The position numbers were made by a program, and so were the translations under genes. 63,680 nt of DNA from Candidatus Aenigmatarchaeota archaeon (GTDB lineage: Archaea; Aenigmatarchaeota; Aenigmatarchaeia; CG10238-14; SCSR01): assembly GCA_016187385.1 (NCBI GenBank), contig JACPJU010000002.1, positions 1 through 63,680 on the forward strand, in the 5' to 3' direction. The notes below the pieces were generated by a model. That model was given only the letters and a program-made list of their open reading frames with translations. It ran no database searches and was not told the DNA's origin. Shown here one piece after another: positions 1 through 63,680 of the stretch (the stretch's first letter is position 1; the number at the start of each line of letters is the position of its first letter).

Positions 1-105
1 TCCTGGTTATTTAAGCAGAGGAGAATAATCTCTAATCAAGGTTATTCTTTCTGCAGAGGCATTGGCCTCTGATTTATTCTTAGAAATTATGATAGGATAT
101 GCCTA

Positions 106-126
106 CCACTGGTGACACACCAGTGG
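106..126 (-). terminator. Hairpin downstream of the first minus-strand gene
   Basis: A perfect inverted repeat (CCACTGGTG, 3-nt loop, CACCAGTGG) lies about 10 nt beyond the stop codon of the minus-strand membrane protein gene, where a terminator or 3' processing hairpin would be expected. Two further inverted repeats precede it: 54-71 (CAGAGGC, ATTG, GCCTCTG) and a longer imperfect one between about 16 and 55. No long T-run follows, so the terminator role is inferred. A structured RNA that starts left of the window is an alternative. Confidence 0.3.
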
Positions 127-136
127 AATTAATGAT

Positions 137-838
137 TTAAATAATCTTCGCGGAGTATGCTATTACTAGAATCCCGATGAAATTGAATACGAATGCTATC
201 ACCAGGAATTTCTTTGCGTCGAACTTTATTGCACCAAACAATGCAGCGCCAAGTTCGTCTGGAAGCGGAGATGCTATGATAAATCCCCCGATGACAGGTA
301 TTAGAATCTGCCAGATTTTTGAACGCGAAATGCCGCACCATATCCTAACTCTAAGCTCCTCCCAGAAAAACAGGTATCGTATCGGCTTGGTCAGTGTGTT
401 CGCTTCTTTTGACAGCATCTTTATTTCACGCAATAATCTGCTTCTTACAAAACGGAAAATTATATAATCACTTATGACCGAACCAGATGCTCCGATAAAC
501 GCAATTAAGATTGGATTCAAACTCTTTCCCAAATTGAACAGTACTGCTGTGGCTGGTGCGACTGTGAGTCCGTAAGTGAACATCATGCCCGATAAAAAAG
601 CTGCTGGATATCCAAAATCCTTCAAATCTTGTATAAAAGTTATAACCTGTTCGTAAGTGAGGATATAATATGCTACGCCGATGCTCACAAGCAGAAATAC
701 AATGTTCCTGTACTTCCATCTGTAGTTGTCGATTTTCTTGATGGTTTTTTCCGCTGTTCTGTAAAGAGCTTTCGGATACTCGTTCCTCATAATTAATCTT
801 GGGTTTTTAAAGAAATATTTGAATGCAGGACTAGGCAT
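137..838 (-). CDS. VTT/DedA-like polytopic membrane protein
   Basis: 233 residues. A basic N-terminal stretch of about 45 residues is followed by a hydrophobic segment (about 47-65) and several more membrane segments. The run from about residue 75 to 130 (FGYPAAFLSG, then APATAVLFNLGKSLNP) and the late motif IIASPLPDELG followed by a hydrophobic helix resemble VTT/DedA-family proteins, in which a PxPDE-like re-entrant element is typical. That family is linked to lipid or small-molecule membrane processes, but no substrate can be assigned. The ATG overlaps the stop of the upstream S8e gene by 8 nt, so the two are probably cotranscribed. Confidence 0.55.
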   Translation of the reverse strand: MPSPAFKYFFKNPRLIMRNEYPKALYRTAEKTIKKIDNYRWKYRNIVFLLVSIGVAYYILTYEQVITFIQDLKDFGYPAAFLSGMMFTYGLTVAPATAVLFNLGKSLNPILIAFIGASGSVISDYIIFRFVRSRLLREIKMLSKEANTLTKPIRYLFFWEELRVRIWCGISRSKIWQILIPVIGGFIIASPLPDELGAALFGAIKFDAKKFLVIAFVFNFIGILVIAYSAKII

Positions 839-1217
839 TTTCGATTAAGACGGCATTCGCTATTCCGTGTTGGCTTGGACGCGATGTTATTTTTGCCCTG
901 CCCAATTCCGTATTCACAATGGCTCCCTTTGTGATTATTTTTCTTCTTGCCAAATCTGGGTTCGCCGGATTTGTGATTACGTCTAGAATCTTTACTTTCT
1001 TGACTGATTTGTTCTTTGTGTCAATGACATTGGCGAAAGAAAGGGAAACCAATGTTGTTTTCTTGCCCCCGCCTTTTGAGGACTTTTCTATCCTCTTTTC
1101 AGCGCCTATCTTAGGATTAACAGAAAAACCGCCCATTTCTGACTTTCTCTTCTTCCTGTTCATTTGTATTTTTCCGCCTGTAGGTTTTCTCCCCGATTCA
1201 CCGTGCCATTTTGCCAT
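831..1217 (-). CDS. rps8e: 30S ribosomal protein S8e
   Basis: 128 residues starting MAKWHGESGRKPTGGK, the hallmark beginning of S8e, with the conserved NPANPDLARRKIITKGAI and the C-terminal GIANAVLIEN. S8e is found in archaea and eukaryotes and belongs to the small subunit. The frame can be extended 3 codons to a TTG at 1226, but the ATG at 1217 gives the standard N terminus. It is the first gene of a two-gene minus-strand unit with the membrane protein and is divergent from the Sm gene at 1352. Confidence 0.95.
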   Translation of the reverse strand: MAKWHGESGRKPTGGKIQMNRKKRKSEMGGFSVNPKIGAEKRIEKSSKGGGKKTTLVSLSFANVIDTKNKSVKKVKILDVITNPANPDLARRKIITKGAIVNTELGRAKITSRPSQHGIANAVLIENA

Positions 1218-1351
1218 TTTAGTCAACTAATATTTGTAACGTAAGCTTTATTTAATTTTCACAATCGCCCAGAAGCCATGTCTCATGTCAAATCCCGTCT
1301 GGAAAAACATAAAGTTTTATATTTATGTACACTTAATTAAAAGAGAAAGTA

Positions 1352-1570
1352 ATGACAGAAAGACCGATTGATGTTCTAGACAAAGCAAAGGGCAAGCGAA
1401 TAATGGTAAAGCTGAAGAACGGCGAAGAAGTTACCGGAGTTCTAAGGGCTTTGGATCTTCATTTGAATCTCTGGCTTGACGAAGCTGAAATACAGAAGAA
1501 CGACACGAAGATCCGCCTTGGGAGTGTTCTTGTCAGAGGGGACACGATGGTTTACGCATCGCCTGTTTAA
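1352..1570 (+). CDS. Sm-like archaeal protein (SmAP/LSm)
   Basis: 72 residues, a single Sm fold. The Sm1 motif is visible (KRIMVKLKNGEEVTGVLRALDLHLNLWLDEAE) and Sm2 reads LGSVLVRGDTMVYASP, close to the canonical IRGxxV. Archaeal Sm proteins form heptameric rings that bind U-rich RNA. The L37e gene that often follows SmAP in archaea is absent; sepF follows instead. An AT-rich TATA-like stretch (about 1314-1326) lies upstream. The family call is secure; the RNA partners are unknown. Confidence 0.93.
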   Translation: MTERPIDVLDKAKGKRIMVKLKNGEEVTGVLRALDLHLNLWLDEAEIQKNDTKIRLGSVLVRGDTMVYASPV

Positions 1571-1677
1571 ACAGATAACTTGGTATCTTTAGCTGGGGAT
1601 TTCTAAGATATTAAAAACTAACTGAGGTTCCCATTTGTATTTAAATTTATATGACATATATTGTATAAGGTGACGCA

Positions 1678-2010
1678 GTGGGCATTTTTGATGTCTTTAA
1701 AGGAAAGAAAAGTTCAGAGGATTCTGTTGAATTCCCAGAAGAAGAGAAAACAAAGGAAAGGATGCACATAAGGATAGAGAGCATCGGCGGACTGGGAGAT
1801 GTCGAGCGCGTTGCCAGTTATGTCAAACAGGGAAACATTATTTTGATCAAGGTCAAGGACTTGCAGAAGAATGACGTCGGTCTTTTCCAGACATGCTTGC
1901 AGAAGATGAAGAGGCTGACGACACAATTCAATTGGGACATGGTAGCATTGCCAGAAGGTTACGTGCTGGTTACTCCTAGCTTTGCCAGAATAGAAAGACC
2001 AGAAGAATAA
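1678..2010 (+). CDS. sepF: SepF-type cell division protein
   Basis: 110 residues. The N terminus (MGIFDVFKGKK) fits the short amphipathic membrane-targeting helix of SepF. An acidic linker leads to the SepF core (RIESIGGLGDVERVASYVKQGNIILIKVKDLQ ... QFNWDMVALPEGYVLVTPSFARIE). In archaea SepF tethers FtsZ to the membrane. The GTG start at 1678 follows a GGTGA ribosome-binding site. No ftsZ lies in the window. Confidence 0.85.
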   Translation: MGIFDVFKGKKSSEDSVEFPEEEKTKERMHIRIESIGGLGDVERVASYVKQGNIILIKVKDLQKNDVGLFQTCLQKMKRLTTQFNWDMVALPEGYVLVTPSFARIERPEE

Positions 2011-2060
2011 AAATAGGAAATTAAAAAATTTTAGTTTGTTGAATTAGATTTTTAGAATTA

Positions 2061-2077
2061 CTTTCTTTTTTTCTTTG
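2061..2077 (+). terminator. T-rich stretch after sepF
   Basis: A pyrimidine run (CTTTC, then 7 T, then CTTT) about 50 nt past the sepF stop codon, in an otherwise AT-rich gap between convergent genes. Archaeal RNA polymerase terminates at such T-tracts without needing a hairpin. Inferred only from position and composition. Confidence 0.3.
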
Positions 2078-2118
2078 CCATATATATATTTCGAGTTTCT
2101 TTCAAATAAAGATATTGT

Positions 2119-3222
2119 TTAGAACGGTCTCTTTGTCCTCCGTTGCTCCAACAGGCTGGCGGGATTTCCGGTTTTGTTTATGACATCATGATAGAAAAGC
2201 TCCAAGTCACGCTCCTCAAGTTTGGCCCTCTGGTCGGCTTCTATTATGACAGAAGGCGTACCGTAGCCGGAATGGACAGACAATGAAAGCAGGATGGACG
2301 AGATGAAATTTGCCTTGTCGATCATGCCCTTGTCAGCGAAGAATTCAATCCTTATCGGAGTGTCCAGTTCGGCTGTCTTTATGTAGAAGCACATTATCTT
2401 CTTCCTTTCGGAGAATTCCCTCAGTATGGGATGCTTTGTAGGATTCTTTGAATACGGAAACATCAGGCTTCTTTCACCGTGGTTGAGCGTGTAATTCAAC
2501 AGATTTGAGTCCCGCGACCTCAACAGCGTCAGTTTGGTTTCAGGCTCCATGTGAGGATTGAAATGCGTCAGCATTATGTCGTTGAGCACTTCGCAGAATC
2601 TCGTGCCGCGCGAGTCTTCTGTGGCGCCCGCGAGAATTGTTTTCCTCCCTTTGACGACCTCGAACAGCTTTTGATAAGCGTCTATCATTCTTTTGTAGTT
2701 GACGTGAAGCGAAGAGCCTTTTGAAGGGACGAACGTATACTGCGGGATGACAGAACCGTTCAGAAACAAAACATCCGGCTCAAACTTTTCTATGGTTTCT
2801 CGGGCTGTGGAGATTTCCTTTATCTGCCTCTCGATGTTGGAGTTGACCTCGAATTCCAGATCATTGAACGGGTCGAGTATGGTCTTAGGTTCTGGTTGGG
2901 GTATGGCATCTGGATAATAGTCGACGGAAGACAGCTTGTTGTTCTGGTAGCTGAAGACAACGCCAATGGCGCGCAACAGGATGAGATCCAGTCCTTGGAA
3001 GGATTTCTTTACCATCCCACCATCCACGCCCGCGATCTTTATGTTGTCAAGCTCGGCTCTCTGAATCGGGATAATGATCTTCTCTTCAAGGACTTCATCG
3101 CTCAGTGTCAAATTCGTGAGAGAGCTTACATCCCTGAGATATTGCCCGAATTTTTTCCTCTGGTTCTCCATCTCATTTACAATCTTCGCGAGGGATTCCG
3201 TAATTTCGATGATGTCTTTCAC
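2119..3222 (-). CDS. nurA: NurA-domain 5'-3' nuclease
   Basis: 367 residues. It carries the NurA fold: an acidic residue in AGVDGG (about 65-70), a beta strand with LFLNGSVIP (about 153-161), ATEDSRGTRF, a late tyrosine/histidine region and IIEADQRAKL near the end. NurA works with the HerA helicase and Mre11-Rad50 in DNA end resection in archaea. Neither herA nor mre11/rad50 is in the window. The usual DGS-type motif reads NGS here, so one acidic position is replaced. The gene is convergent with sepF. Confidence 0.8.
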   Translation of the reverse strand: MKDIIEITESLAKIVNEMENQRKKFGQYLRDVSSLTNLTLSDEVLEEKIIIPIQRAELDNIKIAGVDGGMVKKSFQGLDLILLRAIGVVFSYQNNKLSSVDYYPDAIPQPEPKTILDPFNDLEFEVNSNIERQIKEISTARETIEKFEPDVLFLNGSVIPQYTFVPSKGSSLHVNYKRMIDAYQKLFEVVKGRKTILAGATEDSRGTRFCEVLNDIMLTHFNPHMEPETKLTLLRSRDSNLLNYTLNHGERSLMFPYSKNPTKHPILREFSERKKIMCFYIKTAELDTPIRIEFFADKGMIDKANFISSILLSLSVHSGYGTPSVIIEADQRAKLEERDLELFYHDVINKTGNPASLLEQRRTKRPF

Positions 3223-3247
3223 AAGAGATATATACAGCTCAATGATT

Positions 3248-3682
3248 TTATGCTTTCTTTAAATAGCCAGTTATATATCCTCTATTCGACCAAGCTTCTA
3301 GAAACTGTTTAACATCTATCTTTATGTTTTCGCCTCTTTCTGGGTCATGTATAGTAACGAATTCGTTAGTTACGTCAGTAACAACAACTGTATGATTGGA
3401 ATGTTTAGCAGAGAATTTTAGACTAACAATTACAGGAGTATTGTTTTTAACTAGCTCTTTTAACTCGTCGAAAGAGAAGCCATATGACCAATAGAAGTGC
3501 AACCCTATAGACTCTAAACCAAGTTCAACAAAAAACCAATCTCCAGCTTTATAAGGAGTTACTTTAAGCAATGATCTTAGAGTTCTTTCTTCCTCTTTAA
3601 TTCCATAATAGTCCAGAAGCATCCTAACACAGGCAGCAAAACAACTCCAAGGAAATTCTTGTTTATAAAATGGCACTATCAT
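3248..3682 (-). CDS. C39-like cysteine peptidase domain protein
   Basis: 144 residues. The N terminus (VPFYKQEFPWSCFAACVRML) matches peptidase C39-like proteins with catalytic Cys 14. A histidine in HSNHTVVVTDV and an aspartate in IHDPERG complete the expected Cys-His-Asp triad. There is no signal peptide. The start overlaps the end of the upstream RHH-type gene by 20 nt, so the two are translationally coupled. Family members cleave double-glycine leaders or act as general papain-like hydrolases. The substrate here is unknown. Confidence 0.65.
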   Translation of the reverse strand: MIVPFYKQEFPWSCFAACVRMLLDYYGIKEEERTLRSLLKVTPYKAGDWFFVELGLESIGLHFYWSYGFSFDELKELVKNNTPVIVSLKFSAKHSNHTVVVTDVTNEFVTIHDPERGENIKIDVKQFLEAWSNRGYITGYLKKA

Positions 3683-4316
3683 GTCTAATCATTTCATCTA
3701 TTTCATGGACTCTTTCCTCAGACCTATATATCATCTCTTCAACAGCTAATGTTTCGGCATCAATAAATAAAGCCCCATAAATGTAAGTTTTACTTTCTTC
3801 ATTTCTCTTAACATGAACTTCAAAGTACTCTTTATCTTCAATAGTAACTTTACGAGGTGCGCCTACATGCATATTATCTAAATGAGTTTTACAATAATTT
3901 TCAGCTAGTATTCGTATTTGTTTGAGTTCCTCTAATTTTTCATTGGACGTTTCAGGTAAACTCTCCCAATCTATCGAAAGATCTATATTAACCTCCAAAG
4001 TTTGTGCATCAATGTAAACGTATCCAAAGATAGAGTGTTGATCTAATTCGCTTTTAACAGAAATCTTATACATCTCCCTACCCTCTATTAAAGTTTTCAT
4101 AGCTGTGATAGGGTGCAGGAGAATTCCCATGTAGATTTCTAGAAACATACTTGCTTTTTGCTTAGCCTTTTCCATTTTTTTTATCTCTTCTAGGGATAAG
4201 TCAGATATACTTTCCAGAATTCCTTTTACCGCACTTTCTCTGCTGTGAAATATACCATTCTTTACCAGCTCGTCAACTTTCTCCAGGTCTCGGTCAGCAA
4301 GTTCTATCTGTGGCAT
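3663..4316 (-). CDS. Protein with N-terminal RHH-like segment, partner of C39 peptidase
   Basis: 217 residues, family not recognised. The first 40 residues (RDLEKVDELVKNGIFHSRESAVKGILESI) look like a ribbon-helix-helix DNA-binding segment of the CopG/ParD type. A lysine-rich helix follows, then two similar beta-rich halves: FGYVYIDAQTLEVNIDL near 95-113 and YGALFIDAETLAVEEMIY near 180-197, suggesting an internal duplication. It overlaps the C39 peptidase gene by 20 nt. A regulatory or antitoxin-like role for the pair is only an inference. Confidence 0.5.
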   Translation of the reverse strand: MPQIELADRDLEKVDELVKNGIFHSRESAVKGILESISDLSLEEIKKMEKAKQKASMFLEIYMGILLHPITAMKTLIEGREMYKISVKSELDQHSIFGYVYIDAQTLEVNIDLSIDWESLPETSNEKLEELKQIRILAENYCKTHLDNMHVGAPRKVTIEDKEYFEVHVKRNEESKTYIYGALFIDAETLAVEEMIYRSEERVHEIDEMIRHDSAIL

Positions 4317-4444
4317 ATTTATTATTTGGCTTTTTATCCTAATATTTTAAGCCTTCGTCACAACTTATTTAACCTTGAATTTATTTAAGGAACTCCTTTC
4401 ATCCTTATAACTTTTTCTCGCCAATAATTAGTCAATGGTTTATT
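4317..4444. promoter_or_regulatory. Divergent promoter region before purH
   Basis: This 128-nt AT-rich gap separates the minus-strand RHH/C39 unit from purH. On the minus strand a TATA-like CTTAAAATA (about 4342-4350) sits about 30 nt from the start at 4316. On the plus strand CCTTATAAC (about 4404) lies about 40 nt before the purH ATG. No operator-like symmetry was noticed. Confidence 0.4.
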
Positions 4445-5557
4445 ATGACAAATATCGGAGATATGTATCGAACTCGCACGGTAGGTAATCATCCTAAGCG
4501 TGTAAGAATTATTGAAACTTTTGAAGTTGTTGACGAGAATGGAAAGAAAGAAGATGTAGATGTTGTCAGAGAATACGAACCTGATTATCTTTTAAGATAT
4601 GGTACAAATCCGCATCAACCGTCTGCACATTATTCGAATGGTTTGCCAAAACTTAGTGAGATCAAGACTGGTAAATCCGGTATGTCGCAAACGAACGTGG
4701 AAGATATACTGCATGCATGCGAAATTCTCAAATATTTTTCCGATCCGGCATGCGCCATAATGAAGCATCTGAATCCCAGTGGCGTGGCTGTAAGGTCTAC
4801 CCCAAAGGAAGCCCTCGAATACGCATGGAATTGCGATTATCAAGCGGCTTTCGGCGGTGTCGCTGTCTTTAACAAACCAGTCGACATGGATGTTGTAAAT
4901 TCCACCAAAGGACATTACATAGAAGTTATATGTGCTCCTGATTTTGAGGAAGGTGTATTGGATAGCCTGCAGGATAGAGGAGATCTGCGAGTCGTTCAAG
5001 TTTCTGGTATTGATAAGTTGCCTAAATATGTCGGCGACGAAGTTCAACCAAACATAAAAACTCTTGAAGGTCATCTGTTTCTTGAGACGCCTTATCTGAC
5101 AAAGTTCAGAACTGTGGAAGATTTGTTGCCGCATGTTGTATCCGAAAGAAAACCAAGCGAATTGGAATTAAGGAATATGTTGAATGCGTGGTATGTCTGC
5201 TCTTCTGTGAGGTCGAATGGTATTGTTCTTTGGAAAGACGGTTACAGTCTCGGCATAGGCACTGGACAGCAGGACAGGATAACTGCAGTCGAACAGGCTA
5301 TAGAGAAGAACAGAAACCTGAATTGGAAAGCGAGAGAAAAGAATAGAAAAAGAGGTAGTTATATTTTATTTGGTGCTGCTATTGCGTCCGACGGTTTCTT
5401 TCCGTTTGTCGATTCGATTGAACTTTGTGGGAAAGCTGGAATACAAGCAATAATCCAACCTGGCGGGTCTAAAAGAGATGAGGAAGTTATAGAAGCCGCA
5501 AACAAGTATAATATGTCTATGGTGTTTACGGGAGAGAGATGCTTTTCGCATCATTAA
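4445..5557 (+). CDS. purH: AICAR transformylase, stand-alone PurH C-terminal domain
   Basis: 370 residues. It formylates AICAR to FAICAR, the ninth step of purine synthesis. The sequence has only the AICARFT part of bacterial PurH: LRYGTNPHQPSAHY, the catalytic Lys-His in IMKHLNPSGVAV, IGTGQQDR, AASDGFFPF and IIQPGGSKRDEEVIEAAN. The N-terminal IMP cyclohydrolase domain is missing, so cyclisation needs another enzyme (PurO or a separate domain) encoded elsewhere. It is the first gene of a plus-strand pair with purB (18-nt gap). Confidence 0.9.
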   Translation: MTNIGDMYRTRTVGNHPKRVRIIETFEVVDENGKKEDVDVVREYEPDYLLRYGTNPHQPSAHYSNGLPKLSEIKTGKSGMSQTNVEDILHACEILKYFSDPACAIMKHLNPSGVAVRSTPKEALEYAWNCDYQAAFGGVAVFNKPVDMDVVNSTKGHYIEVICAPDFEEGVLDSLQDRGDLRVVQVSGIDKLPKYVGDEVQPNIKTLEGHLFLETPYLTKFRTVEDLLPHVVSERKPSELELRNMLNAWYVCSSVRSNGIVLWKDGYSLGIGTGQQDRITAVEQAIEKNRNLNWKAREKNRKRGSYILFGAAIASDGFFPFVDSIELCGKAGIQAIIQPGGSKRDEEVIEAANKYNMSMVFTGERCFSHH

Positions 5558-5575
5558 ATTCATGGAGTCTTAAAA

Positions 5576-7018
5576 ATGACACAAGATAGGACAATGCCCA
5601 AATCGCGTGGTAAGGTAGATCCATCATTGCTTGCCCATGGAAGATACGGTACAGATGACATGGCAGATATATGGGGTCCTGAAAAAACATATCAATTCAG
5701 TCTAGATTCCCAGTCAGTTGCCGTTGAAACGTTGAGTGATTTGTACCCTGAAATCGTGCCGCCGTCACATAAGCAAGAATTAAAAGAAGCTGCGAGTTTG
5801 GATGTCATTGACCCAGCAAGAATTAGAGAAATAGAAGACAAAGTTAGGCATGATGTTGTCGCTATTAATACAGCATGGGGAGAAAAAGTCAGCCCAGGAG
5901 CAGCAGCACACGTAGGTAAAGCAAGAACTAGTGCGGATACGACAGAAACTGCTAAAGCATTGCAGTTTAAAAGGTCAATTGAAGTTATAGTAGATTCCCT
6001 AGAGAATCTTAGAGACATCACACTTGAAAAGGGAATGGAATGGATAGACCAAATACACATGGATCAAACTCATTTGTATGATGCACTTCCCACATTTGCC
6101 GGGAGACCATTAATGTTTTACGCTGAAATGCTTCAATCTGATTTGAATCTATTCTCTTATGTTTATGAAAATTCTATAAAAGGCAAATGGGCGGATGCGA
6201 CAGGCAACCATCATTCAGCTGTTGATCTTGGTATTGATGGTATAAAGTTGCAAGAAAAATACTGCGAAAGATTAAGAATAGGTTACATGATGGCGCCGGC
6301 ACAAATCCCCGGCAGAGAATTTATTACAGATATTGTTTATGCGCTTGCAAGATCCGCTGAAACCATGAGAAATCTAGCATTTTACATCGCATGGGGAATG
6401 GGTGATGATGTTGATATATTTAGAGACATGGACCCGAAAAAAAGAAAAGGGTCTTCTGCAATGCCTCATAAGGATAGGAAGGGAGGTAACCGAATAGTAG
6501 AGGAACAGACCGAATCTCTTTCTAATTTCATGCGTGGTGCATTAACGACATCGTTATCTTCATGCACATTCAGGTATGGTAGAGATCTTTCCGGGTCAGC
6601 GTCAGACAGAATTATGTTAGAAGACGCATTCAAATTCACTGATCACGTAACAAGAAATTTAGCAAGCGTAGTATTTTATCTCGGATTAAATAGCGAACGA
6701 CTTATGGAAAGGGTGTTGAGAACTTATGGTATTGTAACATCAGAAAGAGTGTTGACTTATCTTACAGATCTCAGAAGAACAGAAAATCCAATGACAAGAA
6801 AGGAAGCACATGATATGCTGGGAGAATTGGCGACAAGAGCTTATAATGAAAAAAGACAATTTAGGGATGTTCTTGCTGAAAGCTATGATGTAACAAGCAG
6901 ACTACCGATTCCTTTAATAAAAGAAATCACTGATTCGTTGACTTATGTCGGGCAAAGTAAAGAAGTTATGGAGAATACATATAAAATGTATCACGGAATA
7001 AAAACTTTACATCATTAG
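5576..7018 (+). CDS. purB: Adenylosuccinate lyase
   Basis: 480 residues. It cleaves SAICAR to AICAR and adenylosuccinate to AMP. The fumarase/aspartase superfamily signature GSSAMPHKDRKGGNR is present at about residues 298-312, and MDQTHLYDALPTFAGRP carries the conserved substrate-contact region with its Thr-His. The last 12 nt overlap the convergent purC gene tail. The start ATG follows a GGAGTC-like sequence. Its position next to purH and purC fits the pathway. Confidence 0.93.
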   Translation: MTQDRTMPKSRGKVDPSLLAHGRYGTDDMADIWGPEKTYQFSLDSQSVAVETLSDLYPEIVPPSHKQELKEAASLDVIDPARIREIEDKVRHDVVAINTAWGEKVSPGAAAHVGKARTSADTTETAKALQFKRSIEVIVDSLENLRDITLEKGMEWIDQIHMDQTHLYDALPTFAGRPLMFYAEMLQSDLNLFSYVYENSIKGKWADATGNHHSAVDLGIDGIKLQEKYCERLRIGYMMAPAQIPGREFITDIVYALARSAETMRNLAFYIAWGMGDDVDIFRDMDPKKRKGSSAMPHKDRKGGNRIVEEQTESLSNFMRGALTTSLSSCTFRYGRDLSGSASDRIMLEDAFKFTDHVTRNLASVVFYLGLNSERLMERVLRTYGIVTSERVLTYLTDLRRTENPMTRKEAHDMLGELATRAYNEKRQFRDVLAESYDVTSRLPIPLIKEITDSLTYVGQSKEVMENTYKMYHGIKTLHH

Positions 7019-8062
7019 GTATCCCAAAATAAAGTTTGTATCTGCCGCAATCCTCTTGTCCCTGTCTCTAATATCTGGCTCGAATGTCTGACCAGTTAAG
7101 TTCTGGATACCCATTATATATCTGACAGCGATAATCCTTTGTTGCTCCGGCGTATATCCTTTATCACCTTGCGACATGTCTCGTGCAAATTGTTTGGAGT
7201 ATGATACAGGGTCTCTTCCTTCTTTCATTGAAGCTTCGTAATCATCATCCAACCAAAATCTTGACGAGTCCATTGTGTACAATTCATCTTGTGATACAAT
7301 TGAACCATCTCTATTTCTACCGTGTTCGGTCTTTGTGTCGACTAGAATAATCCCTTTTGATTCTAAGAAACCGGCAACGCGACCATAAGCCTCGATTGCA
7401 CCGTTTCTAATTTGTATATATTCATCAGGAGTACAGATACCATGCTCAAATAAATATTCTGGCGGGACAGACTGGTCCCTCTCTGCTTTAGTTGAAGGCG
7501 TGTCCATCAAATAAGGTAGCTTTTGATTAGCGACCCAACCTTTACCAAGTTTATGCCCGCAAAATACACGTTCGCCATTCTGATAATGAACAAATAAAGA
7601 AGTTGACGTAGTGCTTCTGGCCATGTAATCTCTAAGGACCATTTCCACCATTATTGTATTCAAGTTCTCAGCTGCGATTACAGTGGAATTCATCTGCAAT
7701 CCAGGTATTTCAAATTGTGATGTTCCTATTGCAGGTTCAACCAACTTTCTCATGAAGTTATGATTGTAAGCCAAGACTTGATCTTTGAACGGTATTTCCC
7801 CTCTTTTAATGTCATGAGTGGATATCCTGTTTGTCCTGAACATCAATCTTATGGGTGTTCCATCTCCGGTATTTAGTAGTGGATTTCCATGATAACCACC
7901 AAAAACGGAATCGGAAACTTTTCCTGGTTTTACTTTGAATCCGTTTAATATTGGAATGTCTCCCCTGTCAATTATTTCCTGTGTTGGTGTTGTTGTATTA
8001 ATCCTATCCATATATCTTGTAACAAGATGCAATGCTTCTTTTTCTGTTAAGAGATTCGTCAT
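7007..8062 (-). CDS. purC: SAICAR synthetase
   Basis: About 351 residues from the chosen ATG. It condenses CAIR with aspartate using ATP. Conserved elements are GKVSDSV, FRTNRISTHDI, ILVDTKTEHG and DSSRFWLDDDY. The ATG at 8062 shares an ATGA overlap with the purE stop, favouring it over the ATG at 8074 four codons upstream. At about 350 residues it is longer than bacterial PurC (about 240) and nearer to fungal-type enzymes. It is cotranscribed with purE. Confidence 0.92.
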   Translation of the reverse strand: MTNLLTEKEALHLVTRYMDRINTTTPTQEIIDRGDIPILNGFKVKPGKVSDSVFGGYHGNPLLNTGDGTPIRLMFRTNRISTHDIKRGEIPFKDQVLAYNHNFMRKLVEPAIGTSQFEIPGLQMNSTVIAAENLNTIMVEMVLRDYMARSTTSTSLFVHYQNGERVFCGHKLGKGWVANQKLPYLMDTPSTKAERDQSVPPEYLFEHGICTPDEYIQIRNGAIEAYGRVAGFLESKGIILVDTKTEHGRNRDGSIVSQDELYTMDSSRFWLDDDYEASMKEGRDPVSYSKQFARDMSQGDKGYTPEQQRIIAVRYIMGIQNLTGQTFEPDIRDRDKRIAADTNFILGYLMM

Positions 8063-8565
8063 ATAGCTAACCATTTTTTCATTAATTCAGATTGTAGTTC
8101 TTCATCAGCTTGTTCTACTCTTTCTCTAGCACGTCGCTGATATTCCATAACATTATCGGATATGTTATCATCCATCATACCGAGGATTTTTGCTGCAGCC
8201 AACGCAGCATTCCCAGGTTCTAGAACAACTAAAGGTGCAACACCACCAGGCGTTCTCAATGAAGAATAAACATCTGCACCGCCAAAATCACTGGAATAAG
8301 GCGGACATGCTATTACAGGATAGGATGTTTGCGCGTCTACCATGCCTGACAAAGCATTGGACCTACCAGCGACTGTTATATAAACGACATCACTACCTAC
8401 TTCTTCTTTTTCGATAATATCCAAGACTCTTCTCGGTGTTCTATGAGCAGATGCAATACGCATCGTATAAGGAACTTTCAATTCATCTAAAGTACCAGCT
8501 ATCTTATCTGCAAATCCTCTATCGCTTGGAGAACCCATTATAATTACAGCTTTGTAATCAACCAT
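8059..8565 (-). CDS. purE: PurE, class II type (AIR carboxylase-like)
   Basis: 168 residues. Motifs: MGSPSDRGFA, IASAHRTPRRVL and VAGRSNALSGMVDAQTSYPV. The last resembles class II PurE of animals (AGRSNGL), which carboxylates AIR directly with CO2, and not class I PurE (AAHLPGM), which needs PurK. No purK is present in the cluster, which agrees. A TATA-like AATATAAATC on the minus strand (8589-8598) lies about 27 nt upstream of the ATG, suggesting a leaderless mRNA. Confidence 0.92.
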   Translation of the reverse strand: MVDYKAVIIMGSPSDRGFADKIAGTLDELKVPYTMRIASAHRTPRRVLDIIEKEEVGSDVVYITVAGRSNALSGMVDAQTSYPVIACPPYSSDFGGADVYSSLRTPGGVAPLVVLEPGNAALAAAKILGMMDDNISDNVMEYQRRARERVEQADEELQSELMKKWLAI

Positions 8566-8588
8566 TACAATTTTTATGCAAGCGAAAA

Positions 8589-8625
8589 GATTTATATTAG
8601 AAACGAAATCGAAAGCTCTATAAAG
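8589..8625. promoter_or_regulatory. Back-to-back TATA boxes between purE and the HAD gene
   Basis: AATATAAATC on the minus strand (8589-8598) is about 27 nt from the purE ATG. CTATAAAG on the plus strand (8618-8625) is about 24 nt from the GTG at 8646. Both distances place transcription starts at or very near the start codons, the archaeal leaderless pattern. The purine genes therefore form at least two divergent transcription units here. Confidence 0.5.
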
Positions 8626-8645
8626 ATTTATTCAACAGTAAAATT

Positions 8646-9269
8646 GTGGTAATCAAAGTAATTCTGCTTGATCTGGACGGCACGTTGATAGATTCCAGAA
8701 AATGCGTGGGAGAACTTTATAATCACATAGCAGAACGCAACAAGCTCAAGCCTCCGACTTCTGAAGAGGTTGACAGCGTGTTTCACATTCCGCTGATACA
8801 AGGTTTGATGAGAATTTATGGTATACCGGAAAGCGAAGCTGCTAGAATATCAGAGGTCAGGTATGATGTGTATGATCGAATTTTGCCACTGATAGAAGTT
8901 GATTCCAATGCTGGAAATGTTTTGGGGAACCTGAAACGAAGATATAAGTTGGGCATTGTCACAGGAAGGGGCAGCACCACATACAGAATTTTAAACATGT
9001 TTGGATTGCAAAGTTATTTTGACATCGTTGTAGATCGTACTCAATATGCAAACGCTAAGCCACACCCAGAATGTTTGCATGTTGCTATGAAAAAACTTGG
9101 TTTCAAGCCAGAAGAAACTGTTTACGTTGGTGATGGCGGCGTTGATGTTCAAGCTGCTAATGACGCCGGTGTGACATCCATTTATTTATCAAGGACAAAC
9201 CATCCAAATGCAAGATATAATATTGAAAAGTTGGAAGAATTGGAACCTTTGCTGATGGGGTTATCTTAA
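8646..9269 (+). CDS. HAD-family phosphatase (Gph/PGP-like)
   Basis: 207 residues. All HAD motifs are visible: LLDLDGTLIDS (motif I, nucleophile and acid/base Asp), GIVTGRGS (motif II), KPHPE (motif III Lys) and VGDGGVDVQAANDAG (motif IV). The cap is of the small helical type seen in phosphoglycolate or nucleotide phosphatases. The GTG start lies 24 nt after a TATA box, and purM follows 1 nt after the stop, so it is probably cotranscribed with purM. A role in nucleotide housekeeping is inferred from context only. Confidence 0.8.
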   Translation: MVIKVILLDLDGTLIDSRKCVGELYNHIAERNKLKPPTSEEVDSVFHIPLIQGLMRIYGIPESEAARISEVRYDVYDRILPLIEVDSNAGNVLGNLKRRYKLGIVTGRGSTTYRILNMFGLQSYFDIVVDRTQYANAKPHPECLHVAMKKLGFKPEETVYVGDGGVDVQAANDAGVTSIYLSRTNHPNARYNIEKLEELEPLLMGLS

Positions 9270-9270
9270 C

Positions 9271-10482
9271 ATGATTAAACCACCGTATGAGTCTAGACGT
9301 CCCAAATCTGATTTTGATATCCACAAAACAGGTACCAAAGTTTTCCAGATAGAAAAAATATTCCCCTATTCTTTTGTTCCTGTGCAAAGATACCGCTCAT
9401 CGGCAACATACGGAACAATAATACATCCAGATGGTGCCGGAACTAAGCCAGTGCAGAATTATCTTCATTGGAGAGAAACAGATGATATCAATGTATTTGA
9501 GTGGATAGCTGATGATGTTGTTGCTATGAACTTGGACGATGTATTTTGCGTTACTTCTGATACTTATCCAGAGTTTGTCGATTATGTGGCAATCAATAGA
9601 TTCAAATTACCTAAAGAAGAATTTTTGAGAGTTTTGAATAATGGTTTCAGAAGAGTTTTCAGCACTTTACAAAGATATGGTATAAATGTTAGTTTTCTTG
9701 GGGGAGAAACAGCTGAGGTGTCTGATCTAGTAAGAACAGTAGATGTATCGGGAACTATACGCTCTAGAGTAAAATTGAAAGATGCGATAACAGGAGATAA
9801 GATAATCCCAAGCGATGTTATAATCGGCTTGGGTAGTTATGGAAAATCTGAATGGGAATATAAAGAAAACAGTGGGATTATGTCAAACGGTATTACAGTT
9901 GTCAGACATTCTTTAATGACCCCTGAATATGTGAAGCAATATCCTGAGATAGCAGATTCTGATAGCATGGAATACAAAGGAAGATTTAGGACAGACCAAT
10001 ATTTGGATGAACTTGGTATGACAGTCGGTGAGGCCATTATATCCCCTACAAGAATATTTGCTCCTGTTTTGAAATTCCTTATTGAAAAATACAGAAGAGA
10101 CGTCCATGGTATTGTTCATAATACTGGAGGTGGTCTTACAAAAGGCCTTGTTATAGGGAAGGATATACATTATGTAAAAGATAATCTTCCTGTGCCTCCT
10201 CCTATATTTCAGTTTGTACAGAGGGAGTCTGGAAGGTCTTGGTTAAACATTTACGAAGGTTTGAATAACGGTGTTGGAGCTGAGGTGATAGTTCCCGAAG
10301 GAATTGCTCAAGATGTGATGGAAGATGTGGATAGGTTCGGTATTCCAGTTTTTAGAATAGGATATTGTGAACCTAACGCGGATAAAGAAAAACTCTCCAA
10401 GCGGAAGAATGGAACTAGAATGACAATTATATCGGAGAATGGGAAATTCGAATATCCTTATGAAGAGATTGGTACATTGTAA
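9271..10482 (+). CDS. purM: Phosphoribosylformylglycinamidine cyclo-ligase (AIR synthetase)
   Basis: 403 residues. It closes the imidazole ring of FGAM to give AIR. The ATP-binding signature HPDGAGTKPV, the conserved GGETAEVSD and HNTGGGLTKG are present, as expected for the PurM/PurL/SelD fold. At 403 residues it is longer than bacterial PurM (about 345). The ATG lies 1 nt after the HAD gene stop. An 86-nt gap with a TATA-like GTATTTATATC (about 10502) separates it from purN. Confidence 0.93.
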   Translation: MIKPPYESRRPKSDFDIHKTGTKVFQIEKIFPYSFVPVQRYRSSATYGTIIHPDGAGTKPVQNYLHWRETDDINVFEWIADDVVAMNLDDVFCVTSDTYPEFVDYVAINRFKLPKEEFLRVLNNGFRRVFSTLQRYGINVSFLGGETAEVSDLVRTVDVSGTIRSRVKLKDAITGDKIIPSDVIIGLGSYGKSEWEYKENSGIMSNGITVVRHSLMTPEYVKQYPEIADSDSMEYKGRFRTDQYLDELGMTVGEAIISPTRIFAPVLKFLIEKYRRDVHGIVHNTGGGLTKGLVIGKDIHYVKDNLPVPPPIFQFVQRESGRSWLNIYEGLNNGVGAEVIVPEGIAQDVMEDVDRFGIPVFRIGYCEPNADKEKLSKRKNGTRMTIISENGKFEYPYEEIGTL

Positions 10483-10568
10483 CTGAAAATGCTTTATGAA
10501 AAGTATTTATATCTTAAACCATGCGTTCAAACTTAAAAATGTTAAATTCCATTAGAAATTAGAAAATC

Positions 10569-11354
10569 ATGTACTACTCGGTTCACGACGCTAGGCGCTC
10601 TCCAATGGCTGTTTTCGCGTTTTTTTCTGGTGCTGGAAGCAATTTATTATCAGTCTACAACGAAGAGAAAAGGCTAGAAAAAATTGGAGAAAGAATCCAC
10701 GGAAAAATTGTTGCGGCAGTTACTAACAATCCAAATTGTCCTGGTGTACAACGAGTGAGTGAGACTGATATACCATTTTATGCTGCTATTGACTCGCGAA
10801 AATTCTATAAGGAAAGAGGAAAGGATATCAAAGACAGGAAAACCAGATATGAGTATGACGAAAAAGTGATAGAAATTTTAGAAAGCAATGCATTATTCCC
10901 AGACTTAATTATTGGTGTTGGGTGGTGGAGGATATGGAGTGACATGTTCGTGGAATATTACAAAAACAGAATTGTTCATGACCATCCAGCAGATCCTTTT
11001 GAATATCATGGGATTTATGGTATAGAAGTTCCTAGGGAGGCCATACGTCGAAAGGCAACATACATGCAACCAGTTGTGCAATTTGTCACTGCAGATGGTA
11101 TCGATAATGGGCCTGTTCTTGTAAGATCGCCACCAATCGAAGTATTGGAAACAGATGAGTCGCAAGCAGATATACTGTGGGAAAGAACAAAAGCACAGGG
11201 TGATAGAAGAATATTTCCTTATGCTGTTCACCAATTGTTTGCGAAAGGAAGGGTGGGTATGGGCGAAAATGGAACAGTCTATATAGACGGGAAACCAGTT
11301 CCAAAAGAAGGTTATGAATTGTGTGAAGAAGAATTGAGATCGGCTGGATTATGA
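10569..11354 (+). CDS. purN: GAR transformylase-like protein with altered active site
   Basis: 261 residues. It aligns with PurN along most of its length: AFFSGAGSNLLSVY (phosphate loop), HDHPADP, VVQFVTADGIDNGPVL and KPVPKEGYE. Bacterial PurN uses Asn-x-His-Pro; here this is His-Asp-His-Pro, so the catalytic Asn is replaced by His while the catalytic His and the later Asp are kept. The protein is about 50 residues longer than usual. It lies 1 nt before purD. It is probably the pathway GAR transformylase, but the substitution leaves activity to be shown. Confidence 0.82.
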   Translation: MYYSVHDARRSPMAVFAFFSGAGSNLLSVYNEEKRLEKIGERIHGKIVAAVTNNPNCPGVQRVSETDIPFYAAIDSRKFYKERGKDIKDRKTRYEYDEKVIEILESNALFPDLIIGVGWWRIWSDMFVEYYKNRIVHDHPADPFEYHGIYGIEVPREAIRRKATYMQPVVQFVTADGIDNGPVLVRSPPIEVLETDESQADILWERTKAQGDRRIFPYAVHQLFAKGRVGMGENGTVYIDGKPVPKEGYELCEEELRSAGL

Positions 11355-11355
11355 T

Positions 11356-12684
11356 ATGAAAGTTCTTATTGTGGGTAATGGTGGAAGAGAGCACGCAATG
11401 GGATGGAAGATAGCTCAGAGTCCTCTCGTTAGTGAACTATACTTCGCACCCGGCAACGGCGGGACATCCCTGCTTGGTGAAAATATTCCTGTTCCCGATA
11501 GCATTCCACTGGGAACTGACCAGCCTGAATTCATAGATTTTCTGGAATATGAGCTGGAAGAGAAAAAATTTACTGAAAACGACATGGTTGTAATTGGGCC
11601 AGATATGCCCTTAGCGTTTGGCATAGTTGACAGATTGTCCAAATACAGAGTTTACGGTCCCAATAAACAAGCCGCACAGATAGAATGGAGCAAGGTTTTC
11701 GCCAAGAGATTTATGAGAAGACATGGTATACCGACAGCTCAATTTGAGGTTTTCGGCAAAGACGAGACTTGGAGATCAACAGTCGGTAATGCGCTATCTT
11801 ATGCTGGGAGTAGGCTTCGCGAGTATGGCATGGTTGTCAAAGCTGATGGTCTAGCCAAAGGTAAGGGAGTGACAGTGTGCAATGACTGGAATGAAATTGT
11901 AGAAGCAATTAAGACAACGATGGAAGACAGGAAATTTGATACGCAATACATACCAGCCGGAGAAAGAATAATTATTGAGGAGAAATTGATTGGCAAAGAA
12001 GTGTCGTACATTGTCATGACAGACGGGAAAACATACAAAGAACTTGCTCCAGCAGGAGACTACAAAAGAATTTTCGATGGCGACAAAGGGCCGAACACGG
12101 GTGGAATGGGTGGTTATTCTCCTATGATAGTGGATCAACCAACAATGAATGGAATACGTGAAGGTGTGATAAAAAAAGCTTTGGAAGGATTCAGGAAAGA
12201 AGGCATTGATTATAGGGGAACATTGTACGCTGGATTGATGCTAACAGAGAAAGGACCGTTTGTTTTAGAATTCAACGCCAGATTTGGAGATCCTGAAACG
12301 CAGGTAACAATGCGAAGAATGAAATCCGATCTCGTTCCGTATTTAGAAGCATGCATTGGCGGGACACTGGACAGATTACCTGATTTCGAATGGGATACCA
12401 GACCCGCTGTAAATGTGGTTCTTACGTCACAAGATTATCCTGGAAAATATGCAACTGGCAAAGAGATAACAGGATTGGACGAAGTCAGCAAGATGGATGA
12501 TGTGGTGGTTTTCCACGCAGGCACCGAGCGTGTAGGCGACAGATTTTATACCAGCGGCGGGAGAGTCGTGAATATAGTTGTGTTAGCAAATAGCCGTGAA
12601 GAAGCGCGGGACAGATTGTATGGAGATATCATACGAAGAATTTATTTTGAAGGAATGCACTATAGGGGAGATATAGCCGCGTAG
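11356..12684 (+). CDS. purD: Phosphoribosylamine-glycine ligase (GAR synthetase)
   Basis: 442 residues. The N-terminal domain starts KVLIVGNGGREHAMGWKI. The ATP-grasp core follows (VVKADGLAKGKGV, IIEEKLIGKEVSYIVMTDG, GPNTGGMGGYSPM, FVLEFNARFGDPETQ). It ligates glycine to phosphoribosylamine, the second step of the pathway. It is coupled to purN with a 1-nt gap. purF, purL, purQ and purS are not in the window. Confidence 0.95.
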   Translation: MKVLIVGNGGREHAMGWKIAQSPLVSELYFAPGNGGTSLLGENIPVPDSIPLGTDQPEFIDFLEYELEEKKFTENDMVVIGPDMPLAFGIVDRLSKYRVYGPNKQAAQIEWSKVFAKRFMRRHGIPTAQFEVFGKDETWRSTVGNALSYAGSRLREYGMVVKADGLAKGKGVTVCNDWNEIVEAIKTTMEDRKFDTQYIPAGERIIIEEKLIGKEVSYIVMTDGKTYKELAPAGDYKRIFDGDKGPNTGGMGGYSPMIVDQPTMNGIREGVIKKALEGFRKEGIDYRGTLYAGLMLTEKGPFVLEFNARFGDPETQVTMRRMKSDLVPYLEACIGGTLDRLPDFEWDTRPAVNVVLTSQDYPGKYATGKEITGLDEVSKMDDVVVFHAGTERVGDRFYTSGGRVVNIVVLANSREEARDRLYGDIIRRIYFEGMHYRGDIAA

Positions 12685-12735
12685 GCTTTATCTGTTCAAA
12701 AACCTTAAAAACATTTTATTCGAATGCTATAAAAG

Positions 12736-14223
12736 GTGGTCGGCTTACCTAGGAAAAAATTCTACATTACAACCGCTATTCCTTATGTCAATGCGGCTCC
12801 CCATATCGGTTTTGCTCTAGAATTGGTACAGACAGATGTAATAGCAAGATGGTATAAACTATTGGATGAAGACGTATTTCTTACTACAGGCGCTGACGAG
12901 AATAGTTTGAAGAATGTGCAAGCTGCAGAAAAGGCTGGTATAACAACACAACAACTATGCGACAAGAATGCTGCATTATTCAGAGAGCTCGCTACAAAAA
13001 TAAATCTATCATTCAACAGTTTTCTACGTTCGTCAAGTAAAAAAGATCACTGGACTGGAGTACAGAAGCTGTGGGAGTTGTGCAAGAAATCAGGCGACAT
13101 CTACAAGAAAAAATACAGGGGGTTGTATTGTATCGGCTGTGAAACATTCTATACAGAAAGCGAACTTGATAATGGACTATGTCCCGAACACAAGAAAAAA
13201 CCTGAGATTGTAGAGGAAGAGAATTATTTTTTCAGATTGTCAAAATACCAGAAGAAACTGGAGAAGTTAATCGAGTCTGACGAATTGAAGATATTTCCCA
13301 AAAGCCGTAAGAATGAAGTTCTCAGTTTTATCAAAAGCGGGTTGGAAGATTTCAGTGTATCGCGCTCCGTCAAAAGGGCTAAGGGTTGGGGAGTTCCTGT
13401 TCCTGATGATGGCTCACAGATAATCTATGTCTGGTTCGATGCGTTGAACATTTATCAGACTGCGATTGGTTTTGGGACTGACGAAAAAAAATACAAGAAA
13501 CTGTGGCCTGCCGATTTGCATGTCATAGGCAAAGGAATTATCAGATTCCATGCTGTATACTGGCCTGCCATACTTTTATCCGCTGGATTGAAACTGCCAA
13601 GATCACTGCTAGTCCACGGATACATAACAGTTGACGGGCAGAAAATGAGCAAGTTTTTAGGAAATGTTGTTGATCCGTTGGAACTGATGAGGAGATATTC
13701 CGTAGATGCTGTAAGATATTTTCTGACTAAAGAAATTCATGTGTTTGATGACGGAGATTTTTCGGAGAAATCGCTAATCAATAGGATAAATGGTGAACTG
13801 GTAGCTGATTTAGGTAATCTCGTATATCGCGTGCTTAGTTTAACCGAGAAATTCAAGGGGAAAATCGAAGGTAAACGTGAACTCGATAAAAAATTAAATT
13901 TGAAGAAAATCGAAGAACTGATGGGAGAATACAAATTAAACGAAGCGCTTGAAGAAATTTGGGGATTTGTTCGAGCAACCAACAAATACGTCAATGAAAA
14001 CGAACCATGGAAATTGCAGGGAAAGGAATTGTCTAATGTGCTGTACAATTTGCTGGAGGCGTGCAGAATAATTTCCATTTTGATTTCAGCGTTTTTGCCC
14101 GAAACATCTGAAAAAATAAATAAACAATTAGGTGTTAAGGCCGGAAAATTGAAAGATTGCAAGTTTGGTAAGTTTACTGGAGAAATCAATAAAGGAGAAT
14201 ACTTGTTTAAGAAGATCGAGTGA
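12736..14223 (+). CDS. metG: Methionyl-tRNA synthetase (catalytic and anticodon-binding parts)
   Basis: 495 residues, class I. The HIGH motif is PYVNAAPHIGFA, the KMSKS loop reads GQKMSKFLGN, and a zinc-knuckle-like segment is present (YCIGCETFYTES, then LCPEH). The C-terminal EMAPII-like tRNA-binding domain found fused in many bacterial enzymes is absent; a separate gene for it lies 1.1 kb downstream. The start is GTG with no strong ribosome-binding site. A TATA-like CTTAAAAAC at about 12704-12712 is 28 nt upstream, suggesting a leaderless mRNA. Confidence 0.93.
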   Translation: MVGLPRKKFYITTAIPYVNAAPHIGFALELVQTDVIARWYKLLDEDVFLTTGADENSLKNVQAAEKAGITTQQLCDKNAALFRELATKINLSFNSFLRSSSKKDHWTGVQKLWELCKKSGDIYKKKYRGLYCIGCETFYTESELDNGLCPEHKKKPEIVEEENYFFRLSKYQKKLEKLIESDELKIFPKSRKNEVLSFIKSGLEDFSVSRSVKRAKGWGVPVPDDGSQIIYVWFDALNIYQTAIGFGTDEKKYKKLWPADLHVIGKGIIRFHAVYWPAILLSAGLKLPRSLLVHGYITVDGQKMSKFLGNVVDPLELMRRYSVDAVRYFLTKEIHVFDDGDFSEKSLINRINGELVADLGNLVYRVLSLTEKFKGKIEGKRELDKKLNLKKIEELMGEYKLNEALEEIWGFVRATNKYVNENEPWKLQGKELSNVLYNLLEACRIISILISAFLPETSEKINKQLGVKAGKLKDCKFGKFTGEINKGEYLFKKIE

Positions 14224-14224
14224 A

Positions 14225-15295
14225 TCAGACTTCTCTCAAAGTTTTCTGTTTCTCGCCAAACTTCAAACCAGAAACCCTCACTCCAATCAATCTTACTCTC
14301 CTCCCGATATTGAGAAATGATTGAACCAATTCTTTCGCAGTATCTCTTACAATTTCTTTGTCACTTGTATGGAATTCAAAAGTTTTTGCTCGCGTATGCG
14401 TCTCGAAATTTTCGAATCTAATCTTTATGCTAACCGTCTTGAATTGGATATTCGAAGTAATTATTTCTTCGTGGAACCCGTCAACTAGTTCGTCAATCGC
14501 GGCAAAAACTATTTCTGGGGTGCCAACATCTTCTTCGAATGTAGTTTCTCTCCCGATGGATTTTATCTCACCTTCTTCTGTAACTTCGCTTTCATCAATT
14601 CCCAGAGACATCTCATGCATTCTGTAGCCGAAAACACCGAAGATATCAATCAAAGATTTTACTTCAACTTTAGATAACTGTTCAACTGTTTCTATTTTCA
14701 TACCTTTGAGTACATCCTCTGTCTTTGGACCAATGCCAATCAGTTTCCTCACAGGAAGTGGATCGATGAATCTTTTCACGTCATCGAACCCGACTATAGT
14801 CAGACCGTAAGGCTTTTTGTAGTCTGATGCCAATTTTGCTATCAACTTGTTCGGCCCTATTCCGATAGAACATGTAACTTTCTCTTTGTTCAGGATTTCT
14901 TTCTTTATTCTTTCCGCCAATTTTCCAGCGGCTTCAAAATCACTGACTTTGTCTGTAACGTCAAGAAATATTTCATCTATGCTGATCTGTTCAAACTTGT
15001 TGGAATATTTTTTAACAATTGACATTATTTCATGGGAAGTTTTCACGTACAATGAAAAATTTGGCCTGACATAAATTCCTTGCGGGCATAATTTCCATGC
15101 TCTCGATATAGGCATCGCCGACCTCACGCCGAATTCGCGCGCGGAATAGTTAGCTGTAGCTACAACTCCCCTACCTCTGCCTTCCTGAGGATCCGCACCG
15201 ACTATCAGAGGTTTTCCTTTGTATTCTGAATGTTCACGCTCCTCCACTGATGCGTAGAAAGCATCCAAGTCTATGTGCATTATTATTCTGCCCAT
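14225..15295 (-). CDS. dinB: Y-family translesion DNA polymerase IV (DinB/Dpo4)
   Basis: 356 residues. The catalytic carboxylates lie in MHIDLDAFYASVEERE and ISIDEIFLDV; the steric Tyr, NYSAREFGVRSAMP, the helix-hairpin-helix (LIGIGPKTEDVL) and the little-finger domain are all visible. The C terminus (KQKTLREV) could be a degenerate PCNA-interacting peptide; pcna lies at 57.4 kb. It is convergent with metG (1-nt gap) and divergent from the tRNA-binding protein gene. Confidence 0.93.
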   Translation of the reverse strand: MGRIIMHIDLDAFYASVEEREHSEYKGKPLIVGADPQEGRGRGVVATANYSAREFGVRSAMPISRAWKLCPQGIYVRPNFSLYVKTSHEIMSIVKKYSNKFEQISIDEIFLDVTDKVSDFEAAGKLAERIKKEILNKEKVTCSIGIGPNKLIAKLASDYKKPYGLTIVGFDDVKRFIDPLPVRKLIGIGPKTEDVLKGMKIETVEQLSKVEVKSLIDIFGVFGYRMHEMSLGIDESEVTEEGEIKSIGRETTFEEDVGTPEIVFAAIDELVDGFHEEIITSNIQFKTVSIKIRFENFETHTRAKTFEFHTSDKEIVRDTAKELVQSFLNIGRRVRLIGVRVSGLKFGEKQKTLREV

Positions 15296-15316
15296 GGTTG
15301 ATACCTGTCAGCTTGC

Positions 15317-15326
15317 TTTTATAAAC
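15317..15326. promoter_or_regulatory. Shared bidirectional TATA box
   Basis: TTTTATAAAC reads as a TATA element on both strands. It is about 26 nt before the ATG at 15348 (plus) and about 27 nt before the dinB ATG at 15295 (minus). One TBP-binding site may serve both leaderless transcripts. Inferred from spacing and sequence. Confidence 0.45.
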
Positions 15327-15347
15327 TTTGTTGCAGTAAATTTCCTT

Positions 15348-15674
15348 ATGGAAGTTTCATTTGAAGATTTCAAGAAGATGGATATCAGAGTAGGGAAGAT
15401 TATCAAAGTCGAAGAACCGGAAGGTTCCAAAACCATGTTAAAAATGACGGTGGATTTTGGTAATGAACAAAGGATTGCAATGGCCGGATTGAAGAATTAC
15501 TACAAGCCTGAGGATTTTATCGACAAAAAATTTGTCTTTATTCTGAATCTGGAACGAAAGAAATTTCTAGGCATTGAAAGCGAATGCATGATACTGGCTG
15601 CCGATAACGAAAAAGGAGATGTCGTTTTAATCCGACCGGAAAAGGAAATAGAAGTCGGAAGCAGAATCAGATAA
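15348..15674 (+). CDS. Free-standing EMAPII/Arc1p-like tRNA-binding protein
   Basis: 108 residues from the ATG at 15348; the frame extends upstream but those codons overlap the promoter. The OB-fold tRNA-binding domain is clear: FKKMDIRVGKIIKVEEPEGS, KNYYKPEDF and LGIESECMILAAD. It matches the C-terminal domain of bacterial MetRS, which increases tRNA affinity. The nearby MetRS lacks this domain, so the two probably act together as a split enzyme. Confidence 0.85.
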   Translation: MEVSFEDFKKMDIRVGKIIKVEEPEGSKTMLKMTVDFGNEQRIAMAGLKNYYKPEDFIDKKFVFILNLERKKFLGIESECMILAADNEKGDVVLIRPEKEIEVGSRIR

Positions 15675-15711
15675 ATTCATAACACTCGAAAACAAAGTAA
15701 TTTAAGGGAAT

Positions 15712-16182
15712 ATGAAGCTTGTTAAAAAATATATGAAAAAGAAGGTTCTGACAGTCAAACCAAGCGATTCGATATTTAAGGCGGCTTCTGCACTAGCCAA
15801 GCATCACATATCTGGCGCGCCTGTTGTAAAAGGAAATAAAGTTGTTGGTGTAATCAGCGAAACAGATCTCATCAGGTTTATGAAGCTCGATTTGTCAAGA
15901 ACCCATTCGGAGCTTGCAATGGAACCGCATGCTCTCAGCATTGTTCTACTGGCTCTGATAAAAGACCATATCAACATGAAAAAGGAATTGAAAAAAATGT
16001 CTAAAATCCAGGTGAAGGATTTCATGAGCAGGGACGTGATATCTGTTCCTTCCGATGAAAATGTCATAGAAGCGGCGAGTATCTTGGACAAACACCATAT
16101 TGACAGACTTCCAGTGATTGACAAGGGAAGACTGGTTGGGATAATTTCGCGATCCGATTTGATCAAGTCTTTGATTGTATAA
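15712..16182 (+). CDS. Tandem CBS-domain protein
   Basis: 156 residues made of two CBS motifs: KKVLTVKPSDSIFKAASALAKHHISGAPV with VGVISETDLIRF, and RDVISVPSDENVIEAASILDKHHIDRLPV with VGIISRSDLI. CBS pairs bind adenosyl nucleotides and regulate partner proteins. No catalytic domain is fused. The last 20 nt overlap the convergent dehydrogenase gene. Confidence 0.9.
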   Translation: MKLVKKYMKKKVLTVKPSDSIFKAASALAKHHISGAPVVKGNKVVGVISETDLIRFMKLDLSRTHSELAMEPHALSIVLLALIKDHINMKKELKKMSKIQVKDFMSRDVISVPSDENVIEAASILDKHHIDRLPVIDKGRLVGIISRSDLIKSLIV

Positions 16183-17098
16183 GGTTCTCTTTGACCTTTT
16201 GTACAACATAAACTGCAGCATTATGCACAGATTCTTTTGTAGATCCTCCGAGATGCGGTGTGACTATCAGGTTGTTGTGCTGTCTAGCATATTCGATTAA
16301 CTTATTGTTCTGTGTTGGAGGCTCTTCCTTTAGGACATCTAAAGCTGCTCCGACTATCTTTTTGTTTTTCAGTGCATCCAAAAGGGCATCCTCGTTTATC
16401 AGAGAACCGCGCGCTACATTTATGAGAAATGCTGTATTCTTCATTTTCGAAAATTCGTCATAATCTATCATGTTTTCATTTTCGGGGGAAGCAAACGCGT
16501 GCAGTGTGATTACATCGGAATTTTCAATCAGATAATCCAGTTCGACGATTTTCGCGCCGATTTCTTCTGCTAGTGATTTGTTAATGAATGGGTCATAAGT
16601 TAGGATGTTCATTCCAAATGACTTCGCATATCTTCCGACCATACTTCCTATTCTTCCGAAACCAATGATGCCTATTGTTTTGCCGTTTAATTCTGTTCCC
16701 AAAAATTCTAATCGATTGTAATTGAAATTTTTCAAAGAGTCAAAAGCCCACGGAACTTTTCTGACAAGCGAAAGAATCAAAGTGAATGTATGCTCGGCTG
16801 TAGCTGTCGCGTTCACACCTGATGCGCTGATAACTTCAATTCCTCTTTTTTTTGCATACTCGGAATCTATATGGTCTATCCCCGTTGTTGCTGTTGCAAG
16901 AACCTTGAGGTTTCCCGCCTTTTCCAAAAGAGGCTTATCGAATATCACGCCTATTCTTGTCAATATGACATCGTATTTTTCGATTACATTTGACAATTCT
17001 TCATATGACATTTTTTTAGAATCTATGTTTCCGAATTCGTGCAATTCTGACAGGACTTCATTCGAATAGTATTCCGGTGTCAATACAAGTATGTTCAT
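16163..17098 (-). CDS. D-isomer-specific 2-hydroxyacid dehydrogenase (SerA-like)
   Basis: 311 residues from the ATG at 17098 (MNILVLTPEY). The frame runs 26 codons further upstream, but that part covers the neighbouring tRNA. Features: NAD-binding GIIGFGRIGSMVGRYA, catalytic Arg in NVARGSLINEDALLDAL, Glu in LKEEPP and His in TPHLGGST. It lacks a C-terminal ACT domain. Substrate could be phosphoglycerate, lactate or another D-2-hydroxyacid; phosphoglycerate dehydrogenase is likely but unproven. Confidence 0.85.
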   Translation of the reverse strand: MNILVLTPEYYSNEVLSELHEFGNIDSKKMSYEELSNVIEKYDVILTRIGVIFDKPLLEKAGNLKVLATATTGIDHIDSEYAKKRGIEVISASGVNATATAEHTFTLILSLVRKVPWAFDSLKNFNYNRLEFLGTELNGKTIGIIGFGRIGSMVGRYAKSFGMNILTYDPFINKSLAEEIGAKIVELDYLIENSDVITLHAFASPENENMIDYDEFSKMKNTAFLINVARGSLINEDALLDALKNKKIVGAALDVLKEEPPTQNNKLIEYARQHNNLIVTPHLGGSTKESVHNAAVYVVQKVKENLIQSKT

Positions 17099-17133
17099 GT
17101 TAACTAATGGTAACAATAGATTTTTAAAATATG

Positions 17134-17232
17134 CGCTGGAGGCGAGATTTGAACTCGCAAGAGCTTGCGCTCGCAAGCTTTCCAGGCATACACTCAGAAG
17201 ATTTGTGCCATACCAGGTTAGGCGACTCCAGC
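17134..17232 (-). tRNA. tRNA-Ser(GGA) with a 15-nt intron at position 29/30
   Basis: On the minus strand the acceptor GCTGGAG pairs with CTCCAGC and the discriminator is G, as for serine. The D-arm is GCC/GGC, the T-arm GCGAG-TTCAAAT-CTCGC, and the long variable arm folds as GAGC-GCAA-GCTC (type II). After removing the 15 nt at 17188-17202 the anticodon stem is CAAGC/GCTTG and the loop CTGGAAA, giving anticodon GGA. The mature RNA would be 84 nt without CCA. CCA is not encoded. Confidence 0.9.
17188..17202 (-). other. Non-canonical intron in the anticodon stem of tRNA-Ser
   Basis: The minus-strand sequence ATCTTCTGAGTGTAT interrupts the 5' strand of the anticodon stem between positions 29 and 30. 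It fits a bulge-helix-bulge: a central helix GCAC/GTGT (one G-U pair), 3-nt bulges AAA and ATG, and cuts after the second base of each bulge. Splicing by the archaeal tRNA endonuclease is inferred from this fold. Confidence 0.85.
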
Positions 17233-17267
17233 ATCCTTAAGATTAATATAAACCCTATATTTTAATA

Positions 17268-17669
17268 ATGGATAAAAAGATACCTTCCAAGGCAAAGCTG
17301 AAAGAAGTGGTTAAGAGAGTTTTGTCCTCGCATCTGAAAGTAAACTCGCAGGAGGAGTTGGCGAGATTAGTTTTGGCGAGATTGAAGAGAGAGGACAAGA
17401 ATTATGTCATTTCTCCTGTAAGGGTCAAGAGAGTTGCATTGGAAATTCACGAGGTTGAGATTAAGGCCAAGACAAAGAAAGCTGTTCGATTGCAGAAGAT
17501 AGACGATTGTCCAATATGCCATTCGGAGATAGAGCCTTTGGAAGTCAAGAATCTGGCCGACAAGAAAGTTTTGATTGGCTACCAGTGCACTGGATGCGCT
17601 TACCAGAGCGATTTGGAAGCATTTATGCCGATGAAGTATGCGTTCTTGTGGAAAGAAGCCAAGATTTAA
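17268..17669 (+). CDS. Zinc-ribbon protein of unknown function
   Basis: 133 residues. The N-terminal half (about 1-85) is a basic helical region resembling a winged helix (VNSQEELARLVLARLKREDKNYVISPVRVKRVALE). The C-terminal half has CPIC and CTGC, a four-cysteine zinc ribbon. It ends EAFMPMKYAFLWKEAKI. A nucleic-acid-binding role is plausible but not shown. A second version of its last codons sits at 18384-18449, after the toxin-antitoxin pair. Confidence 0.6.
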   Translation: MDKKIPSKAKLKEVVKRVLSSHLKVNSQEELARLVLARLKREDKNYVISPVRVKRVALEIHEVEIKAKTKKAVRLQKIDDCPICHSEIEPLEVKNLADKKVLIGYQCTGCAYQSDLEAFMPMKYAFLWKEAKI

Positions 17670-17716
17670 ATACTTAACTTTACATGTTAATTGATATATG
17701 AAGTTAGATGATGTGA

Positions 17717-18046
17717 ATGGAACAAGAATTCCATATAACTGAAATAAAAGATTTACCAGAAGATGATGTGGCAAGGCTTGATTTCAGATGGGTGATAAAA
17801 AGAGGGAAAATAACAGACTTTGCGATTAATGTTAACCTCTTAGAAAACGAGAAATCTGCAGATGTATACAGAGTTGATACGAAACACGAATATCTACATG
17901 AGCAAAAATTTTGGATATCGCCCAAACCGAAAGCATTGGATATGGATTATAATGTCGCATTTGTAGAAAAGAAAAAGGAAGTATTTGAAAACTACGAAAG
18001 ATGGATAAAACTTTTCAAAGAAGCGAGAAAAAGAGGTGAGATATGA
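17717..18046 (+). CDS. Putative toxin of a toxin-antitoxin pair
   Basis: 109 residues, resembling small archaeal proteins found upstream of HVO_A0114-type HTH antitoxins. The core VYRVDTKHEYLHEQKFW with several acidic and His residues could form an active site. It overlaps the downstream HTH gene by 4 nt (ATGA), typical of TA operons. The start ATG at 17717 follows GATGTGA. Toxicity is inferred from arrangement, not from a recognised catalytic domain. Confidence 0.5.
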   Translation: MEQEFHITEIKDLPEDDVARLDFRWVIKRGKITDFAINVNLLENEKSADVYRVDTKHEYLHEQKFWISPKPKALDMDYNVAFVEKKKEVFENYERWIKLFKEARKRGEI

Positions 18047-18378
18047 TGGATGGAACAGATAGAATGGTGAGTAGAATGATAGACTTTGCTTTAGAAAAGC
18101 CTGAAGTAGCTCCAAGTAGAGTTCTAGTAATTAATCTAAGTAAGACCGCTCTAGAGAAAGTTCTGACGCCTAGTAGAATAGATTTAATTAGAGAAATAAG
18201 AGAGAGAAAACCTAAATCAGTCAGCGAATTAGCGGAATTAGTTAAGCGGTCCGTTGAAGCTGTCTCTCGAGATTTAAACATTCTTGAGAATTATGGATTA
18301 CTAACTTTGGTGAAAGCTGGCAAAATAAAGAAACCTGAAATTGAAAAAGATATACTTATGATACCATTAAAAAGTTGA
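18043..18378 (+). CDS. HTH transcriptional regulator, HVO_A0114-like antitoxin
   Basis: 111 residues. The segment LTPSRIDLIREIRERKPKSVSELAELVKRSVEAVSRDLNIL is a winged-helix DNA-binding domain of the kind annotated as HVO_A0114-type regulators. The partner upstream overlaps by 4 nt. The pair was probably acquired as a unit, because a fragment resembling the end of the flanking zinc-ribbon gene follows immediately. Confidence 0.65.
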   Translation: MMDGTDRMVSRMIDFALEKPEVAPSRVLVINLSKTALEKVLTPSRIDLIREIRERKPKSVSELAELVKRSVEAVSRDLNILENYGLLTLVKAGKIKKPEIEKDILMIPLKS

Positions 18379-18383
18379 CTGGC

Positions 18384-18449
18384 ATGAAATTTCTTATGCC
18401 AATGAAATATTCGATGTCGTGGAAGCCTGCTGAAGTAACCTATACTTAA
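18384..18449 (+). pseudogene. Displaced 3' end of the zinc-ribbon gene
   Basis: Six nt after the HTH stop, an open frame reads MKFLMPMKYSMSWKPAEV and ends in TAA. It closely matches the last residues of the gene at 17268-17669 (EAFMPMKYAFLWKEAKI), with similar DNA. It has no start of its own beyond this fragment. The simplest reading is that the toxin-antitoxin cassette inserted in the gene's 3' end and either restored or duplicated it. Confidence 0.6.
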
Positions 18450-18451
18450 AT

Positions 18452-19192
18452 CTATCCTCTATGGGCATCGTACAAAGTCAAAGCGGACAATGTAAGTCCA
18501 TTGGTTATCCTCATTGATCTGATTCTCGAATAAATCTCGCCGCGTGTCATGAATTCTCCTTTCACTATTTGTTCGGTTGATTCATGTTTAGGTCTGAGTA
18601 TTCCTTTATTGTCTATTTCACCTGAGAATGCGGGAATATGATAGGTGCTGAGTGATTGCGGATTAATGTACCCTATAGGTTTAACATGTTTGGGTTCCGC
18701 TCCCAGTTCTTCCTTGATTTCGGCAATGACTGTTTGCAGAGAGTCTTCCATTCCAGTGTCGGATATTTTCCTATAGCCGCTCGGGAATTCCATGCTCTTG
18801 AATGTGCCTTGATAATGAGTCAGTTTCGTAAGGAAATCTTGAATATATTCATATTTTCTACCTTTGTCGCGTTGCCATCTGCCGACAAATTCGTCCCATA
18901 ACTTCATGTATATCTCGGGCAGAACCACAACAGGCCTTATCTGTGTTATGAGACCGAATCTCTCTTCCTGTTCGCCTTCGGGCTTGTACCACGGCACGCC
19001 TACTGCTCCCGGATTTGCAAGCATCATATGCTGGTCATGGGAAAAAGTGCCGTCGTCTTTGTATACAGCAACTATTACAACAGCCCCCCATTTAGGTAAA
19101 TCTTCTATTCCCTGTTCATTAGGCAAGAGTTTCCAGCCGGGTTTGAAATTCGGGTCCGTCAGTGCTTGTTCCAATGTTTTGACTTTAACCAT
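18452..19192 (-). CDS. Nudix-like hydrolase
   Basis: 246 residues. The central stretch MEDSLQTVIAEIKEELGAE resembles the Nudix box, though the usual Arg before the first Glu is Ala, so the box is degenerate. EFPSGYRK precedes it where ADP-sugar hydrolases have EFPAG. The N-terminal half (WGAVVIVAVYKDDGTFSHDQHMML) is beta-rich. A nucleotide-diphosphate-linked substrate is expected from the family, but the altered box makes activity uncertain. Confidence 0.5.
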   Translation of the reverse strand: MVKVKTLEQALTDPNFKPGWKLLPNEQGIEDLPKWGAVVIVAVYKDDGTFSHDQHMMLANPGAVGVPWYKPEGEQEERFGLITQIRPVVVLPEIYMKLWDEFVGRWQRDKGRKYEYIQDFLTKLTHYQGTFKSMEFPSGYRKISDTGMEDSLQTVIAEIKEELGAEPKHVKPIGYINPQSLSTYHIPAFSGEIDNKGILRPKHESTEQIVKGEFMTRGEIYSRIRSMRITNGLTLSALTLYDAHRG

Positions 19193-19279
19193 GAAAGTAA
19201 AAAGTGGGTGAATTATTTAAAGCTTGCAAATATGCTTTTTATACTAGAAAATTCTATCTAAACTAAAGGAGGTTGTTAA

Positions 19280-19432
19280 ATGGCTAAAAAAGCATTCGGT
19301 GGCTATACCATAAGCTTCAAGGGAAGAACAGAGACACTCGAACAAGTTTTCGGTTCAGGAGCATTGGCACCATCAGAAATGACAAAGAAAATCTGGGCTT
19401 TTGTTAAGAGCAAGAAATTGGCAGGAAAATAA
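19280..19432 (+). CDS. Small SWIB-like protein, 50 residues
   Basis: A complete short gene with a near-perfect ribosome-binding site (AAAGGAGGTTG, 7-8 nt before the ATG). The protein starts MAKKAFGGYTISFKGRTE. Its second half (SGALAPSEMTKKIWAFVKSK) resembles the SWIB/MDM2 helix with the K-W-x-Y/F-V-K pattern. SWIB modules occur in chromatin proteins. A T-rich stretch (about 19440-19462) follows as a possible terminator. Confidence 0.6.
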   Translation: MAKKAFGGYTISFKGRTETLEQVFGSGALAPSEMTKKIWAFVKSKKLAGK

Positions 19433-19438
19433 ATTTTG

Positions 19439-19462
19439 ATGTTTTTTGATTTTTTGTTTTTC
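19439..19462 (+). terminator. T-tract after the SWIB-like gene
   Basis: Three T-runs within about 24 nt start 7 nt after the stop codon, before the promoter of the MscS gene. This is typical of intrinsic archaeal termination. Confidence 0.4.
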
Positions 19463-19502
19463 TTATTTCTAATATAAATAAATAGCATTTCTTAATATCC
19501 AC

Positions 19503-20573
19503 ATGGCATTGGACATCATGGAAATTCTGTATTATCAATTCGGAAGCAATCTGGTAGCGGACTACCTGTTCGCACTGGCTGTTTTTGTTTCTCTGTCGAT
19601 AGTGCTGAGGATTTTCAAGAGTGTGGTGATTCTCAGGCTGAAGATGGTTGCTGAGAGGACGAAAACAGAGATAGACAACCTAATCATATCTGTTGTCGAC
19701 AGCATCAAATGGCCGTTCTATCTCCTGGTATCGGCTTTTGTATCTCTAGGTTTCTTGTCTGTGCCCACAATTGTGGATACTATTTTGTATTACTCGATTT
19801 TTATCGTGGCTGCATACTATGGAGTGAAAATTGTCCAAACGATTATAGATTACGGATCTGGTAGATTGATGGAAGAAAGGCGGAAAGATGATGAGGATAC
19901 ATCTGTCATAGATATACTGACCAGAATTCTGAAGATTGGAGTTTGGGTCGTGGGGTTGTTGTTTGTCTTGTCGAACTTTGGATTCAACATAACGCCGATG
20001 ATTGCGGGGTTGGGGATAGGAGGAGTTGCCATTGCATTCGCATTGCAGAACATTCTCGGGGATATATTCGCATCGTTTTCTATATATTTCGACAAGCCAT
20101 TCCAGAAAGGTGACTTTATTATAATCGGCAATGACATGGGAGTTGTAGAGAAGATAGGAATAAAATCCACGCGCATACGCACATTGCAGGGACAGGAATT
20201 GATTGTGTCCAACAAGGATCTTACTGAGACGAGGGTGCACAACTACAAAAGGATGCAAAAAAGGAGGATTGTGTTCAATCTCGGCGTGAAATATGAAACC
20301 CCTACAGAAAAACTGAAGAAAATACCTGTCATAATAAAGGACATTATCGACAAAATAGAATCCGTGGAATTGGACAGGGTGCACTTCAACAAGTTCGGGG
20401 ACTTTAGCTTGGGGTTTGAAGTTGTTTACAATCTCAATACGAGCGATTACAACAAGTACATGGATGTGCAGCAGGAGATTAACCTGATGATCAAAGAGCA
20501 ATTCGAGGCAGTGGGCATAGAGATGGCTTATCCTACGCAGACGGTTTATATAAACAAGACTGGCGATGCATGA
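19503..20573 (+). CDS. mscS: MscS-family mechanosensitive channel
   Basis: 356 residues. Four to five N-terminal membrane segments (about 20-180) lead to the MscS pore helix and beta domain (GLGIGGVAIAFALQNILGDIFASFSI, then YFDKPFQKGDFIII). The cytosolic vestibule domain follows (GVVEKIGIKSTRIRTLQGQELIVSN). It releases solutes during hypo-osmotic shock. A TATA-like CTAATATAAATA (19470-19481) lies about 27 nt before the ATG. Confidence 0.92.
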   Translation: MALDIMEILYYQFGSNLVADYLFALAVFVSLSIVLRIFKSVVILRLKMVAERTKTEIDNLIISVVDSIKWPFYLLVSAFVSLGFLSVPTIVDTILYYSIFIVAAYYGVKIVQTIIDYGSGRLMEERRKDDEDTSVIDILTRILKIGVWVVGLLFVLSNFGFNITPMIAGLGIGGVAIAFALQNILGDIFASFSIYFDKPFQKGDFIIIGNDMGVVEKIGIKSTRIRTLQGQELIVSNKDLTETRVHNYKRMQKRRIVFNLGVKYETPTEKLKKIPVIIKDIIDKIESVELDRVHFNKFGDFSLGFEVVYNLNTSDYNKYMDVQQEINLMIKEQFEAVGIEMAYPTQTVYINKTGDA

Positions 20574-20619
20574 ATCACATGGTAACGACTTTATAAATCT
20601 TGCTTTATATTTCTAATTT

Positions 20620-21465
20620 ATGTTTACTCAGGAAGAACTAGAACGAGTCGGGATTGAAGCTATGCTAGATGCGTATGAAAACCATCAAAAACTTGGTAAG
20701 AATAATATACTACCATATAAGAAAAATCAGTTTGGTGAAACCTGTTTGGAAGGTGATTGGCAAGCAGAAGAAAGGGTGATTGAAACCTTCGGAAGACATA
20801 AGGTTCCGATAACTATAATTTCAGAAGAACACGGCAGGATAGAAATCGGCAAAGAATTTACATGTGTTCTTGATGGACAAGACGGGACTAATCGCCTTAT
20901 TGCGTTTATGAATGGTGATGAAAATGCGAGGTACGGAACCATGTTAGGAATCTTCCGTGGAACGGATCCTACTTATGAAGATTATATTTTCAATGCTATA
21001 ATGGAACATCGTACAAGCAGATTAATCTTCGGTGCAAAAAATAAAGGAGCTTTTTCTATGGATGTGAGTAACAACACAACAACTCATGTACAAACGTCTC
21101 AAAAAAGAGATTTCAACATGTTGGAAATTCTTGCAGATTATTATCCAGGCAATCCTTTTAACAATACCCTAGAAGATTATGTTAAGAAATTGCATCATGT
21201 CAATTCTCTACGCTCTTCTGCAGCTCATTATGTTGATTTAGTTTCAGGTAAAGTAGATGTTGTGATTGAATGCACGCGAAAAGGTAATCTTGAATTTGCC
21301 GTCGGTTATGGTATGGTAAGGGAAGCTGGTGGTGTGGTAGTGACATTAGACGGAGAAGATATTGGTAATAAAAAGTATTTTGACTTCGGTCAAAAAGAAC
21401 ATATACCTGTAGTTTTTGCATCTGACATCTATGTTGCAAGAAAATTTATTAAACAGATAGAATAA
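20620..21465 (+). CDS. Inositol-monophosphatase-like phosphatase, copy 1
   Basis: 281 residues. The metal-binding elements of the IMPase/FBPase superfamily are recognisable: IISEEHG for the first Glu, VLDGQDGTNR for the Asp-x-x-Asp-Gly-Thr motif, and NLEFAVGYGMVREAGGVVVTLDG near the C terminus in place of WDxAAG. It could act on inositol phosphate, fructose-1,6-bisphosphate or PAP. A close paralogue follows 30 nt later. Confidence 0.75.
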   Translation: MFTQEELERVGIEAMLDAYENHQKLGKNNILPYKKNQFGETCLEGDWQAEERVIETFGRHKVPITIISEEHGRIEIGKEFTCVLDGQDGTNRLIAFMNGDENARYGTMLGIFRGTDPTYEDYIFNAIMEHRTSRLIFGAKNKGAFSMDVSNNTTTHVQTSQKRDFNMLEILADYYPGNPFNNTLEDYVKKLHHVNSLRSSAAHYVDLVSGKVDVVIECTRKGNLEFAVGYGMVREAGGVVVTLDGEDIGNKKYFDFGQKEHIPVVFASDIYVARKFIKQIE

Positions 21466-21494
21466 CAAAATGAATTGCCGAACGGGATTTGGAT

Positions 21495-22400
21495 ATGTTT
21501 ACGCAAGAAGAGTTGGAAAATATTATCATTGATGGTTCTGTTGAGGTATATAACGACCATAAAAAACTTGGTAGGAAGGGGCTAGAAGAACGTGGGAAGA
21601 ATCGGTTTGGAGAAACTTCTTTAGTTGGAGACTACCGAGCAGAGGATGTCTGGATAAATAATTTAGAAGAACACAATGTCAAAGCCATGATAATCTCTGA
21701 AGAACATGGAAGGATTGAACTGGGTAATGAATTTACAAGCCATGTTGATGGGTTGGACGGTAGTAAAAATCGTTATCCGATTTTCATGTCAGGCGACAAG
21801 AATGCTAGATACGCAACGATATTTTCAATATATGATGGCAATGATCCTCGCTATGAAGATTATAGAGTGAGTGCGATAATCGAACATCCCACAGGAAGGA
21901 TATTGCTTGCATCCAAAAACAGAGGTATATTTCTTATTGATCCTTTAACAAGAGAAAGAAGTCTCGTTAATGTTCCTTTCACCGGTGAATTTGTTACAGA
22001 AAAAATCCGTGGCAATACACACGCAGGAACAAAATTTTTCAATTCTACCATACGGCCCTATCTTGAAGCATTCCCTGCACTTGATTTGCAATCGGACAAA
22101 GTGGCGCTAAGGGCTAATTCAATATATTACGTTGATTTCGCATTGGGAAAAGCAGACTGGGTACTAGACTCGACTTTCAAGAACAATCTGGAAAAGGCTG
22201 TGGCATATCCTTTTGTCAAGGAAAGGGGTGGTGTAATGGTATCGCTAGATGGAAAAGACATCGGACCACAGAAATATTTTGAGTTTCATTTTGATTCTGA
22301 AGATTATGTTCCAATAATTGCTGCGCCAAGCATCGAGTCTGCGAAGCCAATTTTAGAAAAGATAAGGAAATATTATAGCAGTAATGATTTATTTTCTTAA
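21495..22400 (+). CDS. Inositol-monophosphatase-like phosphatase, copy 2
   Basis: 301 residues from the ATG at 21495 (a TTG two codons upstream is possible). It shares the start (MFTQEELE), IISEEHGRIELGNEF and the C-terminal GGVMVSLDGKDIG with copy 1, so it is a tandem duplicate. The metal motif reads VDGLDGSKNR, with Ser for Thr. The last 4 nt overlap the convergent homing endonuclease gene. Divergence of the two copies suggests different substrates or a heteromer. Confidence 0.72.
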   Translation: MFTQEELENIIIDGSVEVYNDHKKLGRKGLEERGKNRFGETSLVGDYRAEDVWINNLEEHNVKAMIISEEHGRIELGNEFTSHVDGLDGSKNRYPIFMSGDKNARYATIFSIYDGNDPRYEDYRVSAIIEHPTGRILLASKNRGIFLIDPLTRERSLVNVPFTGEFVTEKIRGNTHAGTKFFNSTIRPYLEAFPALDLQSDKVALRANSIYYVDFALGKADWVLDSTFKNNLEKAVAYPFVKERGGVMVSLDGKDIGPQKYFEFHFDSEDYVPIIAAPSIESAKPILEKIRKYYSSNDLFS

Positions 22401-23065
22401 TTAGTATTTTTGTCTATGAACTGCAGTAACTTTTCTTTTTTATAAAACATTACCATTTGTGGAATTACATATTTCAGAAGAAAATGATGTACCCTCTTAG
22501 AAACGTAAAACTCTAGTGTTACCCATCTTGTATCATAAAATTTACCTTTAATGAATTTCTTTCCACATCTTCTTGTTTGCAATATTTTTATATCCAACGA
22601 ACTTTCAAGTTGTTTTTGTAGGAAATCTTGTACTAGTCCGCTTGTTATTCTGATTACACATTGTGGGTATTTTGGACGCTTTACCCGAATATCTCCATCA
22701 CCGTCTATCAAACCCGCCAAATAAGCCCCAAAATACTTAGGTTCTTGAACAGTCCAGATTGGTGGTAGATACACGGGTGATATTATGATTCCTAAAGTAC
22801 GCAATAATTTCATTGACGATTTCATACCTACATAATATTGCCAACCTGATTTGCACTTCCATATTTTGCTTTTTCTATGAAGTATCTTATCAGAAATACT
22901 TCTGAACTTAGTTAACATCGGTAATGATTTTTCGGATATACCAAAACTTAATCCGACACGTTCTTCACATTTCCAGTGATAACGTTTCAAATATCCGTCA
23001 CTTTGAGCTACACCTACCCAGTATGCTAATTCCTCTGATGGTTCTACCATTATTTCTTTCTCCAT
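22397..23065 (-). CDS. LAGLIDADG homing endonuclease, free-standing
   Basis: 222 residues with two LAGLIDADG helices: ELAYWVGVAQSDGYL (about 12-26) and FGAYLAGLIDGDGDI (about 112-126), the layout of a monomeric double-motif enzyme. It has no intein splice residues and is not inside a host gene. It lies 144 nt from the intron-containing tRNA-Gly. Family members cut long DNA sites and mobilise introns or inteins. Start at 23065, with a second ATG at 23050. Confidence 0.8.
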   Translation of the reverse strand: MEKEIMVEPSEELAYWVGVAQSDGYLKRYHWKCEERVGLSFGISEKSLPMLTKFRSISDKILHRKSKIWKCKSGWQYYVGMKSSMKLLRTLGIIISPVYLPPIWTVQEPKYFGAYLAGLIDGDGDIRVKRPKYPQCVIRITSGLVQDFLQKQLESSLDIKILQTRRCGKKFIKGKFYDTRWVTLEFYVSKRVHHFLLKYVIPQMVMFYKKEKLLQFIDKNTN

Positions 23066-23228
23066 TTTATCACGAAATTAATTTATAGAAGTGTATATAC
23101 CCATTTTTAGGAGGGGTTCATTTCCCACATCTTTTGATGAGAAGACAATATAGAGTTTCTTTTGGCGAGTAAAAGGAAAATAAGTCTGATTTGTGGATAA
23201 ATAAGAAATGCGCCGATCGGGATTTGAA

Positions 23229-23259
23229 TTCTCGGATGCGAGTAATCAGCTCAACATCT
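23229..23259 (-). other. Second intron of tRNA-Gly (T-arm, 53/54)
   Basis: 31 nt. The junction folds as a bulge-helix-bulge: central helix CTCG/CGAG, 3-nt bulges GGA and AAT with cuts after the second base, inner helix GATG/CATC, followed by GAG/CTC. The predicted cuts restore a perfect 5-bp T-stem and a canonical TTCAAAT loop. Confidence 0.83.
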
Positions 23260-23282
23260 CCCGAGCGACGAGCTTGGAAGGC

Positions 23283-23297
23283 TTACACCTTAATAGT
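23283..23297 (-). other. First intron of tRNA-Gly (anticodon stem, 29/30)
   Basis: Minus-strand ACTATTAAGGTGTAA, 15 nt. A bulge-helix-bulge forms: outer GG/CC, central helix ACAC/GTGT, 3-nt bulges GAA and AAG cut after their second base, inner CT/AG. Same length and position as the tRNA-Ser intron. Confidence 0.85.
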
Positions 23298-23361
23298 TCG
23301 TGTCCTACCAGGCTAGACCATCGGCGCATAGTTAATTAATATATGCACGATATTTTAAATT

Positions 23362-23502
23362 ATGCCAACTGAAGAGATTATCAAAAGAAGGCTTAAGAAG
23401 CTTAAGAGTGTTCATCCTGCGTTTGATGAAGAGCAATTGGAGAGGGAATTGATTCCATTGTCTGGAGAAGAGATAGCAATAAGGAAAAAGAAGAAATTAT
23501 GA
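23362..23502 (+). CDS. Small charged protein, partner of HExxH protein
   Basis: 46 residues, MPTEEIIKRRLKKLKSVHPA onward, ending RKKKKL. It is rich in Lys and Glu and mostly helical. It overlaps the next gene by 4 nt (ATGA), so the two are translationally coupled. A TATA-like TATTTTAAAT (23351-23360) is directly upstream. The small-basic plus second-gene layout recalls toxin-antitoxin pairs, but no family was recognised. Confidence 0.55.
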   Translation: MPTEEIIKRRLKKLKSVHPAFDEEQLERELIPLSGEEIAIRKKKKL

Positions 23503-23903
23503 TAGCCTACAAGGAACAAATGAAACAGTTAGAGCTACAATTGGATAATCTCCCTCATTATGAATTTGTGGGAAGCGTGAATCCAGATTTGTCTCTTACA
23601 AAAAAGGAAATGGACTCTCTTCTAGAGAATGGTTCTATAATTTACAAAAGTCATGAAGTTGAAAGACCGTACAAAAGAAGAATTATTGTTCATACCAGAA
23701 GCTACTATCTCCCGGACATTATCAGGGGCATGACGGACACAGTGAAGAATATCTGGATAAATGCAAAGGAATATTACAAGAGTTTGGTTTTGAGACACGA
23801 GAAGATACATGTAGCACATCCCGAATGGCCTGAATCTGTAGTGAGACAGTTCCATGAATCTTACGAACCTTTTCTACCAGATGTGGAATTTGTTTATGTC
23901 TAA
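23499..23903 (+). CDS. Small HExxH metallopeptidase-like protein
   Basis: 134 residues with LVLRHEKIHVAHPEW, an HExxH zinc-binding motif at about residues 99-103. No signal peptide or membrane segment is seen. The upstream 46-residue gene overlaps by 4 nt. Small single-domain HExxH proteins coupled to a small partner are often toxins or regulator-cleaving peptidases; this is inference. The stop codon lies directly before palindrome array A. Confidence 0.55.
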   Translation: MIAYKEQMKQLELQLDNLPHYEFVGSVNPDLSLTKKEMDSLLENGSIIYKSHEVERPYKRRIIVHTRSYYLPDIIRGMTDTVKNIWINAKEYYKSLVLRHEKIHVAHPEWPESVVRQFHESYEPFLPDVEFVYV

Positions 23904-23904
23904 A

Positions 23905-23976
23905 TGTCGCATATGCGACATCTGCGTGTCTGACGTCAGACATTGTCCCAGCTGGGACATTGTAACACGTGTTACA
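23905..23976. repeat. Palindrome array A: four perfect 16-bp palindromes
   Basis: Four perfect palindromes of the form TGT-N10-ACA: TGTCGCATATGCGACA (23905), TGTCTGACGTCAGACA (23927), TGTCCCAGCTGGGACA (23944) and TGTAACACGTGTTACA (23961). The last three start exactly 17 nt apart. The array fills the whole gap between two convergent genes and abuts the stop codon at 23977-23979. Two of its members recur exactly in array B. Possible roles: binding sites for a dimeric protein, or RNA hairpins at transcript ends. Confidence 0.9.
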
Positions 23977-24507
23977 TCACTTGATGTGCTTCAGAATCAT
24001 CTTCACCCTTTTCTCGACAGAAGCAACCGGTATTCTAACAACCTTGTAGCCCAATTCCATGTATGTCTTCTTTATTGTCTTGTGGATCATCTTGGCTTCC
24101 TTTTCCGTTTCTATCCTCGCATAATCATTCTTGAATGGCAGCATGCCTAAAAGGAAGATTTTCTTGTATCTGTTCTTGCACTGCCCGACAAGATTTTTCG
24201 GTAGTTTCAGTTTAAGATAACGGTAATATGCAAGCAAGTCGGGCATGCCTCTGTCCATGAAGACTGTTTTGTTATTGGGTGTTTTCTTCTCCAGTTGAAA
24301 TTTGACCTTTGTTATGTGATTCTGGAACTCTTGTTTGTCACCCCGTATCTCTTCTATGGTCTTGCCTTTTGCCAATTCCCTGTCTATATACATCCTAGAA
24401 TCCTCAGGAACAGTATAATAGCCCAGTTTTGCGATGTGTTCAAGTGTAGTTGTCTTACCGGAGCCAGGACCGCCTGTGATAACATACCATTCAGGAATTT
24501 TCTTCAT
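23977..24507 (-). CDS. P-loop NTPase/kinase-like protein (AAA_28 type)
   Basis: 176 residues. Walker A is ITGGPGSGKTTTLEHIAKLG; FMDRGMPDLLAYYR carries the aspartate typical of kinase-like P-loop proteins (a D-R-G motif as in nucleotide kinases). It resembles the AAA_28 / COG3911 group, whose function is poorly known. It starts 32 nt after the pafA stop in the same direction, so it may be the last gene of the Pup operon. Palindrome array A follows its stop codon. Confidence 0.65.
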   Translation of the reverse strand: MKKIPEWYVITGGPGSGKTTTLEHIAKLGYYTVPEDSRMYIDRELAKGKTIEEIRGDKQEFQNHITKVKFQLEKKTPNNKTVFMDRGMPDLLAYYRYLKLKLPKNLVGQCKNRYKKIFLLGMLPFKNDYARIETEKEAKMIHKTIKKTYMELGYKVVRIPVASVEKRVKMILKHIK

Positions 24508-24539
24508 ACAAGTATTATAACTTTGTTGAAAATATTCTT

Positions 24540-25913
24540 TTAAATACCAAGTTCTAGGTCAAGTTTTCTGAAATATTCCTCTATTTCTTCTTCGTACGTT
24601 TCAAATGGATCTATCATAGTCGGGGCTGATGTTTTCAGAGGTTTTCCCCACTCTACAGAAGGAAAACTATTCCACATATGCGACATAGTGTGATTTGTCA
24701 ACAAATCTTTGCCACGTTCTTTCATTTTCTTTATAATTAGTGACCTTCCTTTAGCACGTGTATTTGGTGGAGTAGTCATAGCTTTTTCTATATCAACATC
24801 GCTTAAAAGCCGTCTAACAAAATCTTTATTTTGCAGCATATAGAACAAACTTTTTTCACCAATTTCATGATATTTCAAATCCAACATCGAAACTAACGGA
24901 TCTTCGATAGACAAATTTTTCTGTTTCATTTTTGCGTCCAACATTTTCAATTCTATTACCCAGTCCAATTGATCTGAAAGAATCATAGGATTTTTTTCCA
25001 GAGCACCTAGCGTCTTTTCCCATAATTTCAATATATCTGAATTCATGCCATGAAGATATTGACAATCGTTTTCACATCCGCTGGAAAAATGTTTTTGGGC
25101 TTTGGATAGATATTCACGCTGCAAATCTATTGCAGAAATAGTTTTTCCATTTTTAAGCTTTATAGGCCATACAGAATAAAGTCGGGATAACGTATGCAAT
25201 GTCTCTACTGGATTTTCTATTTCCAAGTCAACTAACCCGTCATCTACCAAATCGAGCATTAATGACGTCGCACCAATTTTGAGAAATGTAGAGTATTCTG
25301 ACATATTAGGGTCACCCACTATCAAATGAAGTCTTCTATATTTCGCAGTATCGGCATGTGGTTCGTCACGTGTATTATATATGGCTCTTTGTCCAGCTAC
25401 GTTTGTTGTAGGACCTGATTCATGGTATATATGCATAGCCCTACCTGAGAGCATGAATTCTTTATCAACAAATCCAGAACCCGCATAGATTACACGTGTT
25501 ACAAGAAAGGGAATCATTTGACTAGTCAAATATTCTAGAGGTATTTTTCTATCTACCAAATAATTTTCATGATAACCATGTGTATGTTCTTTTTTGTCAA
25601 CAGCGGTTCTATACAATTTGGCTGAACCTTTGACACCATCAATATCAAAACCATGTTTAAATATTTCTTCAAGAATACGTTCGCCTGCCTTTTCATAAAG
25701 TACAACCTCCAACGGCGTTAGACATTCGGGTGTACTATACTCTGGATGGTCGCCAGCATCTTTGTACAAGCGACCACCATTTAAGAGAGCTGGTGCGTGA
25801 TTAACTATATCCCCAACTTTCGACATAAAGTCACTAATAGTAAGATGCTTCGGTACAAGTTCCCATGAGAACATCCCATATTCCAATTCAGTGCCGTAAA
25901 TTCGACGATGCAC
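24540..25913 (-). CDS. pafA: Pup-protein ligase PafA
   Basis: 457 residues. It would couple the C-terminal glutamate of Pup to substrate lysines with ATP. It aligns with bacterial PafA throughout: RRIYGTELEYGMF (Mg-ATP Glu), GGRLYKDAGDHPEYSTPEC (catalytic Asp), GYHENYL, YNTRDEPHADTAKYRRLHLIVGD and STFLKIGATSLMLDLVDDG. It lacks the Dop-specific WDYxxExPLxDAR loop, which separates it from dop. GTG start, 4 nt after the prcA stop. Confidence 0.93.
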   Translation of the reverse strand: MHRRIYGTELEYGMFSWELVPKHLTISDFMSKVGDIVNHAPALLNGGRLYKDAGDHPEYSTPECLTPLEVVLYEKAGERILEEIFKHGFDIDGVKGSAKLYRTAVDKKEHTHGYHENYLVDRKIPLEYLTSQMIPFLVTRVIYAGSGFVDKEFMLSGRAMHIYHESGPTTNVAGQRAIYNTRDEPHADTAKYRRLHLIVGDPNMSEYSTFLKIGATSLMLDLVDDGLVDLEIENPVETLHTLSRLYSVWPIKLKNGKTISAIDLQREYLSKAQKHFSSGCENDCQYLHGMNSDILKLWEKTLGALEKNPMILSDQLDWVIELKMLDAKMKQKNLSIEDPLVSMLDLKYHEIGEKSLFYMLQNKDFVRRLLSDVDIEKAMTTPPNTRAKGRSLIIKKMKERGKDLLTNHTMSHMWNSFPSVEWGKPLKTSAPTMIDPFETYEEEIEEYFRKLDLELGI

Positions 25914-25917
25914 ATTA

Positions 25918-26679
25918 TCAGCTTTTCAAATAATCATAAAATCTTTTCATTTCGTCTTCATTCAAACGCCGCAAATCTCTTCTTCCTTCAAGAATTCCAA
26001 CATGTAAGACTTCGTCCTCAGAATCATTTAAAAATCCGTCTCTTATGCCGTATACATCACCCAAAGCGTCGATTGAAAACTTGACCGCGCCATCTAAACT
26101 CATTGAACAAAAATCAGGATTTCTGCTTTCTATGTATTCTTCTATTTTAAATTTGATGCCTTTTTTATATACCTTCCCTTCAGGTGAAGTCTCATTTTCG
26201 GAGCCTCCGCAGACTATAAAGTTTTTTCGTGAGGATGGCCAGCCTCTAAAATCTATTCTGTAAAATTTATTGTTTTGGCCCGTATCCGATTCTACAAGAA
26301 CCGTATCAACTTGAAAAGGCATGCTCCAGAGGGTTTCGTAAGTACCCCCGATAAAGTCAATAATGCTCTCTTCACCGTCCAGAAAACTTTGGACTGACCT
26401 GTTGTTATCTTTTGCTATGCCTATCTTCTTTGTAAGATTTTTTACATAACTTCTTATTTTTCTGATGTGGTGATAATTCCCAACGGCTGCAAATGCTATG
26501 CCACTTGTAATAGGTGAAATTTTCTCGATTATGGAAGTACTTTTCGTTACCAAAACTGTTCCGTCACAATAAGTCATTGCTAATATCGGAAATCCTTGAT
26601 TTACTATTTCTTGCGCATAATTGTCTCTCCTGCTCATTTCCGTTGTCAGTGAGAAATATCCACTGTAGACATTGTCCAT
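25918..26679 (-). CDS. prcA: Proteasome alpha subunit, bacterial PrcA type
   Basis: 253 residues. The N terminus (YFSLTTEMSRRDNYAQEIVNQG) matches the gate helix of alpha subunits. ILAMTYCDGTVLVT and GIAFAAVGNYHHIRKIR follow PrcA order, then YRIDFRG and FIVCGG. No threonine stands at the beta-subunit nucleophile position, so this is a non-catalytic alpha ring protein. No prcB lies between pup and prcA, where bacteria carry it. The catalytic ring must come from elsewhere in the genome. Confidence 0.85.
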   Translation of the reverse strand: MDNVYSGYFSLTTEMSRRDNYAQEIVNQGFPILAMTYCDGTVLVTKSTSIIEKISPITSGIAFAAVGNYHHIRKIRSYVKNLTKKIGIAKDNNRSVQSFLDGEESIIDFIGGTYETLWSMPFQVDTVLVESDTGQNNKFYRIDFRGWPSSRKNFIVCGGSENETSPEGKVYKKGIKFKIEEYIESRNPDFCSMSLDGAVKFSIDALGDVYGIRDGFLNDSEDEVLHVGILEGRRDLRRLNEDEMKRFYDYLKS

Positions 26680-26693
26680 GTAATCACATTGAT

Positions 26694-26972
26694 TTATTGA
26701 CCGCCCAATTGCACATACTGTTCTGCTTGTTCCTCGTCTGCTATGAGTTCGTCTATCTCGTCCAAAATTTCGTCGTACTCACTTGTGTCTGTATCAACTT
26801 CTGCGTCTAACTTAACTTCCTTTTCTAGTTCGTAGCTTCCTTTAGACGTAGTTTGCCCAGAATAACCGGTTTGTCTTTTCTGTTCATTAACTACCCTTGA
26901 TGTGCTTACGCCGTAGACGCTTAAAGGTATTAACTCTCCTATTTCTAATACACTCCTTCTATATGATCTCAT
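26694..26972 (-). CDS. pup: Prokaryotic ubiquitin-like protein Pup
   Basis: 92 residues. The C-terminal third (EYDEILDEIDELIADEEQ, then AEQYVQLGGQ) matches the Pup signature, including the acidic ATPase-binding helix and the Gly-Gly-Gln end that Dop deamidates. The N-terminal part is longer than in most bacterial Pups (60-70 residues) and begins with MRSYRRSVLEIGELIPLSVY. The ATG overlaps the dop stop by 4 nt (ATGA), and prcA starts 14 nt after the stop. Confidence 0.93.
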   Translation of the reverse strand: MRSYRRSVLEIGELIPLSVYGVSTSRVVNEQKRQTGYSGQTTSKGSYELEKEVKLDAEVDTDTSEYDEILDEIDELIADEEQAEQYVQLGGQ

Positions 26973-28690
26973 GCTGTCACCTCCAATTTATCTACTAAAT
27001 CGCTAATTGTTCCTGCGTTATCAAAAATATCCTGCGTTAATTTTTTTGTTCCCCTGAAAGGTTCAAGTTTAATTTCGTCCCTATGCCTGCCGTTTCTGAC
27101 ATTTACAACATCCCAGTTGGAACTTATAACATGGTGTGGGAATCTTCTTAGGCATTCGCCTCTGAAATAAGCACGTGTATCTTCTGGCGGATTAGTCATG
27201 GCATATTTTATGTCATCCTCTGAAATTCCAAGGGTATCAACGCGCCCTCTACTTTGATATTTGTGAAATATACCTTCATCTGGATCTATGTTATGATACC
27301 TCATATCTAGTTTGAGGACTTCAGGTGAGGCTAAACTCCAGTTGTGCTTTTTCATCATACCATCTAGCATTTGCTTTTTTATTGCATGATCAAGTTTGGT
27401 CGACAGGTCGGGAAAATCTTGCCTTTTTAATGCATCCAGCACGTATTCCCATCTCCCGATTATTTCGTCACTAGCGGGGTCTGAAGAATAATGTTGTTTA
27501 GCTTTATTGAGATAGAGTTCCTGCACATCAATAGCGGTGCCCTGGCTCCCATCGAGGAAAGTTACATTCCACTTCCATTCTTGGTCTCGTGATATAGAGT
27601 GGAATGCGTCCACGGGATTTTGAATCACAACCTCTTCACCAATGAGTCCGTCTTCAATCAAATCTAAAACTAATTTGGTAGTGCCTGTTTTAAGATAAGT
27701 CGACCAAGGTGCGAGATTTGAATCACCGACTATGACATGAAATCTTCTGTATTTGGACGGATCTGCATGCGGTTCATCCCTTAAGTTTATTAGAGGTCTT
27801 TTAGCTGTCGTTTGTTGGCCTTCCTCGCAAACAAAGAAATCAGCCCGTTGGGATAATTGATAGATTGCTGGAATATCTTTTCTTCCCTTCTCTAAAAATT
27901 CTAAGACATGATAATAAGCAGAACGCGAATCTTCTAAAATGTCTTCCAAACTCTCTTCTTTCGCCTTCTTTTCTAAATTATGGAAAATTGAGTAAAGATT
28001 CCCGTACATATCATTATGCTCGCCTGATAAACCTACTATCTCGAAAAAGACACCTGCTTGCTGAAACTCGCTGAGTATCCATCTTTTAAGTTCTTGATAA
28101 GGATGATATAGTCTTCGTTCGGGGTAAGAATCCGTATGCAAACCCACTTTTCCAGCACCTGTGAAGATCTGTCGGGTAACAAAAAATGGTATCATCAACT
28201 CTCTAATTTTATTCCAAGGTGTTCTTCTTTCAATCAAATAATTCTCATGACAACCAAATGACTTACCTCTGCTGTCGAAATTATTTTTATAAATCACAAT
28301 GGAATCTTTAGCAGTTCTTCTATCGTTTTGCAAATATGCGTTCGCTAACATTCTCGCATGATTCAAGATTCTTTCACCTGCCTTGTCGTGTATAACCAAC
28401 TGAAGAGGCGAGGTGCATTCAGGTGTCGAATATTCAGGATGACCATGATCGTCATAGAATCTGGCTCCGTTTGTGAGTATTCTATTGTTTATATGCCTTG
28501 CATCTCCAAGAGGTAATTCTTGCTCAGCGTTGTAATCCCACTTTGCAAGAGCAGAATCATAACTACCTATAACAAAATCTGTGTCACTGATATGATTTTG
28601 ATCTCGTTCGTCATAAATACTTTTTTTTTCAGCAGAACGTCTAGAAATCCCGTACTCTGTTTCTATCCCCATCACTCTGTCTATTGCCAT
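26969..28690 (-). CDS. dop: Pup deamidase/depupylase Dop
   Basis: 573 residues from the ATG at 28690 (a TTG at 28702 would overlap the ATPase stop). It shares IETEYGIS, NGARFYDDHGHPEYSTPEC, LRDEPHADPSKYRRFHVIVGD and NPPEDTRAYFRGECLRRF with actinobacterial Dop. The Dop-specific KWDYNAEQELPLGDAR segment is present, with a shorter loop. About 90 extra residues (about 185-276) are inserted after GAGKVGL and before YQLSQRADF; no match to them was recognised. Expected roles: Gln-to-Glu deamidation of Pup and removal of Pup from substrates. Confidence 0.92.
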   Translation of the reverse strand: MAIDRVMGIETEYGISRRSAEKKSIYDERDQNHISDTDFVIGSYDSALAKWDYNAEQELPLGDARHINNRILTNGARFYDDHGHPEYSTPECTSPLQLVIHDKAGERILNHARMLANAYLQNDRRTAKDSIVIYKNNFDSRGKSFGCHENYLIERRTPWNKIRELMIPFFVTRQIFTGAGKVGLHTDSYPERRLYHPYQELKRWILSEFQQAGVFFEIVGLSGEHNDMYGNLYSIFHNLEKKAKEESLEDILEDSRSAYYHVLEFLEKGRKDIPAIYQLSQRADFFVCEEGQQTTAKRPLINLRDEPHADPSKYRRFHVIVGDSNLAPWSTYLKTGTTKLVLDLIEDGLIGEEVVIQNPVDAFHSISRDQEWKWNVTFLDGSQGTAIDVQELYLNKAKQHYSSDPASDEIIGRWEYVLDALKRQDFPDLSTKLDHAIKKQMLDGMMKKHNWSLASPEVLKLDMRYHNIDPDEGIFHKYQSRGRVDTLGISEDDIKYAMTNPPEDTRAYFRGECLRRFPHHVISSNWDVVNVRNGRHRDEIKLEPFRGTKKLTQDIFDNAGTISDLVDKLEVTA

Positions 28691-28698
28691 AAATATAA

Positions 28699-30483
28699 TC
28701 AAACAGACAATCTACGATAGGGACGATCTGATGGTCTTTGACTGGTGGAATATTTTTCAGTTGGTGTTATACGCACTATGAGATCGCCCTCCTTACCTAA
28801 AATCTGTGACCACTTTTGTGGCAGCCCACTTAGCAAGATGTCAACTTCTTCTGAGTAGGAGTCATTAATACCTCTGACAAAATCATCGTATCGAAGACCA
28901 TGTTCTTCACCGTGAATTTTTCTTTTAATCGCATAAACCTTTGCACGATTAACAATGCTGTATATCTTGGAACCGCTTATCAAATCCCTGTGGAATAATT
29001 CCTTCTTTCTTCCATCCCTGTATTCTACAATAGCTAAAGGTTCCGAATCTTTAAACAAATGCTCAACAAGGTGATTTACTGCATATTCATGCCAATGTCC
29101 ATTCGAACCCAAAAGCTTTAACTCACTTTCTGCTACAGGCAGTCCATCTGGAATATATACAGAAAATATGCTTCTTGCACCATCCTCATTTGGTCTTGGT
29201 ATTTCTACCTTCTTGTCGATTCTCCCTTCTCTAAGCACGGCTGGATCTATTCTGTCTGGTCTATTGGTAGCGAGAATAGTTATTACAATGTTGCTTTTTT
29301 CTCTTGCTCTCGAATATATGTCACGCAACATTTGTTCGGATTCTCCAACCCATTTACTTAGTATCTCTGGTCCAGAAACATTGTAGAAGAATGGTCTGGT
29401 ATTATTCCCGTTAGTGTATTCGATGTTTTTGTATAATCTGTTTAGCTCTTCAACACCGTCTAATATAGCTAAAGCTTGAGGAACAATAGTATCGCTCATT
29501 GTGCTTCCGCCACCTCCTTCTACATGCACACCTGTCCCACGGACACCAAACAGAGAATCTGCCTCATCGAAAAATACGACTACTGGTGGTGGCCTGCCAT
29601 CTTTTCTCAACGAAAACAGTTCATTTACCAATGCCTTTATGCATAGGGTTTTGCCGCAACCTGGCGGTCCGTGTAAAAGAACGCCTTTTGTTGGCGTGAG
29701 ATTGTATTCACTGTAGACATCAGGATAAAGATAGGGTAGTTCAATTAGCTCTTTTAGCTGTTCTGTTTCTTTTTCCAAGCCTCCGATGCTATCCCATGTG
29801 ATGTTAGGAACATCTTCCAAATACAGTTCCTTTCTATCTTCTCGTGGAAGAACTTCAGTAGCAAATATTCCAGTTCTGTCCAATAAAATTGTATCTCCCA
29901 CTTTTGCTTCGGACTTTCCTACATAATAAACAACCTGTTCTCCATTTCCCAAAAAATTAGAAACCATCAAACGATTTCCTTGAACATCCTTCACTCTAGC
30001 TGACATACCTGTCTCTGGATAGCCGTACACACGCATCAATGCTCCTGTTTTCGGATCTAAAAGAACTTCTCTGCCACTTACCAACTCATCTTTATTCAAA
30101 GAAGGATTAATAGCAACCTGAAGCTGTTCATTTGAACCATAAATGGATACGTGAGCCTCGTCATTATCATACCCGAGCAAAATGCCGCGCCGCAATGGTG
30201 TAGAGTCAAGTTTCTGCAGAAAATCGTAAAGAACTTTTAATGTTTTCTTATCCTCTTTCGCCTGTTGAAAGAGTTCTCTGTGTTTCACTAATTGATTTTT
30301 CATTCTTTGATTGCGGGCGAGTGTCTCATCATAAAAGTTTAATAATGCACGTAAAGTATCGATGAATCCTGTATATTCATGTTTTCCAAGACCATCTACA
30401 TTGGTTACTCTCTGAAGCTGTTTCCTTACACTCCCCAACTTTATAGGGGGGTTGTATGCTGGTTCTCCGTCAACCTTTGTCAT
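28699..30483 (-). CDS. arc: Proteasomal AAA+ ATPase ARC/Mpa-like, permuted AAA module
   Basis: 594 residues. N-terminal coiled coil (about 40-95), OB-fold region (about 97-215), AAA module (about 230-430) and a C-terminal part like Mpa (YRDGRKKELFHRDLISGSKIYSIVNRAK ... KEGDLIVRI). Walker A is GPPGCGKT (272-279). Walker B (VVVFFDEAD, 301-309) comes next, and only then the beta2/pore-loop block (FFYNVSGPEIL and KWVGESE, 365-383), then sensor 1 (ILATN, 403-407). Standard AAA+ order is beta2/pore loop before Walker B. The C terminus lacks the Mpa-type GQYL tail. Confidence 0.9.
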   Translation of the reverse strand: MTKVDGEPAYNPPIKLGSVRKQLQRVTNVDGLGKHEYTGFIDTLRALLNFYDETLARNQRMKNQLVKHRELFQQAKEDKKTLKVLYDFLQKLDSTPLRRGILLGYDNDEAHVSIYGSNEQLQVAINPSLNKDELVSGREVLLDPKTGALMRVYGYPETGMSARVKDVQGNRLMVSNFLGNGEQVVYYVGKSEAKVGDTILLDRTGIFATEVLPREDRKELYLEDVPNITWDSIGGLEKETEQLKELIELPYLYPDVYSEYNLTPTKGVLLHGPPGCGKTLCIKALVNELFSLRKDGRPPPVVVFFDEADSLFGVRGTGVHVEGGGGSTMSDTIVPQALAILDGVEELNRLYKNIEYTNGNNTRPFFYNVSGPEILSKWVGESEQMLRDIYSRAREKSNIVITILATNRPDRIDPAVLREGRIDKKVEIPRPNEDGARSIFSVYIPDGLPVAESELKLLGSNGHWHEYAVNHLVEHLFKDSEPLAIVEYRDGRKKELFHRDLISGSKIYSIVNRAKVYAIKRKIHGEEHGLRYDDFVRGINDSYSEEVDILLSGLPQKWSQILGKEGDLIVRITPTEKYSTSQRPSDRPYRRLSV

Positions 30484-30545
30484 TTTGCTATTTTAAAATT
30501 GCGATAAAAAATATTAATATTTGAAAACCTTTTCGTCACATACAG

Positions 30546-30558
30546 AATTTTTATATAG
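30546..30558 (-). promoter_or_regulatory. Candidate promoter of the Pup operon
   Basis: On the minus strand a good TATA element (CTATATAAAAATT) lies about 65-75 nt upstream of the ATPase start, in the 112-nt AT-rich gap after the HIT gene. It would give a 5' leader of about 40 nt. No nearer TATA with good consensus was found. Confidence 0.4.
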
Positions 30559-30595
30559 TTTAATCGCTAATAATTTTGTGGGTTTTTATATAATA

Positions 30596-31105
30596 TCAAG
30601 TCTGTTCAATGTCCCTTCTTGCCCAGAACAAATCCTTTTTCGACCATCTGGGCTTTTCCTCAACAGGTTCTTCCTTCTTTTCTTCAACCTTAGGCTGCTC
30701 TACAGGAATGGCAGACTTTAGTTCTTCTGCTATCTCTTTCATCTCTTCTTCGCTGAACTTTTCATTAACATTTATATCAACAACAATACCGTGCAAATCT
30801 TTTTCGTATCTTGGAACTACCCTTATGTGGGCATGCTGTACTTCAAGACCAAGAGTAAGAAAACATATCCATTTGGCACCGAAAGCCTTCTGCGCAGCTA
30901 AACCAACCTTCCTCGCTACTTCAAAATAATCTCCAAAATTCGGAACATCATATGTCCATATATAATGTTTTTTCGGTATTACCAAACAATTTCCTTTTGT
31001 TAATGGTCTGATGTCTAAGAAAGCGATGAAATTGTCGTCCTCATAGACTTTGAGCGCCGGTATCTGGTTTGCTACAATAGCGCAAAAGATGCACTTCTGT
31101 TCCAT
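30596..31105 (-). CDS. HIT-family nucleotide-binding protein
   Basis: 169 residues. A zinc-type start (CIFCAIVANQIPALKVYED) leads to the HIT core (FLDIRPLTKGNCLVIPKKHY) and the triad region QHAHIRVVPRYE. The usual His-x-His-x-His is His-x-His-x-Arg here: the first and the nucleophilic second His are kept, the third is replaced. A charged Glu/Lys-rich tail of about 50 residues follows. Members hydrolyse or transfer nucleotides. It is upstream of the Pup operon on the same strand. Confidence 0.85.
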   Translation of the reverse strand: MEQKCIFCAIVANQIPALKVYEDDNFIAFLDIRPLTKGNCLVIPKKHYIWTYDVPNFGDYFEVARKVGLAAQKAFGAKWICFLTLGLEVQHAHIRVVPRYEKDLHGIVVDINVNEKFSEEEMKEIAEELKSAIPVEQPKVEEKKEEPVEEKPRWSKKDLFWARRDIEQT

Positions 31106-31159
31106 TTAATAGAATTAAAAACATAAACTTAAAATAATTTCGATTGTGTCTCACTGCTT

Positions 31160-32185
31160 CTATCTCTTCCCGATGCGCATATCGCACATATGCATATATA
31201 CGTCTAATCTTTGGTCGAACTGCAAGCCATCCATGTCTGATTGATGTCTAACCCATAACATAAACTGATAAGATTTTTTAGGGTCATACATAACGAGGTT
31301 TAAAAAGTCTGCATATCTACTGCCCTGATGACCACCGTCTTCAGGGATCCTTCCCATAACATGATAAAACGCATTTATTTGTTCTGTTGTCGATAACCTG
31401 TTCCTCGCCTTTATTATTTGAGGCCAAAATGCATTAGCTCCATTCATTTCCTCTTTAATTTCGGGGTATTCATTGAAAATATCTCGAATGTTCCTGACTT
31501 TTGCCGACGTACTAAGATATTTTATAGCTCCGTTGTGTCCTTCAACTCTCCCTCCATTTACTGGAATCTTGCCGCGCTTAAGCCGGTTAAGAGTTTGTAT
31601 GATGTAACCTTTTGTAAGTTTAGGTAAATTTCTGACAACATCCCTATAAGTTAAATCATCTCCTTCATGGACCGACAAATAATCGATTATCACAGCGTAA
31701 GCTGGTTTTTCATAACCGTGAATATCTGTAAAGTCGAAAGGCTCTATTTTTTCAGCTCGAGAACCGCCAAGTGGGGTAAGCTTGTAATGGTGCCACGGAC
31801 TACCTCTTTCTACCAGACCCTGTTTTCTGAGATCGGCTATTGTCACAGCAAGTTTGTCAAGACCCAGTTTAGACAAAAGTAAGTCACGATTGTCATCAGG
31901 GTTATCAAAGACGTATCTCAGTACCCAGTTGTTTTTTGTTTTAGTTCCAGGATGGTTCTGCGTACCTGATTCTTCATCTGCAACAGGTTCTTTCCCATTG
32001 TCTGAATAATCAAGTTCATAATGTCCCTGCAGTCCTTCTATCTTCGCAAGAAACTCGCGTACAGACCGTGGCAATTCAGACATTCTGATGTCTGGCTCTC
32101 CATACAGAGCCTCTATTGCTTCGGTCAACTCTCTTGCAAAAGTTGAATAAGGCGTGTCAACCGATTGGCGAAGAGAAACCACCAT
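31160..32185 (-). CDS. Winged-helix domain protein of unknown function
   Basis: 341 residues from the ATG at 32185 (the frame opens 13 codons earlier at 32224). Two segments look like winged helices: LSKLGLDKLAVTIADLRKQGLVERGSPWHHYKLTPLG (about 115-150) and LTYRDVVRNLPKLTKGYIIQTLNRLKRGKIPV (about 180-215). The C-terminal 120 residues are helical and not recognised. It resembles no family I can name. A DNA-binding role is inferred from the HTH-like parts. Confidence 0.55.
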   Translation of the reverse strand: MVVSLRQSVDTPYSTFARELTEAIEALYGEPDIRMSELPRSVREFLAKIEGLQGHYELDYSDNGKEPVADEESGTQNHPGTKTKNNWVLRYVFDNPDDNRDLLLSKLGLDKLAVTIADLRKQGLVERGSPWHHYKLTPLGGSRAEKIEPFDFTDIHGYEKPAYAVIIDYLSVHEGDDLTYRDVVRNLPKLTKGYIIQTLNRLKRGKIPVNGGRVEGHNGAIKYLSTSAKVRNIRDIFNEYPEIKEEMNGANAFWPQIIKARNRLSTTEQINAFYHVMGRIPEDGGHQGSRYADFLNLVMYDPKKSYQFMLWVRHQSDMDGLQFDQRLDVYMHMCDMRIGKR

Positions 32186-32311
32186 ATTATTAAATATTGT
32201 TAAAAAAGATAAGTATTGATACATCAGTTATTCTGTATGCAAAAAGTTCCAAAATCTCAGAATACAAAAACTTTTTATTCGTTCGTATAAAGATTATAGA
32301 TACGTGATTGA

Positions 32312-33280
32312 ATGCCAGAAGTGAAGAAACCGAGGGAAGGTTCCAAGGGTTATTGGCCGAGGAAGAGAAGCATTAGGATTTATCCAAGCGTTACTTCGTA
32401 TCCTGAAACGGACAAGGCGATGATCATGGGATTCGCCGGTTACAAAGCAGGCAACCTGCATGCTATGATGCTGGACAATAAAAAAGGTTCCATAACGTTC
32501 GGTCAGGAGGTTGCTGTGCCTGTTACCATATTGGACTGTCCTCCGCTGAAGGTCATTGGCATACGAGCTTATGAAAATTCTCCTTATGGATTGAAGGTTT
32601 TTTCCGAGGCTATAACAAAAGACCTGCCGAAAGACATGGGAAGGAAAATGAAGGTCGGCAATTTTAAAACCGATGAGAAGCTGATGGGAATGGAAAAGAA
32701 TTTGGGCAAGATTTCCAAGATAAGGGCGATTGTTTCAACCCAGCCGAGGATGTCTGGAGTAAGAAAGAAGACGCCTGAAGTATTTGAATTGGAGATTGGG
32801 GGTAAGGATGCCAAAGAGAAATTTGATTATGCCAAAAGCATGCTGTCAAAGGAAATGACCGCAAAGGATTTCACAAAAGAAGGTGAGCTTGTCGATGTCA
32901 TCGCTGTCACAAAAGGCAAGGGAATGCAGGGACCTGTAAAGAGATTCGGCGTCAAAGTCCAGAACAGGCATGCAAAAAAGAAGAGAAGACACGTTGGTTC
33001 ATTGGGCCAGGAAAGACCTGGCAAGGTAAGGCCGACAGTTGCGCAAGCCGGACAAATGGGATTCCACAAAAGGACAGAATTCAACAAAAGGATATTGAAG
33101 ATCGGCGACGGCGACATAACACCGAAGAACGGTTTTGTGAGATACGGAACTGTAAAGAATTATGTCATGATTGAAGGTTCTGTTCCTGGGAGCAAGAAAA
33201 GATTGATAATGCTCAGGCCACCGATTAGAGCCGGCAAAGTCAAGTTCCTTCTGCCAGAAATTAGAGAGGTTGTAAAGTGA
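32312..33280 (+). CDS. rpl3: 50S ribosomal protein L3
   Basis: 322 residues in the archaeal/eukaryotic L3 form: KPREGSKGYWPRKRS, DKAMIMGFAGYKAGN, DVIAVTKGKGMQGPVKRFGVK and HVGSLGQERPGKVRPTVAQAGQMG. It binds 23S rRNA near the peptidyl transferase centre. It starts the first ribosomal block (L3-L4-L23). GTATAAAG (about 32284-32291) lies about 25 nt upstream of the ATG. Confidence 0.97.
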   Translation: MPEVKKPREGSKGYWPRKRSIRIYPSVTSYPETDKAMIMGFAGYKAGNLHAMMLDNKKGSITFGQEVAVPVTILDCPPLKVIGIRAYENSPYGLKVFSEAITKDLPKDMGRKMKVGNFKTDEKLMGMEKNLGKISKIRAIVSTQPRMSGVRKKTPEVFELEIGGKDAKEKFDYAKSMLSKEMTAKDFTKEGELVDVIAVTKGKGMQGPVKRFGVKVQNRHAKKKRRHVGSLGQERPGKVRPTVAQAGQMGFHKRTEFNKRILKIGDGDITPKNGFVRYGTVKNYVMIEGSVPGSKKRLIMLRPPIRAGKVKFLLPEIREVVK

Positions 33281-33284
33281 TTGA

Positions 33285-34073
33285 ATGAAAGTTGATGTTT
33301 TGGATTTGAACGGCAAGCCTGCAGAAAAAATAGAACTGCCGAAGGTGTTTGAAGAACCTGTCAGGGAAGATTTGATTTTGAGAGCTGTTCTTGCAACCCA
33401 AAGCAGGAAGAGACAGCCTTATGGTTCTGATGTCATGGCTGGAAAAAGAACAGCCGCACATTATCATGGAAGAAGAAGACAAAGATATTCGATGATGAGC
33501 AAGGAGACTGCAAGGCTTCCGAGACTGCATGCAAAGACTGTTCCATTTTTGACAATGGCTGCAAGATTCGTGCCGCAGGCTGTAAAAGGCAGGAGAGCAC
33601 ATCCGCCTAAAGTGGAAAAGGTCTGGGAGCAGAAGATAAACAGAAAGGAAAGAAGAAAAGCCATCAGAAGCGCTGTAGCCGCAACAGCAATCAAGGAGTT
33701 TGTTTTGAAAAGAGGTCACAAGGTGGATGCTATAAAAGAATTTCCCATTGTTGTCGATGACAGGCTGCAGGAATTGAAGAAGACAAAAGAAGTGATAGAA
33801 TTCATGAAGAAGATAGGATTGGAAAAGGAATTGGAAAGAATAAGCGAGAGAAAAATCAGGGCTGGAAAAGGAAAGATGAGAGGAAGAAAGTACAAGACAA
33901 AAATAGGCCCACTCTTTGTTGTAACCAGCAACGGAATGTCAAAAGCTGTCAACAATTTGATGGGATGCAATGTTTGCAACGTCAAAAATTTATCGGCGGA
34001 ATATCTTGCGCCTGGTTCTGCTGTAGGAAGGCTGACGATTTTTACAAAAAGCGCGATTAATGAATTAAAGTGA
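33285..34073 (+). CDS. rpl4: 50S ribosomal protein L4 (L1e family)
   Basis: 262 residues. Archaeal L4: VLDLNGKPAEKIELP, TQSRKRQPYGSDVMAGKRTAA, KTVPFLTMAARFVPQAVKGRRAHPPK and MRGRKYKTKIGPLFV. Only 4 nt separate it from L3 and 4 nt from L23. Confidence 0.97.
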   Translation: MKVDVLDLNGKPAEKIELPKVFEEPVREDLILRAVLATQSRKRQPYGSDVMAGKRTAAHYHGRRRQRYSMMSKETARLPRLHAKTVPFLTMAARFVPQAVKGRRAHPPKVEKVWEQKINRKERRKAIRSAVAATAIKEFVLKRGHKVDAIKEFPIVVDDRLQELKKTKEVIEFMKKIGLEKELERISERKIRAGKGKMRGRKYKTKIGPLFVVTSNGMSKAVNNLMGCNVCNVKNLSAEYLAPGSAVGRLTIFTKSAINELK

Positions 34074-34077
34074 TAAC

Positions 34078-34338
34078 ATGGATCCGTACAAAACAATTTC
34101 ACATGCGCACCTGACAGAAAAGGCTATCGGAATAATAGAAAGGGAGAACAAGTTGGTATTTGTAGTCAGAAGGGAATCGAGCAAGACGCAGATAAAGGAA
34201 GCCATCGAAAAGGCGTTTGAAGTTAAGGTCGATAATGTCAACACGCAGATAAAAGGCGGGGAGAAAAAAGCTTATGTGAAACTAAAGCCAGAATACAAGG
34301 CAATGGATGTTGCCGTTAAATTGGGACTGACTGTATAA
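34078..34338 (+). CDS. rpl23: 50S ribosomal protein L23
   Basis: 86 residues with the L23 core (HAHLTEKAIGIIERENKLVFVV, TQIKEAIEKAFEVKVDNVNT, KKAYVKLKPEY). It lines the exit tunnel and contacts SRP. In most archaea L2 follows at once; here about 1 kb with two minus-strand genes and palindrome array B lies between L23 and L2. Confidence 0.96.
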   Translation: MDPYKTISHAHLTEKAIGIIERENKLVFVVRRESSKTQIKEAIEKAFEVKVDNVNTQIKGGEKKAYVKLKPEYKAMDVAVKLGLTV

Positions 34339-34364
34339 GCTATTTCTGGCAATTATCACGTATG

Positions 34365-34736
34365 TTATTTCGGCTCGGATTTATCATTTGTCTCAATCCG
34401 TGGAAACGTTTTGGTTTCAGCAATGCCCATAGTATTTCTAATTTGTTGTAAAAATTCTTCTTCATTTTCAGGATCTTTTCTATCCATTTTATATGGTGTT
34501 ATACCTGCCCACCTCTCCCAATTTTCCATTAAATGACCCATTGAAATACCAACATAGCCCGGCAAATTATGGAATGCTACCATTCTTGGATAAGGTTCAG
34601 TTTCTTTTTTGAAATACATTCTATCAAATTTGCCATCATGTGGTGGATAAGATGAATCAGGAGAATATCCAAACTCACCAAGAACACTGACAATATTATC
34701 TTTGGATTTTCTCAAAGATGGAACATAAGCAACCAT
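34365..34736 (-). CDS. Hypothetical protein inserted between L23 and L2
   Basis: 123 residues, family not recognised. No signal, membrane segment or known motif. It has aromatic-rich stretches (FDRMYFKKETEPYPRMVAFHNLPGY) and a polar C terminus. It lies on the opposite strand to the ribosomal genes. Palindrome array B is directly upstream of its start, so it could be regulated through those sites. Confidence 0.55.
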   Translation of the reverse strand: MVAYVPSLRKSKDNIVSVLGEFGYSPDSSYPPHDGKFDRMYFKKETEPYPRMVAFHNLPGYVGISMGHLMENWERWAGITPYKMDRKDPENEEEFLQQIRNTMGIAETKTFPRIETNDKSEPK

Positions 34737-34776
34737 ACTTATATATTCAGCATTAATCTATTTATTTCTATTCTGA

Positions 34777-34851
34777 TGTGATACGTATCACATAGTAAGA
34801 CATCTTACACAATCTAATGTCCCAGCTGGGACAAATGTCTGACGTCAGACA
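34777..34851. repeat. Palindrome array B: three perfect and one degenerate 16-bp palindrome
   Basis: TGTGATACGTATCACA (34777), a degenerate AGTAAGACATCTTACA (34794), TGTCCCAGCTGGGACA (34818) and TGTCTGACGTCAGACA (34836). The last two are identical to members of array A, 11 kb away, and in reverse order, as expected if the array is inverted. It lies between two minus-strand hypothetical genes. Confidence 0.9.
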
Positions 34852-34897
34852 ACAAAAAAGCATCTATTTAAATTATTAACTGAAAAGGCTGTATAAA

Positions 34898-35344
34898 CTA
34901 TTTCATTTCTAAATAATCGCGTCTCATTCTTTGAGCTTCGAACGGATCATCGCCGCAATATATTACTCCTGCATCTCCTTCACCGGGACCTACTATTACC
35001 CGCCAAAAACGCGGTATTATGAAAACGGACCCGGGAGTGTAACCGTGTTTTATTGTAATTTGCTCTGGTAATTCATAAGATATGGTTTCTTCATTATCGC
35101 GTTCTTCAAGCAATTCCTGAAATTTCTCTGGATCATATCCAACATTTCCATAATCTTTAGCGTATGTAAAAGTTTCGTATGTATCTGGTTCTCTCCCTAA
35201 TCTCCTAAAAATAATTTGATAACCAGATTCCCCAAGTTGTGCTCTGGCCCATGAATTAGCTCGTGCATTTCCCACATGCGTTTCGTCGTAAAAAAATCCT
35301 TCGAAGCATAACTGTTCTGGTAGAAATCCTTTATAGACAAACAT
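34898..35344 (-). CDS. Hypothetical protein before L2
   Basis: 148 residues from the ATG at 35344 (MFVYKGFLPEQLCF); the longer frame would run into L2 and its promoter. Not recognised. It has a conserved-looking ARAQLGESGYQIIFRRLGRE and a C-terminal PFEAQRMRRDYLEMK. No signal peptide. It is divergent from L2 and codirectional with the 123-residue hypothetical gene, with array B between them. Confidence 0.5.
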   Translation of the reverse strand: MFVYKGFLPEQLCFEGFFYDETHVGNARANSWARAQLGESGYQIIFRRLGREPDTYETFTYAKDYGNVGYDPEKFQELLEERDNEETISYELPEQITIKHGYTPGSVFIIPRFWRVIVGPGEGDAGVIYCGDDPFEAQRMRRDYLEMK

Positions 35345-35390
35345 ACATAAGTTAATTAAAACTATAAAAATATAAAAATGATGTGATTTT

Positions 35391-36089
35391 ATGGGAAAAA
35401 GATTAATCGTACAGGCAAGGGGCAAAGGCGGACCGAGATACAAGGTACCTTCGCACAGATTTCTCGGCAAGGTAGAGTATTTTCCTTATGGTACATTCAC
35501 AGCGAAGGTCGTTGACATCATGAATGATCCTGGACACTTTGCGCCTGTAATGCTCGTGAAGGCCGAAGGCAAGGAAATTCTCCACATAGCTCCAGAAGGA
35601 ATACAAGCCGGTTCTGAAATTTCATACGGCGGGGACAAGCCTTATCTCGGAAATGTTCTTCAATTGTCGAATGTCCCCGTAGGGACAAGAATCTTTGGAA
35701 TAGAGACTTGGCCTGGATCAGGACCGAAATTGTGCAGAAGCACCGGAAGTTATGCGACTGTAACCAACACGACCGGGAACAAGGTAATTGTTATTTTCAG
35801 TTCAGGCAAGGAAAAAATCATGGACGGCAAATGCAGGGCAATGATGGGAATACCTGCTGGCGGAGGCAGGCTGGAAAAGCCTTTTGTAAAGGCTGGACAG
35901 AAATTGAAGGCGATGATGGCTCGGGGAAGATTATATCCGAGGTCATCCGGCGTAGCAATGACAGCTACAGATCATCCTTATGGAGGAAGGAAGAAGCACG
36001 CCAAGTTCAAGACTGTGTCAAGGCACGCGCCACCTGGACAAAAGATCGGCAGCATAGCAGCCAGAAGAACCGGATGGAAGAGAAAATAA
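35391..36089 (+). CDS. rpl2: 50S ribosomal protein L2
   Basis: 232 residues. Archaeal L2: GKRLIVQARGKGGPRYKVPSH, LPYLGNV-like region, PAGGGRLEKPFVKAGQK and the near-invariant VAMTATDHPYGGRKKHA. It binds 23S rRNA and is needed for subunit joining. It now stands alone between inserted genes. A strong TATA (ACTATAAAAATATAAAA, about 35361-35377) gives it its own promoter. Confidence 0.97.
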   Translation: MGKRLIVQARGKGGPRYKVPSHRFLGKVEYFPYGTFTAKVVDIMNDPGHFAPVMLVKAEGKEILHIAPEGIQAGSEISYGGDKPYLGNVLQLSNVPVGTRIFGIETWPGSGPKLCRSTGSYATVTNTTGNKVIVIFSSGKEKIMDGKCRAMMGIPAGGGRLEKPFVKAGQKLKAMMARGRLYPRSSGVAMTATDHPYGGRKKHAKFKTVSRHAPPGQKIGSIAARRTGWKRK

Positions 36090-36671
36090 TCACTTGATAA
36101 CTCTCATTTCAAGGGTTACGTTTCCTATAGGCAGAAGATGGGCAAAAAACGTTTCATAGTTGTCCCTGCGGACCAGATTGTATATTGCTCTGGATATTCT
36201 TGACACTGTCGAGACGTTGAGATGAATCCTCAAGTCGTGAAACTCCACGCTTGTTTTCTCTATTTTGTAAGGAAAGCGTCTTCCAAAGTATGTATAATAC
36301 TGATACATTTCTCCATGATCTGTAGACGGATCGAAGTGCTCGAATGCACGCAGACCTAATTTCTTGACATGAGTGACATCCGAATAACTATATCTAGAAC
36401 TGTAATGGGGGTACCTGATTTCGACTATGGCCTCTGGTTCTGCAACTCTATGAACTTCGCTTAATAGCCATGGTATGTCTTGAATGTGTTCTATAAAATC
36501 CGTCATGTAAATTGTGTCGAACGAGTTGTCTCGAAATGGTAGATAAGGCGATTCGCTTTTTCTTCCGTCTACTTCAGAAACAACATCAACATCGCACAAT
36601 CCAGGATTCATGTCCAGACCAATTGCACCAGGATGCTTGTTCTTCCCGCAGCCTAAATCTAGTGAAACCAT
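36090..36671 (-). CDS. Class I SAM-dependent methyltransferase
   Basis: 193 residues. Motif I is LDLGCGKNKHPGAIGLDMNP, followed by the acidic residue in GLDMN, and FDTIYMTDFIEHIQDIPWLLSEVHRV is the typical post-core with motif IV. It resembles Methyltransf_11-type enzymes acting on small molecules or sugars. The substrate is unknown. It is convergent with L2 (no gap), another insertion among the ribosomal genes. Confidence 0.8.
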   Translation of the reverse strand: MVSLDLGCGKNKHPGAIGLDMNPGLCDVDVVSEVDGRKSESPYLPFRDNSFDTIYMTDFIEHIQDIPWLLSEVHRVAEPEAIVEIRYPHYSSRYSYSDVTHVKKLGLRAFEHFDPSTDHGEMYQYYTYFGRRFPYKIEKTSVEFHDLRIHLNVSTVSRISRAIYNLVRRDNYETFFAHLLPIGNVTLEMRVIK

Positions 36672-36757
36672 ACCTGATTATTCAACAGTAAATTTTTTAA
36701 ACGAAGCGACGGAATAGAAACTCTTTTAAATATAAAACAAAACATAATGATGATAAA

Positions 36758-37171
36758 ATGGCGAGAGAATTCAGCTTCAGGGGAAAAACGTTCGAAGACT
36801 TGAAAAAGATGAGCATTGATGAGATTGCTCGCTTGCTTCCGTCAAGAGAAAGAAGGACGTTGAAAAGGGGGATGACCGAAGAACAGAAGAAATTTCTGGA
36901 GAAGACGAGAAAGAATCCCGACAAATTCCACAAGACTCATTTGCGCGCTATGATAATTTTGCCTGAGATGGTTGGGAAGAAGCTTGGCGTTTATAGAGGC
37001 GGGGCCGCGCAGGGAGACAAGTCGAACAAATGGTTCACATTGGAAGTAAAGCCCGAGATGGTGGGATTCAGACTTGGTGATTTTGCCATTCCTGTGAAAA
37101 GGGTGCAACATTCGTCTCCTGGTATCGGCGCGTCAAAGAGCACGAAACATTCTAGCATGAGGACAACTTAA
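36758..37171 (+). CDS. rps19: 30S ribosomal protein S19
   Basis: 137 residues. FSFRGKTFEDLKKMSIDEIARLLPSRERR at the start, THLRAMIILPEMVGKKLGVYRG in the core and ASKSTKHSSMR at the end are archaeal S19. A TATA-like TTTTAAATATAAA (36724-36736) lies about 28 nt before the ATG, so this block starts with its own promoter. Confidence 0.96.
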   Translation: MAREFSFRGKTFEDLKKMSIDEIARLLPSRERRTLKRGMTEEQKKFLEKTRKNPDKFHKTHLRAMIILPEMVGKKLGVYRGGAAQGDKSNKWFTLEVKPEMVGFRLGDFAIPVKRVQHSSPGIGASKSTKHSSMRTT

Positions 37172-37179
37172 GTGATAAA

Positions 37180-37539
37180 GTGAAGACAGCCATAGCCAAA
37201 GAAACAAGCGCACCCGTATCCTTCAAGCATTCCAAGCTACTTTTGAAAATCCTGAAGGGGAAGAAAGTCGACAGGGCCAAGAAACTTTTGGAGAATTTAT
37301 TGGAAGAGAAAAGAAATCTGGACGGGAAGCATTATACAAAGACCGCCAAGAAATTGCTGGGCATACTTGAATCGGCAGAAGCCAATGCCAAAAACAAGAC
37401 CATGGATACAGAAAAACTTTTCATAAAGAATGCGAGAGTTGACAAGGCTGAAAAGCTTATCAGAGCCAAGAGCAGGGTCAATCTCAGGGGAAGAGCTGCC
37501 AAGAGGTCTAACATAGAAATCATAGTTGAAGAGAGATGA
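37180..37539 (+). CDS. rpl22: 50S ribosomal protein L22, short form
   Basis: 119 residues from a GTG. It has the L22 regions SFKHSKLLLKILKGKKVDRAKKLLENLLEEKR, KKLLGILESAEANAKNKTMD, RAKSRVNLRGRAAKRSNIEIIVEER. Archaeal L22 is usually about 150 residues; this one lacks the first 20-30 residues and the HRxxxVGHRxG-like stretch. It is 8 nt after S19 and 1 nt before S3. Confidence 0.9.
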   Translation: MKTAIAKETSAPVSFKHSKLLLKILKGKKVDRAKKLLENLLEEKRNLDGKHYTKTAKKLLGILESAEANAKNKTMDTEKLFIKNARVDKAEKLIRAKSRVNLRGRAAKRSNIEIIVEER

Positions 37540-37540
37540 A

Positions 37541-38143
37541 ATGGCTGTAGAAAAAGTTTTTGTAAAGGAATTGATAAAGGAAGCTGAGATAGAGGAATTT
37601 CTGAAGAAGAGATTCGAGAGGGCAGGATACAGCCACACAGAAATTCAAAGGACTCCTCTCGGGACAAGGATAATCGTCCATGTCAACACGCCTGGTCTTG
37701 TTATCGGAAGAAGTGGCAGAAGGATCAACGAGATAACAGAAGAGATCAAGCACAAATTCGGTTTTGAGAATCCTTTGCTGGACGTGAGGGAAGTAGATGA
37801 TCCTTTGCTGGATCCCAACATCGTAGCGAGAAAGATTGCAAGGTCTATAGAAAAGAGTGTGAATTACAAAAAAGTTGCAAACTATTATCTGGACAAGGTG
37901 ACAGAAGCTGGTGCTGCCGGTATTCTTCTTGAGATTTCCGGGAAGATAGGCGGCGTGGAGAGGTCAAGACGGCAGAAATTCAAGAAAGGTTTTGTCGCGC
38001 ATTCGGGGGACTATGCCGAGAGGATGGTAGATACTGGCTATACTCAAGCAATAATCAAGGCGGGCATTATCGGGATAAAGGTTAAGATAATGAAAAACAT
38101 GCCTGTCGACATTGTTCTGGAGAAGAAGGTAGAAGCCGGGTAA
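37541..38143 (+). CDS. rps3: 30S ribosomal protein S3
   Basis: 200 residues from the ATG at 37541, one nt after the L22 stop (a TTG at 37526 would overlap L22). KH domain: PGLVIGRSGRRINEITEEIKHKFGFENP; C-terminal domain: GKIGGVERSRRQKFKKGFVAHSGD. It helps form the mRNA entry channel. Confidence 0.95.
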   Translation: MAVEKVFVKELIKEAEIEEFLKKRFERAGYSHTEIQRTPLGTRIIVHVNTPGLVIGRSGRRINEITEEIKHKFGFENPLLDVREVDDPLLDPNIVARKIARSIEKSVNYKKVANYYLDKVTEAGAAGILLEISGKIGGVERSRRQKFKKGFVAHSGDYAERMVDTGYTQAIIKAGIIGIKVKIMKNMPVDIVLEKKVEAG

Positions 38144-38184
38144 AATTTTTCAATTATTAGTTTCATGACACAAATAATTAAGTA

Positions 38185-38604
38185 ATGTCTGTCAACAAAA
38201 ATGTAACAAGTAAAGAAATGGTTAAATTACAGACCCAATTAACCAAGAATGCACTAGATATTGCAAAGGGCTTTGGTATAGATTTGGATTTTTCACATGA
38301 GTCCATAAAGCAAGTAGAAAAAATTTTAGCAGACATACATGAAGAATATAAAAAAACCAAGAACGAAGAAGGATTACGAGGAATTGCTATTTCGTTTGCG
38401 GCTTACATTATTTCTGTTATAGAAAGGAATTCTGGTAAAGGTAAATGGGAAAGAAACCATCCGAAAATTGGGCCAGATACTTTTCCATTTTCATGGCGGG
38501 ATAGTTATTTGTTCCCGTATGGTTGGTGTGTAAAAAGAATATATGATGGCAAAAGTGATAATGTATGGGTAAAATATAAGGTATGTGTGCTTGATAAAAA
38601 ATGA
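38185..38604 (+). CDS. Hypothetical protein between S3 and L29
   Basis: 139 residues, not recognised. It has a helical N-terminal half and a C-terminal aromatic stretch (FPFSWRDSYLFPYGWCVKRIYDG). It resembles small stress or immunity-like proteins in size but carries no diagnostic motif. It interrupts the usual S3-L29 order on the same strand. Confidence 0.5.
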   Translation: MSVNKNVTSKEMVKLQTQLTKNALDIAKGFGIDLDFSHESIKQVEKILADIHEEYKKTKNEEGLRGIAISFAAYIISVIERNSGKGKWERNHPKIGPDTFPFSWRDSYLFPYGWCVKRIYDGKSDNVWVKYKVCVLDKK

Positions 38605-38665
38605 GATAAGCCAATAGAACCTTACAACACAAAATATTTAAATCCTACAAAACTATCTATAAAGA

Positions 38666-38866
38666 GTGAAGACGAAAGAAATTCGCAAGATGGATAAAAA
38701 AGATTTGGGTAAAAGGCTTTCTGAGCTTAGGCTGGAACTGATGAAAGAAGTCGGCAATGTCAAGCGTGGCAGACCGATAAAAAATCCTGGAAAGATTCGC
38801 GTCATCAAAAAAAGCATAGCTCGCATACTTACCGTTAAAAATCAACCTGGTGGGGAAAAGAAGTAA
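38666..38866 (+). CDS. rpl29: 50S ribosomal protein L29
   Basis: 66 residues from GTG (MKTKEIRKMDKKDLGKRLSE), with the L29 helix pair LSELRLELMKEVGNVKRGRPIKNPGKIRVIKKSIARI. TATTTAAAT (about 38633-38641) lies about 28 nt upstream, so this block has a fresh leaderless promoter. The aIF1 gene begins directly after its stop. Confidence 0.92.
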   Translation: MKTKEIRKMDKKDLGKRLSELRLELMKEVGNVKRGRPIKNPGKIRVIKKSIARILTVKNQPGGEKK

Positions 38867-39199
38867 ATGGCTTTATGTCCTAAATGCGGTGCTCAGGCAA
38901 CTCAGAACACTTGCTCAAAGTGTGGGCTGCCGTTTGATCTTTGCGTATGCGTTACTATTGAAAGGGAAGCCGAGAAGATAAGAGTCTATAAAGAAATGCG
39001 GAGATTCAACAAGCCGATAACAATTGTAGAAGGTATAACTGAAAATGCAAGGGACGTCGCCAAGCAATTGAAGTCAAGACTCGCGTGCGGCGGGACAGTT
39101 AAGGAAGGCCACATACAGCTCCAGGGAGACCACAAAAGCAAAGTGAAGGATATTCTCGTCAAGATGGGTTATTCGCAGGACCAGATTGAAGTCAACTAA
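38867..39199 (+). CDS. Translation initiation factor aIF1 (SUI1)
   Basis: 110 residues. An N-terminal zinc knuckle (CPKCGAQATQNTCSKCG, then LPFDLCVC) leads to the SUI1 core (MRRFNKPITIVEGI, CGGTVKEGHIQLQGDHKSKVKDILVKMGY). The CxxC pair before the usual Cys-rich archaeal start gives four or more metal ligands. It guards start-codon selection on the small subunit. It follows L29 with no gap, as in archaeal ribosomal operons. The genes that would follow (RNase P protein, S17, L14, L24, S4e, L5, S14) are not here. Confidence 0.95.
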   Translation: MALCPKCGAQATQNTCSKCGLPFDLCVCVTIEREAEKIRVYKEMRRFNKPITIVEGITENARDVAKQLKSRLACGGTVKEGHIQLQGDHKSKVKDILVKMGYSQDQIEVN

Positions 39200-39209
39200 A
39201 CAAATATTT

Positions 39210-39701
39210 TTATACTTGCCTTGAAATTTCGATTATTTTTTCGAGATCCCGCCAGTTAGGTAAACCCGTATAATGACCAAATAGTTCTTGTTCACATTTT
39301 TTAGTACCCTCTAGCCACACGTCAATCAAAGGCGTGAAAGTTCCATCATTGTGAGGACCCGTCACACGAATATCTACTTTTCCATTCACCAAGTCATTAT
39401 CCGTAAAAGTTGCTACTGTCCTTACACCAGGAAATTGTGTTCTAGGGTCAATTTCAAAATCGTCATAGTCTGTTTTTGCGACCTCCAAACCGGGCATATA
39501 ACCTCTTAAATTTCCTACAATATTTCCTACTAGCGTTCTTAATTTACTTCCTTGATATGTAATTCCTCTAGTTGTGAATACAGGAAGACTTCCTTCTCTT
39601 ATATTAAGGTTTTTATGCAGTCCTCTCTTTATTGAATCAGCATCATAATTAATCGAAATATAGTCAAGAGCACTTGACGTTTGGTGTAAGTCATAAACCA
39701 T
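39210..39701 (-). CDS. Hypothetical protein after aIF1
   Basis: 163 residues, not recognised. No signal or membrane part. Beta-rich middle with VRTVATFTDNDLVNGKVDIRVTGPHNDGTFTP. It is opposite to aIF1 and divergent from sodN, so it marks an insertion at the end of the ribosomal block. Confidence 0.5.
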   Translation of the reverse strand: MVYDLHQTSSALDYISINYDADSIKRGLHKNLNIREGSLPVFTTRGITYQGSKLRTLVGNIVGNLRGYMPGLEVAKTDYDDFEIDPRTQFPGVRTVATFTDNDLVNGKVDIRVTGPHNDGTFTPLIDVWLEGTKKCEQELFGHYTGLPNWRDLEKIIEISRQV

Positions 39702-39753
39702 AAATCAGTAATAAACGGTTAAACTTAAATATCTGAATCCATTAAAGTAAGTT

Positions 39754-40239
39754 ATGTCTTTTTCACATTTTGTTTTGGAATTGAGCGAAAAAATATCTCC
39801 TGCGAGAATTGCTTACGCGCATTGCGACATTCCTTGCGGGATTTACGATCCGCATCTGGCTCAAATGGCGGCGCACACTGTCATCAGAACTGTTAATCTT
39901 ATTAATGAAGCCGAGAATGACACTCATAAAATAGCACGGCTCACAGCTGTAAAAGAACATCATGCGGAATTGTGCAAGCAAGAAATAAGAATTTTGTGGG
40001 GGGATTATTTCAAGCCAGAGCATGTGAAGGATTATCCAGAACTGCACGAGCTCGTATGGAAGGTAATGAAAGTAGGATCGAAAGCGAGACAAGAAGTTAA
40101 TCTACAAGCTTCAGAGGAATTGTTGGAGACTGTCAACAAGATAGCCGAAATATTCTGGAAGACAAAGGGAATAGACACTCTAAGAATGAAATCGCCGTAC
40201 CCTACGGGAAAAGAAACAGTATATCCGAAATTAAAGTAA
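39754..40239 (+). CDS. sodN: Nickel superoxide dismutase precursor
   Basis: 161 residues. The diagnostic nickel hook HCDIPCGIYDP follows an approximately 22-residue propeptide. Mature NiSOD begins with this His, whose amine together with both Cys binds Ni. The helical remainder (MAAHTVIRTVNLINEAE) fits the four-helix subunit. It converts superoxide to peroxide and oxygen. The maturation protease gene follows 6 nt later. Confidence 0.92.
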   Translation: MSFSHFVLELSEKISPARIAYAHCDIPCGIYDPHLAQMAAHTVIRTVNLINEAENDTHKIARLTAVKEHHAELCKQEIRILWGDYFKPEHVKDYPELHELVWKVMKVGSKARQEVNLQASEELLETVNKIAEIFWKTKGIDTLRMKSPYPTGKETVYPKLK

Positions 40240-40245
40240 GTTTAC

Positions 40246-40551
40246 ATGTTCTTTCCGATAATGCGTTTCAGAATTGAAGACAAAAGCATGGAGCCTGCTT
40301 TCAAATCAGGAGATTATGTAATTGTCAATAAGATATTTTATTCATTCAAGCAACCAGCAAAGGGGGATGTGATTGTTCTGAAACATCCTATCGAAAAAAA
40401 ATATTTGATGAAGAGAATTGCACTTGCGACGAATTCAAATGAGTACTATGTTATAGGCGACAACAAGAACTACAGCCAGGATAGCAGGCACTTTGGATCG
40501 GTCAAGAAAGATTTGATAATAGGAAAGGTTTGGATTCATTTCAAAAAATAA
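40246..40551 (+). CDS. sodX: NiSOD maturation protease, S26 type
   Basis: 101 residues. Signal-peptidase-like Ser/Lys dyad: DKSMEPAFKSGDYV (Ser) and YLMKRIA (Lys), with GDNKNYSQDSRHFGSV as box E. It has no N-terminal membrane anchor, as in nickel-type SOD proteases, which trim the NiSOD propeptide to expose His1. Its position directly after sodN supports this. The stop codon touches the convergent S5 stop. Confidence 0.87.
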   Translation: MFFPIMRFRIEDKSMEPAFKSGDYVIVNKIFYSFKQPAKGDVIVLKHPIEKKYLMKRIALATNSNEYYVIGDNKNYSQDSRHFGSVKKDLIIGKVWIHFKK

Positions 40552-41343
40552 TTACTTTTCATAAAGGTACAATTTCTTCAAGGCGTCATAAACAGCTAAA
40601 ATCAGATTGACCCTGTTTCTGGTGTTGCCGAAGCTCCTGACCCAAACATCCTTTATCCCAGCGATTTTCAGAATCTTTTTGGATTCGTTGTCAGCCACAA
40701 GCCCAACTCCTTTAGGTGCGGGCAGAAGCTCTATTCTTACGCTGCCGGACTTTCCTTTTGTTTTGAAAGGAATCGAATGTTCTGTGCCGCAGCCGCACTC
40801 CCAATCGCCGCAGCCACGCTTGATTTTGATGACGCTAAGCTTCGCCTTGTTCAATGCCTTTTCCATTGATGTCCTAGGCTCTATGCTGCTACCTCTTCCT
40901 ATGCCTACGATGCCGTCGGAATTTCCAACAACTATCATCGAAGATGTCCGGAATCTCCTGCCCGAGCTGTGCATCTTGGTTGTTATCCTTATCGGTATTC
41001 TCTGTATCCCGCCACCTTTGCCTGCCCTGCCGCCTATCAGAATCAGATCGCTTTGCAAAGTCGGGACAAGATAATCGACAATCTCAGACTCCATTATCTT
41101 TTTGCCAGAGTGAAGTATTTCTTCTATAGACTTTATTTTGCCCTCCAAGATTTCCCTGCCCAATGACGTTTTCGGCTTCCAGCTTGTTTCCCTTTTTTCT
41201 TCAACAGGCACAGCTTCGATCTTTGGCGCTTCCTCCGGAGTTTCTGGTATCACGATTTCTTTTTCTATGGCTTTCTCTTCTATGATTTCGGGCTTTATTT
41301 CCCCTATATCATTTGACTTTGTTTCTTCCAGCTTTTTCTCCAT
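40552..41343 (-). CDS. rps5: 30S ribosomal protein S5, with acidic N-terminal extension
   Basis: 263 residues. The S5 core starts near residue 55 (SWKPKTSLGREILEGKIKSIEEIL) and includes GRRFRTSSMIVVGNSDGIVGIG and RIELLPAPKGVGLVAD. Residues 1-50 are Glu/Pro/Lys-rich and low complexity. It is the last gene of the minus-strand ribosomal block; L30, L15 and SecY do not follow. Confidence 0.95.
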   Translation of the reverse strand: MEKKLEETKSNDIGEIKPEIIEEKAIEKEIVIPETPEEAPKIEAVPVEEKRETSWKPKTSLGREILEGKIKSIEEILHSGKKIMESEIVDYLVPTLQSDLILIGGRAGKGGGIQRIPIRITTKMHSSGRRFRTSSMIVVGNSDGIVGIGRGSSIEPRTSMEKALNKAKLSVIKIKRGCGDWECGCGTEHSIPFKTKGKSGSVRIELLPAPKGVGLVADNESKKILKIAGIKDVWVRSFGNTRNRVNLILAVYDALKKLYLYEK

Positions 41344-41859
41344 CTATCCACCCAGTATCTTCTGTTTAATCTTTTCGAATTCGCTTGGCAAACTCTTAAA
41401 TTTTTCATTTGTCGCTATGTGTTCGCCTTTGATTCTCTCTTCGCCTGACATGATTTCCTGATCTATGGGAATCTTCAATCCAGCATCCAAAGCGCCTTTC
41501 ACAACAGAATAAATTCTCGAACCTTTCACAGACGAATACAGTCCAGAATCCAAGACAACTTCTGTTATTTTTTTATCCAAAGCTTTCTTTCCAACCAACA
41601 GACCGGTCAAATAGCCTGCAGGCAGATTGTCGCATGCATAATTCCATCCGAGTTTTTTCAATTCATTGCTCGTGACAGCTATCAATGTCTTATCTCCCTT
41701 TTTATCAAAATCGCTTATCTGGGCTGTTATGTATCTGAGACTTTTTCTTATGACGAGTCTTGGCATTCCTGACTTTAAAAGCCTCAGCCTGTTCATGTAG
41801 TCGGTCTTTCCTTCCCGTCTTCTTTTGAACGGCATCTTGTATTTTGGCGACAGTTTCAT
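41344..41859 (-). CDS. rpl18: 50S ribosomal protein L18
   Basis: 171 residues. Archaeal L18: MPFKRRREGKTDYMNRLRLLKSGMPRLVIRKSLRYITAQI, SNELKKLGWNYACDNLPAGYLTGLLVGKKAL. It binds 5S rRNA. It abuts S5 and lies 4 nt after L19e. Confidence 0.96.
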   Translation of the reverse strand: MKLSPKYKMPFKRRREGKTDYMNRLRLLKSGMPRLVIRKSLRYITAQISDFDKKGDKTLIAVTSNELKKLGWNYACDNLPAGYLTGLLVGKKALDKKITEVVLDSGLYSSVKGSRIYSVVKGALDAGLKIPIDQEIMSGEERIKGEHIATNEKFKSLPSEFEKIKQKILGG

Positions 41860-41863
41860 GAAA

Positions 41864-42283
41864 TCACTTTTTCAGCATGTTGTTCTGGTCTATGTACAAT
41901 CGCAAGTGTGCCCTGCTCCTGAACATGCCACCCTTTACAAGCCGGTATAATTTTCTATAATTGACATTGTCCAACTGGCTGGAATCCTTCATTTCTTTCA
42001 ACATCCTTCTTTGAGCTCTGACATTGGACATCCATATCCTTTTCTGGGGGACAATGGAATGTTTCTTGCCTTTTCTTCTTCCTTCGCCTTTTCTCCTTTT
42101 TATCAATCCTGGTGTCTTCAGTTTCTTCGGATGGGACTTTATGTCGCCTTTCTTGACTAGCTTGCGGATGTCCCATTTGGTGATGGCTTTGTCTATGTCG
42201 GCCTTCTTCTGCGGATTAAGCCAAACCCTTGACTTGCCGACCTTCAGTACGCTTGCTGCCAGTTTCTTTTGCATGCTTGCCAT
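41864..42283 (-). CDS. rpl19e: 50S ribosomal protein L19e
   Basis: 139 residues, eukaryote/archaea-specific: QKKLAASVLKVGKSRVWLNPQKKADI, a basic middle (GLIKRRKGEGRRKGKKHSIV) and KLYRLVKGGMFRSRAHLRLYI. About 350 nt containing palindrome array C and a broken minigene separate it from L32e, where other archaea have them adjacent. Confidence 0.96.
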   Translation of the reverse strand: MASMQKKLAASVLKVGKSRVWLNPQKKADIDKAITKWDIRKLVKKGDIKSHPKKLKTPGLIKRRKGEGRRKGKKHSIVPQKRIWMSNVRAQRRMLKEMKDSSQLDNVNYRKLYRLVKGGMFRSRAHLRLYIDQNNMLKK

Positions 42284-42386
42284 AATGTCACTTGAATAAT
42301 TCTGAAGAATAGCATTTAAATGTTTTTAAATTATGACTAAGGATGGGTTATATCCAAAGATTCTGTCACCGAAAGCGTTTATCTGA

Positions 42387-42473
42387 TGAAATACGTGTTT
42401 CATTTGGTTCATGTGGCACATATCGCATCATGCAAGACGTCTTACATCTCCAACAATTGTCCCATATGGGACA
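42387..42473. repeat. Palindrome array C: one perfect and three degenerate 16-bp palindromes
   Basis: TGAAATACGTGTTTCA (42387, one mismatched pair), a weak TGTGGCACATATCGCA (42412), TGCAAGACGTCTTACA (42431, one mismatched pair) and the perfect TGTCCCATATGGGACA (42458). The order of types, read in reverse, parallels array B (CCC-GGG type, then AAGACGTCTT type, then ACGT-centred type). It looks like an older, eroding copy between L19e and L32e. Confidence 0.8.
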
Positions 42474-42530
42474 TATGAAAATCTTTTAATCTCAATTATG
42501 TTATTAAATAACAAGTGATCGGTCGATAAA

Positions 42531-42642
42531 ATGCCAGAAGAACCTAAACCACATGAACCTGAAGGCGTATGTCCGCATTGCAGGAAAAACATATACGCTT
42601 CCTTTGACGAACACAGGCATATATGCGCTTTCAAATCCTAGG
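42531..42642 (+). pseudogene. Frameshifted mini zinc-finger gene
   Basis: From the ATG the frame encodes MPEEPKPHEPEGVCPHCRKN and stops early at 42606. Ignoring one T near 42600, the frame continues with a plausible zinc-finger second half (FDEHRHICAFKS) to a TAG at 42640. CPHC with HRHIC would make a C2H-C finger. Either a recent 1-nt insertion in a T/C run or a sequencing error. The end overlaps the L32e stop. Confidence 0.4.
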
Positions 42643-42984
42643 ATTCAGAACCTTTATTTTCAATTCTTCAGCTTTTTTTAGAATATCAGTTCTTTTTTTC
42701 TTGCCAACCGTAGATGCAACCCTCGCAACATCCTTTTCGGCATTGACTTTCTCCAAGTCTTTCAAATTATTTACTATGATCTCATTGAAACCGGAAGGAT
42801 GCAGGAATTTCAATTCTCTAGGCGCGCCGTAGCTGACAGAAGGCATTTTCAACTTGCCCTTTCTTTTCTCTCTGATCTTGCTGTGAATGCCATGCGGCTT
42901 TCTCCATGCCGATTTCAATTTTCCCAAAGAGGTTGACCCCCACCTCACAAACTTCGGTTTCTTTCTCGGATTCACCATGTTCAT
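42631..42984 (-). CDS. rpl32e: 50S ribosomal protein L32e
   Basis: 117 residues. NPRKKPKFVRWGSTSLGKLKSAWRKPHG and IRVSYGAPRELKFLHPSGF-type motifs identify L32e. The ATG at 42984 makes an ATGA overlap with the L6 stop. It is followed not by L19e directly but by the array C region. Confidence 0.94.
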   Translation of the reverse strand: MNMVNPRKKPKFVRWGSTSLGKLKSAWRKPHGIHSKIREKRKGKLKMPSVSYGAPRELKFLHPSGFNEIIVNNLKDLEKVNAEKDVARVASTVGKKKRTDILKKAEELKIKVLNPRI

Positions 42985-43505
42985 TCCTTCTTCCCTATGT
43001 AAATGCCGTCATTGAAACGCCTGCGGTCGAAGCCTACGATTCTCGTGGCGAGCTCGATGTTGCCGGCAGTCTGTCCCGTGTCCTCAGGATCAATGCCTGC
43101 CACAGTCACATCCTGACCGTTAATTTCAACTTTGGTGTCTCCGACAATTTTCGCTGTCCTCAGAGTTCTGGCGCCCAGAAAATTCTGGACTATGAACTTG
43201 CTGCCTTCGACTTTTACTGTAACAGGAAAGTGGCTGTAAACAATTTTCATGTGATAAGTGTAACCCTTTGTAACGCCCTTGGCCATGTTTCTTATGTGTG
43301 CGGCAACAGTCCCGACCAATGCCTTTGCTTTCCTGTCATCAGATTCAGAAATTACTTTTAATTTGTCGTCTTCCTTCTGTATTTTCATCCCGTAATATAA
43401 TTTAACCTCGCGCTTTAGCTCTCCTTTTTCGCCGGATACCTTCACTTTATTGGCGTTGATTTCCAATGAGATTCCTTCAGGCAATTTCATTTCTCGCGAG
43501 TACAT
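42981..43505 (-). CDS. rpl6: 50S ribosomal protein L6
   Basis: 174 residues from ATG 43505 (MYSREMKLPEGISLEI); a second ATG at 43490 would give MKLPEG. The frame is open further upstream but that part overlaps S8. L6 motifs: VSGEKGELKREV, GTVAAHIRNMAKGVTKGYTY, GQDVTVAGIDPEDTGQTAGNIE. It starts 5 nt after the S8 stop. Confidence 0.95.
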   Translation of the reverse strand: MYSREMKLPEGISLEINANKVKVSGEKGELKREVKLYYGMKIQKEDDKLKVISESDDRKAKALVGTVAAHIRNMAKGVTKGYTYHMKIVYSHFPVTVKVEGSKFIVQNFLGARTLRTAKIVGDTKVEINGQDVTVAGIDPEDTGQTAGNIELATRIVGFDRRRFNDGIYIGKKE

Positions 43506-43510
43506 AGAAA

Positions 43511-43897
43511 TCAGTAAACATATGAAACAAGCCTGCCGCCTGTATTTGATTCTTTCGCCTTGTAATGCGTCATAATTCCCTTGGGCGTTGATAGGATAAG
43601 TATACCTATGTTTTTTGCCGGCAGGAATCTTTTTTCCCATTTCTCGTATTCGTCTGTCTTGACTGCAAACCTTGGTTTTATCACCCTTGCGTCAATTATC
43701 TTGCCTTTCAGCTCAACCCTCAAAAGATTGCCCTTGCCGTCCTTCACGTTCTCATAATTTCCGATGTATCCGTTGTCTTTCATTATCTTCAGAATGTCTT
43801 CTAACAGTTTGCTTGATTTTATCGTGCATTCCCTTCTTCCGATCTTCTCTGCATTCTTTATGACAGTCAAAGCGTCTGCCAACGTGTCTTGTAGCAT
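43511..43897 (-). CDS. rps8: 30S ribosomal protein S8
   Basis: 128 residues: DTLADALTVIKNAEKIGRRECTI at the start and the S8 end GIMTHYKAKESNTGGRLVSYVY. It opens the minus-strand ribosomal block. A TATA-like CTTTTTAAATC (minus, about 43929-43940) lies 35-40 nt upstream. In most archaea S14, L5 and S4e precede S8; they are absent here. Confidence 0.96.
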   Translation of the reverse strand: MLQDTLADALTVIKNAEKIGRRECTIKSSKLLEDILKIMKDNGYIGNYENVKDGKGNLLRVELKGKIIDARVIKPRFAVKTDEYEKWEKRFLPAKNIGILILSTPKGIMTHYKAKESNTGGRLVSYVY

Positions 43898-44001
43898 AAA
43901 TCCACTCTACATATGTAAGGAAGTAGGATTTAAAAAGTTTAAGAAAATCATTCATACTCGAATTTTAAGACTAGTTTTGAATTTTTTATCTTATGTCGTA
44001 T

Positions 44002-44469
44002 CTAAAGCTTGTCTACTTTCCTTCTTAATTCTGTTATTTTGTTATTATCAAGTCCATTCAACGTTTCTTTTATTGAAATCATAAATTCTGAAAGTTTTTC
44101 GAAATTGATTTCAACAGGTCTATTCTTAAGATAGTATTGGTTGTCTATCCTTATTTCTTTGTCTTTTTCCAAGGTTTTTGATATGCCAGCATCAAAAATT
44201 TTTTCTTTTTCAAGAAATTCTATTAGAGCTATTGTACAATCATGTATTTCACATTTGATTCCGATTTTCATCAGTATAGAATAGACAGCAAAATATTCAG
44301 TGTAGTATTTTGTAGTCGCAAGCCATATATTTGATTTGGTTTCTTTTATGCTCCTTAGAACTTTCAGACTTTCTTCTGCATTTTGATAATATTCTTCACT
44401 TAGATTATCATTGGGTTCAATTAACTTAATACCTTTCACTTGTTTTTTACACCAACTTACTTTGTTCAT
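44002..44469 (-). CDS. HEPN-type protein of a HEPN/MNT module
   Basis: 155 residues from the ATG at 44469 (MNKVSWCKKQ); a TTG lies 8 codons upstream. Helical, with Tyr-rich helices (EYYQNAEESLKVLRSI and TTKYYTEYFAVYSILMKIG) typical of HEPN partners of nucleotidyltransferases. The RxxxxH RNase motif of HEPN toxins was not found. It overlaps the nucleotidyltransferase gene by 23 nt. Confidence 0.6.
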   Translation of the reverse strand: MNKVSWCKKQVKGIKLIEPNDNLSEEYYQNAEESLKVLRSIKETKSNIWLATTKYYTEYFAVYSILMKIGIKCEIHDCTIALIEFLEKEKIFDAGISKTLEKDKEIRIDNQYYLKNRPVEINFEKLSEFMISIKETLNGLDNNKITELRRKVDKL

Positions 44470-45037
44470 AAAGGCCTCCAAAAAATCTGACAACCTGTTC
44501 GGTATTATTAAAAATAATGTGTTTTTTGTATATTTCTTTAATTAAAGCTAAAGTCAGATTTTCTATGTTCGTTATCTGTATCTTATGTATTTTTTTATTA
44601 TAGATATTTTCAAAATCTTCCAATTCATTTGATATATTTTGTTTACCGATAACTAATAAATCGATGTCACTTCCTTTCTGAATCTTATCTACAGCTGAAC
44701 CGAAAATAACAAATACATTCTTTCCAAAGAAGGGTGAAAGTTTTTCAAATAAAACTCTTAAAAGTGTGTCCACTTTCAATCTTTCCATTAATTTTTCTTT
44801 TTCAGCGATTATCAGATGATCATACACCGCTTTATTTTTAAAATTGAGACTGTATTCAGTAAGATTTTTTCTTTCATTTTTTATCAAAACCCCTTCTTTA
44901 ACCAACGACTCTACATATGGTTTTATTGTTTGGTGAGGTTTTCCCAATAAAGACGCTGATTCTCTTAGATAAAGCATTCTGCCATAATCGTTTAGATACA
45001 AACCAGTAATCTGAACATTGGTAATTTTTTTTACCAT
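44447..45037 (-). CDS. Nucleotidyltransferase with N-terminal winged helix (MNT antitoxin-like)
   Basis: 196 residues. N-terminal HTH (YLRESASLLGKPHQTIKPYVESLVKEGVL, about 22-50) fused to a minimal nucleotidyltransferase (VFVIFGSAVDKIQKGSDIDLLVIG, about 112-135, the GS-x-DxD site). In HEPN/MNT modules the MNT protein AMPylates and neutralises its HEPN partner. The fused HTH and a 16-bp palindrome over its start codon suggest autoregulation. Confidence 0.75.
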   Translation of the reverse strand: MVKKITNVQITGLYLNDYGRMLYLRESASLLGKPHQTIKPYVESLVKEGVLIKNERKNLTEYSLNFKNKAVYDHLIIAEKEKLMERLKVDTLLRVLFEKLSPFFGKNVFVIFGSAVDKIQKGSDIDLLVIGKQNISNELEDFENIYNKKIHKIQITNIENLTLALIKEIYKKHIIFNNTEQVVRFFGGLYEQSKLV

Positions 45038-45045
45038 ATGGTAAA
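45030..45045. promoter_or_regulatory. Operator-like 16-bp palindrome over the MNT start codon
   Basis: TTTACCATATGGTAAA is a perfect palindrome that covers the ATG of the HTH-nucleotidyltransferase gene. A TATA-like GATATATAAG (minus, about 45061-45070) is about 25-30 nt upstream. Binding by the protein's own HTH would block transcription start or leaderless translation. It differs from the TGT-N10-ACA array members. Confidence 0.55.
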
Positions 45046-45117
45046 TTTAATTACTCTACTTATATATCTTTGTTTTTCCTCAAAGGAACCTTCAGATATA
45101 TTAGTCGCAAACCCAGT

Positions 45118-45345
45118 TTAAAGCTTTTCCTCCGATGGACGAAAAACAAGCATCAATAGCCCTGCAACAGCCGAAACAGCGCCGATTACAAAAATTACTG
45201 TTGACGATGAGACTCGGAAATTCGGCAAAAGATGTATGTTGAATGTGGCGGACACAAATCCTGTTATGCTGGAAATCAAAGGCAATTGTATTGCCAGAAT
45301 GCCAAAGACTAGAAACAACCAACCGATTATTTTCAATAGCTCCAT
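45118..45345 (-). CDS. Small membrane protein, two TM helices
   Basis: 75 residues. Two hydrophobic segments (about 5-30 and 47-68: FVIGAVSAVAGLLMLVF) around a polar loop. No family recognised. It is divergent from the next gene. Confidence 0.6.
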   Translation of the reverse strand: MELLKIIGWLFLVFGILAIQLPLISSITGFVSATFNIHLLPNFRVSSSTVIFVIGAVSAVAGLLMLVFRPSEEKL

Positions 45346-45413
45346 ACTCTAAGATGCACGCGGGTACAAAAATAGAGATTTAAAATTATGAAGATAATAT
45401 TAAAGCAGAGAGA

Positions 45414-45959
45414 ATGATGTATACCAAGTTTCTTTTGATTCCGGTTGTGCTTGTTTTGATTGTTATCGGATACAGCAGTTTCATGAACTCGCTTGCATAC
45501 AAAGCTGAGACTACGGTAAGGGGGGATTCTAACGCAGAAAAATCTGCAAGCGGTGAAGTTATAGGAGTGGGACAAGCTATATCTGTTAAGATCACAAGAG
45601 CTAAACTATCGTACTTTTTCGGACTCGTTCAATTGCCTTCTTATATTGAAGGTGCAGGCAACATTTCCGCATTGCATACAGTATTTTTCATTCTGTTGGC
45701 CGTAGGGGTAATCATTTTAAGTACTGTTTTCGTTATAATTGAAAGGGGAAATATGCAAATATTGAACATACTTGGATCGAGACAGAGTTCCAAAGCCACA
45801 TGGCAAGGTTCTTCCAAACCGAACGTCTGGATAAAACTCGCAAAATCTATAGGAATAGGCATTTTGTTTGCCTTGGGTGCTTTCATATTGTCAAATGACA
45901 CATCCAGCTTGGCGTTGGGAGTGCTTGTAGCATATTTGGAATTCAGGCTCTTTCAGTAA
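45414..45959 (+). CDS. Membrane protein, unknown
   Basis: 181 residues: TM 1 at about 5-22 followed by an external polar region (KAETTVRGDSNAEKSASGE), a second hydrophobic stretch (about 87-108) and two more at about 143-178. No family recognised. It begins with two Met codons in a row. The promoter region is shared with the small divergent membrane gene. Confidence 0.55.
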   Translation: MMYTKFLLIPVVLVLIVIGYSSFMNSLAYKAETTVRGDSNAEKSASGEVIGVGQAISVKITRAKLSYFFGLVQLPSYIEGAGNISALHTVFFILLAVGVIILSTVFVIIERGNMQILNILGSRQSSKATWQGSSKPNVWIKLAKSIGIGILFALGAFILSNDTSSLALGVLVAYLEFRLFQ

Positions 45960-45998
45960 AGTATATAAATGAGGAATCCAAATTACTTTTAAGGAAAC

Positions 45999-46643
45999 AT
46001 GAACACAATATATATTTTACCTTTGATTGCTGTCACAGCACTGATTGCATTCGGACTTGGAACAATGGTTTTTACTCCGACAACAGCAATAATGTCCTCA
46101 AATGAAGAAGGAACGACAATAACTTATCATGCAGTAGTATGCAAAAAAGTAACTAGAGCCGATGGTACAATAGAAGATCTTGGATGTTCTAAAAACTTGT
46201 TTACTCATGCTGGAATGAACTTTACAAGAAATCAACTAGGAGGAACAATTGTTGGCGCAACAAACGGTACTTTGGCAAATACGTCAGTTGACGTCATAGC
46301 ATTAGGAGTCAGAGGGGTGTCAACTCCTCCATGTGGAGCTGCACAAAACGCTACGGAATTATATATGTGTGGCGAATTTAATAGCTCTGTCACAGGATTG
46401 ACAAGGGCCAGAGCAGACGCGGTCAGGATAAATGACACAGATGCACCAACAGCAGGAAACTGGACGATAACAAAAGAGTTCACAGCCTCTGTAGGAGTTG
46501 ATGTCAATGAAACAGGTCTGTTCAATGGAACAACAGCGAACCAAACAGGACAGGATGTGTTCTTTGCCCAAAATACATTCACAACAGCCAGTCTGGCAGC
46601 AAATGACAAGATAAACATAACTTGGTTTATCTGGGTGACTTGA
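45999..46643 (+). CDS. Secreted, Thr/Asn-rich surface protein
   Basis: 214 residues. N-terminal signal or anchor helix (about 4-28: IYILPLIAVTALIAFGLGTMVF), then a domain with many Asn-x-Thr/Ser sequons and four or more cysteines (VVCKKVTR, LGCSKN, TPPCGA, YMCGEF) that could form disulfides. No membrane segment at the C terminus. A T-rich stretch follows the stop. Confidence 0.6.
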   Translation: MNTIYILPLIAVTALIAFGLGTMVFTPTTAIMSSNEEGTTITYHAVVCKKVTRADGTIEDLGCSKNLFTHAGMNFTRNQLGGTIVGATNGTLANTSVDVIALGVRGVSTPPCGAAQNATELYMCGEFNSSVTGLTRARADAVRINDTDAPTAGNWTITKEFTASVGVDVNETGLFNGTTANQTGQDVFFAQNTFTTASLAANDKINITWFIWVT

Positions 46644-46809
46644 TTTCCTTTTTTATTTTTAAAAACCGCTGTTCTTTATGTTTTTGTTCCTCTGAGCTTA
46701 AATATTGTTAAGGACGGTGTTATACGAAATGATTTATTTTCTATCAGCACATTTTTTATCACAATAAACTCTTTAAGCATGAAAACTATCTTAGTCTATA
46801 GGTTGAGAT
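46644..46809. other. Intergenic region, AT-rich
   Basis: 166 nt without an open frame of note. TTTCCTTTTTTATTTTT (about 46646-46662) is a probable terminator for the preceding gene. A TATA-like element may lie near 46730-46760 for the downstream fusion gene, but none stands out. Confidence 0.3.
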
Positions 46810-48456
46810 ATGGAACCGTCATCTAAAAGAATCTTTGTGATTTTACTAGCTCTAGGACTTTCTGGAATGACTGCCTTGATTTATGAAGTTACATGGACAA
46901 GATTATTGGTTTTGGTATTTGGCTCTACTGTATATGCTCTATCTACTATGTTAGCGGCTTTTATGGCGGGTTTAGCTTTGGGTAGTTTTTTCGTAGCGAA
47001 GCGCATCGATAGAATAAGAGATTTTTATTTATATTTAGCCATAGCAGAAATAGGAATAGGTGTATTTGCGTTAATCTTTCCTTTGATTTTTCCTTACGTG
47101 CAATATCTCTATTTATTTATGTTCAAGGTATTTGGAAATTCTTTTGTTTTATTCCAGATAGTTCAGGGTATTGTTTTCTTGATCCTTCTTCTAATTCCAA
47201 CATTTCTTTTTGGAATGACCTTCCCTTTAGCCAGTAAAATTATTATATCCGATGTCGAAACCGCAGGTAAAAAAATAAGCTATTTGTATTCTTCAAACTC
47301 TCTAGGTTCTGTGATAGGACCTATTTTAGCAGGTTTTATCTTGATTCCGCTAATAGGAGTCCGCTATACCTCTTTTGTTGCAGCTTTTTTGAACATTTTA
47401 ATAGGAATTATAATTCTGTACTATAGTTCACAAAGAAAGAAAATGATTTTCATCTTGCCTCTTATAATTGTTTTATTGTTTATTAGCTATACTAACTTTA
47501 ACAAACCTTTAGATACAATAAATTCCTATTACATACACTTTATATCAGATATAAATGATTTGGATTTTTTTAAAAAAAACACGCAAGTTCTTTTCTATAA
47601 AGAAGGAGCATACAGCACTATAGAAGTTGTAGATATACAGGATGTACGTTTTTTAAAAATTGATGGGAGGATAGATGCAAGTACTTCGCCTGTTGATGTC
47701 CCAACACAAATTCTTCTAGCGGATATACCGTTACTCATCAATAGGAATGCCTCCGAAGTTTTATTAATTGGTTTAGGTGGGGGGTTCACCTTAGGTCAAT
47801 TAAAAAATTTCGATGTTAATGTAGATGTGGTTGAAATAGAGCCAGCCGTAATCGAAGCTGAAAAGTTTTTTTCTGATGACAATAAACAAGCTTTGGATAA
47901 TGATAAATCAGATGTAATTGTCAATGATGCTAGAAACTTTCTACTTTCCACAGATAAAAAATATGATATTATAATTTCGGGACCGTCACACCCAATTACT
48001 TCTAGTGTGAATCACCTTTTTACCAAAGATTTCTTCAATTCGGCTAAAAGTCATTTGAATGACAATGGTATTTTTGCTCAGTGGCTACCCACCAATAGAA
48101 TGCGTGAAGTTGACTATAAAATAGCTGTTAACACTTTATTATCAGAATTCTCTTATGTAACGATCTGGAAAACCGCAACGTTATCGGGAGAAGGTGATAC
48201 TATAATATTAGCTACTATAATATTAGCGTCAAATGAACCTTACAATTTTACAATACCTCCTATAGAAAATGAAGATGTGATTGATGAGCTGAAATCAATT
48301 AACCTAAACTCTAATGATGATGTTAATTCGCTTCTTCTTTTGGATTTCAACAACTCGAAAAATTTCGTTTCCGGTATAGCTTCTTTAAATACAGACCAGT
48401 TTCCACTATTAGAATTTCAGTTGCCAAAGGCGTCTTTTGACGAAAGAGAAGATTAA
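46810..48456 (+). CDS. MFS-like membrane domain fused to spermidine-synthase-like domain
   Basis: 548 residues. Residues about 10-225 hold six to seven TM helices (GLSGMTALIYEVTWTRLL and FGSTVYALSTMLAAFMAGLALGS are hallmark starts of this fusion family). The cytosolic C-terminal half is a Rossmann methyltransferase/aminopropyltransferase fold: LLIGLGGGFTLGQLKNF, VDVVEIEPAVIEAEKFF, NDARNFL, YDIIISGPSHP. Known as membrane-bound polyamine aminopropyltransferase-like proteins; the product is not certain. Confidence 0.85.
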   Translation: MEPSSKRIFVILLALGLSGMTALIYEVTWTRLLVLVFGSTVYALSTMLAAFMAGLALGSFFVAKRIDRIRDFYLYLAIAEIGIGVFALIFPLIFPYVQYLYLFMFKVFGNSFVLFQIVQGIVFLILLLIPTFLFGMTFPLASKIIISDVETAGKKISYLYSSNSLGSVIGPILAGFILIPLIGVRYTSFVAAFLNILIGIIILYYSSQRKKMIFILPLIIVLLFISYTNFNKPLDTINSYYIHFISDINDLDFFKKNTQVLFYKEGAYSTIEVVDIQDVRFLKIDGRIDASTSPVDVPTQILLADIPLLINRNASEVLLIGLGGGFTLGQLKNFDVNVDVVEIEPAVIEAEKFFSDDNKQALDNDKSDVIVNDARNFLLSTDKKYDIIISGPSHPITSSVNHLFTKDFFNSAKSHLNDNGIFAQWLPTNRMREVDYKIAVNTLLSEFSYVTIWKTATLSGEGDTIILATIILASNEPYNFTIPPIENEDVIDELKSINLNSNDDVNSLLLLDFNNSKNFVSGIASLNTDQFPLLEFQLPKASFDERED

Positions 48457-48514
48457 ATAAAGTTTTCTGTTCTACAAAATATGTTTCTCAATTCTAAATA
48501 AAGGATTTCTATAA

Positions 48515-48536
48515 GTCCCTAATCGTCATTAGGGAC
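48515..48536. promoter_or_regulatory. 9-bp inverted repeat upstream of the HTH gene
   Basis: GTCCCTAAT, loop CGTC, ATTAGGGAC: a perfect 9-bp stem 20 nt before the HTH start. TTCTATAAG immediately upstream could be a TATA box. It may be the operator of the HTH protein or an RNA hairpin at the operon's 5' end. Confidence 0.45.
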
Positions 48537-48555
48537 GAACAATAAGGTGGACTTA

Positions 48556-48783
48556 ATGATGAATACTAATGGCGACATCTTAAAAAGAAAACTTGTTGAT
48601 ATTTTAGGGGGGCATCCTGAAGGACTCACTATACAAGACCTTTCTAGGTTAACGGGTGCCCATAGACAAACTGTGCGTGCTTATCTCCAATGGTTGCAAG
48701 GCGCTGGTATAGTCCATCAGAGAAGAATTGGAGCTGTCACTCTAAACTATCATAAAAAAAACTGGAAGCGATTTAATGTATAA
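48556..48783 (+). CDS. HTH regulator at the head of the surface-protein operon
   Basis: 75 residues from the ATG at 48556, preceded by AAGGTGG. A winged helix covers almost the whole protein (ILGGHPEGLTIQDLSRLTGAHRQTVRAYLQWLQGAGIV). The last 8 nt overlap the start of the giant surface-protein gene. Size and position indicate a local regulator, probably acting on the inverted repeat at 48515. Confidence 0.7.
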   Translation: MMNTNGDILKRKLVDILGGHPEGLTIQDLSRLTGAHRQTVRAYLQWLQGAGIVHQRRIGAVTLNYHKKNWKRFNV

Positions 48784-51700
48784 AACAAGTCTTTGCATAG
48801 CAGTATTTCTGTTTTTTGTAGCGTTATTAATTTTTCCGGCGAATATCTACGCCATAACAAATACATCGGTTCTAACGAACCCCAACTTTACAACTTCTGC
48901 GGGTGATACTTCAGGAGCAGATGAGTGGCAGAATATAACGGAGGGAGCATGTGACACAGCACGTATAAGCAAATGGGTCTCTGGAGAAGCAAGGCTTAAC
49001 TCGACATGTCTAGGTAAAAATGATGCAATGAGTGCCAAATGGACACAGAAATTTGCGGTTAATAGCTCAATGACCAATCCGTCGTCAGTCTCGCTTGACT
49101 TCAACCATTCCTTCTGGGTGTGCACTACATGCGCTACCTCCACTTACACTGTAAATTTAACTTATCCAAATGGAAGTGTTGGTGTTTTATTTTCGAATAC
49201 AACCGGAACAACAGCTTATAGAATATATTCGCATTTAGATATAAATGTCAGCAATTTTACTGATTCAGGAGATTATAACATAAGTGTAGGAATAATAGCA
49301 AAAACGGGCAATGCCAATACTGCTAGAATAAGCTTTACCTGGGATGATGTCCAATTCACATATACGTACCCAGCAATAACATCTGTCTCTGTAACTCAAG
49401 AATTGTCAATGACAGGTACTGTAACTTCATCAGTCACGCTAGCACCATCTGTAACAACATATAGACCAAACGTTACAGAACCGTTGACATTAACCCCGAA
49501 CATCATAAATATTTTATCTGCTTCCCGAGGAATAACAAATGTTTTAGACATATTTGATTTATACAGCTCACTGCAGTCTTTGATCAAAAGCTCTACTAAC
49601 GCTGTTGACTTGACAGATGCCCCCAATCGTTTCCAAAGATTCCAGAAAACCACTACAGAAGCCCTGACTTCTGCAGATAGGATTTCATTCATATTGTCTC
49701 GTGTAAGGACTATAACCGATGCGTTGGACATAACAGATAATATCCAGATACTACTCACGAGAGTAAGACAGATAACAGACTCTATATCATTTACGGATCG
49801 GATTCAAACACTATTCAACAGAGTGAGATTTTTGACAAATGCACTTTCATTAGGAAATGTTATAACAACTCAAGTAACCATACCTGTAGTCAACAGGGCA
49901 GTCACTTTGGCAATCACTACCGCGGACAATCTGCAAAGAATATTCTCCACCATCAAACTAACAACTAATGCAATAAGCTTGACTAATGTTGTGACTGCTA
50001 CCTTAACCCGCCTGGTCCAATTAACTCAGGCATTAGATATAACCGACACCGTTCAAGTGTTGTTCACAAGGGTTAGATTATTGACAGATGCTATAGATTT
50101 GACAGAATCCGCATCGCGATTGGCGTCTTTCTTGCGAAGTTTGACCAGCCCTGTGGATCTGGCTGACAGCATAACATCTCCGCTGGCTCGCCTCAGAAGT
50201 CTGACAGATGCCTTGGATGTGACAGATAATGTTCAAATTTTATTTACTCGTGTTAGGCTAATCACTAATGCGATTGACTTGACTGAAAGCATGACTCGCC
50301 TGGTTTCGTTTACCCGTTCATTGACGAATGCTGTGGATTTGTCAGAAGTTGCAGAAAGATTTAGGATTTTGTTGAAAAATGTGACGGATTCATTCACTCT
50401 GGCCGAGAGGATTACAACTGCTGTATTCAAGCTGTTTCCGAGAACTGTGACAGCTGCCTTGGATGTAACTGACAATATTCAAATTCTCTTAACAAGAGTC
50501 AGGTCAGTAACGAATGCGATGGATATTAATGAGAATATCACAGTAATTCTAACTCATATTAAATTAATTACTAACTCTATAGATCTGGCAGAAAGTACAA
50601 AGGCTGTCATAACTCTATTGAGACAAGTCACAGGTGCCGTAGATGTAACGGAAGGCATGCAAGCTATATTGACGAGGATGAAATTATTAACTAATGCAAT
50701 GGACTTGACAGAGACTGTCCAAAATATATTCACAAGAGTGAGGCTTGTATCTGATGCATTGGACATCAACGAACTTACAACTAGAATATTTACAGCAATA
50801 AAGCAGTTAACCAATTCTATAACATTTGTGGAAAGAATAACAACTACTGTATTCAAGCTGTTTCCGAGAACTGTGACAGCTGCCTTGGATGTGACAGAAA
50901 ATCTTGCAACTGCATTGACTAGAGTGAGGCTATTGACTGAAGCTGTGGATTTAAGCGAGAGTATGAACAGGCTTACGTCTTTAATTAGGTTTTTCACAAA
51001 TGCGCTTGACTTGACAGAACTGACAGGAAGATTCAGGACTATGTCCCTGCAGGTGACTGGTGCGTTGGATATAACCGATAATATCCAGGCACTATTAACG
51101 AGGGTTCGATCAATCAATAATACGATAGGTGTTGCGGACAATATTAAAATCTTGTTTACGCGTGTAAGATTGCCAACTAACGTCATTGGTTTGGCAGATG
51201 GTATATCACGTTTAATATCATTTACACTGTCATTGACGAATGCTGCAGATTTGTCAGAAACGATAACATCTAGTCTAGGAAGGTTGCGAAAAGTTACGCA
51301 GGCGTTTGATCTGGCAGAGAATATACAAGCTTTGTTAACCCGTGTAAGGCTAGTAACCGATGCCTTGGATGTGACAGATACTACAGCAAAGTTGCTTCGA
51401 TTCACTAGAACATTCACAAACGCTCTAGGTGTGACCGATATTGCGGAAAGGTTTAGAACTCTAACAAAAAGTGTGACTGATTCGTTTGCGTTTACTGAAA
51501 GAATAAGAGCTGTTGCACTTAAGGCCTTTTCCAGGACAGTGACAGAGACATTGGGTCTATCAGACGGCATACAAAATCTATTCACACGGGTCAGACTGGT
51601 GACGAATGCTGTTGATTTGGCAGAAATTGCATCAAGACTATTTTCTTTCGTGAGGAACTTGACGAATGCTGCAGATTTGGCAGACAGCATAACATCTCCG

Positions 51701-54172
51701 CTGGCTCGCCTCAGAAGTCTGACAGATGCCTTGGATGTGACAGATAATGTTCAAAACTTGTTCGCGAGAGTCAGATTAATAACGAATGCTATAGACGTGA
51801 CAGAACTGACAGGAAGAATGTTCTCGCTCACAAGATCGTTGACAAATGCGATAGATTTGAGTGAAATAGCAAACAGATTCAGAATAATACCGAGACAATT
51901 GAGCGATGCTTTGAGCATAGCCGACAGCATCAGAACTAATCTTGGAAGGCTAAGACAAGTCACAGTTCCGATAGACCTGACAGAGTTTACATCGAGGATT
52001 GTTGATTTCAGAAGAGCTGTATCACTGCAATTCCTTGTGACAGCAGTCACAGCCACTCCATTCAAGACGGTAAGTGCATCGTTCACAATACCAGTAACAT
52101 CATTATCACAAGGGCAGTTTGCTGAATTCGACATTAATGTCCAGAACACAGGAAACGAGAAGATGAATGTCACCACTGGCGTAGATGTTTACAACTCAAG
52201 CCATTTGGTTACGACAGTTAATTCCACAAACGTGACGCTTTCTGCAGGACAGTCCAAAACAATTATAACATTCATGAACACAGCCAACATGACAGCAGGC
52301 AACTATAGGACAGAAGGGAGTGTATTCTTTGACGGAAGGTCGACCATAAACATGACGAAATACTTCAATTTGACTAATGTAGGGAATGTGCAGACAGGAG
52401 CCTATACAAACACATCAATCAACTTTACAGCCAACACCCCGATACTGATAATCGCCAACACGACTACAACTACAATAGTCAACATAAGCATTATTCTGAA
52501 TTCAACGCAAGAAAACGCGTTTTCGGTTTCAGAATTTTCTACGGTTCCGAACAAGACAGTAAGCAATCTAAAAGAGTTGAACAAATTCATTGACATTACA
52601 GTGAATGAAAACATAACAAACAGCCTGAAATGGTTCTGGTTGAATGTGTCTTACACGGATTCTGAGATTTCAGCTGCAGGCTTGAGCGAATCCAACTTGA
52701 GAATATGGTTCTACAATACGACATCAACAACATGGCAACAGGAATCTGACAGCGGAGTAGATACTTCAGCCAACTATGTGTGGGCGAATGTCTCCCACTT
52801 TAGCTTGTTCGGAATATATGCAACAGTACCGTCACAACCTTCAACTACAACGCCGTCGACAACAACAGGCGGAGGCGGTGGAGGAACACTCTCGACGTTG
52901 CCTACTGTAAAAACAGAATTTGTCAAATGGCCCATATTAAGGGAAGTGAAAGCAGGACAGAGCATAGTCGAAGGGATAAAAGTCAAAAACAAAGGAACAG
53001 ATATTCTCAAAAATCTGCAGATACAAGTTTCGGGCGTGCCTCCAGGCTGGATAAGCATTGTTCCAAACTCGATTGATCTGCAGCCTAACGAATACAAGAC
53101 GTTCAACCTAGCTGTCAGCGTGCCGAAAGATACCGACAGAGGCGACTACAAACTATTGATTACTCTCAAAGGTTCGAATATAGAAGACTCCAGTTTCATC
53201 ATCCTGAGGGTCAAGGACTATGCTCCAAGCTACGACAGGCCGATAGTGGAAAGGATTGTTGAACTGGATTACGAACATGAGAAAACAAAGGTCACATTGA
53301 ATGTCAATAATCCTCTCAAATATTACGAACTTGTTCAGGTAAAGGAAGAGATACCAAAGTCAATTTCCCAGTCTGCAAAAGAAGTGGAATTCAATCCGTA
53401 TCCAGACGAGATAATCAGGGAAGATCCACTAGTCCAGTGGGACATCAAGGAATTCGCAGTCAATGAAACAAAAACACTTTCTTATGCAACAAAAGGAATC
53501 TTGGACGAGTTCACAGATTACATATACTTCCCGCTCAAGGAGATGAACATAATCGAGACGAAACTGCCCACTGGACTGAAGCTGGTGGATGTCAGCGTAG
53601 GAACCATGTACGCCGGCAAGTCCACAGCGGGAAAGATAATTGTTGAAAATATCGGAGATGAAGAAAAGAAACTGGAATTCTCAATGCAACTGCCGCCAAG
53701 CTGGAGGATGGTTCCTGAAAGAATAGAGGCTAATGTAGCCGCACATGAAAGGAAAGAGTTCAAGTTCTCGATTGTAGTCCCAGAGGATACCTCACCGGGA
53801 GATTACATAGCAACAAGCATTATCTTGTGGGATACAGATACCCACATAAAAGAACATGTCCTCCAAGTAGCATCAACCTCTTTAGTGACTGGACTTGCCC
53901 TGTTTGGCGGTATAGCTACAACATCATTGGTAGGCTACTTCATTTGGTCATTCTACCGAACAAGAATTCCGCCCATGAGCAACATGGAGAAGCTCAGAAA
54001 AATAAGAACAAGCATTCTCTCGCAACAATTGCAAATTCAACAGTCGGCAGAATTTTCTGATGTGATTGGATTGAAGGACGAACTAGTGGAGGATGTCAGA
54101 AGCAAGTTAAGGCATGAAGTCATGAAAAGGCTCAACGAGGAAGAGGAATTCAAAATAAGGAAAAGAGAATAG
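48776..54172 (+). CDS. Giant repeat-bearing surface protein, membrane anchored
   Basis: 1798 residues. Signal peptide 1-26 (ends ANIYA). N-terminal beta domain to about 240. About 40 tandem repeats of 20 residues (about 275-1087), consensus [LIV]T-[ND]-A-[LIV]-D-[LIV]-[TS]-[DE]-x-[IV]-x-x-[LI]-x-T-R-[VL]-R-x. Then CARDB/NEW3-like domains, a PGF-pre-PGF-like domain (about 1265-1341), a Ser/Thr/Gly linker (TTTGGGGGG), more Ig-like domains, one TM (about 1703-1727) and a charged cytosolic coiled tail of about 71 residues. Many Asn-x-Ser/Thr sequons. Probably a fibrous S-layer-like or adhesin stalk. Confidence 0.8.
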   Translation: MYKTSLCIAVFLFFVALLIFPANIYAITNTSVLTNPNFTTSAGDTSGADEWQNITEGACDTARISKWVSGEARLNSTCLGKNDAMSAKWTQKFAVNSSMTNPSSVSLDFNHSFWVCTTCATSTYTVNLTYPNGSVGVLFSNTTGTTAYRIYSHLDINVSNFTDSGDYNISVGIIAKTGNANTARISFTWDDVQFTYTYPAITSVSVTQELSMTGTVTSSVTLAPSVTTYRPNVTEPLTLTPNIINILSASRGITNVLDIFDLYSSLQSLIKSSTNAVDLTDAPNRFQRFQKTTTEALTSADRISFILSRVRTITDALDITDNIQILLTRVRQITDSISFTDRIQTLFNRVRFLTNALSLGNVITTQVTIPVVNRAVTLAITTADNLQRIFSTIKLTTNAISLTNVVTATLTRLVQLTQALDITDTVQVLFTRVRLLTDAIDLTESASRLASFLRSLTSPVDLADSITSPLARLRSLTDALDVTDNVQILFTRVRLITNAIDLTESMTRLVSFTRSLTNAVDLSEVAERFRILLKNVTDSFTLAERITTAVFKLFPRTVTAALDVTDNIQILLTRVRSVTNAMDINENITVILTHIKLITNSIDLAESTKAVITLLRQVTGAVDVTEGMQAILTRMKLLTNAMDLTETVQNIFTRVRLVSDALDINELTTRIFTAIKQLTNSITFVERITTTVFKLFPRTVTAALDVTENLATALTRVRLLTEAVDLSESMNRLTSLIRFFTNALDLTELTGRFRTMSLQVTGALDITDNIQALLTRVRSINNTIGVADNIKILFTRVRLPTNVIGLADGISRLISFTLSLTNAADLSETITSSLGRLRKVTQAFDLAENIQALLTRVRLVTDALDVTDTTAKLLRFTRTFTNALGVTDIAERFRTLTKSVTDSFAFTERIRAVALKAFSRTVTETLGLSDGIQNLFTRVRLVTNAVDLAEIASRLFSFVRNLTNAADLADSITSPLARLRSLTDALDVTDNVQNLFARVRLITNAIDVTELTGRMFSLTRSLTNAIDLSEIANRFRIIPRQLSDALSIADSIRTNLGRLRQVTVPIDLTEFTSRIVDFRRAVSLQFLVTAVTATPFKTVSASFTIPVTSLSQGQFAEFDINVQNTGNEKMNVTTGVDVYNSSHLVTTVNSTNVTLSAGQSKTIITFMNTANMTAGNYRTEGSVFFDGRSTINMTKYFNLTNVGNVQTGAYTNTSINFTANTPILIIANTTTTTIVNISIILNSTQENAFSVSEFSTVPNKTVSNLKELNKFIDITVNENITNSLKWFWLNVSYTDSEISAAGLSESNLRIWFYNTTSTTWQQESDSGVDTSANYVWANVSHFSLFGIYATVPSQPSTTTPSTTTGGGGGGTLSTLPTVKTEFVKWPILREVKAGQSIVEGIKVKNKGTDILKNLQIQVSGVPPGWISIVPNSIDLQPNEYKTFNLAVSVPKDTDRGDYKLLITLKGSNIEDSSFIILRVKDYAPSYDRPIVERIVELDYEHEKTKVTLNVNNPLKYYELVQVKEEIPKSISQSAKEVEFNPYPDEIIREDPLVQWDIKEFAVNETKTLSYATKGILDEFTDYIYFPLKEMNIIETKLPTGLKLVDVSVGTMYAGKSTAGKIIVENIGDEEKKLEFSMQLPPSWRMVPERIEANVAAHERKEFKFSIVVPEDTSPGDYIATSIILWDTDTHIKEHVLQVASTSLVTGLALFGGIATTSLVGYFIWSFYRTRIPPMSNMEKLRKIRTSILSQQLQIQQSAEFSDVIGLKDELVEDVRSKLRHEVMKRLNEEEEFKIRKRE
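49540..52040 (+). repeat. Coding array of about 40 degenerate 60-bp repeats
   Basis: Repeats encode 20-residue units; rare 22-residue units (VTDSFTLAERITTAVFKLFP) interrupt them. Two stretches of 73 bp are identical (50165-50237 and 51683-51755), and about 42 bp around 50421 recur near 50848, so recent internal recombination or gene conversion is at work. The reading frame is open throughout. Confidence 0.85.
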
Positions 54173-54173
54173 T

Positions 54174-55385
54174 ATGAAAAACCAAAATATAAATATGTGG
54201 TTTGCATTTGGGATGATACTGTCGTTACTATTATTAACCTCACCTATAACAGCTCAAGAAAATGGGAAAATATATCATGTTGCATATTCACCTGAAGAGC
54301 CTATAGTTTCGGAAGATATCGCACTATCCGCCGGCGTAGAAAATCCTGGAATTAAAGCACAACAATATTCCCTGCAACTTCAAATAATCAAAGACGGAAA
54401 ATCAGTTCATGAGGAAAAATTCACTTTCTCTTTGGAAAAAACAAAAGGCATAAGTTTCACGCCTAAATACGCGCCGCAAGACATAGGCGAATATGAAGTT
54501 ATATTCCAGCTTTATGACAAGGCTGAGCTTGATTTGTTCGACACCAAGATAATGAAACTTAATGTCGTCAGCAACATAGGACCGTTCGACATAACGATAG
54601 ACCCATTGACTTCCAGGGTAAGACCTGGTTTCAATCTGCCGGCAGATTTGGTTTTGGAAAACATGGGTAAAAAAAGCCTGGATGTGGAAGTGAAGGTGTC
54701 TATAGACTGCCAAAATCAGACATTGACCCAGAGTTTCACATTCTTCGTGCCTGCAGGCAACCAAACCAAAAAGCTGATAAGTATGCCCGCCTGCAGGAAT
54801 GATGGTCTTTACAACATTATAGCCAGCATCGTCCTGTTCAACAAAACATGGGTATCGTCGTCCAGCCAGTTCTTTGTAAACACATCCTACATACAGCTTT
54901 ATTTCGACGTTCCGGAAAAGGTGACATTAAATCCAGGCGGAAGCTACTCCCTTCCTATTGAAGTGACCAATCTTGGAAATCAGAAAATCACGGATTTGAA
55001 ATTTGTGCTGCAAAGGATTCCGTTGGAATGGCAGAAAGTCTCGCCTTCTTCTGTAATTGAAGTGTATCCAGACGAGACAGCAGTCTTCATCGTCAACATA
55101 ACAGTGCCTAATGATGCCGAAGCGAGGTCTTATGAGATGAGATGGACGGCTATAGCTGAGGAAACTCTTGAAAGGAAAGTTGCATCATTAGAAGTAGTTC
55201 CTTTGGCAGCCCTGTCGGCAACACCTTCGGCTGAAATTTCATTGTCCAGATATATCGTAATCTTCGCCTCATCCGCAATAGGGCTAGTGATAATAATCCT
55301 TCTGAGAAAATACCTTAAACGACCGCCAGAAGAAGGAAGAGCCGATGTTTTGAAGAGGCTTAAAGAAGGCACCAAGTCGAAATAA
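54174..55385 (+). CDS. Membrane-anchored Ig-like surface protein
   Basis: 403 residues, 1 nt after the giant gene. Signal peptide about 1-27 (ITAQ), two to three Ig-like/NEW3 domains (VENPGIKAQQYSLQLQIIKDG, VLENMGKKSLDVEV, VTNLGNQKITDLKF), TM about 356-378 (YIVIFASSAIGLVIIILL), short cytosolic tail (RADVLKRLKEGTKSK). Same architecture as the C-terminal half of its neighbour, probably a partner in the same surface structure. Confidence 0.72.
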   Translation: MKNQNINMWFAFGMILSLLLLTSPITAQENGKIYHVAYSPEEPIVSEDIALSAGVENPGIKAQQYSLQLQIIKDGKSVHEEKFTFSLEKTKGISFTPKYAPQDIGEYEVIFQLYDKAELDLFDTKIMKLNVVSNIGPFDITIDPLTSRVRPGFNLPADLVLENMGKKSLDVEVKVSIDCQNQTLTQSFTFFVPAGNQTKKLISMPACRNDGLYNIIASIVLFNKTWVSSSSQFFVNTSYIQLYFDVPEKVTLNPGGSYSLPIEVTNLGNQKITDLKFVLQRIPLEWQKVSPSSVIEVYPDETAVFIVNITVPNDAEARSYEMRWTAIAEETLERKVASLEVVPLAALSATPSAEISLSRYIVIFASSAIGLVIIILLRKYLKRPPEEGRADVLKRLKEGTKSK

Positions 55386-55429
55386 TTATATCTACTTTTA
55401 TTAGTGCGACCAAATAATATTAGAAAGAA

Positions 55430-56368
55430 ATGTCGCGAGTTGTTGGGGTTTTTTCAGGCAAAGGAGGCGTAGGCAAGACTACACTTGTCGCAAACTTGGG
55501 CGCTGCGATGACAAATGTTTTCAACAAAAATGCGGTAATCTTCGACATGAATGTGCACACTTCGCATTTGGGACTGTATTTTGGGTTATATGAAGACATG
55601 CCTGTAACATTGAGGGACGTAATGAAAAAGAGGGTTCCACTAACAAACGCTCTTTACATCCACCCGACAACAGGAGTAAGGATAATACCCGCACCATTAA
55701 ACGGCACTGATTTGGTTCTGACGAAAAATCTATGCTGCAATATGGTGGACAAGATAAAGGACAATTATGATATGGTGCTTCTTGATTGCGCGCCTGGTCT
55801 GGGCAGGGAAGTACTCGCACCGATGTGCACGGTAGACGAAGCCATTGTGATCAGCACTCCTGACATCATATCCCTGGCGGACGCTATAAAGACGATTGAG
55901 ATTCTGAAGAAACTGGACAAGAAAGTTTTGGGAATAGTGCTGAACAGATACAGGAATGAGAGATATGAATTGACGCCCCAAGAAGTGCAGTCGACAACGA
56001 ATACCAATGTGATTTCCATCATACCTGAAGACGGAAATGTCCCGAACAGCATCTCAAAAGGAATGCCGACCGTTCTGTCGTATCCTTATTCAAAATCGAG
56101 CATAGCCTTCAAGAAGCTGGCTGCGATGATGTCTAATGAAAGATACGAAGAAGAAACCATCATAGACAAGTTGATGAGAATTTTGAATTTAAGGCAAAAG
56201 AAGACTGAGCGACCGATTGTCCAGCAACAAGTTATCAAAAGCGAAGCATCGGACTTGACCAGCATGAAAACCGAATTGCTTGCAAACATCAAAGACGAGT
56301 TGAAAGCCGAATTGAAGAAGAAGGTCAAAAAAAGATTGATGGAGAGATTGAATGGAAAAATCGCATGA
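55430..56368 (+). CDS. MinD/ParA-type ATPase with coiled tail
   Basis: 312 residues. Deviant Walker A GVFSGKGGVGKTTLVANLG, Walker A' region IFDMNVHTSHLGLYFG, Walker B MVLLDCAPGLGRE. The core ends near 245; the last 65 residues are charged and helical (SMKTELLANIKDELKAELKK). The giant protein's cytosolic tail has a similar pattern (DELVEDVRSKLRHEVMKRLN), so contact between them is plausible. Family members position cell structures by nucleotide-dependent dimerisation. Confidence 0.85.
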   Translation: MSRVVGVFSGKGGVGKTTLVANLGAAMTNVFNKNAVIFDMNVHTSHLGLYFGLYEDMPVTLRDVMKKRVPLTNALYIHPTTGVRIIPAPLNGTDLVLTKNLCCNMVDKIKDNYDMVLLDCAPGLGREVLAPMCTVDEAIVISTPDIISLADAIKTIEILKKLDKKVLGIVLNRYRNERYELTPQEVQSTTNTNVISIIPEDGNVPNSISKGMPTVLSYPYSKSSIAFKKLAAMMSNERYEEETIIDKLMRILNLRQKKTERPIVQQQVIKSEASDLTSMKTELLANIKDELKAELKKKVKKRLMERLNGKIA

Positions 56369-56642
56369 GCTGGAAATAGACGATGAGATGGTAGATGAAA
56401 TCGTTGATGAAATCTTAGAAGAAGGCACAATATCCAACACGACAAAAAAATCCACTGCTAAAATCGCAAGACCCGAAATAGAGACAAATGAAGATGGTTC
56501 TTCTGATATGGCGGCCAGATTGGACGAATTGGAGAATAGAATAGACGATCTGCATGAAGTAATCATGAAGCTGAACAATGAGATTAAAAGATTGAAGGAA
56601 AGCACTTCAGTTCAAAAATACGTAAAAGCGAATCTAGAATGA
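56352..56642 (+). CDS. Acidic coiled-coil protein
   Basis: 96 residues. Acidic N terminus (EIDDEMVDEIVDEILEEG) and C-terminal heptad-like coil (MAARLDELENRIDDLHEVIM). It overlaps the MinD gene by 17 nt and the next gene by 4 nt (ATGA). It may be an adaptor between the ATPase and membrane proteins. It is not Pup-like: no Gly-Gly-Gln end. Confidence 0.6.
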   Translation: MEKSHELEIDDEMVDEIVDEILEEGTISNTTKKSTAKIARPEIETNEDGSSDMAARLDELENRIDDLHEVIMKLNNEIKRLKESTSVQKYVKANLE

Positions 56643-57124
56643 ATCTTTTTAACATATTGAAACTCAACAATTTTGAAATAGCATATGCAGTTGTATTCAT
56701 CCTCTCTATAATAATCGGCATAGGATACGGCTTGATTGACAAAGAATATTACAAATGTTGCGAAGATTTTATAGGCGTCCCGGAAGAAGGCACTAGCCCG
56801 ATGAAGATATTCTCGAGCAATTATCTGATATCCATGACTGAATTGGCTACGGCAGGATTGTCCAGCCTTTATTTCAATTTCAAGACGTTTTCAGTGACTT
56901 CAAGCTACCTGAATTCGCAGGGAGAATTGTTTGTTTTGCCTGTAATTATGATTATCGGGATTTTCGAACTGGTTGGAAGTTTATGTCTTGCACTTGCTGG
57001 ATTCAGCTTTGTCGAGAGAATGGTCAAAATAAAATCACGATTGAAATTTGCCCAATTGTTTCTTTTGGGCACAGCACTTATCTTCATAGGAGCAGTCGTA
57101 GAATATTTGTTAATAACCATTTAA
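56639..57124 (+). CDS. Four-TM membrane protein
   Basis: 161 residues. Hydrophobic segments at about 12-32, 60-82, 96-120 and 138-158; two cysteines (KCCEDF) in the first loop. No family recognised. ATGA overlap with the coiled-coil gene ties it to the surface-protein operon. Confidence 0.55.
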   Translation: MNLFNILKLNNFEIAYAVVFILSIIIGIGYGLIDKEYYKCCEDFIGVPEEGTSPMKIFSSNYLISMTELATAGLSSLYFNFKTFSVTSSYLNSQGELFVLPVIMIIGIFELVGSLCLALAGFSFVERMVKIKSRLKFAQLFLLGTALIFIGAVVEYLLITI

Positions 57125-57160
57125 ATTGTTTTTAAATATACGAAGGGTGGAATTATTAGC

Positions 57161-57370
57161 ATGAAAGAACTTTTGGTATTTCTCATAATTTCAATAATTC
57201 TGTTGTCGGGGTGTATACAAAGTGAAGACAAACGAAGCGAAGTATCTTCAACCGGATCAGAGGCTCAAATAAAAACAGGCACATCAGTTGAAGTGAAGAA
57301 GACGAGTCCAACAGAACCGACATCATACCAAGTCAATGTCATAGAAGGAATAGGTGTTGTGACGAAATAA
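57161..57370 (+). CDS. Small lipoprotein
   Basis: 69 residues. Signal with lipobox ILLSGC (Cys about 19), then a Ser/Thr/Lys-rich extended segment. Lipobox signals occur in archaea. It ends the plus-strand operon 2 nt before the convergent pcna stop. Confidence 0.65.
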   Translation: MKELLVFLIISIILLSGCIQSEDKRSEVSSTGSEAQIKTGTSVEVKKTSPTEPTSYQVNVIEGIGVVTK

Positions 57371-57372
57371 TT

Positions 57373-58122
57373 TTACTCGTCACTCACCCGAGGCGCCAAT
57401 ACAAAATTCAGGCTAGCCTTATCACCAGATTTAAACTCCAACTTCATCGGATAGTCCTGTCCTAATCTAATAGTCGTGCTTTCTGCAATCTTTGCCGCCT
57501 TTATCATCTTCTTCATATAGTCTATCGGAAACTTTGATTTTACATTGTTGTCGGCTTCCAATACCAATAAATTTTCATCGCCACGTTCAAGTTCAAGCTC
57601 AGTCCTGCTCACATCGCCTTCCGACCTCATTGTAAACTTGTCTTTCGACATCTCAAGCAGGACGGAATCAGAAATTATATCGGCGTCCTCAATCCCAGAC
57701 TCTAGTATATGGGGTTTGACTTCAGCTCTTCCCACAAATTCCAGTTGATGGATTGGCGGGATTTCTTCCTGGCTTATGTCCAGCAAGGGAATTACAAATC
57801 TTCTTTTTGAAGATCCTTCGAGTCTAAATTCTAGTTTCGAGTCCGCAAGATTCAACGACAACTTGTCATTAGGACCAACCCTTTTCAGTACCGACAACAA
57901 ATTGGTGATGTTCAACCCTATTTTCTCTTCATTCTCAACTTGGAACTCGTCAAATGCATTGGAATTAATCTTGAAATCAACAACAGCAACCATCGCCCTG
58001 TCCGCAGCCACCAGACTTATTCCGCTATTGTCAATCTTGAAAATCCCTTCGTCTATCAGCTCGCCTATAGTTGAAATCGCATTGATGAAAATTTTGGGCT
58101 CGGACAATTTAGCTTTGAACAA
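57373..58122 (-). CDS. pcn: DNA polymerase sliding clamp PCNA
   Basis: 249 residues. Archaeal PCNA: FINAISTIGELIDEGIFKIDNSGISLVAADRAMVAVV, the interdomain region and KSKFPIDYMKKMIKAAKIAE, with GQDYPMKLEF and a C-terminal NFVLAPRVSDE. It forms a trimeric ring for polymerases and PIP-box proteins. The upstream gap has AT-rich promoter-like sequence around 58135-58165. Confidence 0.95.
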   Translation of the reverse strand: MFKAKLSEPKIFINAISTIGELIDEGIFKIDNSGISLVAADRAMVAVVDFKINSNAFDEFQVENEEKIGLNITNLLSVLKRVGPNDKLSLNLADSKLEFRLEGSSKRRFVIPLLDISQEEIPPIHQLEFVGRAEVKPHILESGIEDADIISDSVLLEMSKDKFTMRSEGDVSRTELELERGDENLLVLEADNNVKSKFPIDYMKKMIKAAKIAESTTIRLGQDYPMKLEFKSGDKASLNFVLAPRVSDE

Positions 58123-58232
58123 TCACACACCTGTTTTAATATATGTTCATTAACTTTAAGTATGTTAAATTCTTCATCGGATGAAAATAAAGGATGTTTC
58201 ATATACTTAGATGTTTGAACTGAAAATTTTAG

Positions 58233-58361
58233 CTAGTAACCTTCAACGTGCATTTCTCTCAAAGCTTTGTGAAGTCTTTGGATAATTTCTTTTCTATGAG
58301 GACTTTTCCTTGTTGTTTCTGCAGCTCTTTTCCAAGACCCTTCAAACGTTTCTTCTCTCAT
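58233..58361 (-). CDS. Small basic protein divergent from PIN gene
   Basis: 42 residues (MREETFEGSWKRAAETTRKS onward, ending MHVEGY), Arg/Lys-rich helix, no recognised family. It overlaps the upstream extension of the PIN frame on the other strand and is divergent from the PIN start by 33 nt. It might be a partner of the PIN protein. Short ORF, moderate support. Confidence 0.4.
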   Translation of the reverse strand: MREETFEGSWKRAAETTRKSPHRKEIIQRLHKALREMHVEGY

Positions 58362-58394
58362 ACATTTTATTTAGTTAGGACACTTATAAAGATT

Positions 58395-58847
58395 ATGCGT
58401 GAATATCATCAGATCGACTCTTCAGTCTATCTTAGAGGAATTTCGGATGAGGCAGAACATCATGACCCAAATTTATTTTCGACTTACATTGGAAAATTAG
58501 GAAGAACTTTCAAATGTGATATCTCCGTGATAGTTCTAGGAGAAATAACAAAACGTATATGCGAGATCTTTTTCAACAATAAAAAGGAAAGAGATTACTG
58601 GTTGGAAACGTTAGGTGATTTTCTTGTTAAACAAGACGTCAAAGCGCTTACCATTCTAGAAGATGACGTTAAATTATTTCATGAATTAAGAGGGGTAGAA
58701 ACAAGAGCACATGAACCGGAATTATTAGCGTTAGCAATAGCTATAAACCATAAAGCTGACGTGTTCATGACATTTGACGGGGATTTGCTGCATTCAGCGC
58801 CTCTATTCAAACAGAAATATGGAATTAAGGTAAGAAAACCTGTTTAA
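58395..58847 (+). CDS. PIN-domain ribonuclease-like protein
   Basis: 150 residues from ATG 58395 (MREYHQIDSSVYLRGI); the longer frame has no good start. PIN acidic residues: QIDSSVYL (first Asp), ICEIFF/ETRAHEPELLALAIAI (Glu) and MTFDGDLL (last Asp). PIN proteins are Mg-dependent RNases, often toxins of VapC type. The usual VapB antitoxin upstream on the same strand is absent. CTTATAAAG lies just before the start. Confidence 0.75.
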   Translation: MREYHQIDSSVYLRGISDEAEHHDPNLFSTYIGKLGRTFKCDISVIVLGEITKRICEIFFNNKKERDYWLETLGDFLVKQDVKALTILEDDVKLFHELRGVETRAHEPELLALAIAINHKADVFMTFDGDLLHSAPLFKQKYGIKVRKPV

Positions 58848-59128
58848 ACACCTGTTTTATAATATAGTTCCTTAACCTTTTTAAATAGAACCATATCCAA
58901 TCCTTCCATATCCTGCATGACATCAGATTTTAGAGTTTCGTTATTAATAGAACAAAACACTCTTACCTTTTTATTTTCTTCAACTTGAAAATCAGAAACA
59001 ATTTCTATCTTACCAGTACCATCGTCTAGAATAAATGAATTATCATTGGTCTTTATTACCTTGCCAACAAGAGAGACCAGTGAATCATTCGAACTGACTT
59101 CAGAAATTTGTTTCGGCTTGTAATGCAT
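58844..59128 (-). CDS. OB-fold nucleic-acid-binding protein
   Basis: 94 residues: VSLVGKVIKTNDNSFILDDGTGKIEIVSDF is a typical OB-fold of RPA/tRNA_anti type, with VRVFCSINNETLKSDVMQDMEGLDM behind it. Probable single-stranded DNA or RNA binder. The stop overlaps the PIN gene stop region by 4 nt (convergent). Confidence 0.65.
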   Translation of the reverse strand: MHYKPKQISEVSSNDSLVSLVGKVIKTNDNSFILDDGTGKIEIVSDFQVEENKKVRVFCSINNETLKSDVMQDMEGLDMVLFKKVKELYYKTGV

Positions 59129-59161
59129 AAGATTTAGTTGTAATAAAAAATTTAAATAGGG

Positions 59162-59491
59162 CTAACCGTATGAACGCCACGAATAGCTGCACTTGGTGCA
59201 TCTATAGAATGTAGTTGGCGGTTCGTCAGCCGAACGAGTCTGCTGCATCCACCAGTACGCTTCCATATGGTCGCATTTCGGACAGATGATTTTTGTTTTC
59301 GGCAACTCGGAAAACTGGTCCTTTTCGCTCATCACGACAATTTTTTTCTTGTCATCGTGCATGATTTCGGAAATTCTCAGCTTTTCTCCTGGACTCTTGT
59401 AAACCCGTTTGCATTTCCTGCATACAAGATACGTGTTCTTTCTTTTCTTTTCAACAACCAGCAGATTACCGCATTTTTCGCAGAACTTCAT
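59162..59491 (-). CDS. tfs: Transcription elongation factor TFS
   Basis: 109 residues. N-terminal zinc ribbon (FCEKCGNLLVVEKK, VCRKCKRVYK) and C-terminal TFIIS-type ribbon (CPKCDHMEAYWWMQQTRSADEPPTTFYRC, CSYSW) with the catalytic Asp-Glu in RSADEPPT. It rescues backtracked RNA polymerase by transcript cleavage. It ends directly at the signal peptidase start on the same strand. Confidence 0.95.
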   Translation of the reverse strand: MKFCEKCGNLLVVEKKRKNTYLVCRKCKRVYKSPGEKLRISEIMHDDKKKIVVMSEKDQFSELPKTKIICPKCDHMEAYWWMQQTRSADEPPTTFYRCTKCSYSWRSYG

Positions 59492-60055
59492 TTATACACC
59501 AAACAACTTGTTGGTTAACACCTTAAAATAACCGATTTTTGGGATTATAAAGATTACTTTTCCTTTTATCTGATCTGACTTTACTTTGAATTCGTAATCC
59601 CACTGTCCCAGATTGTTGTCGCCTTTTGTCTGGTATGTTCCGTCGTCGTTGATTTTGATGATACGATGAATTATAGGCGCACTTACACCCGAAACTGAAT
59701 ATACAATAACATCGCCCACTTCGTATTTCACTTCTTCTTTACCATTCACCAATGAGAAAAATCCTGTTAGAGGCAGTCCCCCGCTGACAACAGGCATGTC
59801 ACCGACAAGAAAACCGTTTGAAGCCGGCCATGAATCTATGTAACTTCTGTCATATCCTAAACTTTCTTCCAGCCATCGATAGTACGTAATTTCTGGATTC
59901 GCATGTTCCATAGAACCGCTGACAACAGCGACTATCGGTGTGTCTGTAGCCAATACCCCAGATAAGATAACATAATAGAAAATCACAGCCGCTAAGAAAC
60001 CAAGCAGAATATTTCCCCACCAACTATCCTTTAAAATCTTCGGTATTATTTTCAT
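59492..60055 (-). CDS. Signal peptidase I, archaeal Ser/His type
   Basis: 187 residues. One TM (about 16-38), then VVSGSMEH (nucleophile Ser), APIIHRIIKIN (His base, where bacteria have Lys) and TKGDNN (box E). A C-terminal hydrophobic stretch (VIFIIPKIGYFKVLT) may be a second membrane contact. It would process the many secreted proteins in this window. It overlaps the DUF99 gene by 4 nt. Confidence 0.9.
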   Translation of the reverse strand: MKIIPKILKDSWWGNILLGFLAAVIFYYVILSGVLATDTPIVAVVSGSMEHANPEITYYRWLEESLGYDRSYIDSWPASNGFLVGDMPVVSGGLPLTGFFSLVNGKEEVKYEVGDVIVYSVSGVSAPIIHRIIKINDDGTYQTKGDNNLGQWDYEFKVKSDQIKGKVIFIIPKIGYFKVLTNKLFGV

Positions 60056-60603
60056 GCTCTTCCGTTGCTCTCTCCTTTTATCATAGCTGTCCCGATCAGA
60101 TGCGCGACTCTCAATGGCTCTGGTATGTCGCTGTGTGTCGAACTCAGTAAACCTATTGTTTGGTAGTGAACCTTTTTAAGGTTTCTCAATTCACATACTT
60201 TTATTTTTCCCGCATTTAAAATCATCTTCCAGCGTTTTTTGAAATCTGCGAAATTGTTTTCCAACGCTTTTCTGACAGCATCCAAATCAGGATACTTTCT
60301 GTTTATCACGATTATCGGCAAATGAATTTTTTTATTCAATTGTTTTATGTCGATTATATTGAAGCCGCCGAATGCTATTCCGTCGAACATCAGAACTTTC
60401 AATTGCGGTTTGTGGCGGGAAGAATTGATCAACTCAACCAATTTTTCAGTGGCATCCAAACCATCCACAGCTACATCAGTCTTCAGTACAACATCCAAGA
60501 AACTTCCACCGCGATAGATAACACCAACAACAAGAACCTTTTCATCATTTCTTTTGAACGGAGAATCGTCAAAACCGAGTATCCTTATCTCAGATTTGAA
60601 CAT
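60052..60603 (-). CDS. DUF99 protein (endonuclease V-like)
   Basis: 183 residues: ILGFDDSPFKRNDEKVLVVGVIYRGG at the start, MFDGIAFGGFNIIDI in the middle and HSDIPEPLRVAHLIG at the end match archaeal DUF99, an RNase H-like relative of endonuclease V. Function unknown. First gene of a unit with the signal peptidase. Confidence 0.85.
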   Translation of the reverse strand: MFKSEIRILGFDDSPFKRNDEKVLVVGVIYRGGSFLDVVLKTDVAVDGLDATEKLVELINSSRHKPQLKVLMFDGIAFGGFNIIDIKQLNKKIHLPIIVINRKYPDLDAVRKALENNFADFKKRWKMILNAGKIKVCELRNLKKVHYQTIGLLSSTHSDIPEPLRVAHLIGTAMIKGESNGRA

Positions 60604-60662
60604 GTTCTAACTATCTTAATAACAGGCAAGTATATTTAAAGCTAATACCAAAATTATAACTC

Positions 60663-60836
60663 ATGGCGAAGAAACTTTTCCCGGAAGCGATGGCTCGACT
60701 GTACGCAAGAATGTTTGTCTGCAAGGTGTGCAAGTCGAAGATAAGGGCAGATCCTGCTAAAGTCAGGCTGGGAAAGGTGAAATGCAGGAAATGCAAGTCA
60801 AAGGCTCTGAGATTGAAGAGAAAGCCCGCAGTGTGA
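60663..60836 (+). CDS. rpl40e: 50S ribosomal protein L40e
   Basis: 57 residues starting MAKKLFPEAMARLYARMFVC, with zinc ligands C20, C23, C41 and C44 (VCKVCKSK and KCRKCKSK). L40e occurs in archaea and eukaryotes. A TATA-like ATTTAAAG (about 60635) is about 26 nt before the ATG. It is too short for many gene finders. Confidence 0.93.
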   Translation: MAKKLFPEAMARLYARMFVCKVCKSKIRADPAKVRLGKVKCRKCKSKALRLKRKPAV

Positions 60837-60840
60837 TTTC

Positions 60841-61122
60841 ATGGAGAGCAAGCTGATAAAGAAATGGCTCGATACCGGATTGAAACCGAGCAGTTTTGAA
60901 TTCTTTACCAACAGGCCAGATTTGATTGTAGGAAAACAACCTAATCAAGATGCCGAAATAGAATATGTGTGCCCTCACTGCAAGTTTTATGAAATAAAAA
61001 GCGTGCCGATGGAAAAGAAAACAACAAAATTGGGAAAGACGAGCAGAAAATATGAAAGGCCTGAATTTTCATGTTCCAAGTGCAACAAAGTTATTAAAGT
61101 AACTGCCCTGAAAGGTAAATAA
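60841..61122 (+). CDS. Zinc-ribbon protein, unknown
   Basis: 93 residues, 4 nt after L40e. Helical N terminus, then CPHC and CSKC forming a zinc ribbon separated by about 32 residues. Not recognised as a ribosomal protein. Coupling to L40e suggests a link with translation. Confidence 0.6.
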   Translation: MESKLIKKWLDTGLKPSSFEFFTNRPDLIVGKQPNQDAEIEYVCPHCKFYEIKSVPMEKKTTKLGKTSRKYERPEFSCSKCNKVIKVTALKGK

Positions 61123-61192
61123 CAACTAAAAAAAGAGTGATAACCGTATATAAAAACCAAAGGTTTTTATGTATATTTTGCGTAACAATTTT

Positions 61193-61480
61193 ATGGCGCT
61201 TATAGAATATCACCAAGGATGTAATGTACAACCAGTGGGATGTTTTGGTCCTTGGGACAATTTTTATACTGTTTTCGGAACTGAATTACAATTATTAATG
61301 CCATACATTATAGTTTCAATAATTCTGGGAATAGCTGTATTCGGGATGCTAAGTTTCAAGACTAAAAAGAGAAAATTACTCCCGCTTTATCTAAGAATTT
61401 TAATCCCTGCTATTGTGACAATATTGTCATTTTTTGCGTTGGCTTATTTCTTTGGTTCTCTTGTAAGAGTGATCTATTAA
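61193..61480 (+). CDS. Small membrane protein, two TM helices
   Basis: 95 residues from ATG 61193 (MALIEYHQGC); an ATG at 61169 is possible. Two hydrophobic helices (about 36-55 and 66-88) follow a Cys-containing external part. GTATATAAAAA (61145-61155) is the likely TATA. Last 54 nt overlap a convergent membrane gene. Confidence 0.55.
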   Translation: MALIEYHQGCNVQPVGCFGPWDNFYTVFGTELQLLMPYIIVSIILGIAVFGMLSFKTKKRKLLPLYLRILIPAIVTILSFFALAYFFGSLVRVIY

Positions 61481-61846
61481 AAATTTAGAGTAAATCCAAA
61501 TTATTAGACAAGATAAAATATACCAGTAAATCAATATTCCGAATAGGTTAACATTCGAACTATAAAAAGTTAGAGAACTCTCAAACCTAAGTATAGGAAT
61601 CATGCCTGTCAATGAAGAAGAATCGAGAGATACGACTATTTCAAGTGGCCAAAGTATAGGATTTAATTGAAATGAATATGGCCTATCTTCAGGACATACA
61701 CTTTGTGATGGTATAGAAAGAAGTTGCATGCAAGGAACCTTCTCCCCTTTATAAGTCCCGATATATGGTATATTTGCTAATAGAATAATCAGTAGGAAAA
61801 TTAAAATTTTTTTCTTATCTAGCTTGAAAAAGCCTTTCCAATTCAT
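61427..61846 (-). CDS. Membrane protein with external Cys-containing loop
   Basis: 139 residues. TM at about 13-30 and about 100-120, with a loop containing two cysteines (VPCMQLLSIPSQSVCPED). No family recognised. It overlaps the convergent gene by 54 nt, an unusually long overlap. Confidence 0.55.
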   Translation of the reverse strand: MNWKGFFKLDKKKILIFLLIILLANIPYIGTYKGEKVPCMQLLSIPSQSVCPEDRPYSFQLNPILWPLEIVVSLDSSSLTGMIPILRFESSLTFYSSNVNLFGILIYWYILSCLIIWIYSKFLIDHSYKRTKEISQRKK

Positions 61847-61944
61847 ATAATAAACAATAGTTCTGATTTCTTAAATGTTATGATTATATTTGGTCTTTAC
61901 CTAAACAAGACAGTGAGCTTAGGTAATGGCTAATATGAAATAAA

Positions 61945-63651
61945 TCAGTCAGCAAGATTCTTCCCGATTTTCAACGCCTGGTCCCAATCGGCAACGAACT
62001 CCCACCAGTTTCTCATTTTCTTACCGTTATATGTCAATGTGTTATTATATCCTGGCATGTTCTGCATCCACCAGATTTTGAATCTTGAATTACCGTCCTC
62101 TAGCTCATATGGACTTGAACAAGCGTCAGCCTGCGTCCATGTCTTGCAGCTTACCATTTTTTTCTGACCAGTTCCATCAGGATTCCAATCTTCGCAGTCG
62201 GAAAGAACTTCGTCATAACGTGCCCAATTGTACTGTTCAACAGGACATGTGTTGTAGACATTAGGAGGCGAGTGGCTCCACCCGCATCTGTAAAAAGATG
62301 CCGTACTGCAAATACTGCCAGGATTGCCTACAAATTTGTTCCAGAACAAATCATAATCCAAATAGTTGAACATAGCCTCAAGCTGGTGACCGTGATCTTC
62401 TAGAGCCTCGCCAAGTCCTCGTCCATAATTGTATTCATAAACAAAATAAGTATTGTTGCATATGGGCAAATCATTAATTCTTGCGCTGTTGCTGACATCA
62501 CCGTAAGTCCCATAATTCCAATACGATTGTGAATTTTTACCCATGACCATGTTCGACTCTATAGGAGCGACTTTAGAATTGTGAACCATCCAGACCCACA
62601 CTTGTTTTACGCTTTTGTTGTCGACATAGTCGCATATGTTGATGTCGCCAAGTTCTTTTATCTGGTCTGCCTTGTTGGGACTTGTAATCGTTATCTGTCT
62701 GAGAAATTCCTTTTCATCTATTATCCGATAGTCTAGGAAAGCTTTGGCGCTAAGGTCTTTGTATCCGTGATACTTGCTGCCATTTTCCAGAGACTCCATT
62801 ATCCATGCATTCACTTGTGTCACCCTGTTTCTCAGCGCATCAAGGCTCGGGTTCTGCCAGTCTCCTGTTTCATTCAAGTCCAATGTATCGTTCGATAGCG
62901 TGGGGAAGTACTTCATTACCAGTACAGGCATATCGTATATTCCTTCGGTGAAGTTGGACGGCGGTACGAAAGAAAGGACTGCCTGTAATGTATGATTCTG
63001 GTTCATGGTTATTTTGATGACTGTAGAATTTCCTTGGTTTTGATTGTCCACCAACCAGTAATTGAATAAATATCCTGAGGAAGGCGTCAGACTAATTGTG
63101 ATGTTTTCTCTGTCTGTAAAATTACGAGTTCCAGTCGAAAGATTTGCGACTGCGCTATTGAATGGGGATATTGTAAATGTGAGCGTATAATTAACCTGAA
63201 GAATGGTTTGATTAGCTAGTTGAGTCTGATTCGTAGTTGTTTGGTTTGTCTGGTTATATGTCTCATTCTGGATTGGTGTCGGCTCAAGTATTCTTTTGAT
63301 TTTAACTTCGGTATAATAATCTCCAATCTCGACTTTCACTGTTTCATTTTCTTTCACTCGATTATCGATTTGAATTTTGTATGTTGAATTAGGTTTTATG
63401 TCTTCAAGGCTGATTCCAAGAAGAGAATTGCCCAAATAGATCTTGATTGATTGTTTGTCTATAGTTGTATTTCCGGAATTTCTTAAAAACAACCCGCTTT
63501 GATTCTGTATGACGGAAAAGTTGTAGATTTTTACAGGGGTTTCTTCTATTGGAGGCTGTATGCCTGTGTACACAAGAACAGATGTTAATGCTGCAATTAG
63601 CAAACCGGCAAGTATAAAAGCTATTAAATAATCCATTTTATCTAAATTCAT
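61945..63651 (-). CDS. Large secreted or membrane-anchored surface protein
   Basis: 568 residues. N-terminal TM/signal anchor (about 8-30), an Ig-like domain, an Asn/Thr/Gln-rich linker (TNQTTTNQTQLANQT) heavy in glycosylation sequons, a PKD/Bacterial-Ig-like piece (YWLVDNQNQGNSTVIKITMNQ), and a large C-terminal domain rich in Trp and Cys. Near residue 425, ALEDHGHQLEAMFNYLDY has a His-x-His/Glu arrangement that could bind metal. Function unknown; possibly a surface hydrolase. Confidence 0.6.
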   Translation of the reverse strand: MNLDKMDYLIAFILAGLLIAALTSVLVYTGIQPPIEETPVKIYNFSVIQNQSGLFLRNSGNTTIDKQSIKIYLGNSLLGISLEDIKPNSTYKIQIDNRVKENETVKVEIGDYYTEVKIKRILEPTPIQNETYNQTNQTTTNQTQLANQTILQVNYTLTFTISPFNSAVANLSTGTRNFTDRENITISLTPSSGYLFNYWLVDNQNQGNSTVIKITMNQNHTLQAVLSFVPPSNFTEGIYDMPVLVMKYFPTLSNDTLDLNETGDWQNPSLDALRNRVTQVNAWIMESLENGSKYHGYKDLSAKAFLDYRIIDEKEFLRQITITSPNKADQIKELGDINICDYVDNKSVKQVWVWMVHNSKVAPIESNMVMGKNSQSYWNYGTYGDVSNSARINDLPICNNTYFVYEYNYGRGLGEALEDHGHQLEAMFNYLDYDLFWNKFVGNPGSICSTASFYRCGWSHSPPNVYNTCPVEQYNWARYDEVLSDCEDWNPDGTGQKKMVSCKTWTQADACSSPYELEDGNSRFKIWWMQNMPGYNNTLTYNGKKMRNWWEFVADWDQALKIGKNLAD

Positions 63652-63680
63652 ATATCTAAAGCAATATTAATTACACGCCC

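Follow-up and report, generated by a model that had tools for sequence, protein, structure and literature searches.

T-arm introns in archaeal tRNA genes are known chiefly from the hyperthermophilic Thermoproteales, whose heterotetrameric endonuclease is of a special kind linked to such introns, and relaxed forms of the bulge-helix-bulge (BHB) motif also occur among archaeal tRNA introns. T-arm BHB introns have been reported for archaea in general (PMC12397907), and multiple-intron tRNA genes are prominent in the Thermoproteales (PMC4033280). The gene described here lies in a window of 63,680 nucleotides (the whole stretch of DNA analysed; contig JACPJU010000002.1 of assembly GCA_016187385.1) and resembles the described archaeal cases in its T-arm position, short introns, 4-bp central helix, 3-nt bulges and several introns per gene, but differs in that its T-arm motif lacks an outer helix and its host is a DPANN archaeon, Candidatus Aenigmatarchaeota. 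This host falls outside the order Thermoproteales, as the preliminary description had surmised from the gene set, and its genome encodes a short splicing endonuclease subunit similar to that of M. jannaschii, unlike the (alpha-beta)2 endonuclease reported for Crenarchaeota. ARMAN-1 and ARMAN-2 (Micrarchaeota) share with the window's genome a small DPANN-type genome and multiple-intron tRNAs; nevertheless, their tRNAs are cut by an epsilon2 endonuclease, whereas no three-unit epsilon2 enzyme was detected in the window's genome. A free-text literature search that covered subscription papers thinly returned no report of tRNA introns in Aenigmatarchaeota, and T-arm introns appear to be new for this lineage in the searchable literature.

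The precursor tRNA-Gly(UCC) gene spans 119 nt on the minus strand (23209..23327), with G1 at 23327, the discriminator A73 at 23209 and no encoded CCA. Its structure was sought with a parser of our own, which assembles a cloverleaf with at most one intron per arm, scores BHB geometry and was blind to the structure proposed in the preliminary description. The optimum parse reproduced that structure exactly, placing introns of 15 nt at 29/30 and of 31 nt at 53/54 (score 37.0; runners-up 31.9 and 31.5), although the strand has to be corrected to minus. The Rfam tRNA model places the same ends, and the spliced form is called tRNA-Gly(tcc) by ARAGORN and folds 3 s.d. better than shuffled sequences. 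Removal of both introns leaves perfect stems and a canonical tRNA-Gly, GCGCCGA TG GTCTAGCCTGGTAGGAC A CGAGCCTTCCAAGCTCG TCGC TCGGGTTCAAATCCCGA TCGGCGC A, in which all exon stems and invariant bases are intact. Dinucleotide-preserving shuffles of the region (n = 200, either strand) gave a top parser score of 20.65 versus 37.0 for the real sequence, and chance parses in non-tRNA stretches of related genomes stayed below 26 with the same parser.

Intron 1 (15 nt, ACTATTAAGGTGTAA; 23297-23283, minus strand) interrupts the anticodon stem at position 29/30 and has a central helix ACAC:GTGT with 4/4 pairs, an inner helix of 2 bp and an outer helix of 3 bp, while intron 2 (31 nt, AGATGTTGAGCTGATTACTCGCATCCGAGAA; 23259-23229, minus strand) sits in the T-arm at position 53/54 and has a central helix CTCG:CGAG, likewise with 4/4 pairs, an inner helix of 5 bp and an outer helix of one pair only. 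At both junctions, 3-nt bulges flank the 4-bp central helix and cuts are predicted after the second bulge base, which bears out the geometry first described. In neither intron are the bulges framed by the two stable helices that mark the strict hBHBh' motif; as read from the sequence, both motifs are relaxed BHB forms, that of intron 2 being so classed because its outer exon helix is essentially absent. When the intron letters were shuffled with the exons fixed, a 4/4 central helix arose in 0.36% of trials for intron 1 and in 1.6% for intron 2 (0.012% when the 5-bp inner helix was also counted), and both central helices together with both inner helices arose in 0 of 200,000 trials. It is highly improbable that the gene is real but has its 29/30 insert removed at a neighbouring register, or that it is processed as a split or permuted tRNA: a one-base shift to 30/31 and a D-arm alternative, formal possibilities that make up the second and third parses, were both rejected as scoring at least 5 points lower and either breaking the anticodon stem or lacking an inner helix, and the two halves of the tRNA follow each other in normal order on a single strand over 119 nt.

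Used alone, ARAGORN and Rfam both miss the gene, as had been anticipated for standard tRNA finders. ARAGORN reports 0 tRNA genes on the window and 0 on the unspliced precursor; presented with constructs, it calls tRNA-Gly(tcc) on the fully spliced sequence and on one that keeps intron 1 alone, and nothing once intron 2 is present. The Rfam tRNA model recovers the exact ends on a short stretch with permissive filters, at 20.5 bits against a gathering cut-off of 29, and loses the gene in scans of the window and of the genome. Being overlooked in this manner would also suit a decaying tRNA pseudogene that had received two random insertions, with GGA read by another tRNA; such decay is hardly credible, given the intact exons, the BHB motifs not reproduced by shuffled inserts, the apparent want of a substitute and the prevalence of GGA among glycine codons. 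A second intact tRNA-Gly(UCC), which the preliminary description regarded as counting against the gene, was found neither by BLAST nor by anticodon-loop pattern in the host genome (G000; 876 kb in 3 contigs, estimated to be 91% complete, so that another gene could be absent from the assembly), and the anticodon block GCCTTCCAAGC has a single match in the genome, namely the gene at 23209..23327. The remaining Gly tRNA genes read as GCC (L002) and CCC (L014), and GGA is the commonest glycine codon in the 51 long open reading frames (ORFs) of the window (37% of 1,050 Gly codons). Taken together, these observations imply that the window gene should be needed as the GGA reader, and it is probably essential.

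The reading favoured here, to which we assign a probability of roughly 0.93, is that of a functional, single-copy tRNA-Gly(UCC) whose two BHB introns, recent and turning over fast, would be spliced by the endonuclease and a ligase. Transcription, cleavage and ligation are predicted from the sequence on the strength of established archaeal biology. The transcript would fold locally into two BHB motifs; the tRNA-splicing endonuclease would free the 15-nt and 31-nt introns by cutting each 3-nt bulge after its second base; and the tRNA ligase would join the exons into a normal tRNA reading GGA (and GGG) codons. The T-arm intron would have to leave before the T-stem forms, since until then the 5' strand of that stem is paired with the 3' part of the intron, and introns at 53/54 would have arisen in many other tRNAs of the class. 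Against splicing stand the missing outer helix of the T-arm motif, euryarchaeal alpha4 and alpha2 endonucleases having been reported to cut canonical BHB motifs only (PMC4033280; PMC12397907), and the absence, from the sole endonuclease found, of the lysine without which the enzymes of ARMAN-2 (Lys282) and Archaeoglobus (Lys287) do not work (PMC12397907).

The preliminary description held that the splicing endonuclease must be of a type that accepts non-canonical motifs. A single M. jannaschii-like subunit was identified, the only PF01974 protein of the genome (EndA, 188 aa; C2:204832-205395, equivalent to L031:1474-2040, minus strand in L031), and it aligns over its full length to M. jannaschii EndA; no second subunit was found at E <= 1 or on searching the genome with the EndA protein itself. 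Unexpectedly, although Tyr115 and His125 (M. jannaschii numbering) of the Tyr-His-Lys triad are present, the position of Lys156 is occupied by Ala. This DPANN subfamily carries a KRGPK-like, Lys-rich insertion directly before the catalytic His, with Lys residues that are invariant in alignment A1; lying between the catalytic Tyr and His, the insertion is distinct from the Crenarchaea- or ARMAN-specific loop (CSL/ASL), a Lys-bearing loop of 11-18 residues close to the active site that serves relaxed substrates, and the loop after YGK in the host enzyme is about 4 residues longer than that of M. jannaschii and shorter than CSL/ASL. Of 29 class relatives of the same EndA type, nearly all have Ala at the Lys156 position and three have Ser or Thr, and a scan of named genomes, a biased sample in that it selects an EHTK-like motif, gave Ala, Ser or Thr in 80 of 82 sequences and Lys in the other 2 (Altiarchaeales and Hydrothermarchaeota), both of which are without the insertion. 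The nearest relatives in that scan are Ca. Aenigmatarchaeota MAGs, the best two at 86 and 84% identity. Within the class, the short, tandem and two-domain enzymes that bear the insertion have no catalytic Lys, and other families with a three-unit epsilon2 enzyme keep the triad intact. Given the essential lysines of ARMAN-2 and Archaeoglobus, the host EndA would either obtain its lysine from the insertion or follow an altered catalysis.

The genus also offers Gly(UCC) genes that lack one or both of these introns. In four congeners, Gly(UCC) lies near shared neighbours, namely homologues of the 17268 ORF, the 16163 dehydrogenase and/or the 23977 AAA_28 ATPase. The genes of G003 and G004 are intronless and contiguous over 73 nt, with few substitutions relative to the window's spliced product, and those of G001 and G002, read by hand, have introns at 29/30 (12 nt) and 37/38 (11-12 nt). 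The T-arm intron was found in the Gly(UCC) genes of none of the four (G001-G004) and thus sets the window's lineage apart within the sampled genus; judged by these loci, the 29/30 intron belongs to part of the genus and the T-arm intron, among sampled members, to the window's lineage only.

Introns are common in the host's tRNA genes at large, about 30 of 39 of which parse with introns. Eight of the 38 genes found by Rfam are contiguous, and the rest parse with at least one intron, in the D-arm, the anticodon arm or at the variable/T-stem boundary, with ambiguous assignments at seven loci (L020, L023, L026, L030, L033, L035 and L036). Within the window, tRNA-Ser(GGA) (17134-17232, minus strand) has a 15-nt BHB intron at 29/30, the site used by intron 1 of tRNA-Gly. 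Elsewhere in the genome, tRNA-Thr(GGU) (L026; C2:782163-782267, minus strand), read by hand, has two introns in one anticodon arm (17 nt at 29/30 and 15 nt at 40/41) and an odd T-loop, TGCAATT, and the parser places a 16-nt intron at 48/49, the variable-loop/T-stem boundary, in tRNA-Arg(UCG) (L025; C2:655687-655775, minus strand). The intron of tRNA-Trp (L020; C2:213347-213455, plus strand) contains CTGA and GATGATGG strings, which suggests a box C/D guide RNA of the kind that occurs in other archaeal tRNA-Trp introns. Initiator Met, Cys, Gln and some Leu and Arg tRNAs are not clearly among the Rfam matches of this genome, and T-arm introns may hide them.

The T-arm intron, presented at first as a feature of this one gene, is present as stated but is not peculiar to it. 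The class has at least nine tRNA species with 53/54 introns of this architecture, Gly(UCC), Glu(UUC), Glu(CUC) and Arg(GCG) being the first noticed, and ten further genomes of the class have introns at 59/60 in Gly(UCC). Since position 53 of tRNA is nearly always G, the string GAATTCRAATCYC is not expected in a normal tRNA; it is nevertheless present in 39 of 97 genomes, at 51 places in all, with roughly half a dozen occurrences of the reversed control. About 20 of 30 inspected places proved to be tRNAs with 53/54 introns, namely Leu(UAA), Leu(GAG), Pro(GGG), Pro(UGG), Phe, Lys, Arg(UCU), Arg(GCG), Glu(UUC), Glu(CUC), Gly(UCC) and His, with 4/4 central helices and inner helices of 4-8 bp; class-wide, 53/54 introns have 4-bp central helices and inner helices of 2-8 bp. 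The Glu(UUC) intron of G006 (AGATG-ATTAA-CATCCGGGAA) resembles intron 2 of the window (AGATG-n16-CATCCGAGAA), a likeness that hints at intron transposition between tRNAs, a shared 4-bp helix being a weak sign of it. On comparison of these sequences, the window gene is one case of a class-wide T-arm intron habit, and the BHB introns themselves are of a known kind.

Downstream of tRNA-Gly(UCC) by 143 bp, on the same strand, lies a LAGLIDADG-type ORF of 222 aa (22397-23065, minus strand) with two motifs, AYWVGVAQSDG and FGAYLAGLIDGDG, and with acidic residues D23, D121 and D123 that are invariant across ten homologues. Its Pfam matches to LAGLIDADG_1, LAGLIDADG_3 and Hom_end reach 16.3-17.6 bits, below the curated cut-offs of 21.1-23.1, and its PDB matches are weak; by its motifs, it is a candidate homing endonuclease. 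In size, its two LAGLIDADG-like motifs and invariant acidic residues, it resembles the monomeric two-motif endonucleases of the I-DmoI type, from which it differs in the weakness of those matches and in being free-standing beside tRNA or 5S genes rather than lodged in an rRNA intron. The family has 16 places in 12 genomes of the class (the window ORF, L271 and L272 among them), and in 15 of the 16 a tRNA or 5S gene lies no more than 260 bp away, two of these counting by probable tRNA calls. Besides the window ORF, the host genome has one homologue 7 bp from 5S (and 210 bp from Asp) and one 260 bp from Val. The nearest RNA genes elsewhere are a probable initiator Met in G001 (27 bp), 5S (10 bp) and His (14 bp) at two places in G002, His in G004 (14 bp) and G008 (11 bp; a fragment at a contig end), a probable Glu (59 bp) and a tRNA (3 bp) at two places in G012, two Pro genes in G015 (21 and 83 bp), tRNAs in G055 (5 bp), G059 (24 bp, with 5S at 50 bp) and G105 (0 bp), Val in G088 (23 bp) and 5S in G150 (575 bp; a weak homologue). 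Given some 45 RNA genes in 0.8 Mb, the estimated chance of such closeness is 2-4% per gene, so that the association stays strong when orthologous sites are counted only once. A free-text literature search with thin coverage of subscription papers returned no report of tRNA-adjacent LAGLIDADG genes in archaea.

As an addition to the splicing explanation rather than an alternative, the T-arm intron may have been brought in or kept by this neighbour through collaborative homing, in which intronless tRNA genes, cleaved by a free-standing homing endonuclease, are repaired by copying the intron-bearing gene. The family's closeness to tRNA and 5S genes accords with this proposal, as does the syntenic locus, at which, among five congeners, only G000 has both the LAGLIDADG gene and the T-arm intron; the proposal is nevertheless doubtful, as endonuclease gene and private T-arm intron coincide at the window locus only, a single case, and most T-arm introns of the class are in genomes in which no such endonuclease was found. 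A general link between LAGLIDADG genes and introns is ruled out by homologues beside two intronless His tRNA genes and beside 5S rRNA, and the family, on the genomic positions compared, is tied to RNA genes and not clearly to introns. We consider it unlikely, as a wider scheme, that the clade's catalytic lysine moved to the insertion by the catalytic His, permitting relaxed BHB motifs anywhere in the tRNA, and that the free-standing, tRNA/5S-linked LAGLIDADG family drives rapid intron gain and loss.

The same archaeal contig has a pupylation-like cluster (24540-30483 of the window, minus strand), which comprises an Mpa/ARC-like AAA ATPase (28699-30483), two Pup-ligase family proteins (26969-28702, E 7e-142; 24540-25913, E 5e-109), a Pup-like protein of 92 aa with a C-terminal GGQ (26694-26972) and, by our own reading of the sequence, a proteasome-subunit-like ORF (25918-26679). 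The abstracts returned by a literature search describe pupylation for bacteria and make no mention of it in DPANN archaea.

Of greater interest than this one gene are the pattern across the class and the endonuclease subfamily that lacks the catalytic lysine. With T-arm introns in many tRNAs and a short, single-type endonuclease of this lysine-free kind, the co-evolution of enzyme and intron becomes directly testable in this class, and the intronless syntenic orthologues within one genus provide a before-and-after series for tRNA intron gain. Lastly, DPANN tRNA sets are under-counted where T-arm introns conceal genes, which affects completeness estimates as well as claims of missing tRNAs.

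Follow-up and report, generated by a model that had tools for sequence, protein, structure and literature searches.

Does the five-gene block at positions 24540-30483 of a 63,680-nt stretch of DNA (the window, which is the whole contig C3 of its genome) represent a bacterial-type pupylation system in an archaeon, and what could such a system do there? Pupylation has been regarded as restricted to Actinobacteria, Nitrospirae and, sporadically, other bacteria (PMC7947786; PMC3511204). A sequence-only reading of the window had stated that no archaeal pupylation system is described, and we likewise found no report of one in the open-access literature; since the original UBact papers lie outside that scope, priority for archaeal pupylation is unproven. 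We consider it probable that the chromosome of this small-genome archaeon carries a bacterial-type pupylation operon, placed as one block between two resident genes. In our best reading, it is a reversible pupylation module that was acquired from bacteria and adapted in the archaeon.

Gene content of the locus

The five genes are adjacent on the minus strand. The first one encodes an Mpa/ARC-like ATPase (28699-30483, 594 aa), and it is followed by the genes for Dop (26969-28702; 577 aa from TTG, 573 aa from an internal ATG), Pup (26694-26972; 92 aa, C-terminus YVQLGGQ), a PrcA-type 20S alpha subunit (25918-26679, 253 aa) and a PafA-type Pup ligase (24540-25913; 457 aa, GTG start). The Mpa-like and Dop genes overlap by 4 nt, as do those of Dop and Pup, whereas gaps of 14 nt and 4 nt separate Pup from the PrcA-like gene and the latter from PafA. 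GGAGGTGA is a strong Shine-Dalgarno sequence of the Pup gene, and an archaeal TATA-box-like candidate read from the sequence, CTATATAAAAATT (30546-30558, minus strand), is situated approximately 65 nt upstream of the first operon gene. The set of genes, and the gaps of 4-14 nt or short overlaps between them, had been proposed from the sequence alone; both were borne out, by ORF coordinates and, for the gene set, Pfam and NCBIfam profiles. The suggested profile search placed the proteins in the Pup, Pup-ligase and proteasome families. However, the NCBIfam equivalog matches of all five score under the curated cut-offs, and the proteins should hence be seen as divergent family members.

Archaeal setting and insertion site

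The host genome comprises 876 kb in 3 contigs and is 91% complete and 0.15% contaminated. The operon is bordered downstream by an AAA_28 nucleoside-kinase-like gene (23977-24507) and upstream by a HIT-domain gene (30596-31105), both on the minus strand, and beyond the HIT gene follow ribosomal protein L3 (Pfam) and further ribosomal proteins (read from the sequence). In two congeners, G002 and G003, HIT and AAA_28 are directly adjacent beside rpl3, with a gap of 25-27 nt. Hence, the 6.1-kb operon has been cleanly inserted into archaeal DNA at a conserved site. A third congener, G004, has another gene of 371 aa at the same junction (L128 2515-3630), which may therefore be an insertion hot spot; G001 is without AAA_28.

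The operon is absent from all four congeners and from the rest of the family searched, as would be expected if bacterial DNA had been joined to an archaeal contig through chimeric assembly or binning contamination. Nevertheless, the operon replaces exactly the short HIT/AAA_28 junction of the congeners, which is a strong argument against a chimera, and its GC content (0.37-0.41) and codon usage are within the range of the other window genes. Furthermore, the assembly has so few contigs and so little contamination, no bacterial relative exceeds approximately 46% identity among the matches listed, and related tag-ligase pairs sit amid archaeal genes in other genomes. We regard such an artefact as extremely improbable; the unoccupied site in G002 and G003, together with the ordinary composition, answers the worry about a chimeric contig, and the claim of an archaeal contig is upheld by this site, the L3 neighbourhood and the low contamination. 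The ordinary composition moreover indicates that the operon is no very recent import, or that its donor was of similar composition.

Some other features of the contig may be mentioned. An ORF at 22397-23065, approximately 1.5 kb from the insertion, has the look of a LAGLIDADG homing endonuclease. The compound palindromes TGTCTGACGTCAGACA and TGTCCCAGCTGGGACA (23927-23961 and 34816-34851) flank the region as inverted copies, and similar copies exist elsewhere, on contig C2. A tRNA of 99 nt (17134-17232, Rfam 37 bits), which ARAGORN missed, is probably intron-bearing, and a protein of 1798 aa with many degenerate internal repeats (48776-54172) is likely a surface protein.

The Pup tag and the ligase-type enzymes

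The Pup protein matches PF05639 at 20.8 bits (cut-off 27) and the C-terminal profile TIGR03687 at 22.5 bits, again under the curated cut-off. In a comparison with dozens of bacterial Pups, its tail DEILDEIDELIADEEQAEQYVQLGGQ aligns with the bacterial D-LLDEIDDVLEENAEDFVRAYVQKGGQ save for a two-residue deletion. Judged by its sequence, it is a Pup, i.e. a short acidic tag with a GGQ/GGE end and the conserved C-terminal helix motif. Two other explanations of the tag were rejected: a chance GGQ ending, because only one of the 461 window ORFs of 30-150 aa, Pup itself, ends in GG[QE] and it occupies the expected position in the operon, and a UBact identity, because PF20513 finds no match in the tag's own genome.

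Dop and PafA both match the Pfam Pup_ligase family PF03136 (E 7.4e-142 and 4.6e-109, respectively) and both retain the ATP and catalytic-Asp motifs, which in PafA read GTELEY and YKDAGDHPEY. Dop reaches 435 bits with TIGR03688 and 373 bits with TIGR03686, and the best NCBIfam match of PafA is TIGR03686 with 325 bits, all under cut-off; among PDB entries, PafA matches 4b0t/4bjr and Dop. Phylogenies of the two enzymes had been suggested as a check. The ligase tree was rebuilt minus four of the archaeal ligases, because long branches had been joined in a version that included all. It is clear for Dop, which clusters with bacterial Dops (support 100/98), while its placement with PafA is rejected (p 0.004); the nearest Dops by tree path are Rokubacterial and proteobacterial. 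By placement and motifs, the protein is thus a Dop-lineage member of PF03136; it carries an insert of approximately 85 residues (27863-28126, minus strand, aa 193-280) that is absent from the bacterial Dops aligned. PafA stands on a long branch, and a single clade with bacterial PafA is neither rejected nor supported (p 0.24). Its sequence makes membership in PF03136 certain; its exact placement in the tree is unsure.

Distribution in the phylum and origin of the operon

Homologues of the Pup ligase (PF03136) were found in 8 of the 156 genomes of the phylum, spread over several families. Two of them, G075 (L022 13605-14408) and G076 (L019 8937-10379), have a UBact tag gene directly upstream of the ligase gene; both tags exceed the Pfam cut-off of PF20513, and the TFB and aIF5A genes that the pairs adjoin look archaeal on reading of the sequence. 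In G089, an ORF of 51 aa ending QYKQKGGE (L018 459-614) lies upstream of the PF03136 gene, matches no profile and is possibly a third tag type. G080 holds just a 93-aa C-terminal ligase remnant (L025 8622-8903). The tag that ends in Q coincides with a Dop gene, and in archaeal relatives where no neighbouring Dop was seen, the last residue of the tag is E (RSGE, RQGE, KGGE). Among the eight PF03136 genomes, the N-terminal part of Mpa is confined to the window genome, which is also the only one of the phylum genomes searched with Dop, Pup, PrcA and Mpa together. Viral contigs hold no relative of the operon, and no archaeal record is among the at least 80 contig loci listed as relatives, a set that does not represent the overall closest ones.

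The spread of PF03136 genes over several families would fit an old archaeal inheritance, with pupylation already present in the phylum ancestor and lost by most members including the congeners. In line with this, the G080 remnant and the window PafA are mutual best matches (58.5 bits, next 33.9) with TRAxGRSL common to both, and the G089 ligase joins the window PafA with support 95/81, although such joins of long branches are unreliable. However, the distribution is patchy, the four other components are united in the window genome only, and the site is empty in congeners, so that we hold this origin to be rather unlikely. Lateral transfer or an older distribution had been offered as alternatives in the sequence-only reading. 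There is evidence for both, namely an acquisition within the genus and patchy PafA/UBact-type genes in the phylum.

Proteasome subunits

The PrcA-like protein scores 51 bits with 20S_bact_alpha (TIGR03691), under cut-off. In the AF2 model (pLDDT 84, pTM 0.83), it takes a fold for which every top Foldseek match is an M. tuberculosis proteasome chain (TM(target) ~0.82). It has the H0 helix, and its Lys53, which we take to be the activator-pocket lysine, is invariant across the aligned subunits. Profile score and predicted fold identify it as a PrcA-type alpha subunit.

No PrcB exists in the genome according to proteasome-subunit and bacterial PrcB profiles, which found just the host's archaeal alpha subunit, in the exosome operon, and its beta subunit, on contig C2. 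The bacterial loci collected are ordered Mpa-Dop-Pup-(PrcB)-PrcA-PafA, and between Pup and PrcA they have a PrcB-sized space that is presumably the PrcB gene; in the window, the alpha-type gene begins right after the 14-nt gap. Therefore, the proposed actinobacterial order holds for the five genes present but not for PrcB. In the host, PSMA and PSMB are both present, whereas PAN was not seen and the sole AAA match in the profile search is Cdc48-like. An ORF adjoining PSMA (L027 6744-7700) resembles a LAGLIDADG homing endonuclease on inspection of the sequence.

The ATPase

The Mpa-like ATPase scores 369 bits with pup_AAA (TIGR03689), under cut-off, and its best PDB matches are the Mpa structures 5kwa/7px9. 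It has the architecture that marks the Mpa/ARC family, i.e. an N-terminal coiled coil, two OB domains and one AAA domain, and the AF2 model confidently gives a helix at 34-93 followed by OB-type strands. The Mpa tree is uninformative, with a window branch of length 10. Two deviations stand out. First, the protein ends in SDRPYRRLSV and has no GQYL/HbYX docking tail, whereas all of the bacterial homologues (67/67) end in GQYL, GQYV, WQYL, GTFL or GAYL. Second, the beta3/Walker-B/alpha3 unit (29440-29607, minus strand, aa 293-348) stands before the beta2/pore-loop-1/alpha2 unit (29293-29439, minus strand, aa 349-397), the reverse of the canonical order in 67/67 bacterial homologues. The claim of a complete locus had to be given up in view of the absent PrcB, the absent docking tail and this permuted AAA core.

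The swap was seen by PDB alignment, by profile pieces and by multiple alignment. It may have arisen naturally or through an error of assembly. All three junctions are in frame and lie between beta-alpha units; their longest common word is 7 nt, by which a long-repeat misassembly was rejected as the cause. Since P-loop sheets consist of parallel beta-alpha units, the exchange of two such units is topologically conceivable. AF2 is neutral on the swap, as its pLDDT falls below 50 over aa 310-386, where the input alignment breaks. A genuine swap would make the protein a rare case of an unfoldase motor permuted in nature.

The absence of PrcB and of the docking tail and the altered order of the AAA core could also be steps in the decay of an import. 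Besides these three defects relative to bacterial loci, the very long Mpa branch would agree with decay, and the PafA remnant in G080 demonstrates that such loss occurs. On the other hand, five long unbroken ORFs with tight operon spacing, a strong Pup Shine-Dalgarno sequence and retained catalytic motifs are hardly expected in a decaying operon, which we thus consider improbable.

Possible working of the module

Several points speak against our main reading of a bacterial-type pupylation operon, namely the lack of PrcB and of a GQYL/HbYX tail, the permuted AAA core, the scores under cut-off and the long PafA branch. Nevertheless, the kept motifs, a Dop available for the Gln tag and a PrcA-like protein that models well with Lys53 make tagging and de-tagging by the operon likely. 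Dop would deamidate the C-terminal Gln of Pup to Glu, PafA with ATP would activate this Glu and join Pup to lysines of target proteins, and Dop could also strip the tag again. The Mpa-like ring, as its domains suggest, would bind Pup by its coiled coils and unfold the tagged protein. Whether tagging is coupled to degradation is uncertain. If it is, the missing PrcB implies that the PrcA-type alpha ring would most likely stack on the host's archaeal beta ring; such a hybrid 20S proteasome is speculative.

Pupylation might instead proceed without proteasomal degradation: the operon would tag and unfold, its motor acting alone like ARC in proteasome-less corynebacteria, and the PrcA-like protein would be a leftover or have another role. 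The absence of PrcB and of the GQYL tail points in this direction, and proteasome-less pupylation loci, with more sequence variation, are known (PMC3511204). But the PrcA-like gene is intact and has kept the alpha fold, the H0 helix and Lys53, which a leftover should lose; we see this alternative as possible, yet not probable. A working archaeal pathway, a hybrid 20S and a motor with naturally exchanged beta-alpha units are, taken jointly, a doubtful combination.

The recurrence of Pup/PafA and UBact/PafA modules in one archaeal phylum would bring this tagging chemistry into a second domain. Moreover, with a native archaeal proteasome in the same host, the way in which tag, motor and 20S core assembled becomes directly testable, in a natural case of a tagging module and alpha subunit without a protease subunit of its own.

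Comparison with known systems

Compared with the mpa-dop-pup-prcB-prcA-pafA locus of M. tuberculosis and other Actinomycetota, the window is alike in order, strand, the five protein families, the GGQ end and the Dop/PafA paralogues. It differs in its archaeal setting, in lacking PrcB and the GQYL tail, in the permuted AAA core and in the 85-aa Dop insert, and its proteins are approximately 25-46% identical to the actinobacterial ones. In Myxococcota, Poribacteria and Rokubacteria, the Pup-proteasome loci also share the gene order; however, they retain GQYL (GTFL/GAYL in Poribacteria) and offer space for PrcB, and the window lacks both. Proteasome-less loci (cluster III, PMC3511204) likewise have no complete 20S next to Pup, Dop, PafA and ARC, but they lack proteasomal genes altogether, whereas the window retains an alpha-type subunit. 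UBact conjugation is represented in the host phylum by the UBact-ligase pairs of two species (G075, G076); in contrast, the window has a Pup ending in GGQ, and Dop is present. The archaeal SAMP/Urm1 systems are similar as archaeal protein tagging with a possible proteasome link, while their beta-grasp modifiers and E1 enzymes follow a chemistry unrelated to pupylation.
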